Source: Rhynchonema sp. JSB1_4 (Eukaryota; Nematoda; Chromadorea; Monhysterida; Xyalidae). Taken from it: a stretch of DNA of 64,000 nt. Shown piece by piece: positions 1 through 64,000 of this stretch. A program made the translations under genes and the position numbers. How positions within the stretch are numbered: position 1 is the first letter of the stretch; each line of letters opens with the position of its first letter. Where the stretch lies: positions 1 to 64,000 of the forward strand of contig JASAMV010001370.1 of NCBI GenBank assembly GCA_030248065.1. The letters run 5' to 3'. The notes under the pieces are model-generated. The model had not been told where the DNA came from, ran no database searches, and worked only from the letters and a program-made list of their open reading frames with translations.

Positions 1-131
1 GAAATATTTCCGGATTCGGCAAAATTTTATAGACAAAAGTAATCTGGAACCCGGAGGTATGTAAGTTCGGGATTGAGGTTTTCGCATTTAACCTAAGACC
101 GACGATGTCTCATAACCCTGTTTCGCTCTGA

Positions 132-282
132 GGGCGGGCTTAGGTTGAATTCGGAAATCCGAATCCGGAAATAATTCCAGAAAACGCATTATTTTTTCAT
201 GTTAAATGCTTGCGTTTTCCGGAGCCCAGAAATGTTTTGCATTTTTGCATGCAATATTTCCGGATTCAACCTAAGCCCGCCC
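132..282. mobile_element. Palindromic MITE, 'CGGAAATATTTCCGG' family, PIF/Harbinger-like
   Basis: Terminal inverted repeats begin GGGCGGGCTTAGGTTGAAT on the left and mirror this at 264-282. The interior is built from CCGGAAA and TTTCCGG blocks. Two relatives lie at 21576-21753 and 55258-55438; the 21576 copy has a clean 3-bp TAA target duplication, which is the PIF/Harbinger target class. Here the flanks are TGA and TAA, one mismatch. No coding capacity. Family assignment rests on the duplication length only. Confidence 0.7.
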
Positions 283-1646
283 TAAGTTCGCTCTTAACGA
301 TTCGCCCATGAATCACTAACCTTTATGTCTGAAGCGCCACTTTTCACCTGGCCAAGCTGTTTCAGGGGGTTGTGTGACACCGTCGCTCTTTCTGACATGG
401 TCGCGCGTCAGTTGAGTTAACACATTTCTGGCTGTTAGGAAAACCTGACAGCCTGTGTAACCCTAAGGCAAAGGGGAAGTCAAGGGCCAACCATGAGCCC
501 AAGCACAGTCACAAGCCTAAGCAATCCCATAATCCCATAAAGCATAATCCAAGCCAGTCGAAAATACGCGCGACCAAGTCAACACGCGCGACAATGTGCC
601 CGGATCGCGACCTTTGTGAATACACGATCCAATGAGACAAGTCATAATTAATGGTCGAACTCGGATCGCATATGGCGTCGCAACCGAGCAATCTTTCAGA
701 ACGTTTAGGATCGATAATCATGATTTACTGGAAGGTCTGACATCGCTGCCGCTGAAACTTTTGCTCAGCTTCCCGGGTTTCTTTCATTCGAAAAGTCTTG
801 AGACCAACACCGGTCGTATTTTTCCGCTCAATTGTTCTTTTTGACACACTTTTCACCGTGATGGCTCTCATCACCATGTCAGCGTATGACCGTGGATAAA
901 AGCCGTTTCGACACTGTTGCAAAGGAGAGGGCCGAAACAGGTTTCCCTTAATTAAAGGGAAATAGCAATTAAAGGGAAACAGATTTCCCTTAAGTTCCTG
1001 AAAACAGAGCTCACCGCTTTCAAGGCAATCTTATTGTTCCAAAGCCCTTCAATCTGGCACGATTGCCACTCGGCCGCTTGCTTGTCCGGTGTCGCCAAAG
1101 CAACGCTGCAGCCGCCAATTATTTTCGATGGAATTTGATCTTTACTTTCGCGCAATCTGATTTTCTCACAAATTATCAGAAAATCTGCAAGTAAAAACAG
1201 AGCATATGGATGTTTGCTGCCCTGTCAAGACAAATATGAGTTGTGTTGTCGGGTTGGAGAAAAATCACAAATCAAGAAACAAGACAGGAACCAAATCAAA
1301 CCTGATAAAAAAATCGCTCCATAATTTTTTTATCGCGAGAACAAAAAAATGAAATGACAAGAAAACCAAATGAAATGTGATGTCTCTGGCAACGCAGTGT
1401 TGAAACATCTGACCGGTACACAACCAGGCAGGGAGAAGGGAGCGCCCGGGCAAAGGCAGCAAGCAACAGCAACAACAAACTGCGATTGCGAAACGTAAAG
1501 TCTACCACATTGCCTTTGGAGCGTTGGGTGTTGCGTACGTACTGTCTGTGTGTGTGTGTGTGTGCAACATATGCTATGGTTGCGCGCTATCTACAAACGA
1601 CCAACTGCAAACTAGTGCGAAAAAATGACATGCTGAAAAGTGCGTG

Positions 1647-1688
<42 letters not shown>

Positions 1689-3092
1689 CGGTGCACGGAG
1701 CGACACACATGTTTGTTAGGTGAGCAGCATATAAATACACACACAGTGACAGACAGACAAACTTGTTCTCTGTGCATTATCATTTGGAACCTAGCAACAC
1801 ACAAATTGAAGGGATCTTGCCTATTTTTGCCGCTCTATCTTTTAACACGCTCACACAACAGCCCCAGCAGCGTATGTGCATGTTTCAAGACAGGGATACC
1901 TTACTGGTGGGGCGCAACAGTTCACAGAGTATTGCAATTGCGATTGCTTTGTCCGCACCGCATGTCTCTATTTGACAAGAGTGCGCAAGTCCATCGGGGC
2001 AGAATTGCTGTAAAATTGAAACTTGTTGCCGTGTGTCGTTGTTTGCTGCGCAATTGGATTATTTGCAAAAATGGCAGTTTCGAGCGGCAATAGCATCCGC
2101 GATATTGTGCTGGAGGTAACAGCTTCCGAAAAACATTTGCACGCACGCACAACATCTAGCACATGAAGCATCAGATCGGACACTAGGTGTAGGTGGTTGG
2201 AACACACAGCCATCCAGCTAAAAGGAAAGCAATTGCCATTTTTGGAACCGCGAGCACGCGTCACGTCACAAATACAGTATGTATAGATACATGGGCATAG
2301 GTCTATAGATACGTCGTGGACATGAATACCAAACCAACCAACCAGCCAAACGAGGCTGGTTCCTCAGGATGCAGCGGGCAGACAGCTTTATAGACGCGCA
2401 CAGATACAGCCACACTACGCAGCAGACGCCAAGTCAGCGCGCGTCTGAAAGGTTGGGAATGCCTGACTGGAAGTACAGTTGGCATGGATGGTCTTTTTTG
2501 TGCACCAGTAGCAGAAGCACGGGCCGTAAGCTCTAACTCCGTCGCGGTGCTTGGATAAGACACCGCTGGTTAAAACAGACGTTGAGAAAACAGAGGTTGT
2601 AATTTTGATCAGTACCAAGTTTCTAAATTCAAATTCACTGCCGTGCTCCACAATGAAATAGGCCACATAGTTAATGTCCACGTCTAAACCCGAACATTAA
2701 CCACGGCGCAATTCTGAAACATTGCGCACAGCTATCTCGCAAGCTGTGCGTGTGTTTTTGCAGTTCGAATGTTTCATTAGAAGTTGGTTTTCTGGTTTAG
2801 ATCTGGGACATTAACTATGCGGCGTACCTCACTGCACGGCAGAGAATTGGGAAGTTTGATCTTGTATTGCGTGAAGAGGCTTATGTGTGGTTGGCTTGAT
2901 GTTGCACGTCAGCCGCTAGCCATAAAGGATCTGGGTTCGAGTCACAGTTCGAGCTAGCATTTCTTTGTTTCGTCGAAAAATTTTGGTTTGAGCTCCCGTT
3001 TTCATTTGGACTGAGACTCAGGATGCGGCTTTCTTCAATTTGCTGTTTCTATCCGTTATACAAGTGCGCTACTATTGCTGCTTAGTTACAGG
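283..3092. other. Gene-free stretch with (GT)n microsatellite
   Basis: I see no conserved coding segment on either strand. It contains short repeats of TTTCCCTTAA near 942-992, a (GT)n run at about 1650-1686 and a weak tRNA-like B-box (GGTTCGAGTC) near 2932 in a sequence that does not fold convincingly. The octamer TGAAACAT or its complement occurs at 1401, 1880, 2715 and 2769. Confidence 0.5.
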
Positions 3093-3558
3093 CAGAGTTG
3101 GGCAAAAAACGTTTTTTTTAAAAAAAATCGTTTTTTTAAAAAAAACGTTTTTTAAAACGCCCAGATGATCAAAATATGCCCCCAAAAAATGGAAAACGCT
3201 CCTGTTGGGAAGAAAACGTGGTTAAATGAAGTAATTCTATTTGTTCTGAGGCAAAATAAACGGGTTTCAACCCTTTTCTAGCGAGTTCTTAAGATCCCAT
3301 ATCAGACCCGCACCATGGGACCAACTTTGGCCGGGGTCACCATTGAAAGTTAAACTCCGTATATCGACGTATCTCGACAAAGTAAAAATTGGTCGACAAT
3401 TTTTTGAAAAAAAAATGGGACAAAAATTTGATTTCCGTTGATGATCAGGGTACTTTCCCTGAAAAATCAGGGAACATCAAGGAAATTCAGGATTTAAAAA
3501 AACGAAAAACGACCCAGGCGTTTTTTTAAAAAAAACGTCGTTTTTTTGCCCAAACCTG
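3093..3558. mobile_element. Non-autonomous hAT element, copy 1
   Basis: Ends CAGAGTTGGGC and GCCCAAACCTG form terminal inverted repeats of the CAGGGTTGGGC family. The element is flanked by a perfect 8-bp duplication GTTACAGG (3085-3092 and 3559-3566). An 8-bp duplication with CAG-type ends is diagnostic of hAT transposons. The subterminal regions are long A- and T-runs that can pair; no transposase is encoded. Relatives lie at 18824, 19907, 30462 and 53825. Confidence 0.85.
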
Positions 3559-5806
3559 GTTACAGGTGTTGTGCACGAGTATCCGATGTCCAAAATGGGC
3601 GGAGTATCCGGCGTGCTGAGTATCCGATAAGTTGTTCCCATCGGATACTGCGCGTGTTTTCAGTACGTGCGAAGTATCCGAACATTTGTTGCTGTTGGAT
3701 ACTCCGCCCTTCATTGATGGGGGCGCAGTTTCCCCCGAAGTCATTATAGTTATTATAAATAATATGCTGGACTGCTGAACTGCTTTTACATTTTTACATT
3801 ATTATTATTTTATAATTACATATTCTGCTGGCAACTTCGGTAGAAATCGCATACGCTGGGTCAAAAATGACCCGGACGGCCTGCACTAACAATTACAACC
3901 GCTCAAAGCTAAGCGCAAATGATGTCTCATACAGTATGTATCTCCTCAATAATATCACATATCACCGAAATTGAGCTTTTACATGAGGGAACGATTATAT
4001 GAGGCTTCATTGCTTCCGTTCCCAGAATGTGACGATCACATCTAGTGTCCAGAAAAGACGTGCGCTCCTCCTACGGGTTTGAGCGTCAGTGTAAAATTGG
4101 TTCAAATGAATCCCATGGGGCTCTATTTCGGAATAAAAATAATTTTCAAAGCATCCGATCTTGGATACTGCGCCCTCTCCATCGGGTACGCCCTCGATCT
4201 TGGACACTGCGCCCGTTTCCACATTTTTCACCCTTTGTCACATGGGCGAAATATCCATCGGATACTCCGTCATATAATCGAATATCAGTCGCAGAGCCTT
4301 TGGAGACACGCTGTGCACTGGCTACTGCTCACAAAAGACTTCCTCCGGGTGTAAGATGTCTCTACATATGTCTCTGTAACCGACATTCATGTGACCTCTT
4401 GTTGACAGTGTAGTGTTGTCTCGTGACGTGAGCATAAAAAAACCAACATTAGTTTGATGATGTTCTTCGGAATGCATAGAATGTCTATGAATTTACATTG
4501 TACATAGGATGTACTTTGATCATACACAGTGCACTATTGTACTTTATACAGTACAATGAGGTTATGGGCTCTACGTAGTTACATATGTAGGTCTGTACGT
4601 GTCCATCAGAGTTTTCGGAACCCAGGAGGTCTTTTCGAAAAAATGCAATGATCCAACTTTTTTCGTCAGGAATACTTTCCCAGACAGGGCCTCTCGAAAA
4701 TCGTCGAACTGTGGGTCAGACATAAGTGTTTCAAATGCGTGAGCTTTCGTTGCTATTTTGAGTCACCCAGTGCGTTAAACCAGCTGCTTTAGTGAAGGAA
4801 CCTGCAAATTTGTTGGTAAAAACAACTGTTTTTTTGCCAAAAATATCTATGTAGATACCGAACAACAGAGATGATACGACGACTAAATTCTGTTAGAAAT
4901 AGTCAAATAATTGAGCCCCATTGGAACACAATTCGGGGGGTGGCTCGAGGACAGAAAGTTCACGCACCAGGCTGTGTGCACAACTGAGCAAGTGGGTGCC
5001 CGATACCAAGTTCAAACGGGTAGGCACCTGCGCGCTAAAGACATGGCTGAATTGATATGTATAAGGCAGGTACTATATATCAAAGCTTGGTTTTTTATTG
5101 CTGAACTTTGGAAGAATTTTTCCTAATCTTTCCACCCGTTACCCCGCAACGTTATACTTGATCATTTCGACAATTTTTCAAGCTGGTTAAATTTGAAGTA
5201 ATCTGTGTAATGACACAGGCCTTGCTTCACGATTCAAAAAAGACGGTGATACATATACTGCCGCGCTCGAGATCGTTGCCCTTAAACTTGACAGAATCAC
5301 CCGGCTGCGTGAATAACCGTCCAACATACTTTAGTCATGCGGAACTAAATTGGTCTCAACTGTACGGTACCCGAAGCGATGACTCAGCGTCAGAGCCCCG
5401 GACGATTTGATTGCAACATATATATATTCACCGCAGGGGAACTCCAACCCACCCACATACAGTCAAGATTCGTTATAGGTGTATTTTCGGGACACCCTAA
5501 AAAGTATACCTAAAACAACGGATTTATGGCTACAGCGAACGCGGTACTTAAAGAAAATGTTATAGGTCTACGTTCATTTTGAGGTCATCAGTCAAGTTTG
5601 CGTGAGTTTGTGGCCAAAACTTAGTTGTATTCTTTGGTTTATTATGTCATTTGTGGACTTGTGCATTGGATATGTTCATTTGGCGTTTTGCTGACTTCTT
5701 CCACTGTTTGTGTTGTGCCATACAAAATGCCATTTGGGACAACCGAAAATTTTATGCTATGCCGAATAGCGAAGACGGTAAATACAATGTGCATGTGGCG
5801 GAGGGG
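3559..5806. other. Gene-free stretch with GTATCCGA palindromes
   Basis: No gene recognised. At 3580-3712 there is an inverted array of GAGTATCCGA/TCGGATACTC words (GGGCGGAGTATCC near 3597 faces GGATACTCCGCCC near 3697), and degenerate versions recur at 4155-4275. This looks like an old palindromic repeat. The remainder is ordinary intergenic sequence. Confidence 0.45.
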
Positions 5807-5934
5807 CAATTGAGCAAAGCACGTTTGAGCAAGACCACTTTGAGCATAAGTGAAAAAGAGCAGAGGCCAATAGAGCAGAACCTAAAAGCAAATAGGCCTA
5901 AAGTCTAAGCCTAAGTGTGATGGTGGTCCGTTGA

Positions 5935-6175
5935 CCTGTGCTACAGCCCGTGCAGTCAGTGTGTGTTACGCTGAGAGTGGCTGTGTGTGTATACGCAGTG
6001 TGCGTTACACGTTATGGAGTCAGTGAGCATACCTTGTTCGTGCAGTCATTTGGTGCTGCATAGGTATGTGAGATCCTTCAAGCCCGCCTGTCAGACGGAC
6101 GCGTAGTTCAGCTGGTTAGAACAGCCGGATCCGGAAGACGCAGGTTCAACCCCTGCCGTATCCATAATGTTTGGT
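5935..6175 (+). repeat. tRNA-derived dispersed repeat (SINE-like), copy 1
   Basis: The segment 5990-6165 matches, in reverse orientation, 51156-51320, including GTCATTTGGTGCTGCATAGG and the tRNA-like part. The tRNA-like part (6097-6164) has an A-box (TAGTTCAGCTGGTTAGAAC), a good T-arm (GCAGG, TTCAACC, CCTGC) with a B-box, and a mostly paired acceptor stem, but the anticodon arm (CCGGATCCGG) does not form a normal 5-bp stem with a 7-base loop and the whole is about five bases short. I read it as a tRNA pseudogene or SINE head, not a working tRNA. Confidence 0.5.
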
Positions 6176-6211
6176 ATGGCTTGGAGGATCACACAAGCCC
6201 AAACACAAAAC

Positions 6212-6246
6212 TAAGACTAAGTGTAGGCCTAAGCCTAAGCCTAAGC
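6212..6246. repeat. Interstitial telomere-like run
   Basis: Three uninterrupted CCTAAG units (the complement of the nematode telomere hexamer TTAGGC read out of phase), with further degenerate CTAAG/CCTAA words from 6190 to 6280 and at 5890-5915. Too short to be a telomere; it may be a scar of repair or part of the surrounding element. Confidence 0.6.
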
Positions 6247-6366
6247 AGCCTCATACCTAAATCAGCCCAAGCCTTAGCCATTGTGACAAAATAAGAGCTG
6301 CTCTATTAGCTCTGCCCTTTTTTCTTGCTCAAAGTGGTCTGGCTCAAATGTGCTTTGCTCAATTTC

Positions 6367-6997
6367 CCGGCCACCTTATAGCGAATCGCTTGTATGCAAG
6401 TACAGGAAATTTTTGTGGCGCGCCAAAAAGTATACATAACCCGAATTGATACCTTTTGCGAATACACCTATGACACGAGTCTCGACTGTATTATGAAATT
6501 CTCGGTAAGATTATAATCGTCTGGAATCCCGAAGTGGGGGAGTCATAACTTTACTCTGTGCCCTTCATTTAATTTCACGATTAGCCAAATATTTTTCATG
6601 CTGTTTCATTTTGCCGGAAATGAAAAATGGCGAAACTATTCAAAATATGATTCGCTGCTCACGTGAATATATTATAGCTATGCACGTGCAGATGGAGCAA
6701 CATGTTCGAAAATTTGACACGAAAGACTTGGCTTCATTCTTATCCATCAATATTGCTGCGTTTCATACTTCGCCGTACCTTGAAGGTGGTGTGGCACTGT
6801 ACCTTGTCATACATAATTGAGATAAAAATACCTGACCATCTACGCTGTGAATCGCGTTTTTAAATTATGGTCTGCCACCATAAAAGGGGCAATTTCCATG
6901 CACATAAGCACCCTTTAAAAACACTGTCATGCGATTGGCATTGTAACAGTGACTTATTTTTTATCGTAAAGTAACGAACAACGAAATGTTAACATTA
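6367..6997. other. Gene-free stretch
   Basis: No conserved coding segment or clear repeat seen. The open frame at 6611-6820 has no recognisable family features. Confidence 0.4.
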
Positions 6998-7135
6998 AGG
7001 CCCAACTATACTTCGTGCTCTCACGCAACACGAAACAAATTTTCCCACGCTGATTGGTTCTCACGTGCGTGTCAGCCAATCAGCGCGCGAGAATTTGTTT
7101 CGTGTTGCGTGAGAGAACGAAGTATAGTTGGGCCT
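6998..7135. mobile_element. PIF/Harbinger-like MITE, 'ACTATACTTCG' family, copy 1
   Basis: Near-perfect palindrome with ends AGGCCCAACTATACTTCG and its complement, flanked by TTA on both sides (6995-6997 and 7136-7138). The arms are about 50 bp each and contain CACGCAACACGAAACAAA. A second copy lies at 49356-49490. The 3-bp TTA duplication suggests PIF/Harbinger mobilisation; no transposase is encoded. Confidence 0.8.
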
Positions 7136-7230
7136 TTAGGAGAAAAAGCACTTTGTTTTCACGTCTGAGCAGGCAGGCATGCAGCGAAAAAATACATAGT
7201 TCCATGAAAAGAATAACAGTCCAGTACATA

Positions 7231-7350
7231 TACGACACACCCTTTAACAACACAAAACAAGGTACTCTATAACCAAGTAAAGGCAAACTATACGACACAC
7301 CCTTTAACAACACAAAACAAGGTACTCTATAACCAAGTAAAGGCAAACTA
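7231..7350. repeat. Perfect 60-bp tandem duplication
   Basis: 7231-7290 and 7291-7350 are identical by eye. The unit ends with AAGGCAAACTA, which is the first 11 bases of the adjacent MITE, so the duplication arose after that MITE inserted and copied its tip. Confidence 0.9.
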
Positions 7351-7527
7351 CGCCAACACGAGCCCGATTTCGCAGCTGGCAGAATAGTGAAACATTCATT
7401 CGTGGCTGCTGATTTGGGAAATGTTACACGTTGAAGAATATAAAGTGGAGCATGATGATTTTCTGTTTCTATTCGTTTTGAATACACACCACCTTCGAAA
7501 TCGGGCTCGTGTTGGCATAGTTTGCCT
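7340..7527. mobile_element. TA-target MITE, 'AAGGCAAACTACGCC' family, copy 1
   Basis: 188 bp, the same length as copies at 34802-34989 and 54011-54198. Ends are AAGGCAAACTACGCC and its complement, followed inward by ACACGAGCCCGATTTCG. The left flank has TA (7338-7339); the right flank has changed. Tc1/mariner-type target. No coding capacity. Confidence 0.8.
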
Positions 7528-7547
7528 GTCTTAAGTACAGGTAGACA

Positions 7548-10500
7548 CTAAACCAGCACAATCACATAATCCAGTCGCACCGAGAACCAAGTGTGTGAAA
7601 CATTAGTGAATTCGAATGAATAGCGTCCGGCTAGGGCACATTCGATTATGCCCTCTTCACACAGACTGACGGAGTCGACCGTTAAAGACGGGTACACCAA
7701 ATGACGGGCAATGTTGTTGTTGTCATCATCTTTCGACGGTTGGGTGTCGGATTCTGAAACATTTGCCGGGCATCCAACTTGGAAGTTGATCAATTAGTTG
7801 GCGAGCACTAACTTCGACCAGCGTAAAGTTGAGCTTTTACACGCTGGTCTAAATTAGTGGGCCAATCCTGAAACGCGGCACAACCAAAAATTGTCTATAT
7901 CAAAGCAAAGTTTATGCCTAGACCATGTCAATGGACTTGCTTTCAAAGTTGACACGACCCATAATTGCATTTAGGTATACTTTGTATAACCAACCAGTTA
8001 CTCGCTCGTATGCCACCGTGAACTGAAGATCATTATTCGTCCAGAATTGGTATCCGATCCTCCGGCCAGCCTCTGCTTGCACGCTCACCCGTTCGGTGTG
8101 GTGGTGTTTGATGTGCACACGTTTGCTTGATGGTAGTTTGGTGATCGATAACTGACTCCACACCGTGCCAGGATGGTAGTAGTCATCGTGCGTGATCTTA
8201 AAGTACACATAATTAATTGGGGCTGGGATGATTTTCCTGATTGAGACAAAAAGCGTTGAATTTATGAACAATTAATTTCTGATATCACGGTAAAGACAAA
8301 ATCAACTATGTGGTTATCGAATATCGGAACGGATGCTTCGATCGTGTGACTTTTTGAGGTCGCACGTGGCAACGTGCTGCATTCGCACTGACGATGACCT
8401 GGGTGTACCACCCCTGCGACAGCAGATGGAAACGGGTAGCCAAGAACATGCTGCACAACTCATATTTTTGTTAACGATATGATTTCACGCATTGCTCTGC
8501 AGGGGTGGCGAAGTTCTCAAACATTATGCCGATCGGACTCCATGCAAAACGGGATTTAAACATGAAAGGTTGGCAAGGTCCACACGATGAGTGGCCGGAA
8601 ATACTACGCCTTTGGTGTGCTATGCTCAGTAAACAAACTACCGATGACTAACCCACAACGAAAGACTCCAATAAAGATGCACGAGACATATGTATACTAG
8701 TGGTCGCCCACCAGGTGTACCTGTTTGGGCACATTGACACAAGTGTCCTTCGCGCCCCATCCGCTGTTATCCTGTCGCGTGCCACCGTAACAAAGCGGTA
8801 TACAGTCGGCACTTAGATGTTCGAACAGGTCAGTGACGTGTGACAGTATGTGAATGTGTTTGTGCATATCGGCGCTCAGCAGATGTTTCACGATTGGCCA
8901 CGTTATGGATAGACTGCCCGGTGCATTAATGATGAACACTTTGCCAACCTGCAAGCTAAGTATATTGTGCAGGATTAGCAGCGTCCCCCGCGACCAAAGT
9001 TGTGTGAGCGGAATGTTTCACGCTGCTGGTATCCAAACTGTGTTGGTGACCGCGGCGTATAGTGGCAAACAGATGGTCGGATTTGGCGCCGCGTTTGTGT
9101 GTCGAAAAAGTCGAAATATTTTGGGTGGCCAAAAAGACCACGTAGTCGATCCGATTATCACAGTTGAATACCGCTCCATTGCGAATAGTGATCAAACAAT
9201 AAGAGTGCATGCATGAAGGCCCCAGCACATGATCTGTCCGCTACATATGCGGATCTTTGTGTTTCAGTTTTTGTGTGTTCGTTTAGCAATTCATGCCCAG
9301 GGATCAGCTTTCATCGTAACAGGTAGTAAATCGTGCTGGACACAAAACGCTCACAGGGTACATGTACCTGTTCTGAGAACCACCTCTGCCAAATGTGCAA
9401 CGTGTATCGCATGTACTTTGACTGTGCACTCCACGGATTCATGAAATCGGTGACATGCACGCCGTGAACGTCGATTATTGCCTGTGGCGGTGTTGGAGAA
9501 ATGTATAGATATAGGAAAAATCGGGCAGCAATTGGCAGTTTGTCGGTACTCTTCAATCGCGATGCCCCATTATTCATGTTTGGCACAGATATGGATTATG
9601 CTGAATATGCTCTCTGGGGCCAATGATTCTGAAGATCCAGCGAATTGCATCGCTGTGAATGCGTAAAACGCGATCGGCCTATTGATATATCGTCAACCAA
9701 GATCGTCAACTAGAAGTTGTCAACTCACGCCGTAGGTGTTGAGGTGTGTTGGCGCTCACTCTTGCCTGCCTTGAGTCGACGACGTTAGTTAACGATCTGA
9801 GTGGACCACCTACTGTATCAATAATTAGTCATTACTCTCAAAGGTACGAACATGAACGCTTGATTCCTTCCCGGTGGTTCGTTCGTGTTCCAACAGCATA
9901 CGAATGAGCACCTCGTGTAGAATCAGATACAGGCACGACAAGTCGCCGACTTTTATCACTTTGACCAGCTGTAGAAAACGAAATAATTGTGGATGGATGA
10001 TTTTGATGGCGAAGGACATATTTCTAGGTTTACTGACAGTTGAAGAAATTAGAGAAAATCGACAGGTGCACGTGATTGAATTCTGTAAAAGTTAGGGCAT
10101 GCAGTCCTGAGAAATGGTCCCTCTGACCAAAGCGACAAAAATCCAATTTGAGCACCCAGGATGCTTTTAGAAACGATTCCACTTTGAGCCCTGGGGGCTT
10201 TGAGTGGATACTTTACGTACAGTACCTCGGACGACTCAAAAAGAGCACTTTAATATTTTTCGACAACAGAAAGCGCTATAACCATCTTCGTCTGAACGTG
10301 GTTAGGAAAACGAACAAACTACACAAAAACACGGCATCTTTGACTGTCACAGATTTTCACGATTCGTGCTATCTTTCTATTGATTGAATGTTTTACGCCA
10401 TGGACTGGCACAGAAAAAATAACCCAACTAGAGTGCCCGGGGCTTGACCAAACCCAACCGAACTGACATGTTTCCAATCCACTCCGTCCATAGCAAACAC

Positions 10501-11146
10501 CCACACGATCGAGTTTGACTTCGCATCGATATGATGTTGTTGTTGCATGGTGCTCACGGACAGATATGGTGCGTAGCGCTGTTTCAGCGGATGGGTCCAA
10601 ACCGTTTTCATTAGATCGGGCTCGTCTGCAAGTTCGACAAGTTGTGATGGACTACATGAGCTGGTGGGGTAAACCCATGTGACATAATATGGTTCATTCG
10701 AGGTGCCGCAGCAGCTTGAAATGACAGTCACCAGGACCAGTGGTGGACGAAATGACGGTCACCAGGGGCCAGCGATGGCACGGAGTTACGGTCACCAGGA
10801 GCCAGTGGTGGCTCGGACCGACAGTCACCATTAGACCAGTATTGGTGCGTTATGACGCAGATAAAAGACTGAATGATGGTTATCAAGCATCAGAGGTGTC
10901 ACGGGTGCGACTATGGTTCTAAGTACTGTATAAGAACAACAAGAGTCCCAACGTACCCAAATGTATGGCGCGTCTGCTGGCCCAGTATAGTCTGAGTTGT
11001 GTGCATAAATTGTCCAAATTTCCATGAAACGCTCGATACCAACGTCGCAGCTGCAAGTCCGTGTTCATCAAAACGGGGATTTCGTCATTCAATCGATTTC
11101 GTATCGATTCGATTGCCATACGGTCCTTTTCTGACAACTCGGTCAT
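7548..11146 (-). CDS. SEC14-like CRAL-TRIO + GOLD domain protein (nematode ctg-like)
   Basis: Eight exons: 11146-10957, 10625-10468, 9968-9858, 9481-9368, 8948-8721, 8450-8270, 8222-7995, 7753-7548; 471 residues, all phases agree. Residues 1-63 are a CRAL-TRIO N-terminal helical region starting MTELSEKDR. The lipid-binding CRAL-TRIO core follows: IIDVHGV, then NPWSAQSKY...IWQRWFSE, then VGKVFIINAPGSLS, ending in the family signature YGGT at about 245-248. Residues 268-471 form the GOLD part, with GYQFWTNNDLQFTV and the closing GRYSFEFTN...LDYV. Family role: cytosolic binding or exchange of phosphoinositides, retinoids or other hydrophobic ligands, with GOLD mediating protein contacts. The sixth intron is only 47 bp. 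A candidate trans-splice acceptor lies about 30 bases before the ATG. The least certain junction is exon 6 to 7. Nothing in the sequence tells the ligand. Confidence 0.85.
10725..10835. repeat. Minisatellite, about 32-bp unit
   Basis: Three to four imperfect units built around GGTCACCAGGRGCCAGTGG, inside intron 1 of the CRAL-TRIO/GOLD gene. Confidence 0.65.
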
Positions 11147-11176
11147 GATTTTGCGTTATCTGAGGTTGAAATTGTG

Positions 11177-11184
11177 CTGAAAAT
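11177..11184 (-). promoter_or_regulatory. Candidate spliced-leader acceptor of the CRAL-TRIO/GOLD gene
   Basis: On the minus strand this reads ATTTTCAG, a match to the nematode (trans-)splice acceptor consensus TTTTCAG, ending about 30 bases upstream of the ATG at 11146. It could instead end an intron in the 5' untranslated region. Confidence 0.45.
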
Positions 11185-12598
11185 GTGTGTTAAGAAGAAA
11201 GAAATGCCGGCCTCAAGGTACATATAGGTATAATAGGTGCATACTTAGGCAGACGTTATGCGTGTATAAATTGACAAAAATTCCCTGAACATATGAAGAC
11301 AACACCCAAAAGCCTGCGTGCAGATTAAACGCCCATGTAATTTATCGCAATGCACGAAACTCCAAAGAATAACTTCACACGGCATACAGATAAGATGCAT
11401 AATCGGAATAATTCTTGCACGTTAGCAAGACGCGATATAAAAATAAATGTCAAGAACGAATATGTGAAACGCCGACTGCGCGCGTATAATGATGACAGAA
11501 GGTTGTATGGGTGGCTTCAACAAGGACACCGCTCGCATTTCACTTTGTCCTGCAAGAAAGTGCACGCAGAAACATTGCGCGGTATATTCGTTCAAAACGT
11601 CACTGACCTGCCGGAATATGTTAAGCATGCCGCCGGAGACATAACATCGTGTGCCAGTTGTGTCCAGGGTTGATCAAAGGGCAGACACGGTCAAACATGC
11701 ACGCTCAGCGCAGATGTGCGCTATGTGTGCATGCGTGCGTGCAGATGATGCTCGTTATTGCTTGCTGCCCCCTTGCTGACACTGCACAAGCGCATGCCCC
11801 TGCATTCACAAATGTGTTCACAGCGCATGTGCGGGTCTGGAAGAATGATTGTCTGATCGGTTTTGGGACTGCCCTCAGATGTATGTATGCATGCATCGCA
11901 CATGTCGCGATGGACGACTTTCAATCCACTGGCGCCTGAATGCGAAAAGATGAACTGAGCAGCGCGTGATTTTTGGTTGTCCGTTTCGACCTGATTTCCT
12001 GTTTTGTTTGGTGCACCAGGAAATCGTCAGTGCGATTGCACCCCGGATGGCCGAACACAACACAACTCTGTTTTGTTCCCTGAACTCGGGGGGGGGGGGG
12101 GAGATTGGGTTTGTTCACATGTAGAGAATGCACACACGTTAGTGAACATTTCGTTCCGGATACGGTCTGCTCGTAAAGTGAAGCCAAAACATACTCTGAA
12201 ACCCCCTTCCTGTGGTGACTCACTATTGTTCACTGGTTATCATACATGTGCCCGACAAACGACATTGTTCGCACAAACCAACGCTCGGAATGAGTCGTTT
12301 TGATAAGCTGAAGATGAAAATAGCGTGTCGCATAAAACAACGAACCAAACCAAAGTAGAAACTGGCGTGCAGCACACAATGAACAGCCTTGTCTGTCTAT
12401 GCTCTCATCTTCAACTGGGGTGGAGATAACGTTGTTCAGTATCGACAAGGTACAGTATGTATATGTATCAGCAGGTATACGACCAAACCGTACAAAAAAT
12501 GCCACACAGCTGCCTGGCTGGTTGATTGTGTCAGTGTTTTCTTCCACTTGGTGACGAAATGACCTACAATTAACTTTTTTTGTTTTTTTCTCAATTTC
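11185..12598. other. Intergenic region between divergent genes
   Basis: Lies between the heads of the minus-strand lipid-transfer gene and the plus-strand CARD gene, so it should contain both promoters. It holds a G-homopolymer run at 12090-12101 and CA/TGCATG-rich sequence near 11700-11900. The open frames here show no family features. Confidence 0.4.
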
Positions 12599-12606
12599 AT
12601 TTTCAG
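12599..12606 (+). promoter_or_regulatory. Candidate spliced-leader acceptor of the CARD gene
   Basis: ATTTTCAG preceded by a T-rich tract from about 12574. The ATG at 12669 is 62 bases downstream, with an (AC)n run in the implied leader. The octamer is identical to that upstream of the CRAL-TRIO/GOLD gene. Confidence 0.55.
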
Positions 12607-12668
12607 GTTGTATTCAGCGAAAGCCGGCATCAACACAAAGAATTTCCCACACACACACACACACGAAA

Positions 12669-13649
12669 ATGTCCCGTCGTTCGAACCATCGTGCCAGCGG
12701 CAGCGACCAAACTATCGATCCATCCTCGGGGTCCGATGATGTTGCTGCTGGCAGTCAGCTCCTGCTCGTTACCGAAATGACAGCCGAACAGCGCGCCAAA
12801 CTCGTCTCGTTGCACGGTCTGTGCGAGTTTGAATGCGATCGACACTTTCTCGATCTGCTCATTCGAAAACGAGTGATCACGACCGAGCAACGCGATCACG
12901 TCGAATCGACGGCGCTCGCAACGAACTACGAACGATGCAGTCGGTTGATCGACCTGCTCTTGAAACTGAACTCGTTCGGTGGCTATCGTTGGTTCCATTG
13001 GGCTCTCGAAACGACCAAGCAGCGCGCGAATGCGAAGGCGCTCGAAATTGACCACCTGCCGCTCACTGTGAGTCAAAGCGAACAGCTGGACAAAGTTTAT
13101 GAAGCTCTTGATCAGGGACCGTCTGTCGCTGAGAGTAAGGAAATGAAGGAGAAGAACGTATTCGAAGAGCTGGTTCGAAGCGCCGAGTTCGCAACCGATG
13201 TGATTGACGAATTTGAACGACGCATTGAACAGGTCGACGACATCGATTCGGCCAAGGCGCAGCTTCTGATTGACATTATTGTGAAGCGCGACAATTTCGG
13301 CGACTACCATCGACTGCAGAATCTGTTCGAACGAGCTGACCGGCCGGATCTGGTCGAGATGCTCGAGATCGACGATCAACCGATGACGAAAGAGCAAAAG
13401 CAACGACTGCAGTCCTTCTACGTCCAGTCGTTCCACTGCTCGAGCGAGCTGCTTGCCCAGCTCTTTCATGACGACGTCATGACTCGCCAGAAACTTGAGG
13501 AATTCGAGAATCCACTGTTGACCAACAGCGACAAGTGTAGGAAGTTGATTCTGTTCCTGTTGCGCAAGAACGAACACCGATCGTATCTGGGCTTCCGTCG
13601 GTCGCTCGAGCGCACGAAACAGTTCGTATGGGCGAACAAGCTGGAGTAA
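12669..13649 (+). CDS. Triple CARD-like repeat protein
   Basis: Single uninterrupted frame of 326 residues. After a Ser/Asp-rich leader (1-36) come three repeats of about 90-100 residues: 37-127, 133-234 and 239-326. Each opens with [ML]T-x-x-Q-x-x-x-L (MTAEQ, LTVSQ, MTKEQ), and the first two close with LEID[HD]xP[LM]T. Each repeat shows the CARD pattern: a helix with 'LLIRKRVITTEQ' character, then 'CSRLIDLLL' / 'AQLLIDIIVKR' / 'CRKLILFLLRK', then an aromatic-rich helix ('YRWFHWALE', 'YLGFRRSLE') and a final Ala/Leu helix ending LE. CARDs assemble helical complexes in apoptosis and innate immunity. No caspase, NB-ARC, kinase or membrane segment is present, so it would be an adaptor or decoy. 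The known nematode CARD proteins I recall (CED-3, CED-4) have one CARD each. Repeat 2 carries an insertion between its first helices. Intronless in a gene neighbourhood rich in introns. The CARD call is by eye; another death-fold family is possible. Confidence 0.8.
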   Translation: MSRRSNHRASGSDQTIDPSSGSDDVAAGSQLLLVTEMTAEQRAKLVSLHGLCEFECDRHFLDLLIRKRVITTEQRDHVESTALATNYERCSRLIDLLLKLNSFGGYRWFHWALETTKQRANAKALEIDHLPLTVSQSEQLDKVYEALDQGPSVAESKEMKEKNVFEELVRSAEFATDVIDEFERRIEQVDDIDSAKAQLLIDIIVKRDNFGDYHRLQNLFERADRPDLVEMLEIDDQPMTKEQKQRLQSFYVQSFHCSSELLAQLFHDDVMTRQKLEEFENPLLTNSDKCRKLILFLLRKNEHRSYLGFRRSLERTKQFVWANKLE

Positions 13650-15099
13650 ACGCTGCGGAAGGTACATATATGTGCGATTGGCACTGCGCTTATAGGGGGG
13701 GGGTGCAATAACCTCTCCACGTATCTATTTAAGAGTATTTGAATTTTTTGTTAGCTGTGGCAAGGCCACACTCCAATAATCACGTCCTCAAAAGACATCG
13801 TCGGTCAATTTGTGCCTGAAATCGATGTCCGAGTAGGGGTCCTCAGGAAGAAAGCCCAGGCTTCAGTGCAGCTGCCCTGCCTGATTGGACAATCAGGCCA
13901 AGTTCCTCCACTGCGTGCTCTGTTTTGTGATATGCTCACACGCAATACGACACGAATACACACACGCGTTGTGGTATACGCGCACTGTGTGTTGCAGAGC
14001 ACGTTGCGTGCTGAGTGCACTGAGTTGATTTTTGGAATTTAATTGAGCTAATCCTGATGTCAAGCAGCAGGGCAGCTGCACGGTCGGATTCCCAATACCA
14101 AACAATCACTTTCAAGGGACAGTTTCGGAAAGCGGAAAGTGACACTTCTGGGTCGTGTTGTGTTTCTGTAAAATTATTCGTCTGGCTAAATCGCTGGCTA
14201 CCCACACTATATATGCAGCTGTAAATTGGAGAACTCTTATGTGCGTGGAGGGATTACTGCACCCCTCTTTAACACACCACCTACGGTATTCTCGAAGCAA
14301 TTGTTTGCAATATCCGATTGCCTTATGGACATGTAGGCTGTGATCATGATTATGAGATACGAATCTTGTCCATCGAATTACCACTGTTTATTTATAAACA
14401 CCGAGGTTTCCACATACCGTCCGGGAGTGTGTGCCTAGAAAAATTTGGATAAAGCCCGAACTTGAAAATTGCACCTGCTAAATTGTTGCCAGCGCTGCTG
14501 AATTTCTTTTCAGGCCGACATGCTTCAGCGATCGCTCTGTGACATCGTCCAATACTATGGAGACAACTGCGTGGAATGATGCTGCATGTAAAAAGTTTGA
14601 CGACTTGTGAATCACGGTGTGTAAGAAATGAATGAACGAAAAACTCTTCAGTGCTGTTCAACGCGTGATATTGCAAACAGAAACACAAACAACACCAGCG
14701 CTTTCTTTGTATTTGGTGTATTGACATTTGCAGTACACTTGGTTCCACTTTATGCCGTTGTATTTTTCATTTGTTTGGTTTTTTGATCTTCAGCATTGTA
14801 ATCATAATTTTTTTTGCATATTTGCAGGGCGCTTGGTATTGTTTGAAAAGCATATCTTTATGATTGCGCACCAACGGATTGTATAACAAAATGATTGAGA
14901 CGTCACATGTGCATGACTGTATTCCCGAAACTGCCGACCAATTGACTGTAGTTGTGTTTTACTCAACTAACGCGACCCCACCTTAAACTTGTGGAAATTA
15001 TGGAAAGCAAAAATGCTCTGATAAGCAATCTTACTTCGCAATTTACTTGCGATTTCGAGAATACAACCGAACACACGAAAACATTAGATAAATTAGCCA
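13650..15099. other. Intergenic region with a palindromic repeat
   Basis: No gene recognised. The main structure is an inverted repeat with a perfect 15-bp terminus (GTGCAGCTGCCCTGC at 13866-13880, complement at 14067-14081) and an inner pair (TGCGTGCTCTG / CAGAGCACG), probably an old MITE of about 216 bp. Confidence 0.5.
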
Positions 15100-18000
15100 T
15101 TATCTTCCAATAGTGTGCCCGATGATCGTAATCACAAGAATTAGTCCGAAAGTACAAGTGCCCCTTTGTGCACCGCCATTGCGATGCACCTGCGATGTGC
15201 TGAAGAATCGGCCGTGCAATCCAAATGGTGTGAGCACGGGTGCCTCGGCCATGCCAATTTGTTTCATATCAACAGCATCCAGCACATAGACCAGACCTGG
15301 AGAATAATCAGGAGCATTTTTATTTTTTCTGCCTTAACGGACGCATTTGTGGACGTTTAAGAGGAACAGTGTTCATAAACTCTCATGGGGAACTAAACGT
15401 GGCTTGCAATAAGACTTGCTAAGTGGTATACTTTTTGACAAGCGTTAGTTGTTCACAGTTATTGAACAGGTGCTACACTGGTCAAGGTTAGCGCACCGAC
15501 TGTGTAACTGTATTGCATAGGATTATTCAAATCAACAACCGGACGAGCTGAATGTGCGAAAAAATTGATTTAGACCACCTAAGATGTTGTCATAGTGTTT
15601 GTGATTCACCGTGTCTGACCAGAATTTCGGATTCTATTCATTGCCCGATATCGACACGGTCTTCACCGCTCGTGGTCTTTTTCAATTTTGCACGGGAATT
15701 TCAAAATACTCAGCATCGCACGCACCAAAAAAATTGGTTCCTACGGGCAATAAAAGGTCACCTTTCTTTGCAGTGGAATTGAATGCGCCGACAAGTAGCA
15801 CCCCTTGGTCTTCGGCTGTTTTGCTCGGCGATTGCAGAAACACCGGTTCGCTGACGTAAACATTGTTGGGTGGTGTCCACGATGACTGCGTTCGACTGTT
15901 CACGTTTAACTGCAATGTGATTTATATGAAGGGTCAATGGAAAATGACAACAGTTTCAGGACTGAGGGTGGAATATTAGAACGAGTGTTGGGTGTGAATG
16001 TGAAGGTCGCGGTCGATGGAGGCTCCATCCGGTGTAAGTTCGGTGTGACCGTGAAACACTGCTTGTTACTAACGTGGAACGTTAAAGTTTACATCAAGCT
16101 GCTTTCGAGCTTAAACACCCAAATCTTGTTCACGCCGTGTCGAAAAACTCCAGCCTGGTGTTCAGAAAACTGGTAGTTTCGCGCTGCTAAACCACAGGGT
16201 TTGTTTACGCTGCTGTCTGACTGGCGGAAATACGGTCGAACATGGCCTCAGTACTCGTGGTCGTGGGTAAGCTGAGGTATGTTTTCAGTTTTATACTTAC
16301 GCTTATACGTAATTGAAGTTTTACGAATAAAGTTTGGAACCAAGGATGCACGGAAAAATTTTAAATCTACATGAACCCTAAATAAATTTTTAAATGGCGA
16401 TTGTTGCAGGAAATACTGTACGAAAATGCTCACCTTCAGAATCTGCGAATGCTCCGAGAACGGGTTATCGACGGCGTAGACAAACTTGTAGGGTTTGCCA
16501 ATGAAGGCGGGGTTGATTTGCGGGAATTCGATGGCCAAAGAGATGCCATTTGGATTTAAGACATCCGTGCCCAACGTGTTGCTGGTCAGGTCCAGCGAGT
16601 AGCGATTAATCTTCTGCTCTTGTGGCCAGAACTGTAATCGGCAGCAGTCAATAAGCAGACTTACAACTAGTTTTATTTTTTTTGGCATAAATTTTAGAAC
16701 GAGCTGGGCTTTGAAATGAAGTTAATGCTCCTGACAATGTAGTAAGGGGAAATGTACACATTTTTACGAGCCTAAAATGCACAGTAAGCTGTGTTCGAAC
16801 GGGATCCCTGTCCCAGAGATCCCGGCCTTTTTTTCCAATCCCGATCCCGTGAATTTCGAAATTCAACCCCGATGCCGATCCCGGGGTCAATAGGGACCGG
16901 GATCGGCGGGATTGACTTCAAGCTTGAAAACCCGAATGTTACAGGAAATTGACTGTCGGAGTACTCAAACCACAAAAATTTTCGCGCTTCGCGCGAGTTG
17001 GCATCGTTCGACCTGGGCCAGCTCAACTCGCACGATTTGGCTGAGTTTTGCATCCTGGGCTGCTCGAACGAACTGGTTAGGTCGCCAAACTAAATCCCGA
17101 TCCCGGGATTGGACTCCAATCCCACCATTCGAACACTGACAGTAAGCGATGTTTTGCGACCGGGGAGTAAGCATAGTCGCTCTTTTGTCTTCATTTTAAG
17201 ACAAAACGTAGGTACTGTACCAGTCAGAAATCTGATTTTCTGTAACAGGCACTTTGACCTCTGACGAACTTCTCATAGCGTACTTGGCGGGAAACAACAA
17301 CTTACATTGAATGCGTTGGATAGAAAGCCGAGTTTCATGTACACGGTGAACACTTTTGGCCCGGACGTGTAGGTCAGCAGGTCGACGTGGACCACGTTCG
17401 AGCGCGTGGCATCTTCGAACGCGTTCACCTAGAAACCATAATTTATACAAGCGATCGCATCTTTATGGTGAAACTGGGAAAAATTCGAGCTTTATGATTC
17501 TCACTGTTGATGTTGAAACATTCCTGACTCTGAATGACTGGTTCCATCATGGCACCGTAGCATCAGAAGACCCAGTTATGAAGGGTATGAATTTCAGTCG
17601 CACAAATTGACGACGAAGTTTCAAATCCATTTACCCACTTTACATATACTGACATCTAGGCGCCAACGCATTCAAAAAAGCACACTATCTACATACATAC
17701 ATAGATTTGATGACCAACTAGACAGTTACTGCACAAGAATGAAGCCCTCATTTCCGAACCGAATGCATGAAGAAATAGGACGAAAGTCCGGAGAACTGCC
17801 ACAGTCGACCGTCCTTCTTTCGCATGACGACAATTTGCGATGGGGATTTGTGGACGTCATCGATACCGAACCAGGTTCGAAGCTCGGGTTTCGGATCTGA
17901 AACTTTATTTCAAGTTAAAAAAAAATGAGCCAGATAAATTGGAGCACTATCGTAAATACAAAGAAGTGATAGGCCGGACTCCACAAACCCGAAATCCACT

Positions 18001-21000
18001 AACCTTCGTTTTTGACCTGCGGCAGCAGGAAGCACGGATTAAGGAACAGGTTTGTGCTCGGCACGACGATGTAGTTTTCGCTCATCGCCATTGAATGCGT
18101 GTAGCCGACTTTGAAATTGGGATCCTGTCAAATTGTAAATAGTTTTCTAAATTGTTTTTCGACATGATCCAAAATATACATATCGTGGCATGGCAATCCC
18201 ATGTGACTCTGACGACGTGGGAGGATGTGAAGCTTAACCATACTGTATGTGCAACTTTGTGATCGCTTGAAAGTTGTTCCCGTATAAACGGCCGATGTCC
18301 AAAGGCATAAATATTGTGAAATGACCGTTATTCGACACGTCGCATTATCAATTAAGATTCGATGCGATGGTCAAATCTTGGACATTGGTGATGGCGGTGG
18401 GTAAGATTTTAACGGGCTCCCGATTTTTACCCAGATGCGGAATTGACAAATTATAAATCAGCCCCGATCTCGCATATTACAGCCCCAGTTACAGCAGCGG
18501 AAAGAAAGTCCGAACCTGATAAATCCAATGTCCGCTGGCAAATTGATTCGTGCATTTACTCAGGTCAACACGCGTATCAGATGCTTTCGCTTTGCTCACC
18601 ACCGTTCGATTGTAGGATTTGGGGTCGATCTTGTAAATCAAACGACTGCAAATATGAAATTCACTATTTGCATGGATATATCGCTTCACCAGGATCACAA
18701 TAATGACGATGATGATGCATCGGAATACGAGCGATGGGTGGTGTTATCCGGTCGGGAAGTATAGCTATAGATGCCGAAAGTGCGATGCGGAAAGTCCAAG
18801 AAGCCAAAACTGGCCTGTAAGATCAGGGTTGGAAAAAAAAATTTTTTTTAAACAAGTTTTTAAAAAAAAAATTTTTTTTTAAAAAAGTCTGAGATTCGGG
18901 GAAATTTTACCAAATTTGCCTAAAAAACGCGCAAAATCGCGAAAAAAAGCAACTTTAATTGGCAAGTCACTTTTGTGACTTGGTTTGCATCACTTATCAA
19001 AGGTGTTTACGTCATTTCGGTGCGATCCAACAGTCTGTGCTTGATATGGACCGATGATTGCTGCTCTGTGGTATCGGACACAACAGTTTGTGGCTGAATA
19101 AGCAAGATTCACTCATAAACCACACAGAATTGAGAATATAAGCCGCAGAAATACTTGTCGGGTAGCTGAATCAGTCGTATATGACCGACCTGATGGGGTA
19201 TGACATCGAAGTACCATGTAGACACATGCATACTGTGTCCCATGTATTACGGGAAGGTATAATAACATCATTTGGGGTATCTTAGGTACCAAATACATGC
19301 CCCAAAGGTGATTTTGTGAAGAAAATTTTTCGACCCTTGAGAAAAAATGACAAAAAATAACCCCCAAAAAGGCCATTTTTGGACGTTTTAGAACATTTTG
19401 TTCCCCCGAAAATTTTAAAAAAAAATTTTTCAAAAACCTTTTTTTTTTAAAAAAAAACTTTTTTTGTAAAAAAAATTTTTTTTTGCCCAACCCTGTGTAA
19501 GATTGTGTAGCTGAGATTATCTAAACCCCGTCTACATACACGTAGCGACCCCATTGTTAGTCCGCCTTTCGGCCATTTGTTTTGTCGTCAGCGTAAATCG
19601 TCAACTCAAGCGCCACTGAATGAGTGCGAACTGAGCTGAGTTGCCGACATGAAGATAAGCCGCTGGTTCTTACTTTTAGCATGCGTCAGCGTCAAAACCC
19701 CAGATCATATGTACGTTAGTCAGACAACAAGGACATTGTTCATTTGTGAGAAGGAAACAAGAACGATACGATTAGCCTTGTGGGCACACATTGCGTTAGA
19801 TCTGCGGATGCAGTTTCGGCCCATAATGCCAGACTGCAATGGCGCCCTGGGCCTTGTCAATGACAAAAGCGCCAGTGGTAACCATCATAAACCAAAATGC
19901 TCCAGCCAGGGTTGTTTCAAAAAAAGTGGTTAATTAAAAAATTTAAAAAAAATTTTTTTGGAACTCAGATTTTGCTTTTTTTAATAAAAAAGTTGCCCAA
20001 AATGGGCTGAAATGTCCAAAAATGGCCTTTTTCGAGGCAAAAAATTGGCACTTTTTTTTGGACGGGACAATTTTTCCAAAATCGCGCCTGCGGCGCCCTG
20101 TATTGTCCCCAAATCCGTACAGGGATGCGCGGCGAGGCTGGTCTTTTATAGTGATGTGGCACCGATAATGTACTACTACATGCTATTACACATGTATATT
20201 ATGCAGGTCTGGTGTAAAACCGGGCGCGCAAAGTCGATCTGACACGCAAGGTTTGGGCTGTAATCGATATTTTGATGGTCGTATATCAGATATACGGCAT
20301 TTGATGCATTAAAATACGTTGTACGGCATGCTACAATACATCAGAGTAACATCGTTTGTGAACATCAACCTCAGACTGGTCGGAGACCCTGGAATCTGCA
20401 CAATACTACCGGGTGTCACCACACAAGTTCGGTCTCAGGCGAAAATTTTTCAATTTTTGAAAAATATGTTGTATCGATTTCGTTTATCTTGAAACGTCGT
20501 TTGCAACACTTTTTCTAATAAAAAAATTTTTCGTCAAAAAAATCGAAAAACAATTTTTTTCTTCAAAAAAGCTCGTTAATTAAAAATTTTTTTTCAACCC
20601 TGGCTCCAGCTCAACTTTGTAGGTTGAGTGAAACATAGGCGGTCCCCGCAGATCTCTTGTGACAGCAACAAGAAACCCCAAAAAAATCCGGACTAACTAA
20701 GCGTCATAGAACAACTGTCCATTGAACGTGACCGGTTGCAGTGTGACCACGCTGCTCCACAAATATCCATCGGTGTCGGTCACCCCGTGGGCAACGTTAT
20801 TGACGAAAGCGGTGTTGGACGGTTGATTGAAGTTGTTCTCGTGAAAATCAAACAGCCCTCCGCTGGCCAGCGTGACTGGGTCTAGTTTGAGTGCTGTAAA
20901 TATTATTGGCCGGTATAGACACTTCGCGGGCATGGTCGGGTCGCGTTATGTGATCGGGGGAAATATAGGTCAGGACCAAACCGATACGTACTATTCTCAG

Positions 21001-24000
21001 ATTTGTCGACAGTTGTATTTCGAGCGGGGCAAAAATTTCACATTTCCCGCTACATTTTGGACGCAACCAGTTGAATTTTTAATTTTAATTTAATTTTCAC
21101 TTTAATTTTAATTTTTAAGACGCAAAGTTTCCACACAACACATCCGATTTCTGGGCAATAGTTATGCCGTCAACGCATATCATCAAACTCTCATCAGCCA
21201 TGCCTAAGCCCACCGGCCCATCATTTGTGCTGACAACCACAGTCGACGATTTGCTTCGACTTCTAAACAATTAGGTGGCGCCAATTCTCATAATTTTACA
21301 AAATTATGGCGAGATGCCCCATACGCTTTACGCTCACTGGTATTATGTGAATATTACAAAAAGTCACATTATTTCAGGATTAAGTAAACCGCACCCTGGG
21401 TGTCCTCCGTTACCGCGACCACTTCGTAGCCCAGCCGCCAGAAATCGACGTTCGGGTTCAGATTCGGTTTGCTCATGTACTTGGTGCCCGATGTTCGATA
21501 CGCGGTTGCATCCTGCGATGCGGGTCACACGGTAGAGAGTTAAGTTTAGTTTTTTTTATCCGTATGGGTTCATAAGGGCGAACTAAGGTTAAATCCGGAA
21601 TCCGGAAACCGGAAATAATATGCATACAAAAATACAAAACATTTCCGGAATCCGGAAATATTTCCGGAAAACGCAGAAATTTACATGCAAAAATAATGCG
21701 TTTTCCGGAAATATTTCCGGATTCCGGTTTCCGGATTCAACCTAAGTCCGCCCTAACACCAGCATGACAACAGTCCCAAATGGTGCAGGCCGCGGTGCGA
21801 CTAAAGCTCGCGCCCAGGGCTTTCGGCCTAAATTTGGGCCCAGGCTGCGCATCAGGTTCAAGCGACATGTTGTTTGCGAACATGAGGAACGTTATTTTAC
21901 GCACTGCGCAAAGCATTACCTTGTAGGGGTTACATTTTCGAGACGGTCTAAAGGTAAGTTGGGTATAAAGGTAGTTGTAAGCTCAATCGACGGCTCGGTG
22001 CGAACATGAAACATTGCCTGCTGTTGGCGTGGATAGTTTCATGTTTACACCGAGCTGACACCGATCGAGCTTTCGACCGAGGTTACACCGACCTTTACAC
22101 CCAACCGAGCGTTACAGTGTTTCGAAAATACCACCCTGAGAGTAGAACATTATTGCTGTCGCTATCTGGTGACATCAGGAACTGACTGTCGGTCATTACA
22201 TACCTAAAGTCGAGGGTGACCAAAGAGGAAGGACAGTATAAAGCATAAAATTCAGTCGAGGTCACCCAAATTTCCCTAAGCTAAACCAACTGACAATATC
22301 AGTGTAGCTCGTGTCCCACGCCACGCTCGATTCTTCCATGTTGCGATTCTTCTCCGTCCAAATTGCATTCGGTCGCGTGTCGTATAATCTGACATCAAAA
22401 TCGGCTGATTTAAAAAATGTTGATATCGTAATTCAAATTTATAGCTTTACGATACAGCATTTAGTGCCATTTGTCAGGTTGGAAGATCTAATCGGAGTGC
22501 ACCTGTCTTACTGCGGATGGATGATGCATACGAAACTTGGTAATCGAATCGGGATTCGACTTGCCTTGGCCACGTGTGATTATTGCATTTGGGATATACA
22601 CTGGTCTAGGGCTCGCGCGGGAAATTTTTTTCCCGCGGAATTTCGCGGGAGGGAGGGAAATTTGCGGGAAATTTCCCGTCCCCGTTTCCCGGGAAATATT
22701 TTCGATAGTGCCATTTCCCGCGGGAAATTTCCCGCGGGAAATAGTGCCTGAAAATTCCCGCGGGAAATCGGCCATTTCCCGCTTTTTCCCGTCCTTCGAC
22801 CATTTCCCGCGCGGGAATTCCCGTCAGTAATCCCCGTGAAATTTTCCGCGGGAAACGGGAAATCGAAACGATCAGATCATCTTTTGTTGTCTTTTCTTCT
22901 TTAGTATGGGTTGGAAATAGATCTTTGTCTTTTTCAGACCTGTTCATGATGATCACGACTCTGAGCAACTGACCTGGGCTGCATTTTTCAACTTACAATT
23001 AGCGGCTCACGCACTGAACCGATCAATCAGAAATTCACGGATTTAATGGCACGTGTGTATAACCAGAACGCTCTCTTGAACGTGTCTCAGCATGAACAGG
23101 CCTGAATTCTTGGTAAATACTGTTACAGTTGTTGTTCATCCTCCAAAGGGCAACTTCACCTTTACTTTTACATTGCCAGTTTACATCAACAAACAACAGG
23201 AAGTGTCGTCCACTTTTTAAAACATCTAAAGGAACGTTTATAGCGGTCAACTATTGCATTAGTAACTTCTCAAACCAAAATCTAGAGCGGGAAATTTACG
23301 GGAAATATCTGTTTTCGGCGGGAAATTTACGGGAAATTCCTATTTTCAGAGGGGAAATTTAAGGGAAATTCATGTTTTGCGCGGGAAATCTGCGGGAAAT
23401 AGCGCCATTTCCCGCGGGAAATTTCCCGTTTTCCCGCATTTCCCGCGGAAAATTTCTCGAAATAGGCCTTTTCCCGCAGTTTCCCGTCCTTCAAAATTCT
23501 GAAAACCATTTCCCGCGACATTTCCCGTCTTTCAAAATTCCAAACTTCCATTTCCCGCAAGAATTCCCGAACCCTTGGGGAAAACGGGAAATTTCCCCAA
23601 CTTTTCCCGTCCTTCAAAAAAATTTCCCGCGCGAGCCCTACACTGGTCTAAATTCGTGAAATCATTAAATAATTTCTTGATATAATTTTTAAGTCGGAAA
23701 AGTCACGTGACTAAGACAGGAGCAGACAGGATCCAGATGCGACCCCATCACCACGTAAAGGTGGAGTTAGACTTATCCATTTTGGGCTTGTAGACAATGA
23801 AGAAAAATTTTTGTTTGAATTATATTTTGTGATAGCGTCGGATCACTAGTTTCGACCACCGTAAAAGTTGTTTCCCTGCACCAAATGAACCACTTTCACG
23901 CTGGTCGAAATTAGTGCTCCAACGCTATCACAAAATATGATTCAAACAAACATTTGTCCTCATTGTCTACAAGCCCAAAATGGACAAGTATAACTCCAGC

Positions 24001-24819
24001 TTTATCAAACAAATATTGCGTGTGACACAAAGCCACGCGGAGGGCGGGATAATCAAAGCCGTGTGCTGCTTACTTGCTGGTGTAGAACACGTTTCCGCTT
24101 TGGAACTTGTAGCTTCCGACCATGCCCATGCAGTCGAAGAAGTGCTCGATCTTTTTGCCCTTCACGGCCGTTTGCGGTCCAACACCGCCGCACAATTGGC
24201 GTAGAAAATAGCCTGAATGACAATGCGCTATAAAATTCATTTTTTTCTTGTAAACCAAACTGGTGCTTGGATAATTGGTGTCGTAACAGTCATTATGTTC
24301 AGTTTACTTGTGTCAGTACAAATAACGATGAAATTGAACTGAACTTATACCCCCTTTCTATATACGCTTCGGGTACCGCTATATTTTCTTCAAACGTAGA
24401 ACGATTATTTGGGTGGGACATTTACAGGTGAAAAAGGGCCAAACTGTTGGTCACTAAAGAGGGCTGTTTCACTGTATGGAAAGTCACTATATAAAGAGGG
24501 CGTACGGTATATGTGCTGTATATCAAAATCAAACTGCATGAATGTTCTTCGAAGAGTGACCGAATTCTATAGGCGGATTCTATAGGATCATGACTGTCAC
24601 CAAAGAAGAATTGAACCAAAATTAAAGCAAAACTCAATATTTTGAAAGCTACAAAAAGTTCTTGAAACATCACCGACCATTAATCCAAGTGGGAACGCCG
24701 CTAGCGGTGCATTGGACCTGTTCGGTTTCAATTGCCTGATTCACAAAGCCCACTCGTTTGTCAGCAAAGGCAAATCCAATCGCCAATGTTACACCAAGAA
24801 TCAGTTCGTTTGGAAGCAT
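15100..24819 (-). CDS. Carotenoid oxygenase (BCO/RPE65 family) with signal peptide
   Basis: Twelve exons: 24819-24678, 24212-24074, 22388-22295, 21512-21395, 20893-20716, 18645-18516, 18124-18004, 17896-17760, 17428-17306, 16631-16434, 15909-15762, 15296-15100; 574 residues, all phases agree. Family: Fe(II) enzymes that cleave carotenoids or related polyenes; animal members make retinal (BCO1/NinaB) or act as RPE65. All four iron-binding histidines are in context: AHG at about 200 (DTDG follows), YTHSMAMSENY at 277, FMHSVNAFED at 352, TPFGLHGRFF at 537. Other marks are EPVF...AEDQGVLL and YVLDAVDM. The N-terminus (MLPNELILGVTLAIGFAFA) looks like a cleavable signal peptide, and the C-terminus ends CTFGLILVITIIGHTIGR after NGG, as in a GPI or membrane anchor; both are unusual for this family. 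The usual RNGPG and HWFDG motifs are altered (CGGVGP, HFFDC). The exon 5 donor (GTTGTT) is the weakest junction. Confidence 0.88.
15966..16150. mobile_element. MITE, 'GGTGTAAA' family, copy 1 (degenerate)
   Basis: Inverted-repeat sequence in intron 10 of the carotenoid oxygenase gene, related to 21933-22129 and 52177-52391 through shared TTGGGTGT...GGTGTAA...AACGTGGAA words. Ends are eroded. Confidence 0.5.
16790..17138. mobile_element. MULE-type MITE rich in GATCCCGATCCCG
   Basis: Ends TGTGTTCGAA and TTCGAACACTG are inverted repeats; flanking 9-bp duplication ACAGTAAGC (16781-16789 and 17139-17147) is the length typical of Mutator-like elements. The interior has inverted GGGATCGG/CCGATCCC blocks. 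It lies in intron 9 of the carotenoid oxygenase gene. Related GATCGGGATATCGGG sequence occurs at 34240-34330. Confidence 0.75.
18824..19495. mobile_element. Non-autonomous hAT element, copy 2
   Basis: Ends CAGGGTTGG and CCAACCCTG; perfect 8-bp duplication TGTAAGAT (18816-18823 and 19496-19503). Subterminal A/T homopolymer arms. Located in intron 5 of the carotenoid oxygenase gene. Its interior differs from the 19907/30462 pair. Confidence 0.88.
19762..19872. repeat. Half-copy of a palindromic repeat also found at 61.7 kb
   Basis: About 110 bp nearly identical to 61697-61805 (shares GCAGTTTCGG, CCATAATGCCAGACT and ATGGCGCCCTGGGCCTTGTC). The full palindrome is at 61718-61972; only one arm is present here, in intron 5 of the carotenoid oxygenase gene. 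Confidence 0.7.
19907..20602. mobile_element. Non-autonomous hAT element, copy 3
   Basis: Ends CAGGGTTG and CAACCCTG; perfect 8-bp duplication GCTCCAGC (19899-19906 and 20603-20610). The interior is nearly identical to 30462-31150, so the two are recent sisters. It includes CGCGCCTGCGGCGCCCTG and a GGTCGTATATCAGAT stretch. In intron 5 of the carotenoid oxygenase gene. No transposase. Confidence 0.9.
21576..21753. mobile_element. PIF/Harbinger-like MITE, 'CGGAAATATTTCCGG' family, copy 2
   Basis: Inverted ends GGGCGAACTAAGGTT and AACCTAAGTCCGCCC, 3-bp duplication TAA (21573-21575 and 21754-21756), interior of alternating CCGGAAA/TTTCCGG. In intron 3 of the carotenoid oxygenase gene. Confidence 0.82.
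21933..22129. mobile_element. MITE, 'GGTGTAAA' family, copy 2
   Basis: Inverted ends ATTTTCGAGACGG and GTGTTTCGAAAAT with inner GTAAGTTGGGTATAAAGG / CCTTTACACCCAACC. Shares its arms with 52177-52391. In intron 3 of the carotenoid oxygenase gene. Confidence 0.65.
22608..23639. mobile_element. Foldback/Mutator-like element made of GGGAAATTTCCCG repeats
   Basis: Perfect terminal inverted repeats AGGGCTCGCGCGGGAAATTT and complement, flanked by a perfect 10-bp duplication ACACTGGTCT (22598-22607 and 23640-23649). Both arms (about 22608-22862 and 23285-23639) are dense in GGGAAAT and ATTTCCCGCGGG words in both orientations, a Foldback-like design. The core between them is unique sequence without a transposase. 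In intron 2 of the carotenoid oxygenase gene. Confidence 0.85.
23758..24002. mobile_element. TA-target palindromic MITE around 'TTTCGACCA'
   Basis: 245-bp near-palindrome: ends AAGGTGGAGTTA and TAACTCCAGCTT, next CCATTTTGGGCTTGTAGACA on both sides, centre CACTAGTTTCGACCA / TGGTCGAAATTAGTG; flanked by TA. The centre alone recurs at 7809-7861. Ends 71 bases from exon 2 of the carotenoid oxygenase gene. Confidence 0.8.
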
Positions 24820-26213
24820 ATTCTCGAAAGCTTGACGTGAATGTTTCGAATATCGATGAAAAGTTGTGATTGTGAACGACGAAAATTTGATCAGATGACT
24901 GTCATCTCTAGCGAAGGCCGCTCGATGTTTACATTTCGGCAGAATGTTGCGTGGGAACGGATTTCGTGATGTAGTTTTTACAAAATAAACCCGATACAAG
25001 TAAGAAATGTATTATGTAATGTACATGAGAATATAATAAGTATCGTTATCAAGAGGGCGCATTATACCCGATTTAGCGATTGAGTCACATCCCGTCCGCT
25101 TTTTACTTGTACATGCGCACACCTGACGTTGTTGTGGGCGCTAGTGAGTGACAAATATTAGCGGTTAGGATTGAGTTCAAAAAGTAAATAGTCCGGGCGC
25201 ATGCGGTTGAGTGTAAGCATGTATCATCACAAGGGTATGTGCATTATGTGTGTATAGTCCATCCATCAACTCATGGCACTGTCGTTTAGGAGGTTCAGGT
25301 TCCGTTGTGAAAAACGCTTCCTCCGCAAGTCATTGTCAGAGAAAACGGCGCACAAAAATTAAATGAAAACCGATTTCTTTTTCATTTCTTTTTCGTAGGC
25401 CAACCAGAACAGCACTGGATCCTGCCAAGCTTTTCAGCTGAACAAGAAGTGTCATGAGCAGAAGGATGGACTATACACCATTATGTATTTATATGTACAT
25501 TTTTGTTTGAAATCGCCAGCTACAGCACTAGCACACATGTAGGCATATCATGTGCATATACCAGGGCTGCAGGGCTTACTCATCTTTATGTTGCAGCCAG
25601 CGCAGCCCAGCCTTTTGGGCTCTTTGTTTCCCTCAGTTCACCGTGACGTGTAGTGCAGTTGATACTTGTTACCAGGGCGTTTTGCTCTGTTTGGTCAGAC
25701 TGTCTGATAGTGTTATGTGGCAGCTCGAAAAAAGTGGACAAAGACACCATTTTGGTGGTACCAGGGCTCCGCTATGATATGCGATACATACTGTAGCTCT
25801 GTGTGTCTCTGTGCAAAGAGGGCAAGGTATGTACAGTATGTAGCTCTGGCACTTTGCCCATGCATTTTGTGAAAAGAAGCCGAAACAAGCCACTCACTGA
25901 TAACAGATTGTGATGACTTGCAATGCAATGTTTTTTTAAACTTTATACATTTTTCCCGAAAGCTATAAAACCATAACCACAGTTATATAATTGTATTGTG
26001 CATATATGTACATCAAACTAATTGCCAAAAAAACTCTTCGCCATTGGGGGCCAGGCGATTGGGGCTTGATCAAGGGGGACCAACAATCGGGTGCCGGGAC
26101 CCCAAACGTGGAAGAATAGACAAAAAGAACAACAACGTTCAGTTACAAAAACGAAACACATGACAAGAGTATAGCACAGCCAACATTTTCACTATATATA
26201 TTTTTCTTCGAGT
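24820..26213. other. Intergenic region upstream of the carotenoid oxygenase gene
   Basis: No gene recognised on either strand. It should include the carotenoid oxygenase promoter (24820 upward on the minus strand). A CACTATATAAAGAGG word at 24485, inside the gene's first exon-proximal sequence, recurs in variants at 29755 and 56990. Confidence 0.35.
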
Positions 26214-27145
26214 CTACTGCTGTTTCCAATATCCGCCGGACCTGTGTGTGGTGGGCAATTTGGCGAGTTTGGTGCTGCTTTGATTGCTGGCTATACCGTC
26301 ATTGAGGGACAATGTTGAGAAGGTGGTCTCCACACTGCCTGTGGGACTGCACGGTGCTATCACAACCTGTGAAGGAAGGAAAAAGTTGGTACAGGCAACT
26401 CTGGCGTGTGCACAGTATCGCTGCAACTCTCAAGTCGAACCTGTGTATCAGCGTTATTTCTTGACGAAGTAATCACTCGCACGGGCGGCAGATGTTGACT
26501 GGTGGTTACGGTAGTTGTGGTGGTGGTCACTATCGATTCGTACTCGTGTTGTCGTATACATCGGCCACATGCTGCATTCATTTTTTTAAAAATCGTACGT
26601 TTGTTTGAAACAGCATGTAACGAAACAATTTAAGTGCCATATAGTTATGTAACTTGGTAATCGGTCGGGCCAATTTACATGTCGTATGCACAGTATATGC
26701 ACTGAGCCATGAAACATCCTGAATTTGAAACGTGTCTCGCAAGAAGAAGACAGTAGTTTACTATCCGATCACCTGATTGCTACACGTCGTTCTAATCGAC
26801 AAATCAGAAATTAAATTAGAGTTCGAACAAATAATTAACCTGCGACGGCGACGCTGAGAAGAAACACGATGAGCACCAGCAGGAAGCAGAGCATTACGAA
26901 CAGAATTGCTGAAAAAGTGAAAATCAAAACAAGATTTTTCGAAACTCAATCCCATAATCGTGTTCCCAATCAAAATTTTCTTTTTCCACATTACTGTACC
27001 GTTTACCTCCGTTGATCTGTCCATACGACCCACCCGATATGTGATAGGCGCTTCGTTCACCCATCTGTGTGCCGTACCGTTGCGTTGTGGAACCGTTGGG
27101 CAGGGCAGCTGATGTTTCATAGCGTTGGTACGCCACCCAAACCAT
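26214..27145 (-). CDS. Small single-pass membrane protein, family not recognised
   Basis: Four exons: 27145-27007, 26908-26840, 26571-26441, 26366-26214; 163 residues, phases agree. An N-terminal 46-residue polar, Tyr/Gly/Ser-rich part starting MVWVAYQRYE is followed by one strongly hydrophobic helix encoded almost alone by exon 2 (AILFVMLCFLLVLIVFLLSVAVAG, about residues 47-69). Then come ACGRCIRQHEYES, a Thr-rich stretch (TTTTTTVTT) and a Ser/Thr-rich tail ending GGYWKQQ. No signal peptide precedes the helix, so the helix may act as a signal anchor; the CxxC beside it could be a palmitoylation site. The last exon could also be entered from an earlier donor (GTGATT). I do not recognise the family. 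A MITE lies 25 bases upstream of the ATG. Confidence 0.6.
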
Positions 27146-27170
27146 TGTTATATTGATAATGCACTTTATA

Positions 27171-27476
27171 AGGGCTCCACCAGATAGACCCGAAACTCGA
27201 AATCCGAAACATAAATTTTTTCTATGTCCATGTTTCGGGTTTCGGGTTTTGAAACAAAACCCGAAACCCGAAACACGAAGCATGATAATCGAAAATGTTT
27301 CGACTGACTGTATAAATTGTTCACGTCAGCTACAAGTGGCAAGACCGAAACATTTTCGATTATCGTTCTTTGTGTTTCGGGTTTCGGGTTTTTTTTCAAA
27401 ACCCGAAACCCGAAACATGGACATAGAAAAAATTTATGTTTCGGATTTCGGGTTTCGGGTCTATCTGGTGGAGCCT
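27171..27476. mobile_element. TA-target MITE rich in 'CCCGAAAC'
   Basis: 306-bp near-palindrome with ends AGGGCTCCACCAGATAGACC / GGTCTATCTGGTGGAGCCT flanked by TA. Arms carry repeated GGGTTTCGGGTTT words and AAATGTTTCG. It sits immediately upstream of the membrane-protein gene. Confidence 0.82.
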
Positions 27477-28244
27477 TAACGATAAAATAAAGCGCTGGTT
27501 AATGATCAGATCTGGAGAAAAAACGCATGTTGTTTATGCAGGTTTGTAGCTCAGTGGTTATGGATCGCTCTTTCCTCAGCCATTCTGTGACTGCGGATTT
27601 GTGAGGGGGCCGAGTCAGTAACGAGTGAACATCAGACGACGCGTATGTGCTATTTGTGATTAATGACCATTGTAGAAGGGAAAAACATTTTTGGATATCA
27701 TGTTAAAGGCGCACCAATATAAAATTGCGCAGTACGTTGATTGTGCTTGCCCGTTTCGACTTGCTCTCGCAAACGGGCGGCGCACGAGGTCATCATCAGT
27801 GCGAAAGTGCCAGATGACCTCGTAACACAAAAAACACGAGCTGGTTTTATGGCTAACAGTGCTGTCGGCAGATCAAGCAATAATACATGAGTCAGACGAA
27901 CGCGAGAAATAATACAAGTGATTTGACCACAAGACTTCACGACTTGATTTGACCTCAGTACTACAAGCCAGTTTTATGCTCACTGCTCACATGGTGGTAG
28001 CAGTAATACACAACCGGGGGTGTTAAGCCACACAACCGAGCGCCAGTGCAAAAATTATTCACAAATGTTTTCAGCAGATGTTGTGACACGCCACTGTGAC
28101 AACAACAGGTCGAAGCCCAAGGTTCCTTAATGCAAGGTTTTTTGTCCATTTTTCCTACAGTGTTGTTAGAAGCAACACTATGCAAGCATTACATACATGC
28201 ATAGGTATGTATACCGCATTACGTATGCATTGTATCTTCAATCT
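27477..28244. other. Gene-free stretch
   Basis: No coding family seen. Near 27543 there is a tRNA-like A-box (TAGCTCAGTGGTTATGG) but no matching B-box or fold. Confidence 0.35.
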
Positions 28245-28591
28245 ACAAGCTCATGAGACGACTTTTTTAAAGTTGGCTTGTCCGGATCCAATAATGTTCT
28301 GGTTTCATGTATTTCGGAAACGAAAGAAAGAGAAACGCTAATATTTAATAAAACCACGCTCTCCACCTCGGCGCGTAAATTCCCTTTTGACTCCCAAAAC
28401 ATTTGTGTGTTGAACAACGTTGCTGTTCGCGAAAGCACGCAACAAAATGAGGTCAGTCAGCCGGAACTTGTCATTATCTCATTCAGCATATTCTCTTTCT
28501 TTTGCTTTTCGAAACACGTGTAACCGGACCATTTTTGAATCTGGCCAAGCAAGCTTTAAAAAGGTCGTCTCATGAGCTCGTGGTTGGACTA
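28245..28591. mobile_element. MITE, 'CTCATGAGACG' family, copy 1
   Basis: CTCATGAGACG (28250) faces CGTCTCATGAGCTCGTGG (28566). The interior (CACGCTCTCCACCTCGG, GTGTTGAACAACG, GAAAGCACGCAAC) matches 56181-56456 throughout, so it is a dispersed element. Confidence 0.7.
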
Positions 28592-30461
28592 TGTATGTGC
28601 ATAGCGAATGCAAGTACGGGCTTTGCGACAAACGACTCCTTGATTAATAACTGTCATTGGATTGAAAGAAAAAAACTGGAAAGGCAGCAGCTATACATAC
28701 ATACATATCAGTTCACAGAGGAACTCATGCCCCTGTGACAAGCGGAAAAATATCTTGCGCTCCGCCGATTACTTAAGTAACTTGGGAACAGCAGCTTCGT
28801 TGGATGTTTTGTAAGTGGATCGAAGCAAGCATAGCGTGTTGGCAATCAAGTTTGATTGGCATTGACAGTATACTCCCTCCTCTGGACACGTTCGTGTGTG
28901 CACGCGCAAGAGCATGTTATGTCACGACGGTTGGGATCCCGGCTCCTTCTGGCGTGCCGTAATGTTTGTTAGATGGATATTCTGTAACATGACAGTTTGT
29001 GGTGGTGCAGATGACCAAGCTGCACGCTATAACTTGGGATCATGAATATCAAGCTTGATGATGGGCAGGAACCGGCTCGGATCTGGCTTGGGTGCAACGC
29101 TGCTGTCAGACTTTCTCATAGATTTGGATCAACGTCAAGTTGTCTACTTGTTAGGCAGCATCCCGACGGTAAATGGCTGAATTGAACAAAACCGTTAAAA
29201 ATATACTTTAATAACGGCGGAAGATCTGGGTCTGATCCAATCAACAATATTCATCTAGCCAAACCATTCCAATATGGTGCGTGTATGGTTTGTGAGTGAC
29301 CGTCGCTGCACTATACAGTAGAGTCTAATTGACAGCCAGAGAACCGGCACTGGGGATGACAAAGTGCCAATTGCCAATTTGGTCGTAAGAGCGACACACA
29401 CGGCACGGTACGCGGCGCGCATGTTGCTCGTTTGGCGGGACGTGGTTTGGGTTTTTTTGCATCAAAATTAGCCTGTTTCTACTGGTATACATGCACATGG
29501 GTCACTTGGCACGAAAAAGTGGATGTTTGGCTGTTTTTTTTCGGCACATAACATTTGCGTGTGACTTACATAGCGCTACAGCACTTCCTTTTGGCTCAAT
29601 TCAATTGCCAAGCTATTTTGGAAGCGCACTCTCACTCAAAATTCAGCGGCTGCAGTTCGTCCTCTTTAAAGTGACCAATCACTATAAACGAAATGATAAG
29701 TATGGTCCCCTAGGGCCACACGAAACTTCTTTTCCCTGACCAGATATCGCGCTGTCACTATAAAGAAGGCGGACTGTAGAAGCAAACAACGCCATTGAGT
29801 GAAAGTGAGATGCAGGCACAGCGCGTGAGGTATCGACGCTGTCTCTCGTTGTTCGGATGTTATTTGCGCGCTCCAACACACAAACTCGTGCATATTGCGC
29901 TATATGTACCGGAGTTTTGCATATACAGCCCCCCCCCGAGGGCTCTATTCGGAAACGTTTCCGAATGAAGCCCATGGGCGCTTTTTTCTCGGTAAAAAGT
30001 TTTCTTGCACTTGCTATAAAATAGCACTGGTGTCTTCTTCACAAAAGGGGCGCAACAGGTCATTTTCGCATATTTATATACTGCAGAATCTGTTCTAAGA
30101 CCAAATTATGTGTGCTTTTAAATGCACACAAAACAATTTTGATAACAGTTAATGACGTTAGCGACGATTTTCAGTGATGTCAAAAACATAACCAAAAACC
30201 GAGGGCTCAATTTGGCAAACGTTTCCGAACTGAGCCCCGGGAGGCTCGATTTGGATAAAATGTTTGAAACAAAAAGACCGATTTTCTACTTTTTCCGAAT
30301 AGAGCAGCCCCAGGGGTTTCATATGGAACACTTCGGTATGTATATGTGTTGTTGGATGTCTAACAGGGACATGTCAAAAAAAACGGAAATGCATCGCTCA
30401 AACAAGACATCTTAAAAGTAGAAAAGTGAGACCAAATGAACTGAATGGAAAGATGCCAAGC
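28592..30461. other. Gene-free stretch with 'GGGCTC..TTCGGAAACGTTTCCGAA' palindromes
   Basis: No gene recognised. At 29939-29975 a palindrome around CGGAAACGTTTCCGAA lies between GGGCTC and GCCCAT; a related one is at 30200-30250. These look like termini of an unclassified repeat. Confidence 0.4.
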
Positions 30462-31150
30462 CAGGGTTGTTTCAAAAAAAGTGGTCAATTAAAAAAAATT
30501 TAAAAAAAAAAATTTTTTTTTTGAAACTCAGATTTTGCTTTTTTTAATTAAAAAAAGTTGCCCAAAATGGGCTAAAATGTCCAAAAATGGCCTTTTTCGA
30601 GGCAAAAAATTGGCACTTTTTTCTGTGGACGAGACAATTTTTCCAAAATCGCGCCTGCGGCGCCCTGTATTGTCCCCAAATCCGTACAGGGATGCGCGGG
30701 GCTGGTCTTTTATAGTGATGTGGCACCGATAATGTACTACTACATGCTACTACACATGTATATATGCAGGTCTGGTGCAAAACCGGGCGCGCAAAGTCGA
30801 TCTGACGCACAAGATTTGGGCTGTAATCGATATTTTGATGGTCGTATATCAGATGCATTAAAATACGTTGTACGGCATGCTACAATACATCAGAGTAACA
30901 TCGTTAGTGAGCATCAACCTCAGACTGGTCGGAGACCATGGTATCTGCACAATACTACCGGGTGTCACCACACAAGTTCGGTCTGAGGCGAAAATTTTTC
31001 AATTTTTGAAAAATATTTTGTATCGATTTCATTTATCCTGAAACGTCGTTTGCAACACTTTTTCTAATAAAAAAAATTTTCGTCAAAAAAAAATCAAAAA
31101 AAATTTTTTTAAAAAAAAGCTCGTTAATAAAATTTTTTTTTTCAACCCTG
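30462..31150. mobile_element. Non-autonomous hAT element, copy 4
   Basis: Ends CAGGGTTG and CAACCCTG; perfect 8-bp duplication TGCCAAGC (30454-30461 and 31151-31158). Nearly identical to 19907-20602 apart from small indels, mostly in homopolymer runs. Confidence 0.92.
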
Positions 31151-31422
31151 TGCCAAGCGACTCCAGACAGATGATCACCCTGGTAAGTGTTAAGGGAATT
31201 GAGATGTCAGCACTCTGCGAGCAAGTATCACGCTGCGTGTTGCTTCTTATGTTAAAAAACTGTTGGATTTAGTATCGGCGCACTAAACTCCGGCACCAAT
31301 TCTGACAAACAAATAATGTGTGTATCAGTGGACCGTTTTCGGTCAAGAGTTGAAGATCAGATTTTTTCGAATCCGGGGTTTCAGGGCTTGAATCCAATCC
31401 AAGCTTCAGAGAACGTTTCCAC

Positions 31423-31633
31423 CGGGCGCACGGGCAATTGAGCAAAACCCGTTTGACAAAAAAACAAACTTGGAGCAAGAAAAATAAGCAGACTCTAAAA
31501 GGGCAGACCCTAAAAGACAACAGGCCACAGCGCAAGCCTAGGTCTGACACCAAAGTCTTATGCAGAGCTTTGCTCTGTTCGTTCTGCTCCTTTTTCTTGC
31601 TCAAAGGGGTCTTGCTCAAATCCAGCTTTGTCC
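31423..31633. mobile_element. Inverted-repeat element with GAGCAAA arms, copy 2
   Basis: GGGCAATTGAGCAAAACCCG on the left faces CTTGCTCAAATCCAGC...CCGG on the right; same arms as 5807-6366 without the extra insertions. Interior has CTAAAAGGGCAGACCCTAAA. Confidence 0.55.
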
Positions 31634-32926
<1,293 letters not shown>

Positions 32927-32961
32927 GAAGAGAAATTGTGTGTTGAAGAGAAATTCCTTTA

Positions 32962-33524
32962 GGGCGCGGCCAGGTAGATGCGGACTGCGGACATTGCAAA
33001 AATTCTATGTCCAATGTCCGCAGTCCGCATCTACCTGGCGGCATTTGCGGACTGCGGACAATCGAAACATTTATTTGATTGTGTTTGCTGGTAAGCATAC
33101 AACTACAGGGTTGTAAATATGCAAACTTCAACACTGTTCATAATACTATGTTGTCTTCTGCGGTTGGCTGAAACATCCATGTAATATCTGCCAACTCACA
33201 ATAATCAATTGCCAACACCCGCGCAACTGACGACTGCCACGTATAATACCACATACAGCAAACACAGAATAAGGACACACATGTTAGAATGTTTCATGGT
33301 ATATTGAATGGCAGGCAACAGGGTAGGATTTCACGTTGCAATATATTCAAAACCCTGTAGTTGCATATTGCACTAGCAAACACTATCAAAAAAAATGTTT
33401 CGATTGTCCGCAAACCGCAGTCCGCAAGTGCGGCCAGGTAGATGCGGACTGCGGACTGCGGACATTGGACATGGTTTTTTTTCAATGTCCGCAGTCCGCA
33501 GTCCGCATCTCCCTGGCCGCGCCC
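32962..33524. mobile_element. PIF/Harbinger-like element with 'GCGGACTGCGGAC' arms
   Basis: Ends GGGCGCGGCCAGGTAGATGC and the complement; 3-bp duplication TTA (32959-32961 and 33525-33527). Each arm (about 100-145 bp) is itself a hairpin of GCGGACTGCGGACATTG and its complement. The centre is unique, non-coding. The uninterrupted target is preserved at 33567-33590. Confidence 0.88.
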
Positions 33525-33606
33525 TTAACCGTAAAAAGTTCGACAACATTTATTTAAGTGTTGAAGAGAAATTCCTTTAACCGTAAAAAGTTCGACAACA
33601 TTTATT
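33525..33606. repeat. Tandem repeat of about 47 bp carrying the empty site
   Basis: Two copies of GTTGAAGAGAAATTCC-TTTA-ACCGTAAAAAGTTCGACAAC...; the first (from 32942) is split by the 563-bp element, the second (33559-33606) is intact. Confidence 0.88.
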
Positions 33607-34040
33607 TTTGCCCAGCCCTCCGTACACAACACACAGATCAACAGAGTGTAGCAACATCCAAGGTTCAATACTTAGAAAGCAAACAAAGTTGATAACATCA
33701 GTGTACAGTATGTATACGTGTGTACCGTTTGGCATTTTTAATCCCTTCAGTAGTTAAGGATTCCATACACCACGTGAACGAAGCACAAACTGATCTCTGG
33801 GTGAAACATCAATCTGAATCCACCCTTGCACAACACAGCCAATGACAAGCACCAAAGTTCGATGTTTCACGGACATAATATCATAAAGAAGAGCTCGTGC
33901 AAAGCTCGTTAAAAAATGTTATAGTGTACATCAAATGTGGTGCTTGTTTTCACGCGGTTTTATATCACAGTTAAGGTGTGTCCTACAGTATGTAAAAAGC
34001 TGCTCAATGAACAGAGCAAGAATCGCAAATAATGAACTCG
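33607..34040. other. Intergenic stretch downstream of the secreted-peptide gene
   Basis: No gene seen. TGAAACAT or its complement occurs at 33802 and 33862. Confidence 0.35.
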
Positions 34041-34664
34041 TCAGAACAGCGCCGCCGGCTGCTGCATCACCGAGCGTTTCCCCAGGCCGCCACGCATTTT
34101 CAGCCACGCGAAAAAACTAGCCAGCGATTTGTTTGCACGCGGCGGCACCGGCGTCGTCACAACGATAAATTCGTGTGGCTCTGCAAATTTACGAAACAAG
34201 CGAAATTATTTATGGATGACAACGAGCCTCCAATCCCGAGAAGGTTCGAGATCGGGATATCGGGATCGGGATATTATGTTGAAATTCTCGGGATCGAGAT
34301 CCGAAAGCCCTTCGGAATCGCGCGAACCGGATCGAGATAGTTATTAAAAACATCGGCAGTGAACAATGTCAAAAAACGTTGGACTCCAGGATCACATCGA
34401 TATTTTTTAAAATCCACTTCTTGACATATTACAGCAAAAACCAAAGACATGAAATAGGTGCTGCCAACTTTGATAGTAAATCTGCCTGAACTGTCGCAGG
34501 AATGCGTTAGCCTCCGATAGCGTCCGCGGTTGACATCCACCTTCATCCGTCGGCGTACAAGCGACGGTCGAACATGTCACGCCACATCCTGACGCCAGCA
34601 CGCATAGTATGACAGCGATTGACAGCACTGTCCTGGTGGACGGATGGTGAGTACGATTGGACAT
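34041..34664 (-). CDS. Small secreted precursor, possibly neuropeptide-like
   Basis: Two exons: 34664-34469 and 34180-34041; 111 residues, phases agree (donor GTTGGC, acceptor AAATTTGCAG). Residues 1-27 contain a good signal peptide (TVLSIAVILCVLASGCG). The mature part begins with a Cys-containing segment (TCSTVACTPTDEGGC). Near the C-terminus is WLKMRGGLGKRSVMQQ, with a GKR processing and amidation signal; cleavage would release a peptide ending in RGGL-amide. Only one dibasic site is present, so the peptide call is tentative; it may simply be a small secreted protein. The intron contains GATCGGGATATCGGG repeat sequence. The 5' flank overlaps the left breakpoint of the 2.9-kb duplication. 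Confidence 0.45.
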
Positions 34665-34801
34665 TGTTGTGTTTTGTGTTTGAGAGCTTAAAAATAACGA
34701 CTTTTGTACATTACCATTAATCGGTGAAACTTTCATCTATTTTCAAGCAATGATATGAAATACATCATAAGGTCCTATACATGCCGCAATGAGAGCAAGT
34801 A

Positions 34802-34989
34802 AAGGCAAACTACAGCAACATGAGCTCGATTTCGCAGCTGGCAGAATAGTGAAACATTCACACGTGGCTGCTGATTTGGTAAATGTTACACGTTGAAGAA
34901 TACAAAATGGGGCATGATGATTTCTCTTTCAATTCGTTTTGAATACAGGCCACCTTCGAAATCGGGCTCGTGGTGGTGTAGTTTGCCTA
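34802..34989. mobile_element. TA-target MITE, 'AAGGCAAACTACGCC' family, copy 2
   Basis: 188 bp, TA at both ends (34800-34801, 34990-34991). The corresponding place in unit 2 of the duplication (near 37732) reads GAGCAAGTACATAGATACC with a single TA, i.e. the empty site. Confidence 0.93.
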
Positions 34990-35171
34990 TACATAGATAC
35001 CGTACTAATGGCAGACTTATAGGTTGAACACCGAACTCAGGACACGAAAATATTTCCGTGTTCCGTTCTCCCACAATATTTTTTACAATCTCGGAACCCG
35101 AAAATGTTTCCGTGTCATGGGACACGGAAATAGCGCCATCACGCAAACGGCGCTTTTCGACCGGTGCATAA

Positions 35172-35358
35172 AGTACAACTACGCCAACACGAGCCCGATT
35201 TCGGAGCTGGCAAAATGGTGATACATTCATGACGTGGCTGCTGATTTGGGAAACGTTACACGTTGTGGCATACAACATGGAGCATGATGATTTTCTCTTT
35301 CTTTGCGTTTTGCAAGTTCACCACCTCCGAGATCGGGCTCGTATTGGCTTGTTTGCCT
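35172..35358. mobile_element. TA-target MITE, 'AAGGCAAACTACGCC' family, copy 3
   Basis: Same arms (ACTACGCCAACACGAGCCCG ... ATCGGGCTCGTATTGGC) with a worn left tip. Present in both duplication units, so it predates the duplication. Confidence 0.75.
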
Positions 35359-36971
35359 ATAATTTATGACAAGCACCTGCGAGCTGACGCCAAAGGTTAG
35401 CGTGTTGCAGCAATAACAGACGCGGAAATATTTCCGTGTTCCGTAAATATTTAAACAAAACCTGTGTTAAAAAAGAACATGGAACCGGAAACATTTCCAT
35501 GTTCCGGAAAATTGCAGTCAAAAAATGCACAAAATTGGATCTGCAAACGCAGCACCGGAAGTCTTATTTCAATTTATAAAGTTCACTCATGCCATGTTAA
35601 TTGGACAAAACGAGTGGGCCTGAATTAACACGCAACAGGTTATAGGGTGTCAGTCAAAAATCGATCATTACTTCCACCCTATGAATGAGTAATTACTGTT
35701 GAAAAGCGCCCACCTTGTTTTTGACCTATATGACATGCACAGGCACAAATATTATTTTGCCACAACGCAGTTTTCTTTCACCTTATTTGTCTTAGTTTCA
35801 CATCTTCACCTTCAACACAATCTTACGGATGAATTTTACTGAACACTGAATTATAACATTTGACCAGATTGCAGTTCACTGTGTCTTCAAAGGAAATGCA
35901 AAACATTTCAGAGTTCCGTATTTTTCAATTCATCCGGAAACCGGACTTCGGAACTATTTCCGGAAAACATAAATGGTGTCCCGCACCCGGAAATAGATCA
36001 AAGTTTTACATATAGGTAAATATTTCCACATTCCCGGTGTTCGCGTTGAACCTAAGTCCGCTTTAATGAATCAGCGGCATTTTGGCGGGCGGGGGCGAGA
36101 TGACAGCTGCTAAAAATGAACTGCTTGCCTGACACTGCAAAAGTATGTGCTACAGTATCTCACATCTAATTACTGCTAACCAAGTGGCATTGAATGGCCT
36201 CCGACGCCTCAAAATAACATTCATTGTCACGTCACAGGGAAGGTCAGCACAAGTCCATGACAGAGGACAATGGCACAACAATCCGCCCACTGATCAGTGA
36301 AACATCGACTTACTACTTACAACTACATGCAGAGCTGGGTTCGATCTCTGACTTGTTCGATCTTTCAGTCGATCTTCGATCCGATCTCAGGATCGAAGAT
36401 CAGATCGAAATAATTTTGGAGATCGAACATCAATTTCGATTTTTTATGATGGCTTAGATGAGCTCTACCCGTTGCTTGTGCTCGAGCTATCGGGGCCGTA
36501 CCCCTTTGGCGAATGGGGAAACGGCTGGCATAGCGGAAACCCACCGATGAGCTTAAGGGCTATGAGGAGCACTAACGGAATTGGAACAGCACAAATTTGG
36601 AATTGAACCCATGTCCATGGTTTTGAAATATTGTGCAGCGTGTACCGAAAGCAACCAAGCAACATGAACTCTCTCGCCCACAAGCACAGATATGTGTTGC
36701 GCAACTCAAACACATAACCGTATGCCATCAAGCTGAAATATGTACATAGCAATTGCGGGTAACGTCATGTTTTCTCTGTCTGCTCTAACATTACCCAATT
36801 GATCAGTCATGCATACCGTTTCAGACGGTGCAGTAATTTTATACCATAGAAACACAAAAAACAACAACAAAATATTGACGTAAGCATCGCGTATGAACGT
36901 ACGAATGGTCACAGTCTGAATGAACAACGTCAACGGGGTGATGCGCGCACGTATGTATACGTACTGTAGTT

Positions 36972-37110
36972 CCGGGTGCAATTCTAGGCTGAAAGTTGAA
37001 GTCGCGTGCACTCACGTGCACGCGAAGTTACTTCGACTTTTGCCTATACTTTGCACTGTTTCGCACACGCGTGGACGCGAGTTCAACTTTCAGCCTAGAA
37101 TTGCACCCGG
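36972..37110. mobile_element. Palindromic MITE, unit 1 copy
   Basis: A perfect 29-bp terminal inverted repeat starting CCGGGTGCAATTCTAGGC. Repeated at 42463-42601 in unit 2. Target duplication not resolved. Confidence 0.75.
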
Positions 37111-37243
37111 TACCGGCTTCATTGTGCTTAAAACTACTGTGTCAAACCGCAAAAGTTCTCGTTCCCAACCATTCCCATGCTGTCATGGTACCCAGATGCA
37201 AGTATTCTGTCTTGTCCTCTTCAGCTCTTGTGTTGACGTCAAA

Positions 37244-37424
37244 TCTATACTACTAAAACAGGAAGACGTATGTCTGTGTGTGTGTGTGTGTCTGTGGCCC
37301 CCTCCCTCGGGAGGGCGGACGGGTCAATTTTCACGGGTATGCTAACGGGTCTTCGGGGGGGGGGGGGGGGGGCCCGGCACGGGCGCGGCGCTGTAGCCGG
37401 GCCGTAGGCACGGGTCCCGTCTGG
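37244..37424 (+). mobile_element. Short Helitron-like non-autonomous element, unit 1 copy
   Basis: Starts TCTATACTACTAAAAC and ends with hairpin ACGGGTCCCGT then CTGG, sits between A and T and has no inverted repeats or target duplication: the Helitron terminal rules (5' TC, 3' hairpin plus CTRR, A^T target). Contains (GT)n and a G-run. The unit 2 copy at 42735-42900 has compensated hairpin sequence ACGGGTACCGT. Confidence 0.65.
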
Positions 37425-37910
37425 TGTGTACAATTTTTTGGCTGCTGATAGTGTTGTGTCCAAATTTTCGAAATTTTGTAAATGGGTGTCCAGCGATGAA
37501 GGCGGTGTACTGCATGTGAAAGAAAAGTCGAAACTGCATAACGTTCAGATCGTGTTGTGGTGTGGCGTGTAAATATTATTGTGCGTCAGTTATATAAAAT
37601 TGTCATTATTATAGTATTGCAGTATTATATTCATGCAAATGTACCATTACCATTAATCGGTGACACTTTCATCTATTTTCAAGCAATGATATGAAACACA
37701 TAAGGTCCTATACATGCCGCAATGAGAGCAAGTACATAGATACCGTACTAATGGCAGACTTATAGGTTGAACACCGAACTCAGGACACGAAAATATTTCC
37801 GTGTTCCGTTCTCCCACAATATTTTTTACAATCTCGGAACCCGAAAATGTCATGGGACACGGAAATAGCGCCATCACGCAAACGGCGCTTTTCGACCGGT
37901 GCATAAAGTA

Positions 37911-38097
37911 CAACTACGCCAACACGAGCCCGATTTCGGAGCTGGCAAAATGGTGATACATTCATGACGTGGCTGCTGATTTGGGAAACGTTACACGTTG
38001 TGGAATACAACATGGAGCATGATGATTTTCTCTTTCTTTGCGTTTTGCAAGTTCACCACCTCCGAAATCGGGCTCGTGTTGGCATAGTTTGCCTATA
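37911..38097. mobile_element. TA-target MITE, 'AAGGCAAACTACGCC' family, copy 4
   Basis: Duplicate of copy 3 within unit 2 of the tandem duplication. Confidence 0.75.
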
Positions 38098-38770
38098 ATT
38101 TATGACAAGCACCTGCGAGCTGACGCCGAAGGTTAGCGTGTTGCAGCAATAACAGAAGCGGAAATATTTCCGTGTTCCGTAAATATTTAAACGAAACCTG
38201 TGTTAAAAAAGAACATGGAACCGGAAATATTTCCATGTTCCGGAAATATTGCGGTCAAAAAATGCACAAAATTGGATCTGCCAACGCAGCACCGGAAGTT
38301 TTATTTCAATTTATAAAGTTCACTCATGCCATATTAATTGGACAAAACGAGTGGGCCTGAATTAACACGCAACAGGTAATGGGGTGACAGTCAAAAATCG
38401 ATCATAACTTCCACCCTATGAATGAGTAATTACTGTTGAAAAGCGCCCACCTTGTTTTTGACCTATGACATGCACAGGCACAAATATTATTTTGCCACAA
38501 CGCAGTTTTCTTTCACCTTATTTGTCTTAATTTCACATCTTCACCTTCAGCATAATCTCGGAAATACCTCCGGATTCCGATTTACGGATGAATTTTACGG
38601 GACACTGAATTATAACATTTGACCAGATTGCAGTTCATTGTGTTTCAAAGGAATGCAAAACATTTCAGAGTTCCGTATTTTTCAATTCATCCGGAAACCG
38701 GACTTCGGAACTATTTCCGGAAAACATAAATGGTGTCCCGCATCCATAAATAGATCAAAGTTTTTACATA

Positions 38771-41490
38771 ACGTTTCAACAGGGCGCGCGGGTTTAAATT
38801 TTTCTGGTATTTTCTGTTTTGTTCCGTTTGGTCCTGTTTTGTGTCTGTTTTCGTACAATTTTGTGGTGTACCTATGTAAAAAATATTCCTCTTTCAGCTG
38901 TAGTAACTTTTCACATTCACCAGGTAGTTTTTTTGGGGGAAACTTTCACTTTTGTTGGTCGCTTCTTTTTTGCTTCCCGTTTTTGAGACCGCCTTTTGAC
39001 CTTGTATTTGTCAGCCATCTTGTTTCCCTTTTGCTCTTGCTTACCTACAGTATACCTGCTCCACAACCATTCTTCATGCTTCGTGATGTGACTATCTGAT
39101 AATGATGCGTAATTCATGTGTTCCAATTGTGTTCCTATTACTGTTATGGTGTATGTGTGTGTGTGCCGTGTGCCAAATGGTTCTTCTAGCAATTCAATCA
39201 TGCAACATCAATTCAATTCGCGGCAAGTATTCCCTTGTTGCTGCCCATCTGAATACCGAACAACCGGACATTTTCGCAATCCAAGAACTCAAAATTTCGG
39301 ACAAAACACCTGGTAATTTTAATGTCAACGGCTACCATCTATTCACTGCAAATCGAAACGAGAACGGCGGCGGGGTCGGCGCGTACGTCAAGCGCGAGCT
39401 CAATCCGTATCGAATCGTCACTCCACCGCTCCAAAATGGCACCGAACTCATCGCGATCTCGTACCAAGTTGGCAATCATTCGTGCGCTGTGGTGGTGGTG
39501 TACAGGTCGGAGGCAAGGTGCAAACCGGACGATTTTGTGGACGAGCTGACCAACGTTCTGGGCAATCTATCAGGAAAGTTTGACGTCTTGTCCGTTTGTG
39601 GCGATGTGAATCTCTGTGCCCTCAAGCCAGAATTCACCAAACTATCGGTTCCACTCTCTGTCTACGGTCTAACACAAGTAATATCCCAACCCACCCTCAA
39701 CGGCAGACTGATAGATGTGATCTTCATGCCTACGAACATCACTTGTCAGTCTGAGGTTCTCCCTGGCATTGAAAATGTCCACGAAATGACCTCAGTGATG
39801 TTCAATCTTTTATCCCAGACTCGTTGCACAGACGACCGTCGATTCACCTGGCTGTACAAACGTGCTGATTGGGACCTCTTCCGTGCGCTGCTGGTTCGTT
39901 ATAATCTGACAAGACTTGTCAATTGTCATGGAGTCACTGGATGTGCATGCAGCGTGGGACGCCATGTCTACTGCCATTCTTGACTGTGCCAAGGCCGCCA
40001 TTCCACATCGGTTCGGAAAACGCAAACGAAACCCAGACCAGCCATGGATGACCAACAAGATCAAACGTTTGTCGAAGGCAAAAAGGAAAGTTCATAGGAA
40101 GTGGAAACAGACTGGTGACAAAAAGCTCTACCACAAGTACTACAACCTGCGCCGGACTGTCCGAAAGGAAGTCAGAAAGGCACAGGCTGGGTATTTGCAT
40201 TCAAACATCACAAATCTCAGTAATCCCAAACAACTCTGGCATAGTTTTCATGACTACACGGGCAAACTGGCGTCTGAGTTGCCGCCACTCCAGACTGCTG
40301 ATGGTGAGTTGGTTGCTGACAGTCAGGGTAAAGCTGAGCTGCTTGCAACCTACTTCCACAGTGTCTGGAACACCAATGGTGACCCGGTGGTGCCCAGCAC
40401 GGACGTTATGTTTGACCCGTGCACCGACCACCTAGCTAATGTATCAACCATCTTTTTCATGCTCAAACGCCTCAACCCCAACAAGTCGCCAGGTATCGAT
40501 GGTGTGACCGGTCAAATGCTGAAAGAAGGTGCCCAGGCGATCGCTCCTGGATTGGCAGCTCTGGTGAACCGTATCGTAAGAACTGGCGTTTGGCCGAGTG
40601 GTTTCAAGTTGGCACTGGTTACTCCAATACCCAAAGTAACCATGTCATGCAAACCATCCGACTACCGTCCTATCTCTAAACTCCCAATCTGTAGTAAAAT
40701 AGCCGAAAAACATGTCAAATCTCTGCTCCAGCCCTACATTACAGCCAACATCTCAGACTTCCAGTTCGGTTTCCGTGCCAGTTGCTCCACCACGGACGCG
40801 CTGATGTGTTTCAACACGATTGTCACGAAAGGCCTCAATGAATCAGGACATGTCACTGCTGTGTATTTCGACATTGCGAAGGCTTTTGACAAAACACCCC
40901 ATTCCTTGTTGTTGCAATGTTTGTCGGATGAATATGGTGTACCTGACTCTCTTGTAAAACTACTGAAATCCTATTTGACAGATCGCTCTCAAATTGTCAG
41001 CGTAGGTTCGTGTCATTCTCGGGCTTTGCCTGTTCTTTCTGGTGTTGCTCAGGGCTCTGTGCTTGGTCCTCAATTATATGGTGCGTATGCTAACTCCGCT
41101 CCAAAACTGAAATTGAGTCTGAAATTGTTTGATTGCACTGAAATTGTATTGTTTGCCGATGATCTTGTTTTGATTCATGTCATGCGTACCGACCAATGCT
41201 GTGCTCACTTGCAGGCAGACGTGAACTCTATCACCGAGCATTTCTCATCAAAACTACTCACAATCAATCCCAACAAAACCAAAATCCAACATTTCACTCG
41301 GTCCAGTCCATAGTTGTGTAACATTGTCATTATAGTATTGAATTATTATATTCATGCAAATGTACTCCAACTCTTTATGTAATTGGTGCCGGTTAAATTG
41401 TAAAATCCTAGGTATTCGTCGTTACTGTCACGCCTCGAGCGGTTGTTGATGTTTACCCTTTTCGTGTCTGAAACGAAATAAAGTACTACC
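38771..41490 (+). mobile_element. Non-LTR retrotransposon (CR1/Jockey-like), defective
   Basis: Inserted in unit 2 at the sequence that reads TTTTACATATAGGTAAAT in unit 1; ACATA borders both sides (38766-38770 and 41491-41495) as a short target duplication. About 330 bp of leader precedes the endonuclease; no ORF1 is seen, so it may be 5'-truncated. The 3' tail ends TAAAGTACTACC without a poly(A). A second fragment of this 3' tail is at 43073-43206. Confidence 0.9.
39102..41313 (+). pseudogene. LINE ORF2: AP endonuclease + reverse transcriptase, frameshifted
   Basis: Frame 1 (39102-39983) starts the AP-endonuclease at about 39171 (IQSCNINSIRGKYSLV, AIQELKISD, CGDVNL). The catalytic SDH near its end reads NVH instead. 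A shift of one base at about 39916-39950 is needed to enter frame 2 (39916-41313), which has the linker (PWMTNKIKRLSKAKRK) and the reverse transcriptase with PNKSPGIDG, YRPISKL, FDIAKAFDKTPHS, GSVLGP and the catalytic FADD. The frame stops soon after the thumb (NPNKTKIQHFT), well short of a normal C-terminus. The FDIAKAFD and AP-type endonuclease place it in the Jockey/CR1 group. Judged dead. Confidence 0.9.
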
Positions 41491-42462
41491 ACATATATGT
41501 ATGTAGGTAAATATTTCCACATTCCCGGTGTTCGTGTTGAACATAAGTCCGACTTTAATGAATCAGCGGCATTTTTGCGGGCGGGGGCGAGATGACAGCT
41601 GCGAAAAAGGAACTGCTTGCCTGACATTGCAAAAGTATGTGCTACAGTATGTCATAACTAATTACTGCTAACCAACTGGCATTGAATGGCCTCCGACGCC
41701 TCAAAATAACATTCATTGTCACGTCACAGGGAAGGTCAGCACAAGTCCATGACAGAGGACAATGGCACAATAATCCGCCCACTGATCAGTGAAACATCGA
41801 CTTACTACTTACAACTACATGCAGAGCTGGGTTCGATCTCTGACTTGTTCGATCTTTCAGTCGATCTTCGATCCGATCTCAGGATCGAAGATCAGATCGA
41901 AATAATTTTGGAGATTGAACATCAATTTCGATTTTTTATGATGGCTTAGATGAGCTCTACCCGTTGCTTGTGCTCGAGCTATCGGGGCCGTACCCCTTTG
42001 GCGAATGGGGAAACGGCTGGCATAGCGGAAACCCACCGATGAGCTAAGGGCTATGAGGAGCACTAACGGAATTGGAACAGCACAAATTTGGAATTGAACC
42101 CATGTCCATGGTTTTGAAATATTGTGCAGCGTGTACCGAAAGCAACCAAGCAACATGAACTCTCTCGCCCACAAGCACAGATATGTGTTGCGCAACTCAA
42201 ACACATAACCGTATGCCATCAAGCTGAAATATGTACATAGCAATTGCGGGTAACGTCATGTTTTCTCTGTCTGCTCTAACATTACCCAATTGATCAGTCA
42301 TGCATACCGTTTCAGACGGTGCAGTAATTTTATACCATAGAAACACAAAAAACAACAACAAAATATTGACGTAAGCATCGCGTATGAACGTACGAATGGT
42401 CACAGTCTGAATGAACAACGTCAACGGGGTGATGCGCGCACGTATGTATACGTACTGTAGTT

Positions 42463-42601
42463 CCGGGTGCAATTCTAGGCTGAAAGTTGAAGTCGCGTGC
42501 ACTCACGTGCACGCGAAGTTACTTCGACTTTTGCCTATACTTTGCACTGTTTCGCACACGCGTGGACGCGAGTTCAACTTTCAGCCTAGAATTGCACCCG
42601 G
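42463..42601. mobile_element. Palindromic MITE, unit 2 copy
   Basis: Duplicate of 36972-37110. Confidence 0.75.
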
Positions 42602-42734
42602 TACCGGCTTCATTGTGCTTAAAACTACTGTGTCAAACCGCAAAAGTTCTCGTTCCCAACCATTCCCATGCTGTCATGGTACCCAGATGCAAGTATTCTG
42701 TCTTGTCCTCTTCAGCTCTTGTGTTGACGTCAAA

Positions 42735-42900
42735 TCTATACTACTAAAACAGGAAGACGTATGTCTGTGTGTGTGTGTCTGTGGCCCCCTCCCTCGGGAG
42801 GGCGGACGGGTCAATTTTCACGGGTATGCTAACGGGTCTTCGGGGGGGGGGGGCACGGGCGCGGCGCTGTAGCCGGGCCGTAGGCACGGGTACCGTCTGG
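42735..42900 (+). mobile_element. Short Helitron-like element, unit 2 copy
   Basis: Duplicate of 37244-37424 with fewer GT and G units. Confidence 0.62.
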
Positions 42901-43072
42901 TGTGTACAATTTTTTGGCTGCTGATAGTGTTGTGTCCAAATTTTCGAAATTTTGTAAATGGGTGTCCAGCGATGAAGGTGTACTGCATGTGAAAGAAAAG
43001 TCGAAACTGCATAACGTTCAGATCGTGCTGTGGTGTGGCGTGTAAATATTATTGTGCGTCAGTTATATAAAA

Positions 43073-43206
43073 TTGTCATTATTATAGTATTGCAGTATTA
43101 TATTCATGCAAATGTACCCCAACCCTACGTAATTTGTGCCGGCTAAATTGTAATCACCTAGGTATTCATCGTTACTGTCACGCCTCGAGCGGTTGTTGAT
43201 GTTTAC
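43073..43206 (+). mobile_element. LINE 3'-end fragment
   Basis: AAATTGTCATTATTATAGTA through GCGGTTGTTGATGTTTACC matches the 3' tail of the LINE at 41318-41458 with scattered differences, but without any coding part. It is an older insertion and forms the right edge of the duplicated unit. Confidence 0.85.
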
Positions 43207-45270
43207 CGGTCGGAATGACATTGGATCTAACCTGGAACCGCTGGAACGTGGAACTTCAGGACACATTGGTGATTGAATGGCAATGTGCGTCAAGTTCTCG
43301 GCCTAGGAGCGGTTGTTCCTGAATTTTCAGGGTGAAAGTTTCCAATTTTCTTGGTTCCATTGTGTCAAATGGTTGATGCGTTACCGGTCGCGCAGGAACA
43401 GCATAGCTGTCAGTTGTCTTGCCAGTTTAAGCGACACGTGTCATTTGCAATTTTTTTAATCAGCGTGGGCGCCGATAAAAAAAATTTTGAAATTTGAAAA
43501 TTTTTGTTTGAGCAACTGTAACTGACAGGTTACGTGACCGCAACCGACGTGTAGGCGGCAATACACCGCGACCGCTCCCCTGCTGGGACTAATAGTAACG
43601 TCGTCAAATCATGTCGTCACATTATGTCGTCAAATCGCATGTATTGTTTTTGCGCTCATTTGGAGTTCATGTATCTATTGCCTGTTCGACGACTTTATTT
43701 GATGACATGAGTTGACTACAAAACTGTTAGCCACTTCTGGAGCTGACATACTGTATAATTATAGTTTAAAACCAGTGGGTTTCACCTGAGACAGCCTGTG
43801 TCATTTGATTGTACCTGTTACACTCAACCCCCTCCCTATAGATGAGACGGCACAAGAAACGCTTTGACAGGATTTGGTGCACGCATACCACAGAGGGCAT
43901 TGAACCACGCACGAATTGTGAAACCATGCAGGATTTGTGAGTGCCTGTGCGGCTGAGTAGTTTCATCACAGAAGAGAACACTCCAAAAACTTCTGTAACG
44001 AAAGCCGATGAGCTGCCAAAAAGGGACAACTGAAAGGTCGGCACAGCACTTATGGCAGCAAGCAACCTGAAAGGGTCATGTGAACTTAGGCGCGACTATT
44101 CCTCCACAATTGTGGCCCGGCCATTGCGGCCCGACAGGATTGTTCACTTTCAGGGTTACGCTTAGGCCACAACCAACACATTTAATGTAAGCCTAAACGA
44201 GCCCAACAATAAGTGTCGGCCTTATGCTAAGCCTAACCCTGAAAGTGAACCTCCGGTCGGGTCCCAATTGTAAGACAAGGAGGCGCGACAGGCGCGTAAT
44301 GGCCGTGAACAACAACAAATTTGCATGGAGAGGACTACGTTATGAACGTATTGTGGACAAACAACCGAGGTGGAACGAGCCAGTGACAGATCCTTGTTTC
44401 ACTTTATAGCGAACTTGTGAGTGTGCCACCGTTCAGTGCAATCCTACTTTCTCTCGATTTTCGCATTTATGGAGTAAATTAGGCACACCTTGTCTGTTCA
44501 GGATTAGTTGAGCGTTTCGTGTGCATGCTGATTCATGGCTTTTTTAGTTTTCTTAGAGCGTTGTTCGCTGTTGTGGGTCCACTATTACGATCACTTGCGA
44601 ACCTATTTTATTTCATAAACATCGTGCTAACCATCGTGATCAGCTGCACCACGCGCTACACTATGTATTCCCCTATTACGAATATTGCACAAAACGGATA
44701 ATGACTAAGTGATTCGATTGAAGACACGGAAGACGGTACAAAACACTGGTCAGGACGCATTTTCCTTAAATTAGCGTACTGTTCACAAGTTTGTCGGTGT
44801 TTGTCATTTGCATATGGTTATTCTTCCTTGCTGGATTGCGCAGTGTGCCAACACAATGTTGATTCCTTCATTATTGTGTGATGCTTGTCACTTGCAGAGC
44901 AGCGATCATAACACGTGAGTTTTGCACATTTGGTTAACTGTATAACGAACCCACGTGCTAAAACTCATATTCTCGCTACCAGTGCTATTGCTATCATGTC
45001 GCACCTTTTTACAACGCTTTGCCTGATTTTGCCATCTTCCTGCGAATGGGCACATTCAAAGGAGTCATTCGTTCGCAGAGCCTGATTGTTGAATTGTTGT
45101 ACAAATTACGATTGCTGCCAGTGAAATTTATTCAGTCCGTGTGTGGTAATTGACCATTCATGCTGTGTTCCTGTGTTTTCTGTGTTTTTTTGCTGCTTGT
45201 CATCATCTATAGGTACACCTCTCGATCCGTGAAACTATCCACTGGCCCACTAAACACTTGTAATTATATA
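43207..45270. other. Gene-free stretch with a palindromic repeat
   Basis: No gene recognised. At 44107-44272 an inverted repeat pairs GGCCCGACAGGATTGTTCAC...CAGGGTTA with TAACCCTGAAAGTGAAC...GGTCGGGTCC, with TAAGCCTAA words inside. A 60-codon hydrophobic frame at 44519-44701 has no supporting evidence. Confidence 0.45.
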
Positions 45271-45455
45271 TACTCTGACAATTGTTTTGGGAGAAAGTTT
45301 TCAAACGCGTTGCCTGATCCGTAAAGCGCATGATGCGTGCACTGGCTATACCGGTCACGTGACTTCTGTAGCCAGTGCACGCAATGCACGCATAATGCGC
45401 TTTACGGATCAGGCAACGCGGTTGAAAAGTTTCTCCCAAAAGAATTGCCAGAGTA
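45271..45455. mobile_element. TA-target MITE, 'CTCTGACAATACTTTTGGGAG' family, copy 1
   Basis: Near-perfect palindrome with ends TACTCTGACAATTGTTTTGG and complement, inner TTGCCTGATCCGTAAAGC and CACTGGCTA. A second copy is in the DUF273 gene at 61057-61286. Confidence 0.78.
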
Positions 45456-46049
45456 TATGGCTTCGTCGTTACTGTCCAACTTATGCGTGTTGTTAACGTT
45501 ACCATGTTGCTTCTGTGCAATAAAAAAAAATTGAACTTGAACTTGCATAAAACACGGGGCACTAAATATTGCCGGACTTGTGCATTGGGGCCTGAAGTAA
45601 CCCTGGCGAAGGTAATGATAATAAACCTTTAAATGCGCTTTGAGGGCACGCATTATAGTGTATATATGACCCGGCATTTGGGAACTGCAGTTTCGCCTTG
45701 AAATATGATATAACGACTGCCTGGGTCTCATCAGTTTTATGGATAGTCCGGTGGAGAAACTTTTTCGAGATCTTTTTTGGCTGGTCTCTGGCTGTTCATC
45801 TATTGAACATCTGGCAAAACAGCACTCCCCGCCACGGATCCATTGCACTGCACGTACCCTCAAATTAAGAGAAAATGCATTTTGGGTTTATTTACTATGA
45901 AAACACAAATGCGTGAAACAAACATAACTTTCTGATGGGACATTGGTCTATGTGAAATAGGTTGGGCCAAATTATAGTTCGGATATACAACGCATGTAAA
46001 AGCACACTGTATTCATGAACATTGGCATTTGCAGTATTATGCGAGTTAC
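45456..46049. other. Gene-free stretch
   Basis: No coding family or clear repeat seen. Confidence 0.35.
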
Positions 46050-46345
46050 TTAAAACATTATTTCTCTGATGGGTTTACACATTGCTGTACATGCAGTACA
46101 ACAAGTGCATAGGTATATTTAATTACTGCGGCTACGGACATCAAATAAGCCAACGTACCAGATAAACAGAACCATTGTTGATTTATGGAGAAAACCACCT
46201 GCACCAGGGTTTCTCAAACCATCAATTAGTTATCAATATTAGTTAAATACAAAAATGATTGTGTTTTGATGAATCATAAAAGTAGGGCAGAAACAATCTC
46301 TGACGGGGAGGCAGAACCGTTTTAAGGCTGCTTTGATGCTGAACC
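46050..46345. repeat. Direct repeat, left copy
   Basis: About 295 bp, nearly identical to 47291-47583 (TTTCTCTGATGGGTTTACA ... GCTGCTTTGATGCTGAACC). The intervening 945 bp holds a hAT remnant, a LINE fragment and GC-rich DNA. Ends are not TG..CA, so an LTR element is unlikely. Confidence 0.85.
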
Positions 46346-46494
46346 CAGGGTTGGATTAAAAAATTTTTTTATTATCGAACTTTTTTTTAAACTTTTTTGA
46401 ATTTCTAAAAAAAATTTTTTAGACTTACTTTTTTTATTCCGGACCACAAAAATTTCCGTTCTCAACGTGAAAAATTGTCGAAAATTTTTGTAAG
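46346..46494. mobile_element. hAT remnant (left end only)
   Basis: Starts CAGGGTTGGATTAAAAAA directly after GCTGAACC, followed by the A/T arms of the hAT family. No right end is found; the sequence passes into a LINE fragment. Confidence 0.6.
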
Positions 46495-46633
46495 TCTCTG
46501 CTCCAGCCCTACATTACAGCCAACATCTCAGACTTCCAGTTCGGTTTCCGTGCCAGTTGCTCCACCACGGACGCGCTGATGTGTTTCAACACGATTGTCA
46601 CGAAAGGCCTCAATGAATCAGGACATGTCACTG
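46495..46633 (+). repeat. Captured 139-bp internal LINE fragment
   Basis: Identical by eye to 40720-40858 in the reverse transcriptase region of the LINE. It has neither the 5' nor the 3' end of the element, so it did not arrive by ordinary retrotransposition. Confidence 0.9.
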
Positions 46634-47290
46634 ATTTGACACAGTAGTTTTCAGTACAATGAAGCCAACAGGAAAATGACGGAAACCACAGACATACATG
46701 TGCATCAATTTCATACGCCTGGAGAAAACAATTGAGCTGATGGCGCGAACACCACTGAATGAAGCTGTGTTCATAAATGTTTACGCGAAAAGTTCATTAA
46801 TATTATGTGCCAAAAAACATACATGAACTATGACTTAGCTAACTGTAACTATCTGTTCTGAATGAAGGTGTGTTCATAAATGTTGTGATATCGTAAATAT
46901 GAACGGAAAAGGGGGATCCAGGCAACCTAGGTCTAGCCGGCTCCGAGACGGGCGCTTGTAGGATGCGCAGCAGTTCTACACGCAGCAGACATCCGTGCTA
47001 CCTGGGTGGGGATGATAGGAAGAGGGGCGCGGGCCGGGTCTTTCACTTATGTGCACGGGCTGGGCCTTGACTTACATGCAGACTGAGCAGCAGCGCCAGC
47101 CAGGCAGGCAACACTAGAAAAGGGGCGCGGGATGGGACTAACAGCTGAAAAGGAGCGCGGGTTGCGCATATTTTCCCGCCGAAACTTAAAACACACCCTG
47201 TAATTTGGCCGTTTTACCGCACACTTTTCGTTTTACATCAAATACATGGGGGCGCGGGGGGGCGCGGGGCGGCGTGAGGTGCGAAAGCCC
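46634..47290. other. Gene-free stretch with a GC-rich segment
   Basis: Tandem-like AAATGTTTACGCGAA/GAATGAA.GTGTGTTCATAAATGTT words at 46758-46885, then GC-rich sequence at 46910-47280 with AGGGGCGCGGG repeated several times. It is not rRNA as far as I can tell. Confidence 0.4.
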
Positions 47291-47583
47291 TTAAACATAA
47301 TTTCTCTGATGGGTTTACATTGCTGTACATGCAGTACAACAAGTGCATAGGTATATTTAATTACTGCGGCTACGGACATCAAATAAGCCAACGTACCAGA
47401 TAAACAGAACCATTGTTGATTTATGGAGAAAACCACCTGCACCAGGGTTTCTCAAACCATTAATTAGTTATCAATATTAGTTAATTCCAAAAATGATTGT
47501 GTTTTGATGAATCATAAAAGTAGGGCAGAAACAATCTCTGACGGTGAGGCAGAACCGTTTTAAGGCTGCTTTCATGCTGAACC
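47291..47583. repeat. Direct repeat, right copy
   Basis: Pair of 46050-46345; ends GCTGAACCCGCGTG, i.e. the sequence that the hAT remnant interrupts in the left copy. Confidence 0.85.
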
Positions 47584-49020
47584 CGCGTGCATTGTGAAAG
47601 CAGTCCCAAAAACTGCGTTTCGTCTAATGCAACAAAATTTCAATTCGTTTCGCTTGACGCCATCATTCATTTAATAGTGTTTCTGAGTTTTTCAGAATCA
47701 ACAGTTGTTAGAACCCACAAAGAACAAGAAATCATCTGCTTCGTCACTTTTGGTGTTGCGTTTTTCAGATGTTATGTCGAATTTTGTTCAAAAAGTTGAT
47801 TTTTGACGACATAACAGCACGTGCCCTTATTTTCTCCAGCAGAAAGCCAATGTTCTTCTGTTTTTTTCGGGCTCCTGTACTGAGACGTCCTAAAAAATAT
47901 GTAGTACACAAGAGATCAAAAAAGTATTATTGGGAATTTACGACCAATCAACATGCAAGATGAAAGAGCAAACACCGGAGTATGTATTAGTGTGTGTAGG
48001 CGTGTATAATATCCAATACGCACAAGGAACAAAAAAGTGTTCGAAATTACCAAGAAACCAAGGTTGGAAAAAGGCAGCCAATCGCAGGGAAAGTTTTGTG
48101 TTGTAACCGGTTTTTATGACAAAATAGAAAATCTTGGCTGAGTTCCGGTTCTAAAAAAACACAAAGTAGAGTGGGTTCGCCATACCGCTTAAAGAGCAAT
48201 AAATTTGGATAGATGTCCAGCTGTCTGGAACAGTCAACCTTCAGACGTCATTGTCTTGTTGTGAAAGGAACAAACAACGCACCTGTCAAGTTGTTTTTAG
48301 CTCGCCTGCAACCTACTTCCGGGTAGTTCATAGATTATAGACGGACGGGCAATTGAGAGAATACGGTTGAAACAAGAAAATGAGCACAGTACAAAAAGGC
48401 ATTGCCTAAAAACGATCAGGTAAAAAACCCTAATAATATTGGCTTTCAATGAGCCTGAGTTCAGACACAGAATTGCAATGTCTGAAGAATCGAGCAGCCA
48501 CGGCTCTCGCGCGCAAGAAGCGATGCGCATATAAAGATGCAGCAACCAGACAAATGTGTTGTCTCAGAACAAGGCAAAAATGACATCTTATAAAGCCGCT
48601 ACAACAGCTGAATGGAGGGGTGGAAATAGCTCATTTTTATTAACGGCAGATTTCAACGTTTTATGCATGAAAATGTTGAAAACGTTGCTCGTTTTTCAGC
48701 GCCCGAAAGAAATCGCACGCCTTAGTCGTGAATCCAATAATCTGCATAATATAGGCCCAAATTCTCGAAAGGGCAACCGCCACCGGGGGCGATTGTACCC
48801 CTAGACACCATGATGACAACTTCCAGGTGGCTGACCTCACCAGAGTGAAGACACCGAATTTCAAACCTTGCACGCAAGCATGGGCACTAGTCGCATCGAC
48901 GCTTTAAATAATCAGAATGTGAAGCGACAGGAGCGCACTCAAATTGGGTGGGTATAAATGGGTCAAACATGCTGGGTTTGAATCAGCCGGGCCTGAAAAA
49001 CTGGGCCTGAAAAGGTCGTG
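47584..49020. other. Gene-free stretch
   Basis: No gene recognised. A half-copy of the GAGCAAA-arm element (GGGCAATTGAGAG) is at about 48345. Confidence 0.35.
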
Positions 49021-50965
49021 CCTCAGGTACTGTATGATTTGCCGAATAAACAACGGTCTGCAGCATCTCCCACTGTTTATTACGTGACCTATCCAACAAA
49101 CAATGGTTGCGAATTAAATATCACATGATTATGCCTTGGACGTGCGACCATATTAAAGGTCGGTGTTATTCAACATGCTTGCTCGATAGATCGTTCTTTG
49201 TCCCAAGACTTCATTCGACAATTACTTTTTCACATGTGTTCTCACCATTGGACGTTTATCGGAAAGGAACGTTTTATGTTTTCAAGGCGATTTTTGAGGC
49301 CAAATCAAACAAGCAAAGGAAACAGCAGAATTATATAGCCATCAAAGCGACAGTCAGGGCCTAACTATACTTCGTTTTCTCACACAAGACGAAACTCTCT
49401 CGCGCTGATTGGCTGGCGAGCGCGTGAGAACCAATCAGCGTGGGAAGATTTGTTTCGTGTTGCGTGAGGGAACGAAGTATATTTCGGCCTTAATGGTGCA
49501 AGCAGACCAAAGTGTGTGATTGAACTCAAACTGCCGGCAAATGTCCTGCTGTCTCTAGCTCGCGTGAAACCTGCATCCGCGGCCCCAGATCATGGTGACT
49601 TCCATACCAGATCAGGCGACCGAAAAGCCTCCAGGTATGATTTACCGAATAAACAACGGTCTGCAGCTACTCCCACTGTTTACGTGAGCTGTGCAATAAA
49701 CAATGACTGCGAATTAAATATCACATGATTATGCCTTGGACGTGCGACCATAGTCACACATATTAAGGTCGGCGTTATATTCAACAAGCTTGCTCGATAG
49801 ATCGTTCTTTGTCCCAAGACTTCATTCGGTACTTATTTTTTCACGTGGAACTGCACGTTCTCACCCTTTGCAAATGGGTGTTTATTTTTTCACAGGTGTT
49901 GTCGCCCCCCCCCGGACGTTGATCGCAAACGAGCGTTTTATGTTTTCTGGGCCAAATGAAATAAACTAAGGGAAACAGCAGAATTTGATAGCACAACGAC
50001 TATATGAGAATCCATCCCCCTAATTTTTCTACATTGTCAAGGGGGGCATTTGGCTATTTTTTCAAATTGAACCAGGTTTTTTAAGCACTTCGCATTCTTG
50101 TTAGTTAGAAGAATGAGAAACGCACGTGTGTGGATGCTACACCCTGAGTTCTACGGAACCAAAAATGGTACGAGGTTCGGGTGTTACTACTGTAGCCACG
50201 TAGGTATATTGCAGGCCTTGCGTCTGAAACCGATCTGCACCACACACACACGGGGATCACTTCCGATAAACAAAGTGGGGAAAAGTGAAAGAAAGAGAAA
50301 ATAACCGCTTGTCAAAACCTGGTTGAATTTGAAAAAAATCGCCCGAACCCCCCTTGACAATGCAGGAAAAATAGGGGAATGGATTTTCAAATACTTGCGA
50401 CCAACAGCCATCTGAGCCACAGTTTATGCCGCAACCAAACCAGAGCGTGTGATTCAACTCAAACTGACGGCAAATGTCATCCTGTCTCTATGTAGCTCGC
50501 GTGAAGACTGCATCCGTAGGCCCCAGATCATGGTGGCTTCCATACCAGATCAGGCGACAGAAAGCCTCCAGGTGATTTACCGAATAAACAACGGTCTGCA
50601 GCAACTCCCACTGTTTGCGTGAGCCGTGCAATAAGCAACGATTGCGAATTAAATATCACATGATTATGCCTTGGACGTGCGACCATAGTTACATATTAAA
50701 GGTCGGTGTTATCCAGCATGCTTGCTCGATAGATCGTTCTTTGTCCCAAGACTTCATTCGACAATACTTTTTCACATGTGTTCTCACCATTGGACGTTTA
50801 TCGGAAAGGAGCGTTTTATGTTTTCAAGGCGATTTTCTGGGCCAGATCAAATAAATTACAGGGATACAGCAGAATTATATAGCCATCAGAGCCACTGTTA
50901 TGCTGCAACCAGAATGTGGCGTGTGATTGAACTCAAACAGACGGCAAATGTCACTCTATCTTTAG
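49021..50965 (-). pseudogene. Tandem decayed copies of a Ly6 3' exon
   Basis: Three units, each with (a) a strip of minus-strand sequence that encodes or nearly encodes the C-terminal Ly6 segment of the gene at 52505 and (b) a shared flank (CGGTCTGCAG...TATCACATGATTATGCCTTG...GATAGATCGTTCTTTGTCCC) at 49021-49350, 49632-49995 and 50570-50890. The Ly6 strips are at about 49496-49546 (QFEFNHTLWSAC, then cut by a MITE), 50375-50465 (QFELNHTLWFGCGINCGSDG then CW in place of CN) and 50905-50960 (frameshifted after NHTPHSGC). They are remnants, not working genes. Confidence 0.7.
49356..49490. mobile_element. PIF/Harbinger-like MITE, 'ACTATACTTCG' family, copy 2
   Basis: AGGGCCTAACTATACTTCG faces CGAAGTATATTTCGGCCT. 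It interrupts a Ly6-derived strip; the uninterrupted version in the neighbouring unit reads GCCACTGTTATGCTGC near 50893-50908, which gives a TTA target. Confidence 0.8.
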
Positions 50966-51155
50966 CTCGCGTGAAACCTCGCGCGTGGTTGAAACAGACA
51001 CAACTGTCGTTTTATGATGTTTCAACTGATCTTACGTTCGTAAGTAAGAGAGAACAGGAGAGAGACAAACGGTTACGAATATAACGTCCTCAGATGTGTT
51101 GCGTTCAAATGCCAAGGTGCTCAACTGTGATCCTCTAAGCCACACCAAACGTTAA
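50966..51155. other. Short intergenic stretch
   Basis: Nothing recognised beyond one ATGTTTCA octamer at 51016. Confidence 0.3.
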
Positions 51156-51320
51156 AGACACGGCAGGCTTTGAACCTGCGTCTTCCAGATCCGGCTGTTC
51201 TACCCAGCTGAACTGCGCATCCGTCTGACAGGCGGGCTTGAAGGATCTCACATGCCTATGCAGCACCAAATGACTGCACGTACAAGGTGTACTCACTGAC
51301 TCCATAACGTGCAGCGCACG
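51156..51320 (-). repeat. tRNA-derived dispersed repeat, copy 2
   Basis: Reverse-oriented match of 5990-6165. The tRNA-like part (about 51156-51223) keeps A-box AGTTCAGCTGGGTAGAAC and B-box GGTTCAAAGCC, with the same defective anticodon arm (CCGGATCTGG). Shared defects show a common, non-tRNA ancestor. Confidence 0.55.
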
Positions 51321-51323
51321 CAG

Positions 51324-51671
<348 letters not shown>

Positions 51672-52176
51672 CGGCGGTTTGGTTGTGGCGGGTTTGTCAA
51701 ACGACAAAGTTGACTTTAGTAAAAGTGCATTTTGCTGCAACATTTGTCAACGTTTGCCTAAGCCTGGGCCGTGTCAGAGATATACATACATAGGCATGTA
51801 TCGTATAAATACAATCTTTACGCCACGCGATGACACGCCGAGGTACTCGCAACATTATTGGATCTGTCCAAGCCAACTTCCGAAAACCAGGCCCTGAATT
51901 GGACCAAACAATTTGGATTGGACCGATAGGTTTGTGCACAGGATAAGTATATGTCCCTTGTCTCGTATGTAAAAATGTGTCCAACGATTATAACGATAGT
52001 TTTGTTTTTTCTGAATCCCCAAGCTGGTTACTGTGCCAGCATTTTACTCCCTATTTTTTGCCACTTCACATGGTTTTCAAAGAGTTGTTATGAAGTTATA
52101 TTACGTTATGCCCACAACGTAAAACCGAGAGCGTAATTGTTTCATTTTCGTTACACTCGCCAAATCAATGTTTGGA
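51672..52176. other. Gene-free stretch
   Basis: No gene recognised. Confidence 0.3.
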
Positions 52177-52391
52177 ATTTTCGAAACGGTGTAAAGGTCA
52201 GTTGGGCGTAAAGGTCGGCGTAAAAGCTGGGTCGAAAGCTAGGTCGGCGTACCTCGGTGTAAACGTAAAACATTGCCTGTTATTAACGTGGAATGTTTCA
52301 AGTTTACACCAAGGTCTATCACACTGAGCTGTCGACCGAGCTTTCCACCGACTTTTACACCCAACTGACCTTTTACACCGTTTCGAAAATA
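52177..52391. mobile_element. MITE, 'GGTGTAAA' family, copy 3 (best preserved)
   Basis: Ends ATTTTCGAAACGGTGTAAAG and CTTTTACACCGTTTCGAAAAT, inner GGTCAGTTGGGCG/CCCAACTGACC and GTCGAAAGC pairs. The centre holds AACGTGGAATGTTTCA. Confidence 0.8.
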
Positions 52392-52504
52392 TCACCCAAT
52401 ATCGCATACACATACACAGTATGCAATTTCGAACTGCTGCAAAGTAACCATACAGTAGATACAAATCGGAGCTTCTGATGTTCAAGCCAAATAATCCACT
52501 GAAG

Positions 52505-53272
52505 CTATGAAACAGCAACCAAACTGACAATAAATACAAGACCAATCACAATTAAGTATTTTGAATTTTCCACGATTGACGCTGAATTACAGCCGTCGGT
52601 GCGGCAAGTCATAATACAACCTGACCAGAGCGTGTGATTGAACTCAAACTGCCCGCACATGCTGTGCATATTCTGCGTGCTACAGAATCGTTTGTAGATG
52701 TGCACGTGGTCGTCGTTCTGACCCTTGATCTTCACGCAGAACTGCGCCGGGAACACACCGTCGCGATCTTTGCGCGATCCGAAACAGTTCGGCACATACG
52801 CACCGTGAACGCTGTGGTATGGATCGTGACAGGTCGGATCCGATCCGTTAGATGAGTCGCACATGTAGCAACCGATCACCGATGCTGCAAATTTGAAAAG
52901 GATTTTAAAATTCTTTTTTGGTTTAAAATTTTGTCAGTACCACGCGTCGGACAAAAATTGACGTTGTATCTGCTTATCGACGTTTCAAAGGATCGCTTGA
53001 TTGCAACCAGACAAATTCTGGCCAGTTATCTGTCGATTGACACCAAAATCACGTCTCTAAGTATGTGCTGACATCCACAGGCTTGATTCCGCAAATACTG
53101 GGGGCACTAGTTGGGTTCTTCCTTTTTGCTGGAGGGTCCATTTCCCATCAGTTTCCACTGAGAGCCCGATGCTGGGGCAGTAGATAAAGAACTCTGCCAT
53201 GTACTCACCTCCCTCGTGCGCTAATCCGAACAAGATCAACAGCAACGTCAATAGATCCTCAGCGATTACCAT
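52505..53272 (-). CDS. Ly6/quiver-like secreted GPI-type protein
   Basis: Two exons: 53272-53209 and 52884-52505; 147 residues, phases agree (donor GTGAGT, acceptor ATTTGCAG). Signal peptide MVIAEDLLTLLLILFGLAHEG. The mature part has ten cysteines in three-finger spacing, beginning IGCYMCDSSNGSD and closing CRTDGCN, the Ly6/uPAR terminal signature. A hydrophobic tail (YLIVIGLVFIVSLVAVS) follows, consistent with GPI anchoring. Relatives (insect quiver/sleepless, nematode ODR-2-like proteins) modulate channels or receptors at the cell surface. Decayed copies of its last exon lie at 49-51 kb. The octamer GTGAAACATC lies about 22 bases before the ATG. The family call is firm; the partner is unknown. 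Confidence 0.85.
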
Positions 53273-53824
53273 CGTTGCTAGAATTCTGGTGGTGATGTTT
53301 CACAGTTATCACTTGAACAATAGATTATTATTTTGTTGCGAGCACAAATAACGGTAGACATTGGGATCAGCAATCTGGAAACTTCCTGAAATTGTTTTAA
53401 CATAAGTATGGAGATAGCCTGGCAGGAAACACCGGGTTGTGCGCAACAAATGAAGAAACAAAAATCAAATCTTTTTATTTCATGTGCATCGAATTTAAGC
53501 CGATAACGAATCCAGTACTTGAGTAATGTTCAGTGCTTGAGGGCTGCACCAAGGCAACGTATGCTCCTTAGCCAAGTATTTCTGCAAAAAACCTTCAGCT
53601 ACAGTACATTATGTGCACTTTGGTTTATGCTTTAAAGCACCGTATAAGTCCCTACAATTCATTTTCGCCTACCTTGAATCTAACCTGCCAAGCACATGAC
53701 CAAATAAACATCGAAACTTTGTCATAAGGTTTAATGAAAAACGGAAGCATACCATGTGGTATGTAGCTTGTTTGTTTTGAGGTGTCACCAGCACAACCAC
53801 AAGCACACGTGCTCTTCTTACAGT
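53273..53824. other. Upstream region of the Ly6 gene
   Basis: No gene seen; should hold the Ly6 promoter. ATGTTTCA at 53294. Confidence 0.35.
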
Positions 53825-54010
53825 CAGGGTTGGGCAAAAAAACAAAAAAATTTATAAGACACGTTTCCAGAAAACATTTTTTTCACAAAATATTTTTCTT
53901 AATTTCGCTGGTAAACAGGTCTAAACGAAAAAAACGGCCTTTTCGATCTTAAAATTTGCAATTTTTTTCTCAGGGTGGGTGATGGTTTCTTTACATACAT
54001 ACAGTAAGTA

Positions 54011-54198
54011 AAGGCAAACTACGCCAACACGAGCCCGATTTCGGAGTTGGTGCACTAGCAAAACGCAAAGAAAGAGAAATCCTCATGCACCACGTTGTAT
54101 GCCACAACATGTAACGTTTCCCAAATCAGCAGCCACGTGTGAATGTTTCACTAATCTACCACCTCCGAAATCGGGCTCGTGTTGGCGTAGTTTGCCTT
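54011..54198. mobile_element. TA-target MITE, 'AAGGCAAACTACGCC' family, copy 5
   Basis: 188 bp with intact ends, TA at 54009-54010 and 54199-54200. The right TA is shared with the next MITE. Confidence 0.93.
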
Positions 54199-54200
54199 TA

Positions 54201-54466
54201 TTGGTCGCACAATGACATTATAAGAATTGGTCAAATTTTTTTCCTGAACCGTAAAGAGGGGCAATGACGTTGCGTTGCGTGATCGCACACAAAGCATGTA
54301 CATAGTAAAGAGAATGTTTCAGACCTGCGCCAACGTGGTTGACCTGCTAAATTTTTTCAGCTGAAAATGTTTTGTCAGAATCACAAGTAGCACAGTGGTT
54401 AAGAGTGACTGAACGTGAAAATCAGGATTGATTTGATGGATTCTTATATAGCCATTGTGCGACCAA
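54201..54466. mobile_element. TA-target MITE, 'TTGGTCGCACAATGAC' family, copy 1
   Basis: Ends TTGGTCGCACAATGAC and complement, TA at 54199-54200 and 54467-54468. Other copies at 57713-57987 and 60834-61050; all contain AAAACATTTTCAG-type and CACGTTGAACG-type interior words. Confidence 0.88.
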
Positions 54467-54672
54467 TACCTATGTACGTCGCTCGTTTTTTTTACAAATC
54501 TAACACAGGAAAACTTACCAACAAGTCGCATTCAGCAAGTTAATGGCTTCTCGTGAATTTCATTAGTCGTTTTTTTGTATTTATCTTCCATTTTTGTGAC
54601 AAATTTGTAGCATTTTTTGCCATCTAAGAACATTTTAAAAACAATATTTGAAAATTTTTTGTGCCAATCCTA

Positions 54673-55257
54673 CTTACAGTAGTTCCTTCGCATTAATTAC
54701 TTTTAATGATCTGTTCTCAAGTTACAATAGAAGCTCATAGTATGCTCAGCAATTAGGTTTCCTAAGAAAAACGCATGGAATTTTTCCAATAAACGCCCTT
54801 CGAATAAACGCCGGGCGTTTATTTTTTCTCAGGATTAAACACGATTAATATGTACACATACCGGGTCTCTATGTCAGACCAGAAACTATCAAGAAAAAAT
54901 TACTTTGATGTCTCAAATAACACGGATACGCATTACAATCTAAACACTATCAGATTACAATTTGCCTTTGAAAGCTAACACACTGCGCTCAATTCCTCCA
55001 AGTAAATCATACCGGGTGCATGAACATGAGAACCTGGCGCTTATTACTATTAGAGAGAGAGAGACGAGAGACTGGGCGTTTATCAGAAGAAATACGGTAT
55101 TGGTTGCTGATGAAAAAGCTTGGAAATAACCAACTTCCTGCTTGAGATCACTCGCAGCCAAGATCCATAGCATATCGACTGTGCGGGCAACATCGCTGAG
55201 ACCCACACCAGGCCGCACTCTGACAAAAAAGCGAAGAGCGAAAACCAAGGGGTCGAA
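54673..55257. other. Gene-free stretch
   Basis: No gene recognised. AATAAACGCC/GGGCGTTTATT forms a small palindrome at 54803-54828. Confidence 0.35.
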
Positions 55258-55438
55258 GGGCAAACTCAGGTTAAATCCGGTATCCGGAACCCGGAAATAC
55301 TGTAAGTTGCATGCAAAAATACAAAACATTTCTGGACTCTGGAAATATTTCCGGAAAACGCAAGAATTTACATGCAAAAATAATGCGTTTTCCGGAAATA
55401 TTTCCGGATTCCGATTTCCTTATTCAACCTAAGCCCTC
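55258..55438. mobile_element. PIF/Harbinger-like MITE, 'CGGAAATATTTCCGG' family, copy 3
   Basis: Same interior as 21576-21753 (TACATGCAAAAATAATGCG, TTTCCGGAAATATTTCCGG). Ends worn; target duplication not resolved. Confidence 0.72.
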
Positions 55439-55547
55439 CCCAAGTTTGTACTGTCTTTATGTAAATTTATACTTCCGAAAACATCTGCTCTGAGAAATTT
55501 CAAAAAATCTGGAAGCTCATGTCACGCGACGCTGCTATGGACTTTTA

Positions 55548-55847
55548 GGTTGTGAGCAGATAAACGCGGAATGCGGAAATTGGTCAGCAGATAAACGCGG
55601 AATGGCAGATTTCTGCATTCCGCATTCCGCGTTTATCTGCTCACCTTTGCGGAATGGTGCGTGCTTGGGTGACGATGACAACTTCCAGCGTGCTGACCTT
55701 AAAATGTTGCGTGTTAACGCAAACAGCAACTGAGAGGTTTGACCAAAAGCATAAATTTACTTGCAGAAATGCAGAATTCCGCAAAGGTGAGCAGAGATAA
55801 ACGCGGAATGCAGAAATCTGCCATTCCGCGTTTATCTGCTCACAGCC
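55548..55847. mobile_element. PIF/Harbinger-like MITE, 'GAGCAGATAAACGCGG' family
   Basis: 300 bp; ends GGTTGTGAGCAGATAAACGC and GCGTTTATCTGCTCACAGCC, 3-bp duplication TTA (55545-55547, 55848-55850). Both arms contain further inverted copies of the GAGCAGATAAACGCGGAATG word. Confidence 0.85.
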
Positions 55848-55850
55848 TTA

Positions 55851-56180
55851 TTGACCATTGCCCACCGAGTTCATATCGCTCGAAGCTCAAGTTCAACAAC
55901 TGGAGACAAAGAGACTCATAATAACAAGACCTAGCAGTCGCTCAAAATTGCATACGAAGGCGTATTCATACACGCAGAATTGCCGTCGGGGTGTTTCAAC
56001 AAGGTTGCAATACTGAGAAATGCGGCTCAAGAACAAATATCATGCTCGTGAAATAAACTCCTGCACACTTTCACACACCGCAAAGCTGAAAAGTCATGTA
56101 TTTTTCCTTTTTGGGAAAAAAATCTGTGCGCCTGTGCGATGTTCCCGAGAGGCGCGAAGTATAGATACTGTACCCAGTAT
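55851..56180. other. Gene-free stretch
   Basis: Nothing recognised. Confidence 0.3.
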
Positions 56181-56456
56181 AGTCCAACCACGGACTCATG
56201 AGACGAGTTTTTTTTGAAGTTGACTTGTGCAGATCCAATAATGTTCCGGCTTCACGTACATATTTCGAATATGAAACAAAAAGAAGCGCGTGTATTTTTC
56301 AAGAACACGCTCTCCACTTCGGTGCGTAAAGTCCCTTTTTGACTCTCAAAACTTGTTTTGAACGTGTGTTGAACAACGCTGCTGTTCGCGTAAGCACGCA
56401 ACTAATTGAGGTCAGCCAGCTGGAACTTGCCGTCTCATGAGCTCGTGACTGGACTA
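56181..56456. mobile_element. MITE, 'CTCATGAGACG' family, copy 2
   Basis: TAGTCCAACCACGGACTC faces GAGCTCGTGACTGGACTA; interior matches 28245-28591 throughout. Confidence 0.75.
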
Positions 56457-57712
56457 CACATACACTACCCCAGGGCTTTGGAATGCGGACGTTTGCATTT
56501 GCGCTGGGAGTTAGCGTTTTGTTTGGAAAACTTCATGGAAATATGTCGGGGAATACAACGTGCAGGCAGAGGTATAGTCTGTCGCCTTCATTACCAGATG
56601 TTTTGTATGAACGTTATACGTCATGGTCATACAGTATTTTTTCGTCAGTATGCACTTGAATGTTATAGGTTTCAGTTATGTTATCCGGAGGTCGGGGTTC
56701 ACAATTATGCCCACATTATTATGCGAATGCACTTTGTGGGCACGTGCAGCGCATATGACGCGTGGTGGGGTTACGGTTTCAATCCAAAAAGTTTAATACC
56801 GCGGCTGTCTGGGTCTCGTCAGTTAGACGGACAGCCAGGGCTGGACCCAAAACCTGATAGTACAATCTTCAAAGCGAGACTAAAGGCCCGGTGAAACTTC
56901 ACGGGCCCCAAATCATCGCTGCCTATCGTTGTCGACGCAACAAAAGCGATCGTGGTATTATGGAACAAGACCGCTCGTGTCACTATAAAGAGGATTGACT
57001 GTATTACTAACGAGCCCCATGTATCCGCTCTCATGAGACCCAATGCGCTCTAGTTTGTCATTTTGCGCCGGGCACCGCCGTAAAATCTGACCATGACACA
57101 CGAAACCAAAGAATATTATGTTCAAACTTGCACCGGACCTACCGAAGCAAGCAAAAACTTGCTGCAGCAAAACAGAGTGCGCATAAAAACTAAATCTCCG
57201 GACCAGCTTAGAAAATGTTGTACCGGAACGTGCCTATTCAAAGTCCATGAATAAACTCAAAATTGGGAGCTTATTTCATGACCTGCTGAATGAACTCTCT
57301 GTCCGCAATGTTCTTGTATCCCTCATGTTGGACACATAGGTTTGTTTAGTTGGACATCTCGATCTAATTACAAGGCAAAACCTGACCAAAAGTTCGAAAA
57401 TAGTTCAAAAGTGGGAACTCTCCGGCATGTGCCGATGTTTTTTCCACGACAGAAACAAAACAAAGTGTCGATTTCACTTAGAATCATATATTTAAGAGAC
57501 ATAATGGTGGTCGGTTGTAACCGACGCTCGGTTCGGTTTTATGGGTGTTGGTTTACTCTTGGTGTTGGTTTGTGTTGGTTGGTTTGGTGTTGGTCTTGAT
57601 GTTGTTGGGTGTACTATATACTCTGCACATATATTATAATAGTTTAGGCGGTTTTTAAAATGATTGCATGCAATTGGGAGCGATGTTGGCATGAAATAAT
57701 CGCCTAATGATA
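56457..57712. other. Gene-free stretch
   Basis: An open frame covers 56406-56894 but runs out of the adjacent MITE and lacks family features. A CACTATAAAGAGGATTGACTG word is at 56988. Confidence 0.35.
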
Positions 57713-57987
57713 TTGGTCGCACAATGACCATATAAGAATTCATCAAAATCAATCCTGATTTTCACGTTCAGTCACTCTTAACTACTGCGCTATTTGTGAT
57801 TCTCACAAAACATTTTCAGTTGAAAATAATCTAGCAGATCAACCACGTTGCCGCAGGTCTGAAACATTCTCTTTACTACGTGTTTTGTGTGTGATCGCGC
57901 AACGCAACGTCATTGCTCCGTCACTGGCCTGCTTTGCGATTCAGGAAAAAAATTTGACCAATTCTTATAAAGTCATTGTGCGACCAA
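57713..57987. mobile_element. TA-target MITE, 'TTGGTCGCACAATGAC' family, copy 2
   Basis: TA at 57711-57712 and 57988-57989; ends as in copy 1 and nearly full-length similarity to it. Confidence 0.88.
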
Positions 57988-59972
57988 TACCTAACGGCTG
58001 GATGTGGGCCTTTCGGTCACAAGGCTTTGAGCTTAATTTGGTCTTTAAGTCTCAGCCTGGTAGGTCCTGCTGCCAAACCAAGAGCCCGCACTCAGGTAAC
58101 GAATATCAGCGGACCCAACAACCACACAGTACATCAAATTCTTTGCCACACAGGGTGACCCAATAAGTATGAAACATTTTATGCTCGGCATACTTTTAGT
58201 ATATGTATTTCAGCCGTTGCTCCCAAATTTTATTTAGAAATAATGTTTGAGAAACCTTCCTATTAATACCGATATACAGTAGGTTTTTTTCGACAGCGAA
58301 TAAGTCCACATGATGTATGTAAAACTGATGTGATTGGATGACTGCGCAAAAAACGGGTAATGGTGTTCTTTCTCAGCTTGTACACAGAAAACTTGCAATG
58401 GGACTGCGCTTTCTTTCAATTCCCCAGATAAGCAACCCGGACACAAAAAAAACTTTTCTAGGGAAGGTATGTATGTCTCTGAAATATAGGTACTCTTTTA
58501 AAAAATGCGCCCGGTTTATTCCAATATCGCCAAATTGTGCTCCATATGATGTACTTTTTAGGTCACCCTGTAGGTAATAGCTTACATGGTTGGCTGAATG
58601 CACATGCGTGTTTGGCGTGGACGATACGCATGGGATAAATGGCCAAAGGCAAAAGCAGCAAGGCGCTGGTTCTGGGGTTTCGCGCGCGCGCTTTTGCGCA
58701 GTGACGTTTTATACATGTGACACGGTAAAACGTCGTTAAAGCGGTCGTTTGCGCTGAGCCAAACCGACCATCTAGAAAGGAATATGGGCTCTCACGCATT
58801 TATTTAGGTACCCAGAGAGTTCTAAATAAGTACCCATCCCCAAACTGAACAATCCGCACCACTGAGATACTTTTTAGAAAGTTAGCCCATAGAAGGACCA
58901 AGCTATGGCTTCTGTAGCTGAGTATGCAGTTCGCCCAGGGCATTAGTAGGGCAAAGTTTTTTGTTCCTAAATCTCCAGTTCGAAGCAAGAACAGGAGAAC
59001 CCCTGGAGAGACATCGGGCAACTTCCATCGGTGGCACTGAAGCTCACATACAGTTAGAACGCACACACAGCGTTGACACTAAAGCGAAAACAGGCATGAT
59101 ATTGCTTTCAAATCCTCATGCACAAAACTGGAGCCTGAATCAGAGGCATTGCCGTTCGTTATTTAAGCGGGTTATTGGTTTGGTTGTACAGTCGAACCAC
59201 TACATAGTGAACATAACGGGAACCGGCCGTTTTGTTCCTTATATTGAATATTCACTATGTAGAGCAGTGCATAAGGGCACCAAACCGCAAATTGGTCAAT
59301 ATGAAAGACGCTGAGGGTGCAGTACAGTGAGGTTATGATGAACAAAATTGGTTACAATGGTGATTTCATACTGGTTATTTACGGCTTGTTTGGCATAATT
59401 TTGAGTCCGAAAATCGGTAGTGAAGAACTCCAACAGTAAGTTTTAGGTTGTTATTTGGTCAATTTTGTCCATCTGGCAAATTTGTTTCCTGTATGTAGAG
59501 CCACCTTTCAACAGTTAAGACCCCGTTCAGAACGAAATAGTGTTTCCTATAAACTGTGTAGAAATATTCAATACGTGGAGGTTAACGTGGAAATTCGGGG
59601 ACTGACGTTTCTTTTGGGTGTATGCGTAATGGAATAACACCGAGGGCCACATTTTGCTTGCGATCACGCTGCTTGTGAACATACGCAAATAAACGGTTAT
59701 GGTAAAAAAAATTTTATTCTGAAAATACAACATACGAAGTAAACTTTCACATATCGTAGTTGAATCCAAAGAATAACAAAGACGCTAACAAAAACTGTAG
59801 CTTACGACTAGCAAAGTGTGATATTCCTGCACAGTTACTCAGAAAGAATCAAATCCAAAGACAATAGCCAACGTGCCATCGTATATATCATTGCACATAT
59901 CCATATCTAGTAATCAAGGCAGCCAATCAGGCGTTCGAGTGATTGTATATTTAACCCATGCGATGTGAAACA
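57988..59972. other. Gene-free stretch downstream of the DUF273 gene
   Basis: No gene recognised. A palindrome around ACTACATAGTGAA / TTCACTATGTAG lies at 59199-59260 and is probably a short MITE. Confidence 0.4.
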
Positions 59973-62900
59973 TCACGGAATCGGCACCGTTGCAGCAGCC
60001 ATCGTCGCATTATTCTTGTTGTTCATTTTCATCTTTCGCTCATGTCGCTCTTTCATCACATTGTCGGTGTGTTTGGCATGTTGATCGCAATGCGGCCAAC
60101 ATTCTCCAACGGGTCGCTCCGATTTGGCGTGTGCTTCGTATTCGCTCAACTGCGCCCGATAGCGAGTCTCGTCAATCCACATTGATTGTCTGATCGGCCA
60201 AGGCAAATGCACGTCACGCTCGCACTCGCCGGCTGACGGAATCGACTGGGGAAAAGAAACAAATTCGTGAATACGATTACCCGGATCGAACTTGATGTTC
60301 AAACAGATTTTGGGAGCGCTATTGAATGAAGAATTTGCCATGGCCAAAGCTAGTTTCGCAACTCTGAAAGCAGATCACCTTGAGATCGGCCTATGCCCCG
60401 CATGCACTTTCCTATTGTCCTGGTACATCGTTATTGAAAATTGTGGCCAGTTCGATAACCCCAGATGCTTCGATAGGCAACTGTTCGGTTGTCTAGATAT
60501 CACTATTACAAATCACCGCATTGGCTTATGTAAATTTATTACGCGTTCCTGCTTCCGACCCGACCCAACCCAGATAATGCAAGTAAAGTGCCAGTTAAAC
60601 AGAGAACACCTCCCTGTTAGTTTTATGCCAAATACAATCAAGGACGGTGCACCATGTCAACGTGCGGGGTTTGGCGCCAACATAGTTTTCGCATTTCGGC
60701 AAATTCGGATGCTTCTAATCCTTTACATCCGGGGTTCAAGACATTCAAGACCAAAAAATGTGCATATGTGTGTCGAGTGTCACGCCAAATGGTGACCGTC
60801 CCGGCCGAGACCACGATTTCCGCTCACCGCTTATTGGTCGCTCAATGATCATATGAGAGTTCATCAAATCAATTTTGGTTTTCACGTTCAATCACTCCTA
60901 ACCACTGTGCTATTTGTGATTCTGACTAAACATTTTCAGCTGGAAAAAATCCAGCAGAGCACCCGGCAGCGTCACCAACCCCGTCACTTTCCCGCTCCAC
61001 GACTCAGGAAAAAAGTTTGACCAATTTTTATAAAGTCGTTGTGCGACCAACATGAATACTCTGACAATACTTTTGGGAGAAACTTTTTAAACGTGTTGCC
61101 TGATGCGTAAAGCACAGGCAACTGGCGCAGCCAGCTGTTTCGTAGCATTTCGCAAATTACTAGTACGTTAGACTTGTGTGTTGAGCGGCTGGCGGTCACG
61201 TGACCGCTGCAACTAATACACGCCTAATGAGCTTTAGGATCAGGCAACGCGTTTGAAAAGTTTCTCCCAAAAGTATTGTCGGAGTATACCTCCAACACAT
61301 CGAGCGAGCCGTGATGTGTCTTTTCGTAGCTCATCCCGTCCATCATCAACGACCACCGGCCCCAACGATTGCGTGCCGCGCGTCTATCAATCACCCACGC
61401 GTGCGCACGACGTAACACACGAAATGGTGACGATGGGGGCATAACGTCGATCAAGTGAAACATCATACACGACATACGCGCTGCGTGCGAGGTAGCGCTG
61501 AAAAATTGACCGAGCCGTTAGCAGACTTCTCGGGGGGGGTTACGAGACATGAGACTGGCGCATTACCAGACTGCTTAAAATTCATGATGTGAACTGAAAA
61601 AACAGCCTTCACCAGTCAGTGACTTGCCATGACAACCATGAAATGCACTGGGTGCTGTCTTGTCGACGTGCTTTGCACAAAAGATGATAGATCAATAACG
61701 ATACGATTTAGCCTTGTGGGCACGCATTGTGTTAACTCTGTGGATGCAGTTTCGGCACATAATGCCAGACTACAATGGCGCCCTGGGCCTTGTCAATGAC
61801 AACACCGCCCACGGTGGTCACCGCCGTGAGCCGAATCCTGCCCAATTTTCTACGGTCGAGTGAAATATAGGTCACCACAGGTCTCTTTTGATAGAAAAGT
61901 GCACTGAGCACCACTGCAGTCTGGCATTATGGGCCGAAACTGCATCCACAGAGTTAACACAATGCATGCCCGAACCATGAAATGCCTCATAGTTGAGAAA
62001 AAGTTATCATACTTGTAATCTGAACAGTTCCAGCTGAGTTGCCGATGATCTAAGTGCGAGCGCGTGAGCGTGACGGTGGGTCGAATGTACCGCCACATTA
62101 GCTCGAGCAGTGCTTCCGAATCCAACATGGCATCCGTATCATTTTCGTGTCTGTTTTGTCCGAGCTGCGCCCATTTCTGCAGAAATTCTCGCGAGAACGG
62201 CGTATTCCGCACAATGTAGTTGCCGGGAGAGAGTTGCGGATAGAGGAACTTCTCATAAAACACCATCTCGATCGTTTTGGGGGCGACAAATTCGTGTAGG
62301 CATCGATCCGGATTGACGATACCCGTGTCAGCGTCCAGCACAAACAACCACTCGATGTCGGGCCGATGTGCGAGCGTGTACGCCACTGCGCAGTGTCTGC
62401 GGAAGTGAATCTGCAAAAGGTTGTTCTTTGATGTCCTCCACCTCTCTGGTTCCGAATCGATGGTTCCAGAATTTAGACGCAAAATATATTGAATTCAGAA
62501 AACCGCCGGCGTTGTGTACATGTACTGTATTTGGTTGCAACAACGAACACAATTCTTGGGTTTTGTAAACTTGGCAAATAATGATGTATCAAGAAAAAAT
62601 CACTTGTCGTCTCTAAAATGGCTTAGAAATTTCGTGATAGATCCATAGTGCTTAAACAGCAAAAATTTTGATCTATTATGATCTTTTGTGCAAAGCGCGT
62701 CCACCAGATGCCAGCGCAAATGTCATGATCTTCCAGTTTCGCCCAGCGCATCCCAAACCCACGTCCGTGCTCCCCCCCAACCTTCGCAATGTGACTGCAT
62801 CCGTAATCCGCGTGGTCAATGAACTGATCATGATAGAAGGTCACATGCGGGTAGTCCCAGCGTTGCGCGTAGCACTTCTGTGTCGCCAACGGCGTTTTGT

Positions 62901-63372
62901 AGTCGAGTTCGCGATCCGGTGTCAGATACGTAAAGATACCTGGCGTAGTTGGCATTTTTGGGGTAAGCGTTAGCTCATAATTATACAGTAAGTGTAGACT
63001 TGACACACTCCAGATTATAGGTTTCGCCTGACCTCACATTTAAAAGTTTACATGTTAGGCAATTGTGTCAACTTTACCTATCGATTTATTGGCGCATTTC
63101 AGATAGTCCGGCTGCTTGCTTGTGGTTGTCTCGGGCGTCAAAGCTGCTCGCTGTCGTTGTTCCTGTGCGTGTCGTTGGGCCAATAATGTTTCGACCACCT
63201 TATCTGGTCCAACGAATCTGTGATTGTCCTTAATTGGCTGCTGGTCCGAATCCAATCGCGCTAATGTTTCAAATGGCTCGGTGGCAAAGTTCCGCCACAT
63301 GAGAGTAATAGCGGTGGCAAATGTACAAGTCGTTATGAAGGTGGTCCACCGACGCCGACTGTGAGACAGCAT
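59973..63372 (-). CDS. DUF273 glycosyltransferase-like type II membrane protein
   Basis: Five exons: 63372-63078, 62939-62782, 62410-62013, 61497-61297, 60363-59973; 480 residues, phases agree. A short basic cytoplasmic tail (MLSHSRRR) and one membrane helix (TTFITTCTFATAITLMW) give a Golgi type II topology; an in-frame ATG 31 codons upstream (63465) would lengthen the tail. After a stem comes IFTYLTPD...QKCYAQRWDY, then FRRHCAVAYTL, then EWLFVLDADTGIVNP with a DxD-type motif at about 177-179, then YEKFL...GNYIVRNTPFSREFLQKWA. Exon 4 has HAWVIDRR...WGRWSLMMDGM. The C-terminus is charged and ends TVPIP. This order is that of the nematode DUF273 family, related in fold to sugar-nucleotide transferases; donor and acceptor sugars are unknown. 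The exon 4 donor is uncertain: GTTGGA keeps phase, the stronger-looking GTATAC 7 bases on does not. Introns 3 and 4 contain three MITEs. Confidence 0.82.
60834..61050. mobile_element. TA-target MITE, 'TTGGTCGCACAATGAC' family, copy 3
   Basis: Ends TTGGTCGCTCAATGATC and GTCGTTGTGCGACCAA; left TA kept, right TA changed to CA. In intron 4 of the DUF273 gene. Confidence 0.8.
61057..61286. mobile_element. TA-target MITE, 'CTCTGACAATACTTTTGGGAG' family, copy 2
   Basis: TACTCTGACAATACTTTTGG faces CCAAAAGTATTGTCGGAGTA. Its right edge lies about 10 bases inside the intron from the exon 4 donor of the DUF273 gene. Confidence 0.82.
61718..61972. mobile_element. Palindromic repeat shared with 19.8 kb
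   Basis: GGGCACGCATTGTGTTAACTC faces GAGTTAACACAATGCATGCCC; inner arms GCAGTTTCGG...CATAATGCCAGACT. In intron 3 of the DUF273 gene. Confidence 0.75.
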
Positions 63373-64000
63373 TGTCTCGTTTTGATTAAAATTATTTTTA
63401 TTTGAACTTTTGTTTGTTTTGTTCCTTTTAGTGTCACTCAATGGCTCAAGTTTAGTTAGTCGCAAGCAAAACGCAACTGGAACCCGAAACAGCGTGTGCT
63501 GTAGTCGCTGTGAATGTACACACGTGGCTATTGATATTATTTCACTAGCACATCATGGCATTGTCTCATCGCCACTGCATATGACATTGGCTAAATAGAA
63601 GTTGTTGTGTGTCCACTGCATATCAGACAGCTGACACAAAGTCAATGCGTACCTATGTGGCATTAATAACCTGCTTGCTGTGAGCTCTGAAACCCAAATG
63701 CAAGCTTTGTATTCTCGTCCAGGCACGTACACCCAGGGGGAACACACCATGACAGATATGTATGTACTTTTTCGCTAGTCGAAATTAAAAAAAACCAACG
63801 AAATCACATGGTACGGCACAGCCGATCTTGCAGCCCCGATGTACATTCCTTGCATACAATGCAAATACTATACCTCAGACAAAAGTTCCAATGAAGCATA
63901 AACAATAAGAATGCAATAGCGATCTGCAAAAGCAGGCACGCTGATGATATACAAACAAACGATTTGTTTTGAAATGAGATATGTATGAAGAAAACACAGC
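63373..64000. other. Upstream region of the DUF273 gene
   Basis: No further gene recognised before the window ends. It should contain the DUF273 promoter and, if the upstream ATG at 63465 is used, 31 extra codons. Confidence 0.35.

Follow-up and report, generated by a model that had tools for sequence, protein, structure and literature searches.

A nematode gene for a CARD-only protein of three repeats, and its CARD-bearing relatives in the same genome

Introduction

Within a 64,000-nt stretch of DNA from a nematode genome (the window), an intronless frame on the forward strand (the window gene) encodes a protein that consists largely of three similar repeats. The locus raises the question of whether these repeats are CARDs, which other genes of the same genome carry domains of this kind, and what a chain of such repeats could do. 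CARDs act through CARD-CARD contact, often as helical assemblies. A first-pass annotation, made from the letters of the window, had described the product as an array of three CARD-like domains and as the possible member of an undescribed CARD system. The follow-up covered the gene itself, its relatives on other contigs of the genome (designated by C-numbers) and the published systems that it resembles.

The window gene and its coding evidence

The window gene (Table 1) looks real. Under a simple model, a frame of this length is expected by chance about 9e-4 times in the window, and the GC3 of the gene is 0.66. When compared with the CARD of a related locus on contig C475, its codon positions 1, 2 and 3 were 67, 70 and 44% identical, respectively (dN 0.38; dS 2.9, which is saturated), and the corresponding values for the CARD of C2137 were 64, 69 and 46%. 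The higher identity of positions 1 and 2, relative to position 3, indicates that the sequence has been maintained as protein.

Upstream of the frame, the 3' splice-site-like motif ending at 12606 makes an untranslated first exon, i.e., an intron in the 5'UTR, probable on reading of the sequence. The donor-like site downstream lies 12 bases past the stop codon in phase 0, and its placement is comparable to that seen in several relatives. On the + strand between positions 13650 and 16300, no coding signal over background was detected (best segment 8.5, versus a background median of 10.0), and the signal of a partner exon was absent from this strand over the 2.6 kb downstream of the gene. An antisense gene at 12630-13667, represented by a 345-aa frame, was considered and rejected as a shadow of the sense codon bias; it stays open owing to the lack of TTA, CTA and TCA codons on the sense side.

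Table 1. Features of the window gene and its flanks (positions in the window)
Feature	Position	Strand	Remarks
TTTTCAG, 3' splice-site-like	12600..12606	+	Sequence reading; next base is 12607
CDS, 326-aa CARD-array protein	12669..13649	+	Intronless; ATG at 12669, TAA at 13647-13649
N-terminal 35 residues	12669..12773	+	Ser-rich (8/35, by reading); net charge -1
Repeat 1 (D1), CARD	12774..13052	+	Profile match; net charge 0
Repeat 2 (D2), probable CARD copy, diverged	13053..13385	+	Net charge -15, pI 4.3; extra stretch near start
Repeat 3 (D3), CARD, basic	13383..13646	+	Pfam CARD and 8-CARD profile; net charge +5, pI 9.5
GCGGAAG/GTACAT, donor-like	13655..13667	+	GT at 13662; phase 0; reading only

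Motifs and mutual similarity of the repeats

The three repeats open with the motifs MTAEQRAKL (nt 12777), LTVSQSEQL (13062) and MTKEQKQRL (13383), and two closing motifs, LEIDHLPLT (13041) and LEIDDQPMT (13362), were located. The shared openings, the two closings and the single intronless frame were exactly those noted in the first-pass annotation. Among 5000 residue shuffles none contained three openings, and in a separate set of 5000 none contained even one closing.

In pairwise alignments, for which the E-values are those of single comparisons, repeat 1 was 36% identical to repeat 3 (E 2e-12) and 29% identical to repeat 2 over 56 aa (E 1e-5), with the latter likeness residing in the second half of repeat 2. 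The comparison of repeats 2 and 3 (E 1.5) was not significant.

Repeats 1 and 3 as CARDs

As a whole, the window protein matched Pfam CARD with 38.6 bits (1.1e-9; cut-off 23.9). When the repeats were taken singly, as the first-pass annotation had advised, D3 passed this cut-off with 24.6 bits for 13380-13646, D1 stayed under it with 21.1 bits, and D2 had no Pfam CARD match. No family besides CARD rose above its Pfam cut-off in the 326-aa protein, and NCBIfam gave zero matches. A second measure was provided by a profile of the CARDs from the eight other loci described below, which is free of window sequence: this 8-CARD profile scored D1 at 113.9 bits, D3 at 80.0 and D2 at 11.9.

In the opposite direction, a profile of ten CARDs from the same genome, D1 and D3 included, was compared with solved CARDs. 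The best match was APAF-1 (1.5e-6); CED-3 followed at 9.7e-5, and caspase-1, ICEBERG, BIRC2 and RAIDD (0.0066) were matched as well. Individually, 8 of the 10 CARDs matched Pfam CARD and 3 matched Pfam CARD_2 (best E 0.001), at E-values of up to 10.

Judged by these profiles, repeats 1 and 3 of the window protein are CARDs. The opposing reading, in which the array is an unrelated helical repeat and not CARD, had been named at the outset as the outcome that would overturn the assignment; it is very improbable, since D1 and D3 fall in CARD whichever way the sequence profiles are compared. The original description of three CARD-like domains therefore holds for the first and third repeats, by Pfam and by the profiles, whereas the second is weak and diverged and had no CARD among its listed structure matches.

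The second repeat

Since shuffles rarely score as high as the 11.9 bits of D2 against the 8-CARD profile (1 of 5000 equalled it), D2 is probably a diverged, strongly acidic CARD copy. Alignment with CARD by hhalign gave an E-value of 9.5e-5 and a probability of 58.6. Competing weak matches of D2 were to Death (15.1 bits, below cut-off) and to DpdH (16.4 bits, E 5.5e-4, residues 128-225); the latter, a PADLOC model for bacterial defence, was taken for a chance match, the host being a nematode. Within its own genome, itself aside, the best match of D2 had an E-value of 8.4 (two candidates scored).

The structure prediction proposed in the first-pass annotation covered D2 and the full-length protein. 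A model of D2, derived from a shallow three-row alignment of the window repeats, comprised six helices (pLDDT 73.7), but the structures listed as matches to it did not include a CARD: Foldseek returned 319 matches, none at E <= 0.001, with no CARD among the best 50 of the 319, and no CARD was present among the 50 matches listed by VIA-align. The full-length window protein, folded without an alignment, had a pLDDT of 40.

A family of CARD genes in the same genome

A search of the genome with the whole protein gave nine matches, all with E <= 4.7e-7, namely the window gene and eight other loci (C475, C2137, C2069, C3334, C3763, C3893, C4145 and C5279). In each of these eight first-class loci the CARD lies within a single open frame. 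An in-frame ATG was found upstream of the CARD at seven of them (none at C3763), which places the CARD in the first visible coding exon. In the gene models, a phase 0 donor follows shortly after the CARD at five of the eight; which donor is used at C475, C2137 and C3763 is uncertain, and the donor of C3893 looks weak.

A second class of loci emerged from a genome search that gave 15 rows, and included C1056 (two rows), C3180, C3563, C1507, C3760 and C3270. The match in these cases was confined to the second half of the CARD, so an intron is probably located inside the domain. The second-class rows were left out of the alignment termed A1. Another search of the genome for CARDs produced 23 rows at E <= 10, 11 of them at E <= 0.001; C1374, one of these 11, was left out, and from the remaining rows C2451 and C5102 were used, as weak signals.

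Among the first-class domains, D1 was closest to those of C475 and C2137, the two loci of TBL1 type (tree support 92/95, not starred), and the identity of D1 to the C475 CARD was 54%. The CARD exons of these two loci run on, by our reading, with LTIKQR or PTIRQR, resembling the opening of repeat 2. More than one CARD was found only in the window gene among the nine loci, and for this gene no partner was seen; at seven of the other eight loci, a single CARD was read ahead of another module. Close to the CARD of C3763, a second copy with a broken frame and another, split CARD were observed on the opposite strand (L028, 2753-2986 (+) and 7515-8331 (+)).

Outside this genome, neither the window protein nor the CARD alignment found a homologue in a set of 5.8 billion proteins, which seems to be nearly devoid of nematode proteomes, as the control, a DUF273 protein of the window, matched one fragment only. 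Phage records contained no homologue, and none of the pattern matches in viral contigs (9) or in prokaryote genomes (55) was confirmed.

Modules that follow the CARD

The modules located on the same strand, 3' of the CARD, were AAA, TBL1-type WD40 and F-box-like modules (two loci each) and a coiled-coil-like module (one locus, C2069, where the exons after the CARD were read by eye as coiled coil). At the remaining locus, C3763, no partner was identified after the CARD. Putative genes of this kind, in which the CARD precedes a partner, are referred to here as CARD-X.

At C3334, in-phase exons joined by hand encode an AAA domain; its P-loop reads GPSGNGKT, and a splice brings together the two parts of a Walker B-like IVIIDEI. 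The joined exons scored 43.4 bits against Pfam AAA (cut-off 21.2) and matched AFG2 at 1.5e-15, and matches to AFG2, Cdc48 and spastin identify the ATPase as a classical AAA. Taken one at a time, the AAA exons of C3334 and C3893 stayed without an AAA match above cut-off. An ankyrin exon (7.6e-9) follows the AAA domain of C3334. Five blocks are common to C3334 and C3893, on one strand and in the same order: the CARD comes first, three AAA blocks follow, and the fifth block immediately precedes ankyrin. The comparison of C3893 extends up to this last block, and ankyrin is documented in C3334 alone. One AAA block of C3893 does not have the P-loop lysine (HGLGTGMTM, versus HGPSGNGKTM in C3334; L026, ~7760-7800 in reverse-complement coordinates), and this block is possibly a pseudo-ATPase.

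In the TBL1-type loci, a single exon of C475 matched Pfam WD40 with 47.4 bits (cut-off 27), and two joined exons of this locus matched TBL1XR1 at 2.3e-47 for the whole chain (93.9 bits for the best stretch). Two short joined exons of C2137 matched the same protein at 3.7e-5, and more WD40 exons occur ~8 kb past its CARD. The two loci share two WD40 blocks in the same order. A UBA-like frame near C2137, regarded by eye as a possible partner, was dropped, the TBL1-type WD40 exons having replaced the UBA reading. The loci of C4145 and C5279 are recent duplicates, whose CARD parts are 80% identical. Both contain an F-box-like stretch (19.1 bits, under the Pfam cut-off of 24.3), and no Pfam family passed its cut-off in their later exons (FTH reached 12.3 bits).

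In exon-chain prediction, the CARD was linked with some of the partner exons at C475, C3334, C4145, C5279 and C2069; such a link was missing for C3893 and C2137, and at other places exons were passed over. In the two diverged pairs of loci the CARDs are 49% and 51% identical, and the conservation of CARD and partner order in both pairs, which weighs more than the exon-chain result, supports the hand-joined CARD-X models as putative genes. Contigs with no CARD match in the three genome searches above also carry exons of the partner types, TBL1-like on C2704 and AAA-like on C507 and C4188; partner-type genes thus occur also without a detected CARD.

Other death- and immunity-related genes and the nematode context

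CED-3-like caspase exons are clustered on C1056 (10900-24815), apparently in three tandem copies, two of which are preceded by the second half of a CARD. Against the family profile these caspase CARDs scored 20-23 bits, and the search with the whole protein did not return them. Weaker CARD signals were detected beside caspase exons on C2451 (E 0.003) and C5102 (E 0.5). RIG-I C-terminal domain matches over cut-off were found on C1790 and C2148. In the search of the genome for NB-ARC (CED-4), none of six candidates matched; introns can hide this domain.

The source of the DNA had been taken for a nematode from its letters, and this agrees with 57 genome matches to the cuticle-collagen N-terminal domain and with a DUF273 gene in the window (1.1e-19), both of which we take to be nematode families. 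The 22-mer SL1 leader gave no match when 2 mismatches were allowed, and in the Rfam SL1 search 50 of 52251 candidates were scored.

Other features of the window

The DUF273-family gene occupies 61853-62494 (-), perhaps extending to 63552, and the frames at 62626-63033 (without a Pfam match) and 63058-63552 may represent further exons of it. A non-LTR-type retrotransposon at 39087-41310 (+) encodes an endonuclease (PF03372, 5e-7) and a reverse transcriptase (PF00078, 2.5e-25), and is flanked by near-identical 79-codon frames at 36218-36454 and 41710-41946 (+), which form a dispersed repeat. An RPE65/carotenoid oxygenase-like exon was seen at 16251-16721 (-), at 26.9 bits just below the cut-off of 27, and a Quiver/Ly-6-like protein at 52508-52933 (-) (PF17064, 7.9e-10). 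Long TG and AC dinucleotide arrays (32527-32925 and 51326-51653) agree with local skew peaks. An Rfam tRNA match of 46.7 bits at 6097-6164 (+), without an ARAGORN call, is possibly a tRNA-derived repeat.

Possible roles of the array protein

As to the function, binding, assembly and any death or immunity role of the window protein, we infer them from the architecture of the chain and of its relatives. In the reading that we favor, with an even chance of being correct, the locus is a real, conserved nematode gene, whose CARD-only product would most likely serve as a scaffold or regulator of CARD-X proteins through CARD-CARD contacts. The linked CARDs of the window protein would constitute a preformed strand, and this strand could seed, bridge or cap assemblies of CARD-X proteins, or of a CED-3-like caspase. 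These would be the simplest roles for an array made of CARDs only, in which D2 (-15) and D3 (+5) are oppositely charged; which of the three applies cannot be told from the sequence. Linked CARDs that serve as a ready-made seeding strand have a precedent in the 2CARD of RIG-I, which plays this part for MAVS (PMC11260149).

A CARD-only inhibitor or decoy, comparable to vertebrate COPs and viral CARD proteins, is a plausible, if rather doubtful, alternative. Its single CARD faces would cap the assemblies of CED-3-like or CARD-X proteins and stop them from growing. The CARD-only architecture is that of such an inhibitor, ICEBERG is among the profile matches, and possible targets are at hand in the CARD-caspase exons of C1056 and the weaker CARD signals by the caspase exons of C2451 and C5102. 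However, two or three linked CARDs suit bridging or seeding better than capping, and the C1056 caspase CARDs are distant from D1, as their scores against the family profile indicate. Unlikely, by comparison, is an analogue of MAVS, in which the array would be the dock for the 2CARD of a RIG-I-like helicase and would relay the signal to CARD-X proteins. The RIG-I C-terminal domains of C1790 and C2148 are in keeping with this arrangement, as are the three CARDs that match CARD_2, and PMC11260149 describes the downstream partner of DRH-1 in C. elegans as unknown; yet no membrane anchor was seen in the window protein by eye, and the best solved CARD matches are to APAF-1, not to MAVS or RIG-I.

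The absence of a partner could also mean that the gene is a by-product, a CARD-X gene from which a stop ahead of the donor site has cut off the partner and which is now drifting, devoid of function. The phase 0 donor-like site shortly past the stop and the divergence of D2 would fit such an origin, but the 326-codon frame is intact, with the GC3 given above, and codon positions 1 and 2 change more slowly than position 3 in comparison with C475 and C2137; drift is quite improbable. Returning to the scaffold reading, we propose more tentatively a wider, NLR-independent CARD network, in which a one-exon CARD would have spread to AAA-ankyrin (as a Cdc48-type analogue of NLRs), TBL1-type WD40, F-box-like and coiled-coil proteins, with the triple-repeat protein as their shared seed or scaffold. 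The putative CARD-X relatives elsewhere in the genome lend support to the earlier suggestion that the CARD system is an undescribed one.

Comparison with known CARD systems

Both CARD arrays and CARD-only proteins are on record, the former as the 2CARD that RIG-I-like receptors carry and the latter as the COPs. Searches of the open-licence literature, at the level of titles and abstracts, yielded neither a nematode CARD-only chain of three repeats nor a CARD combined with AAA-ankyrin, TBL1-type WD40 or F-box-like modules.

The family CARD resembles that of APAF-1/CED-4, its best profile match being APAF-1, and CED-3, the partner of CED-4, is also matched. Unlike APAF-1 and CED-4, the window protein is without an NB-ARC and has several CARDs per chain. 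With the RIG-I-like receptors (RIG-I, MDA5, DRH-1 and DRH-3) it shares tandem CARDs in one chain, but it carries no helicase or RNA-binding domain, and it comprises two clear CARDs and a diverged repeat. The CARD signalling of C. elegans, as described in PMC11260149, comprises CED-3/CED-4 and, more recently, the 2CARDs of DRH-1 (predicted) and DRH-3 (solved). The view expressed in the first-pass annotation, that nematode CARDs occur singly with an enzymatic or NB-ARC partner, is outdated by these two proteins. Since the signalling target of DRH-1 is given as unknown in that paper, the CARD family described here supplies testable candidates.

The CARD-only proteins (CARD16/17/18-ICEBERG and the iridovirus CARD protein) similarly consist of CARDs with no effector domain. 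To our knowledge, COPs have one CARD; in contrast, the window protein has two CARDs and one CARD-like repeat. The abstract of PMC4457926 gives a length of 91 aa for the grouper iridovirus CARD protein.

The NLRs, with their order of CARD, NACHT and repeats, find a parallel in C3334, which encodes a CARD, an ATPase and repeats, and in C3893 as far as it was read. The ATPase of C3334 is nevertheless a classical AAA and its repeats are ankyrin, and the window gene has neither; no NACHT ATPase was found in the window protein. A CARD family with several partner types and an array, if true, would represent a second animal route to ATPase-repeat CARD proteins, alongside that of the NLRs.
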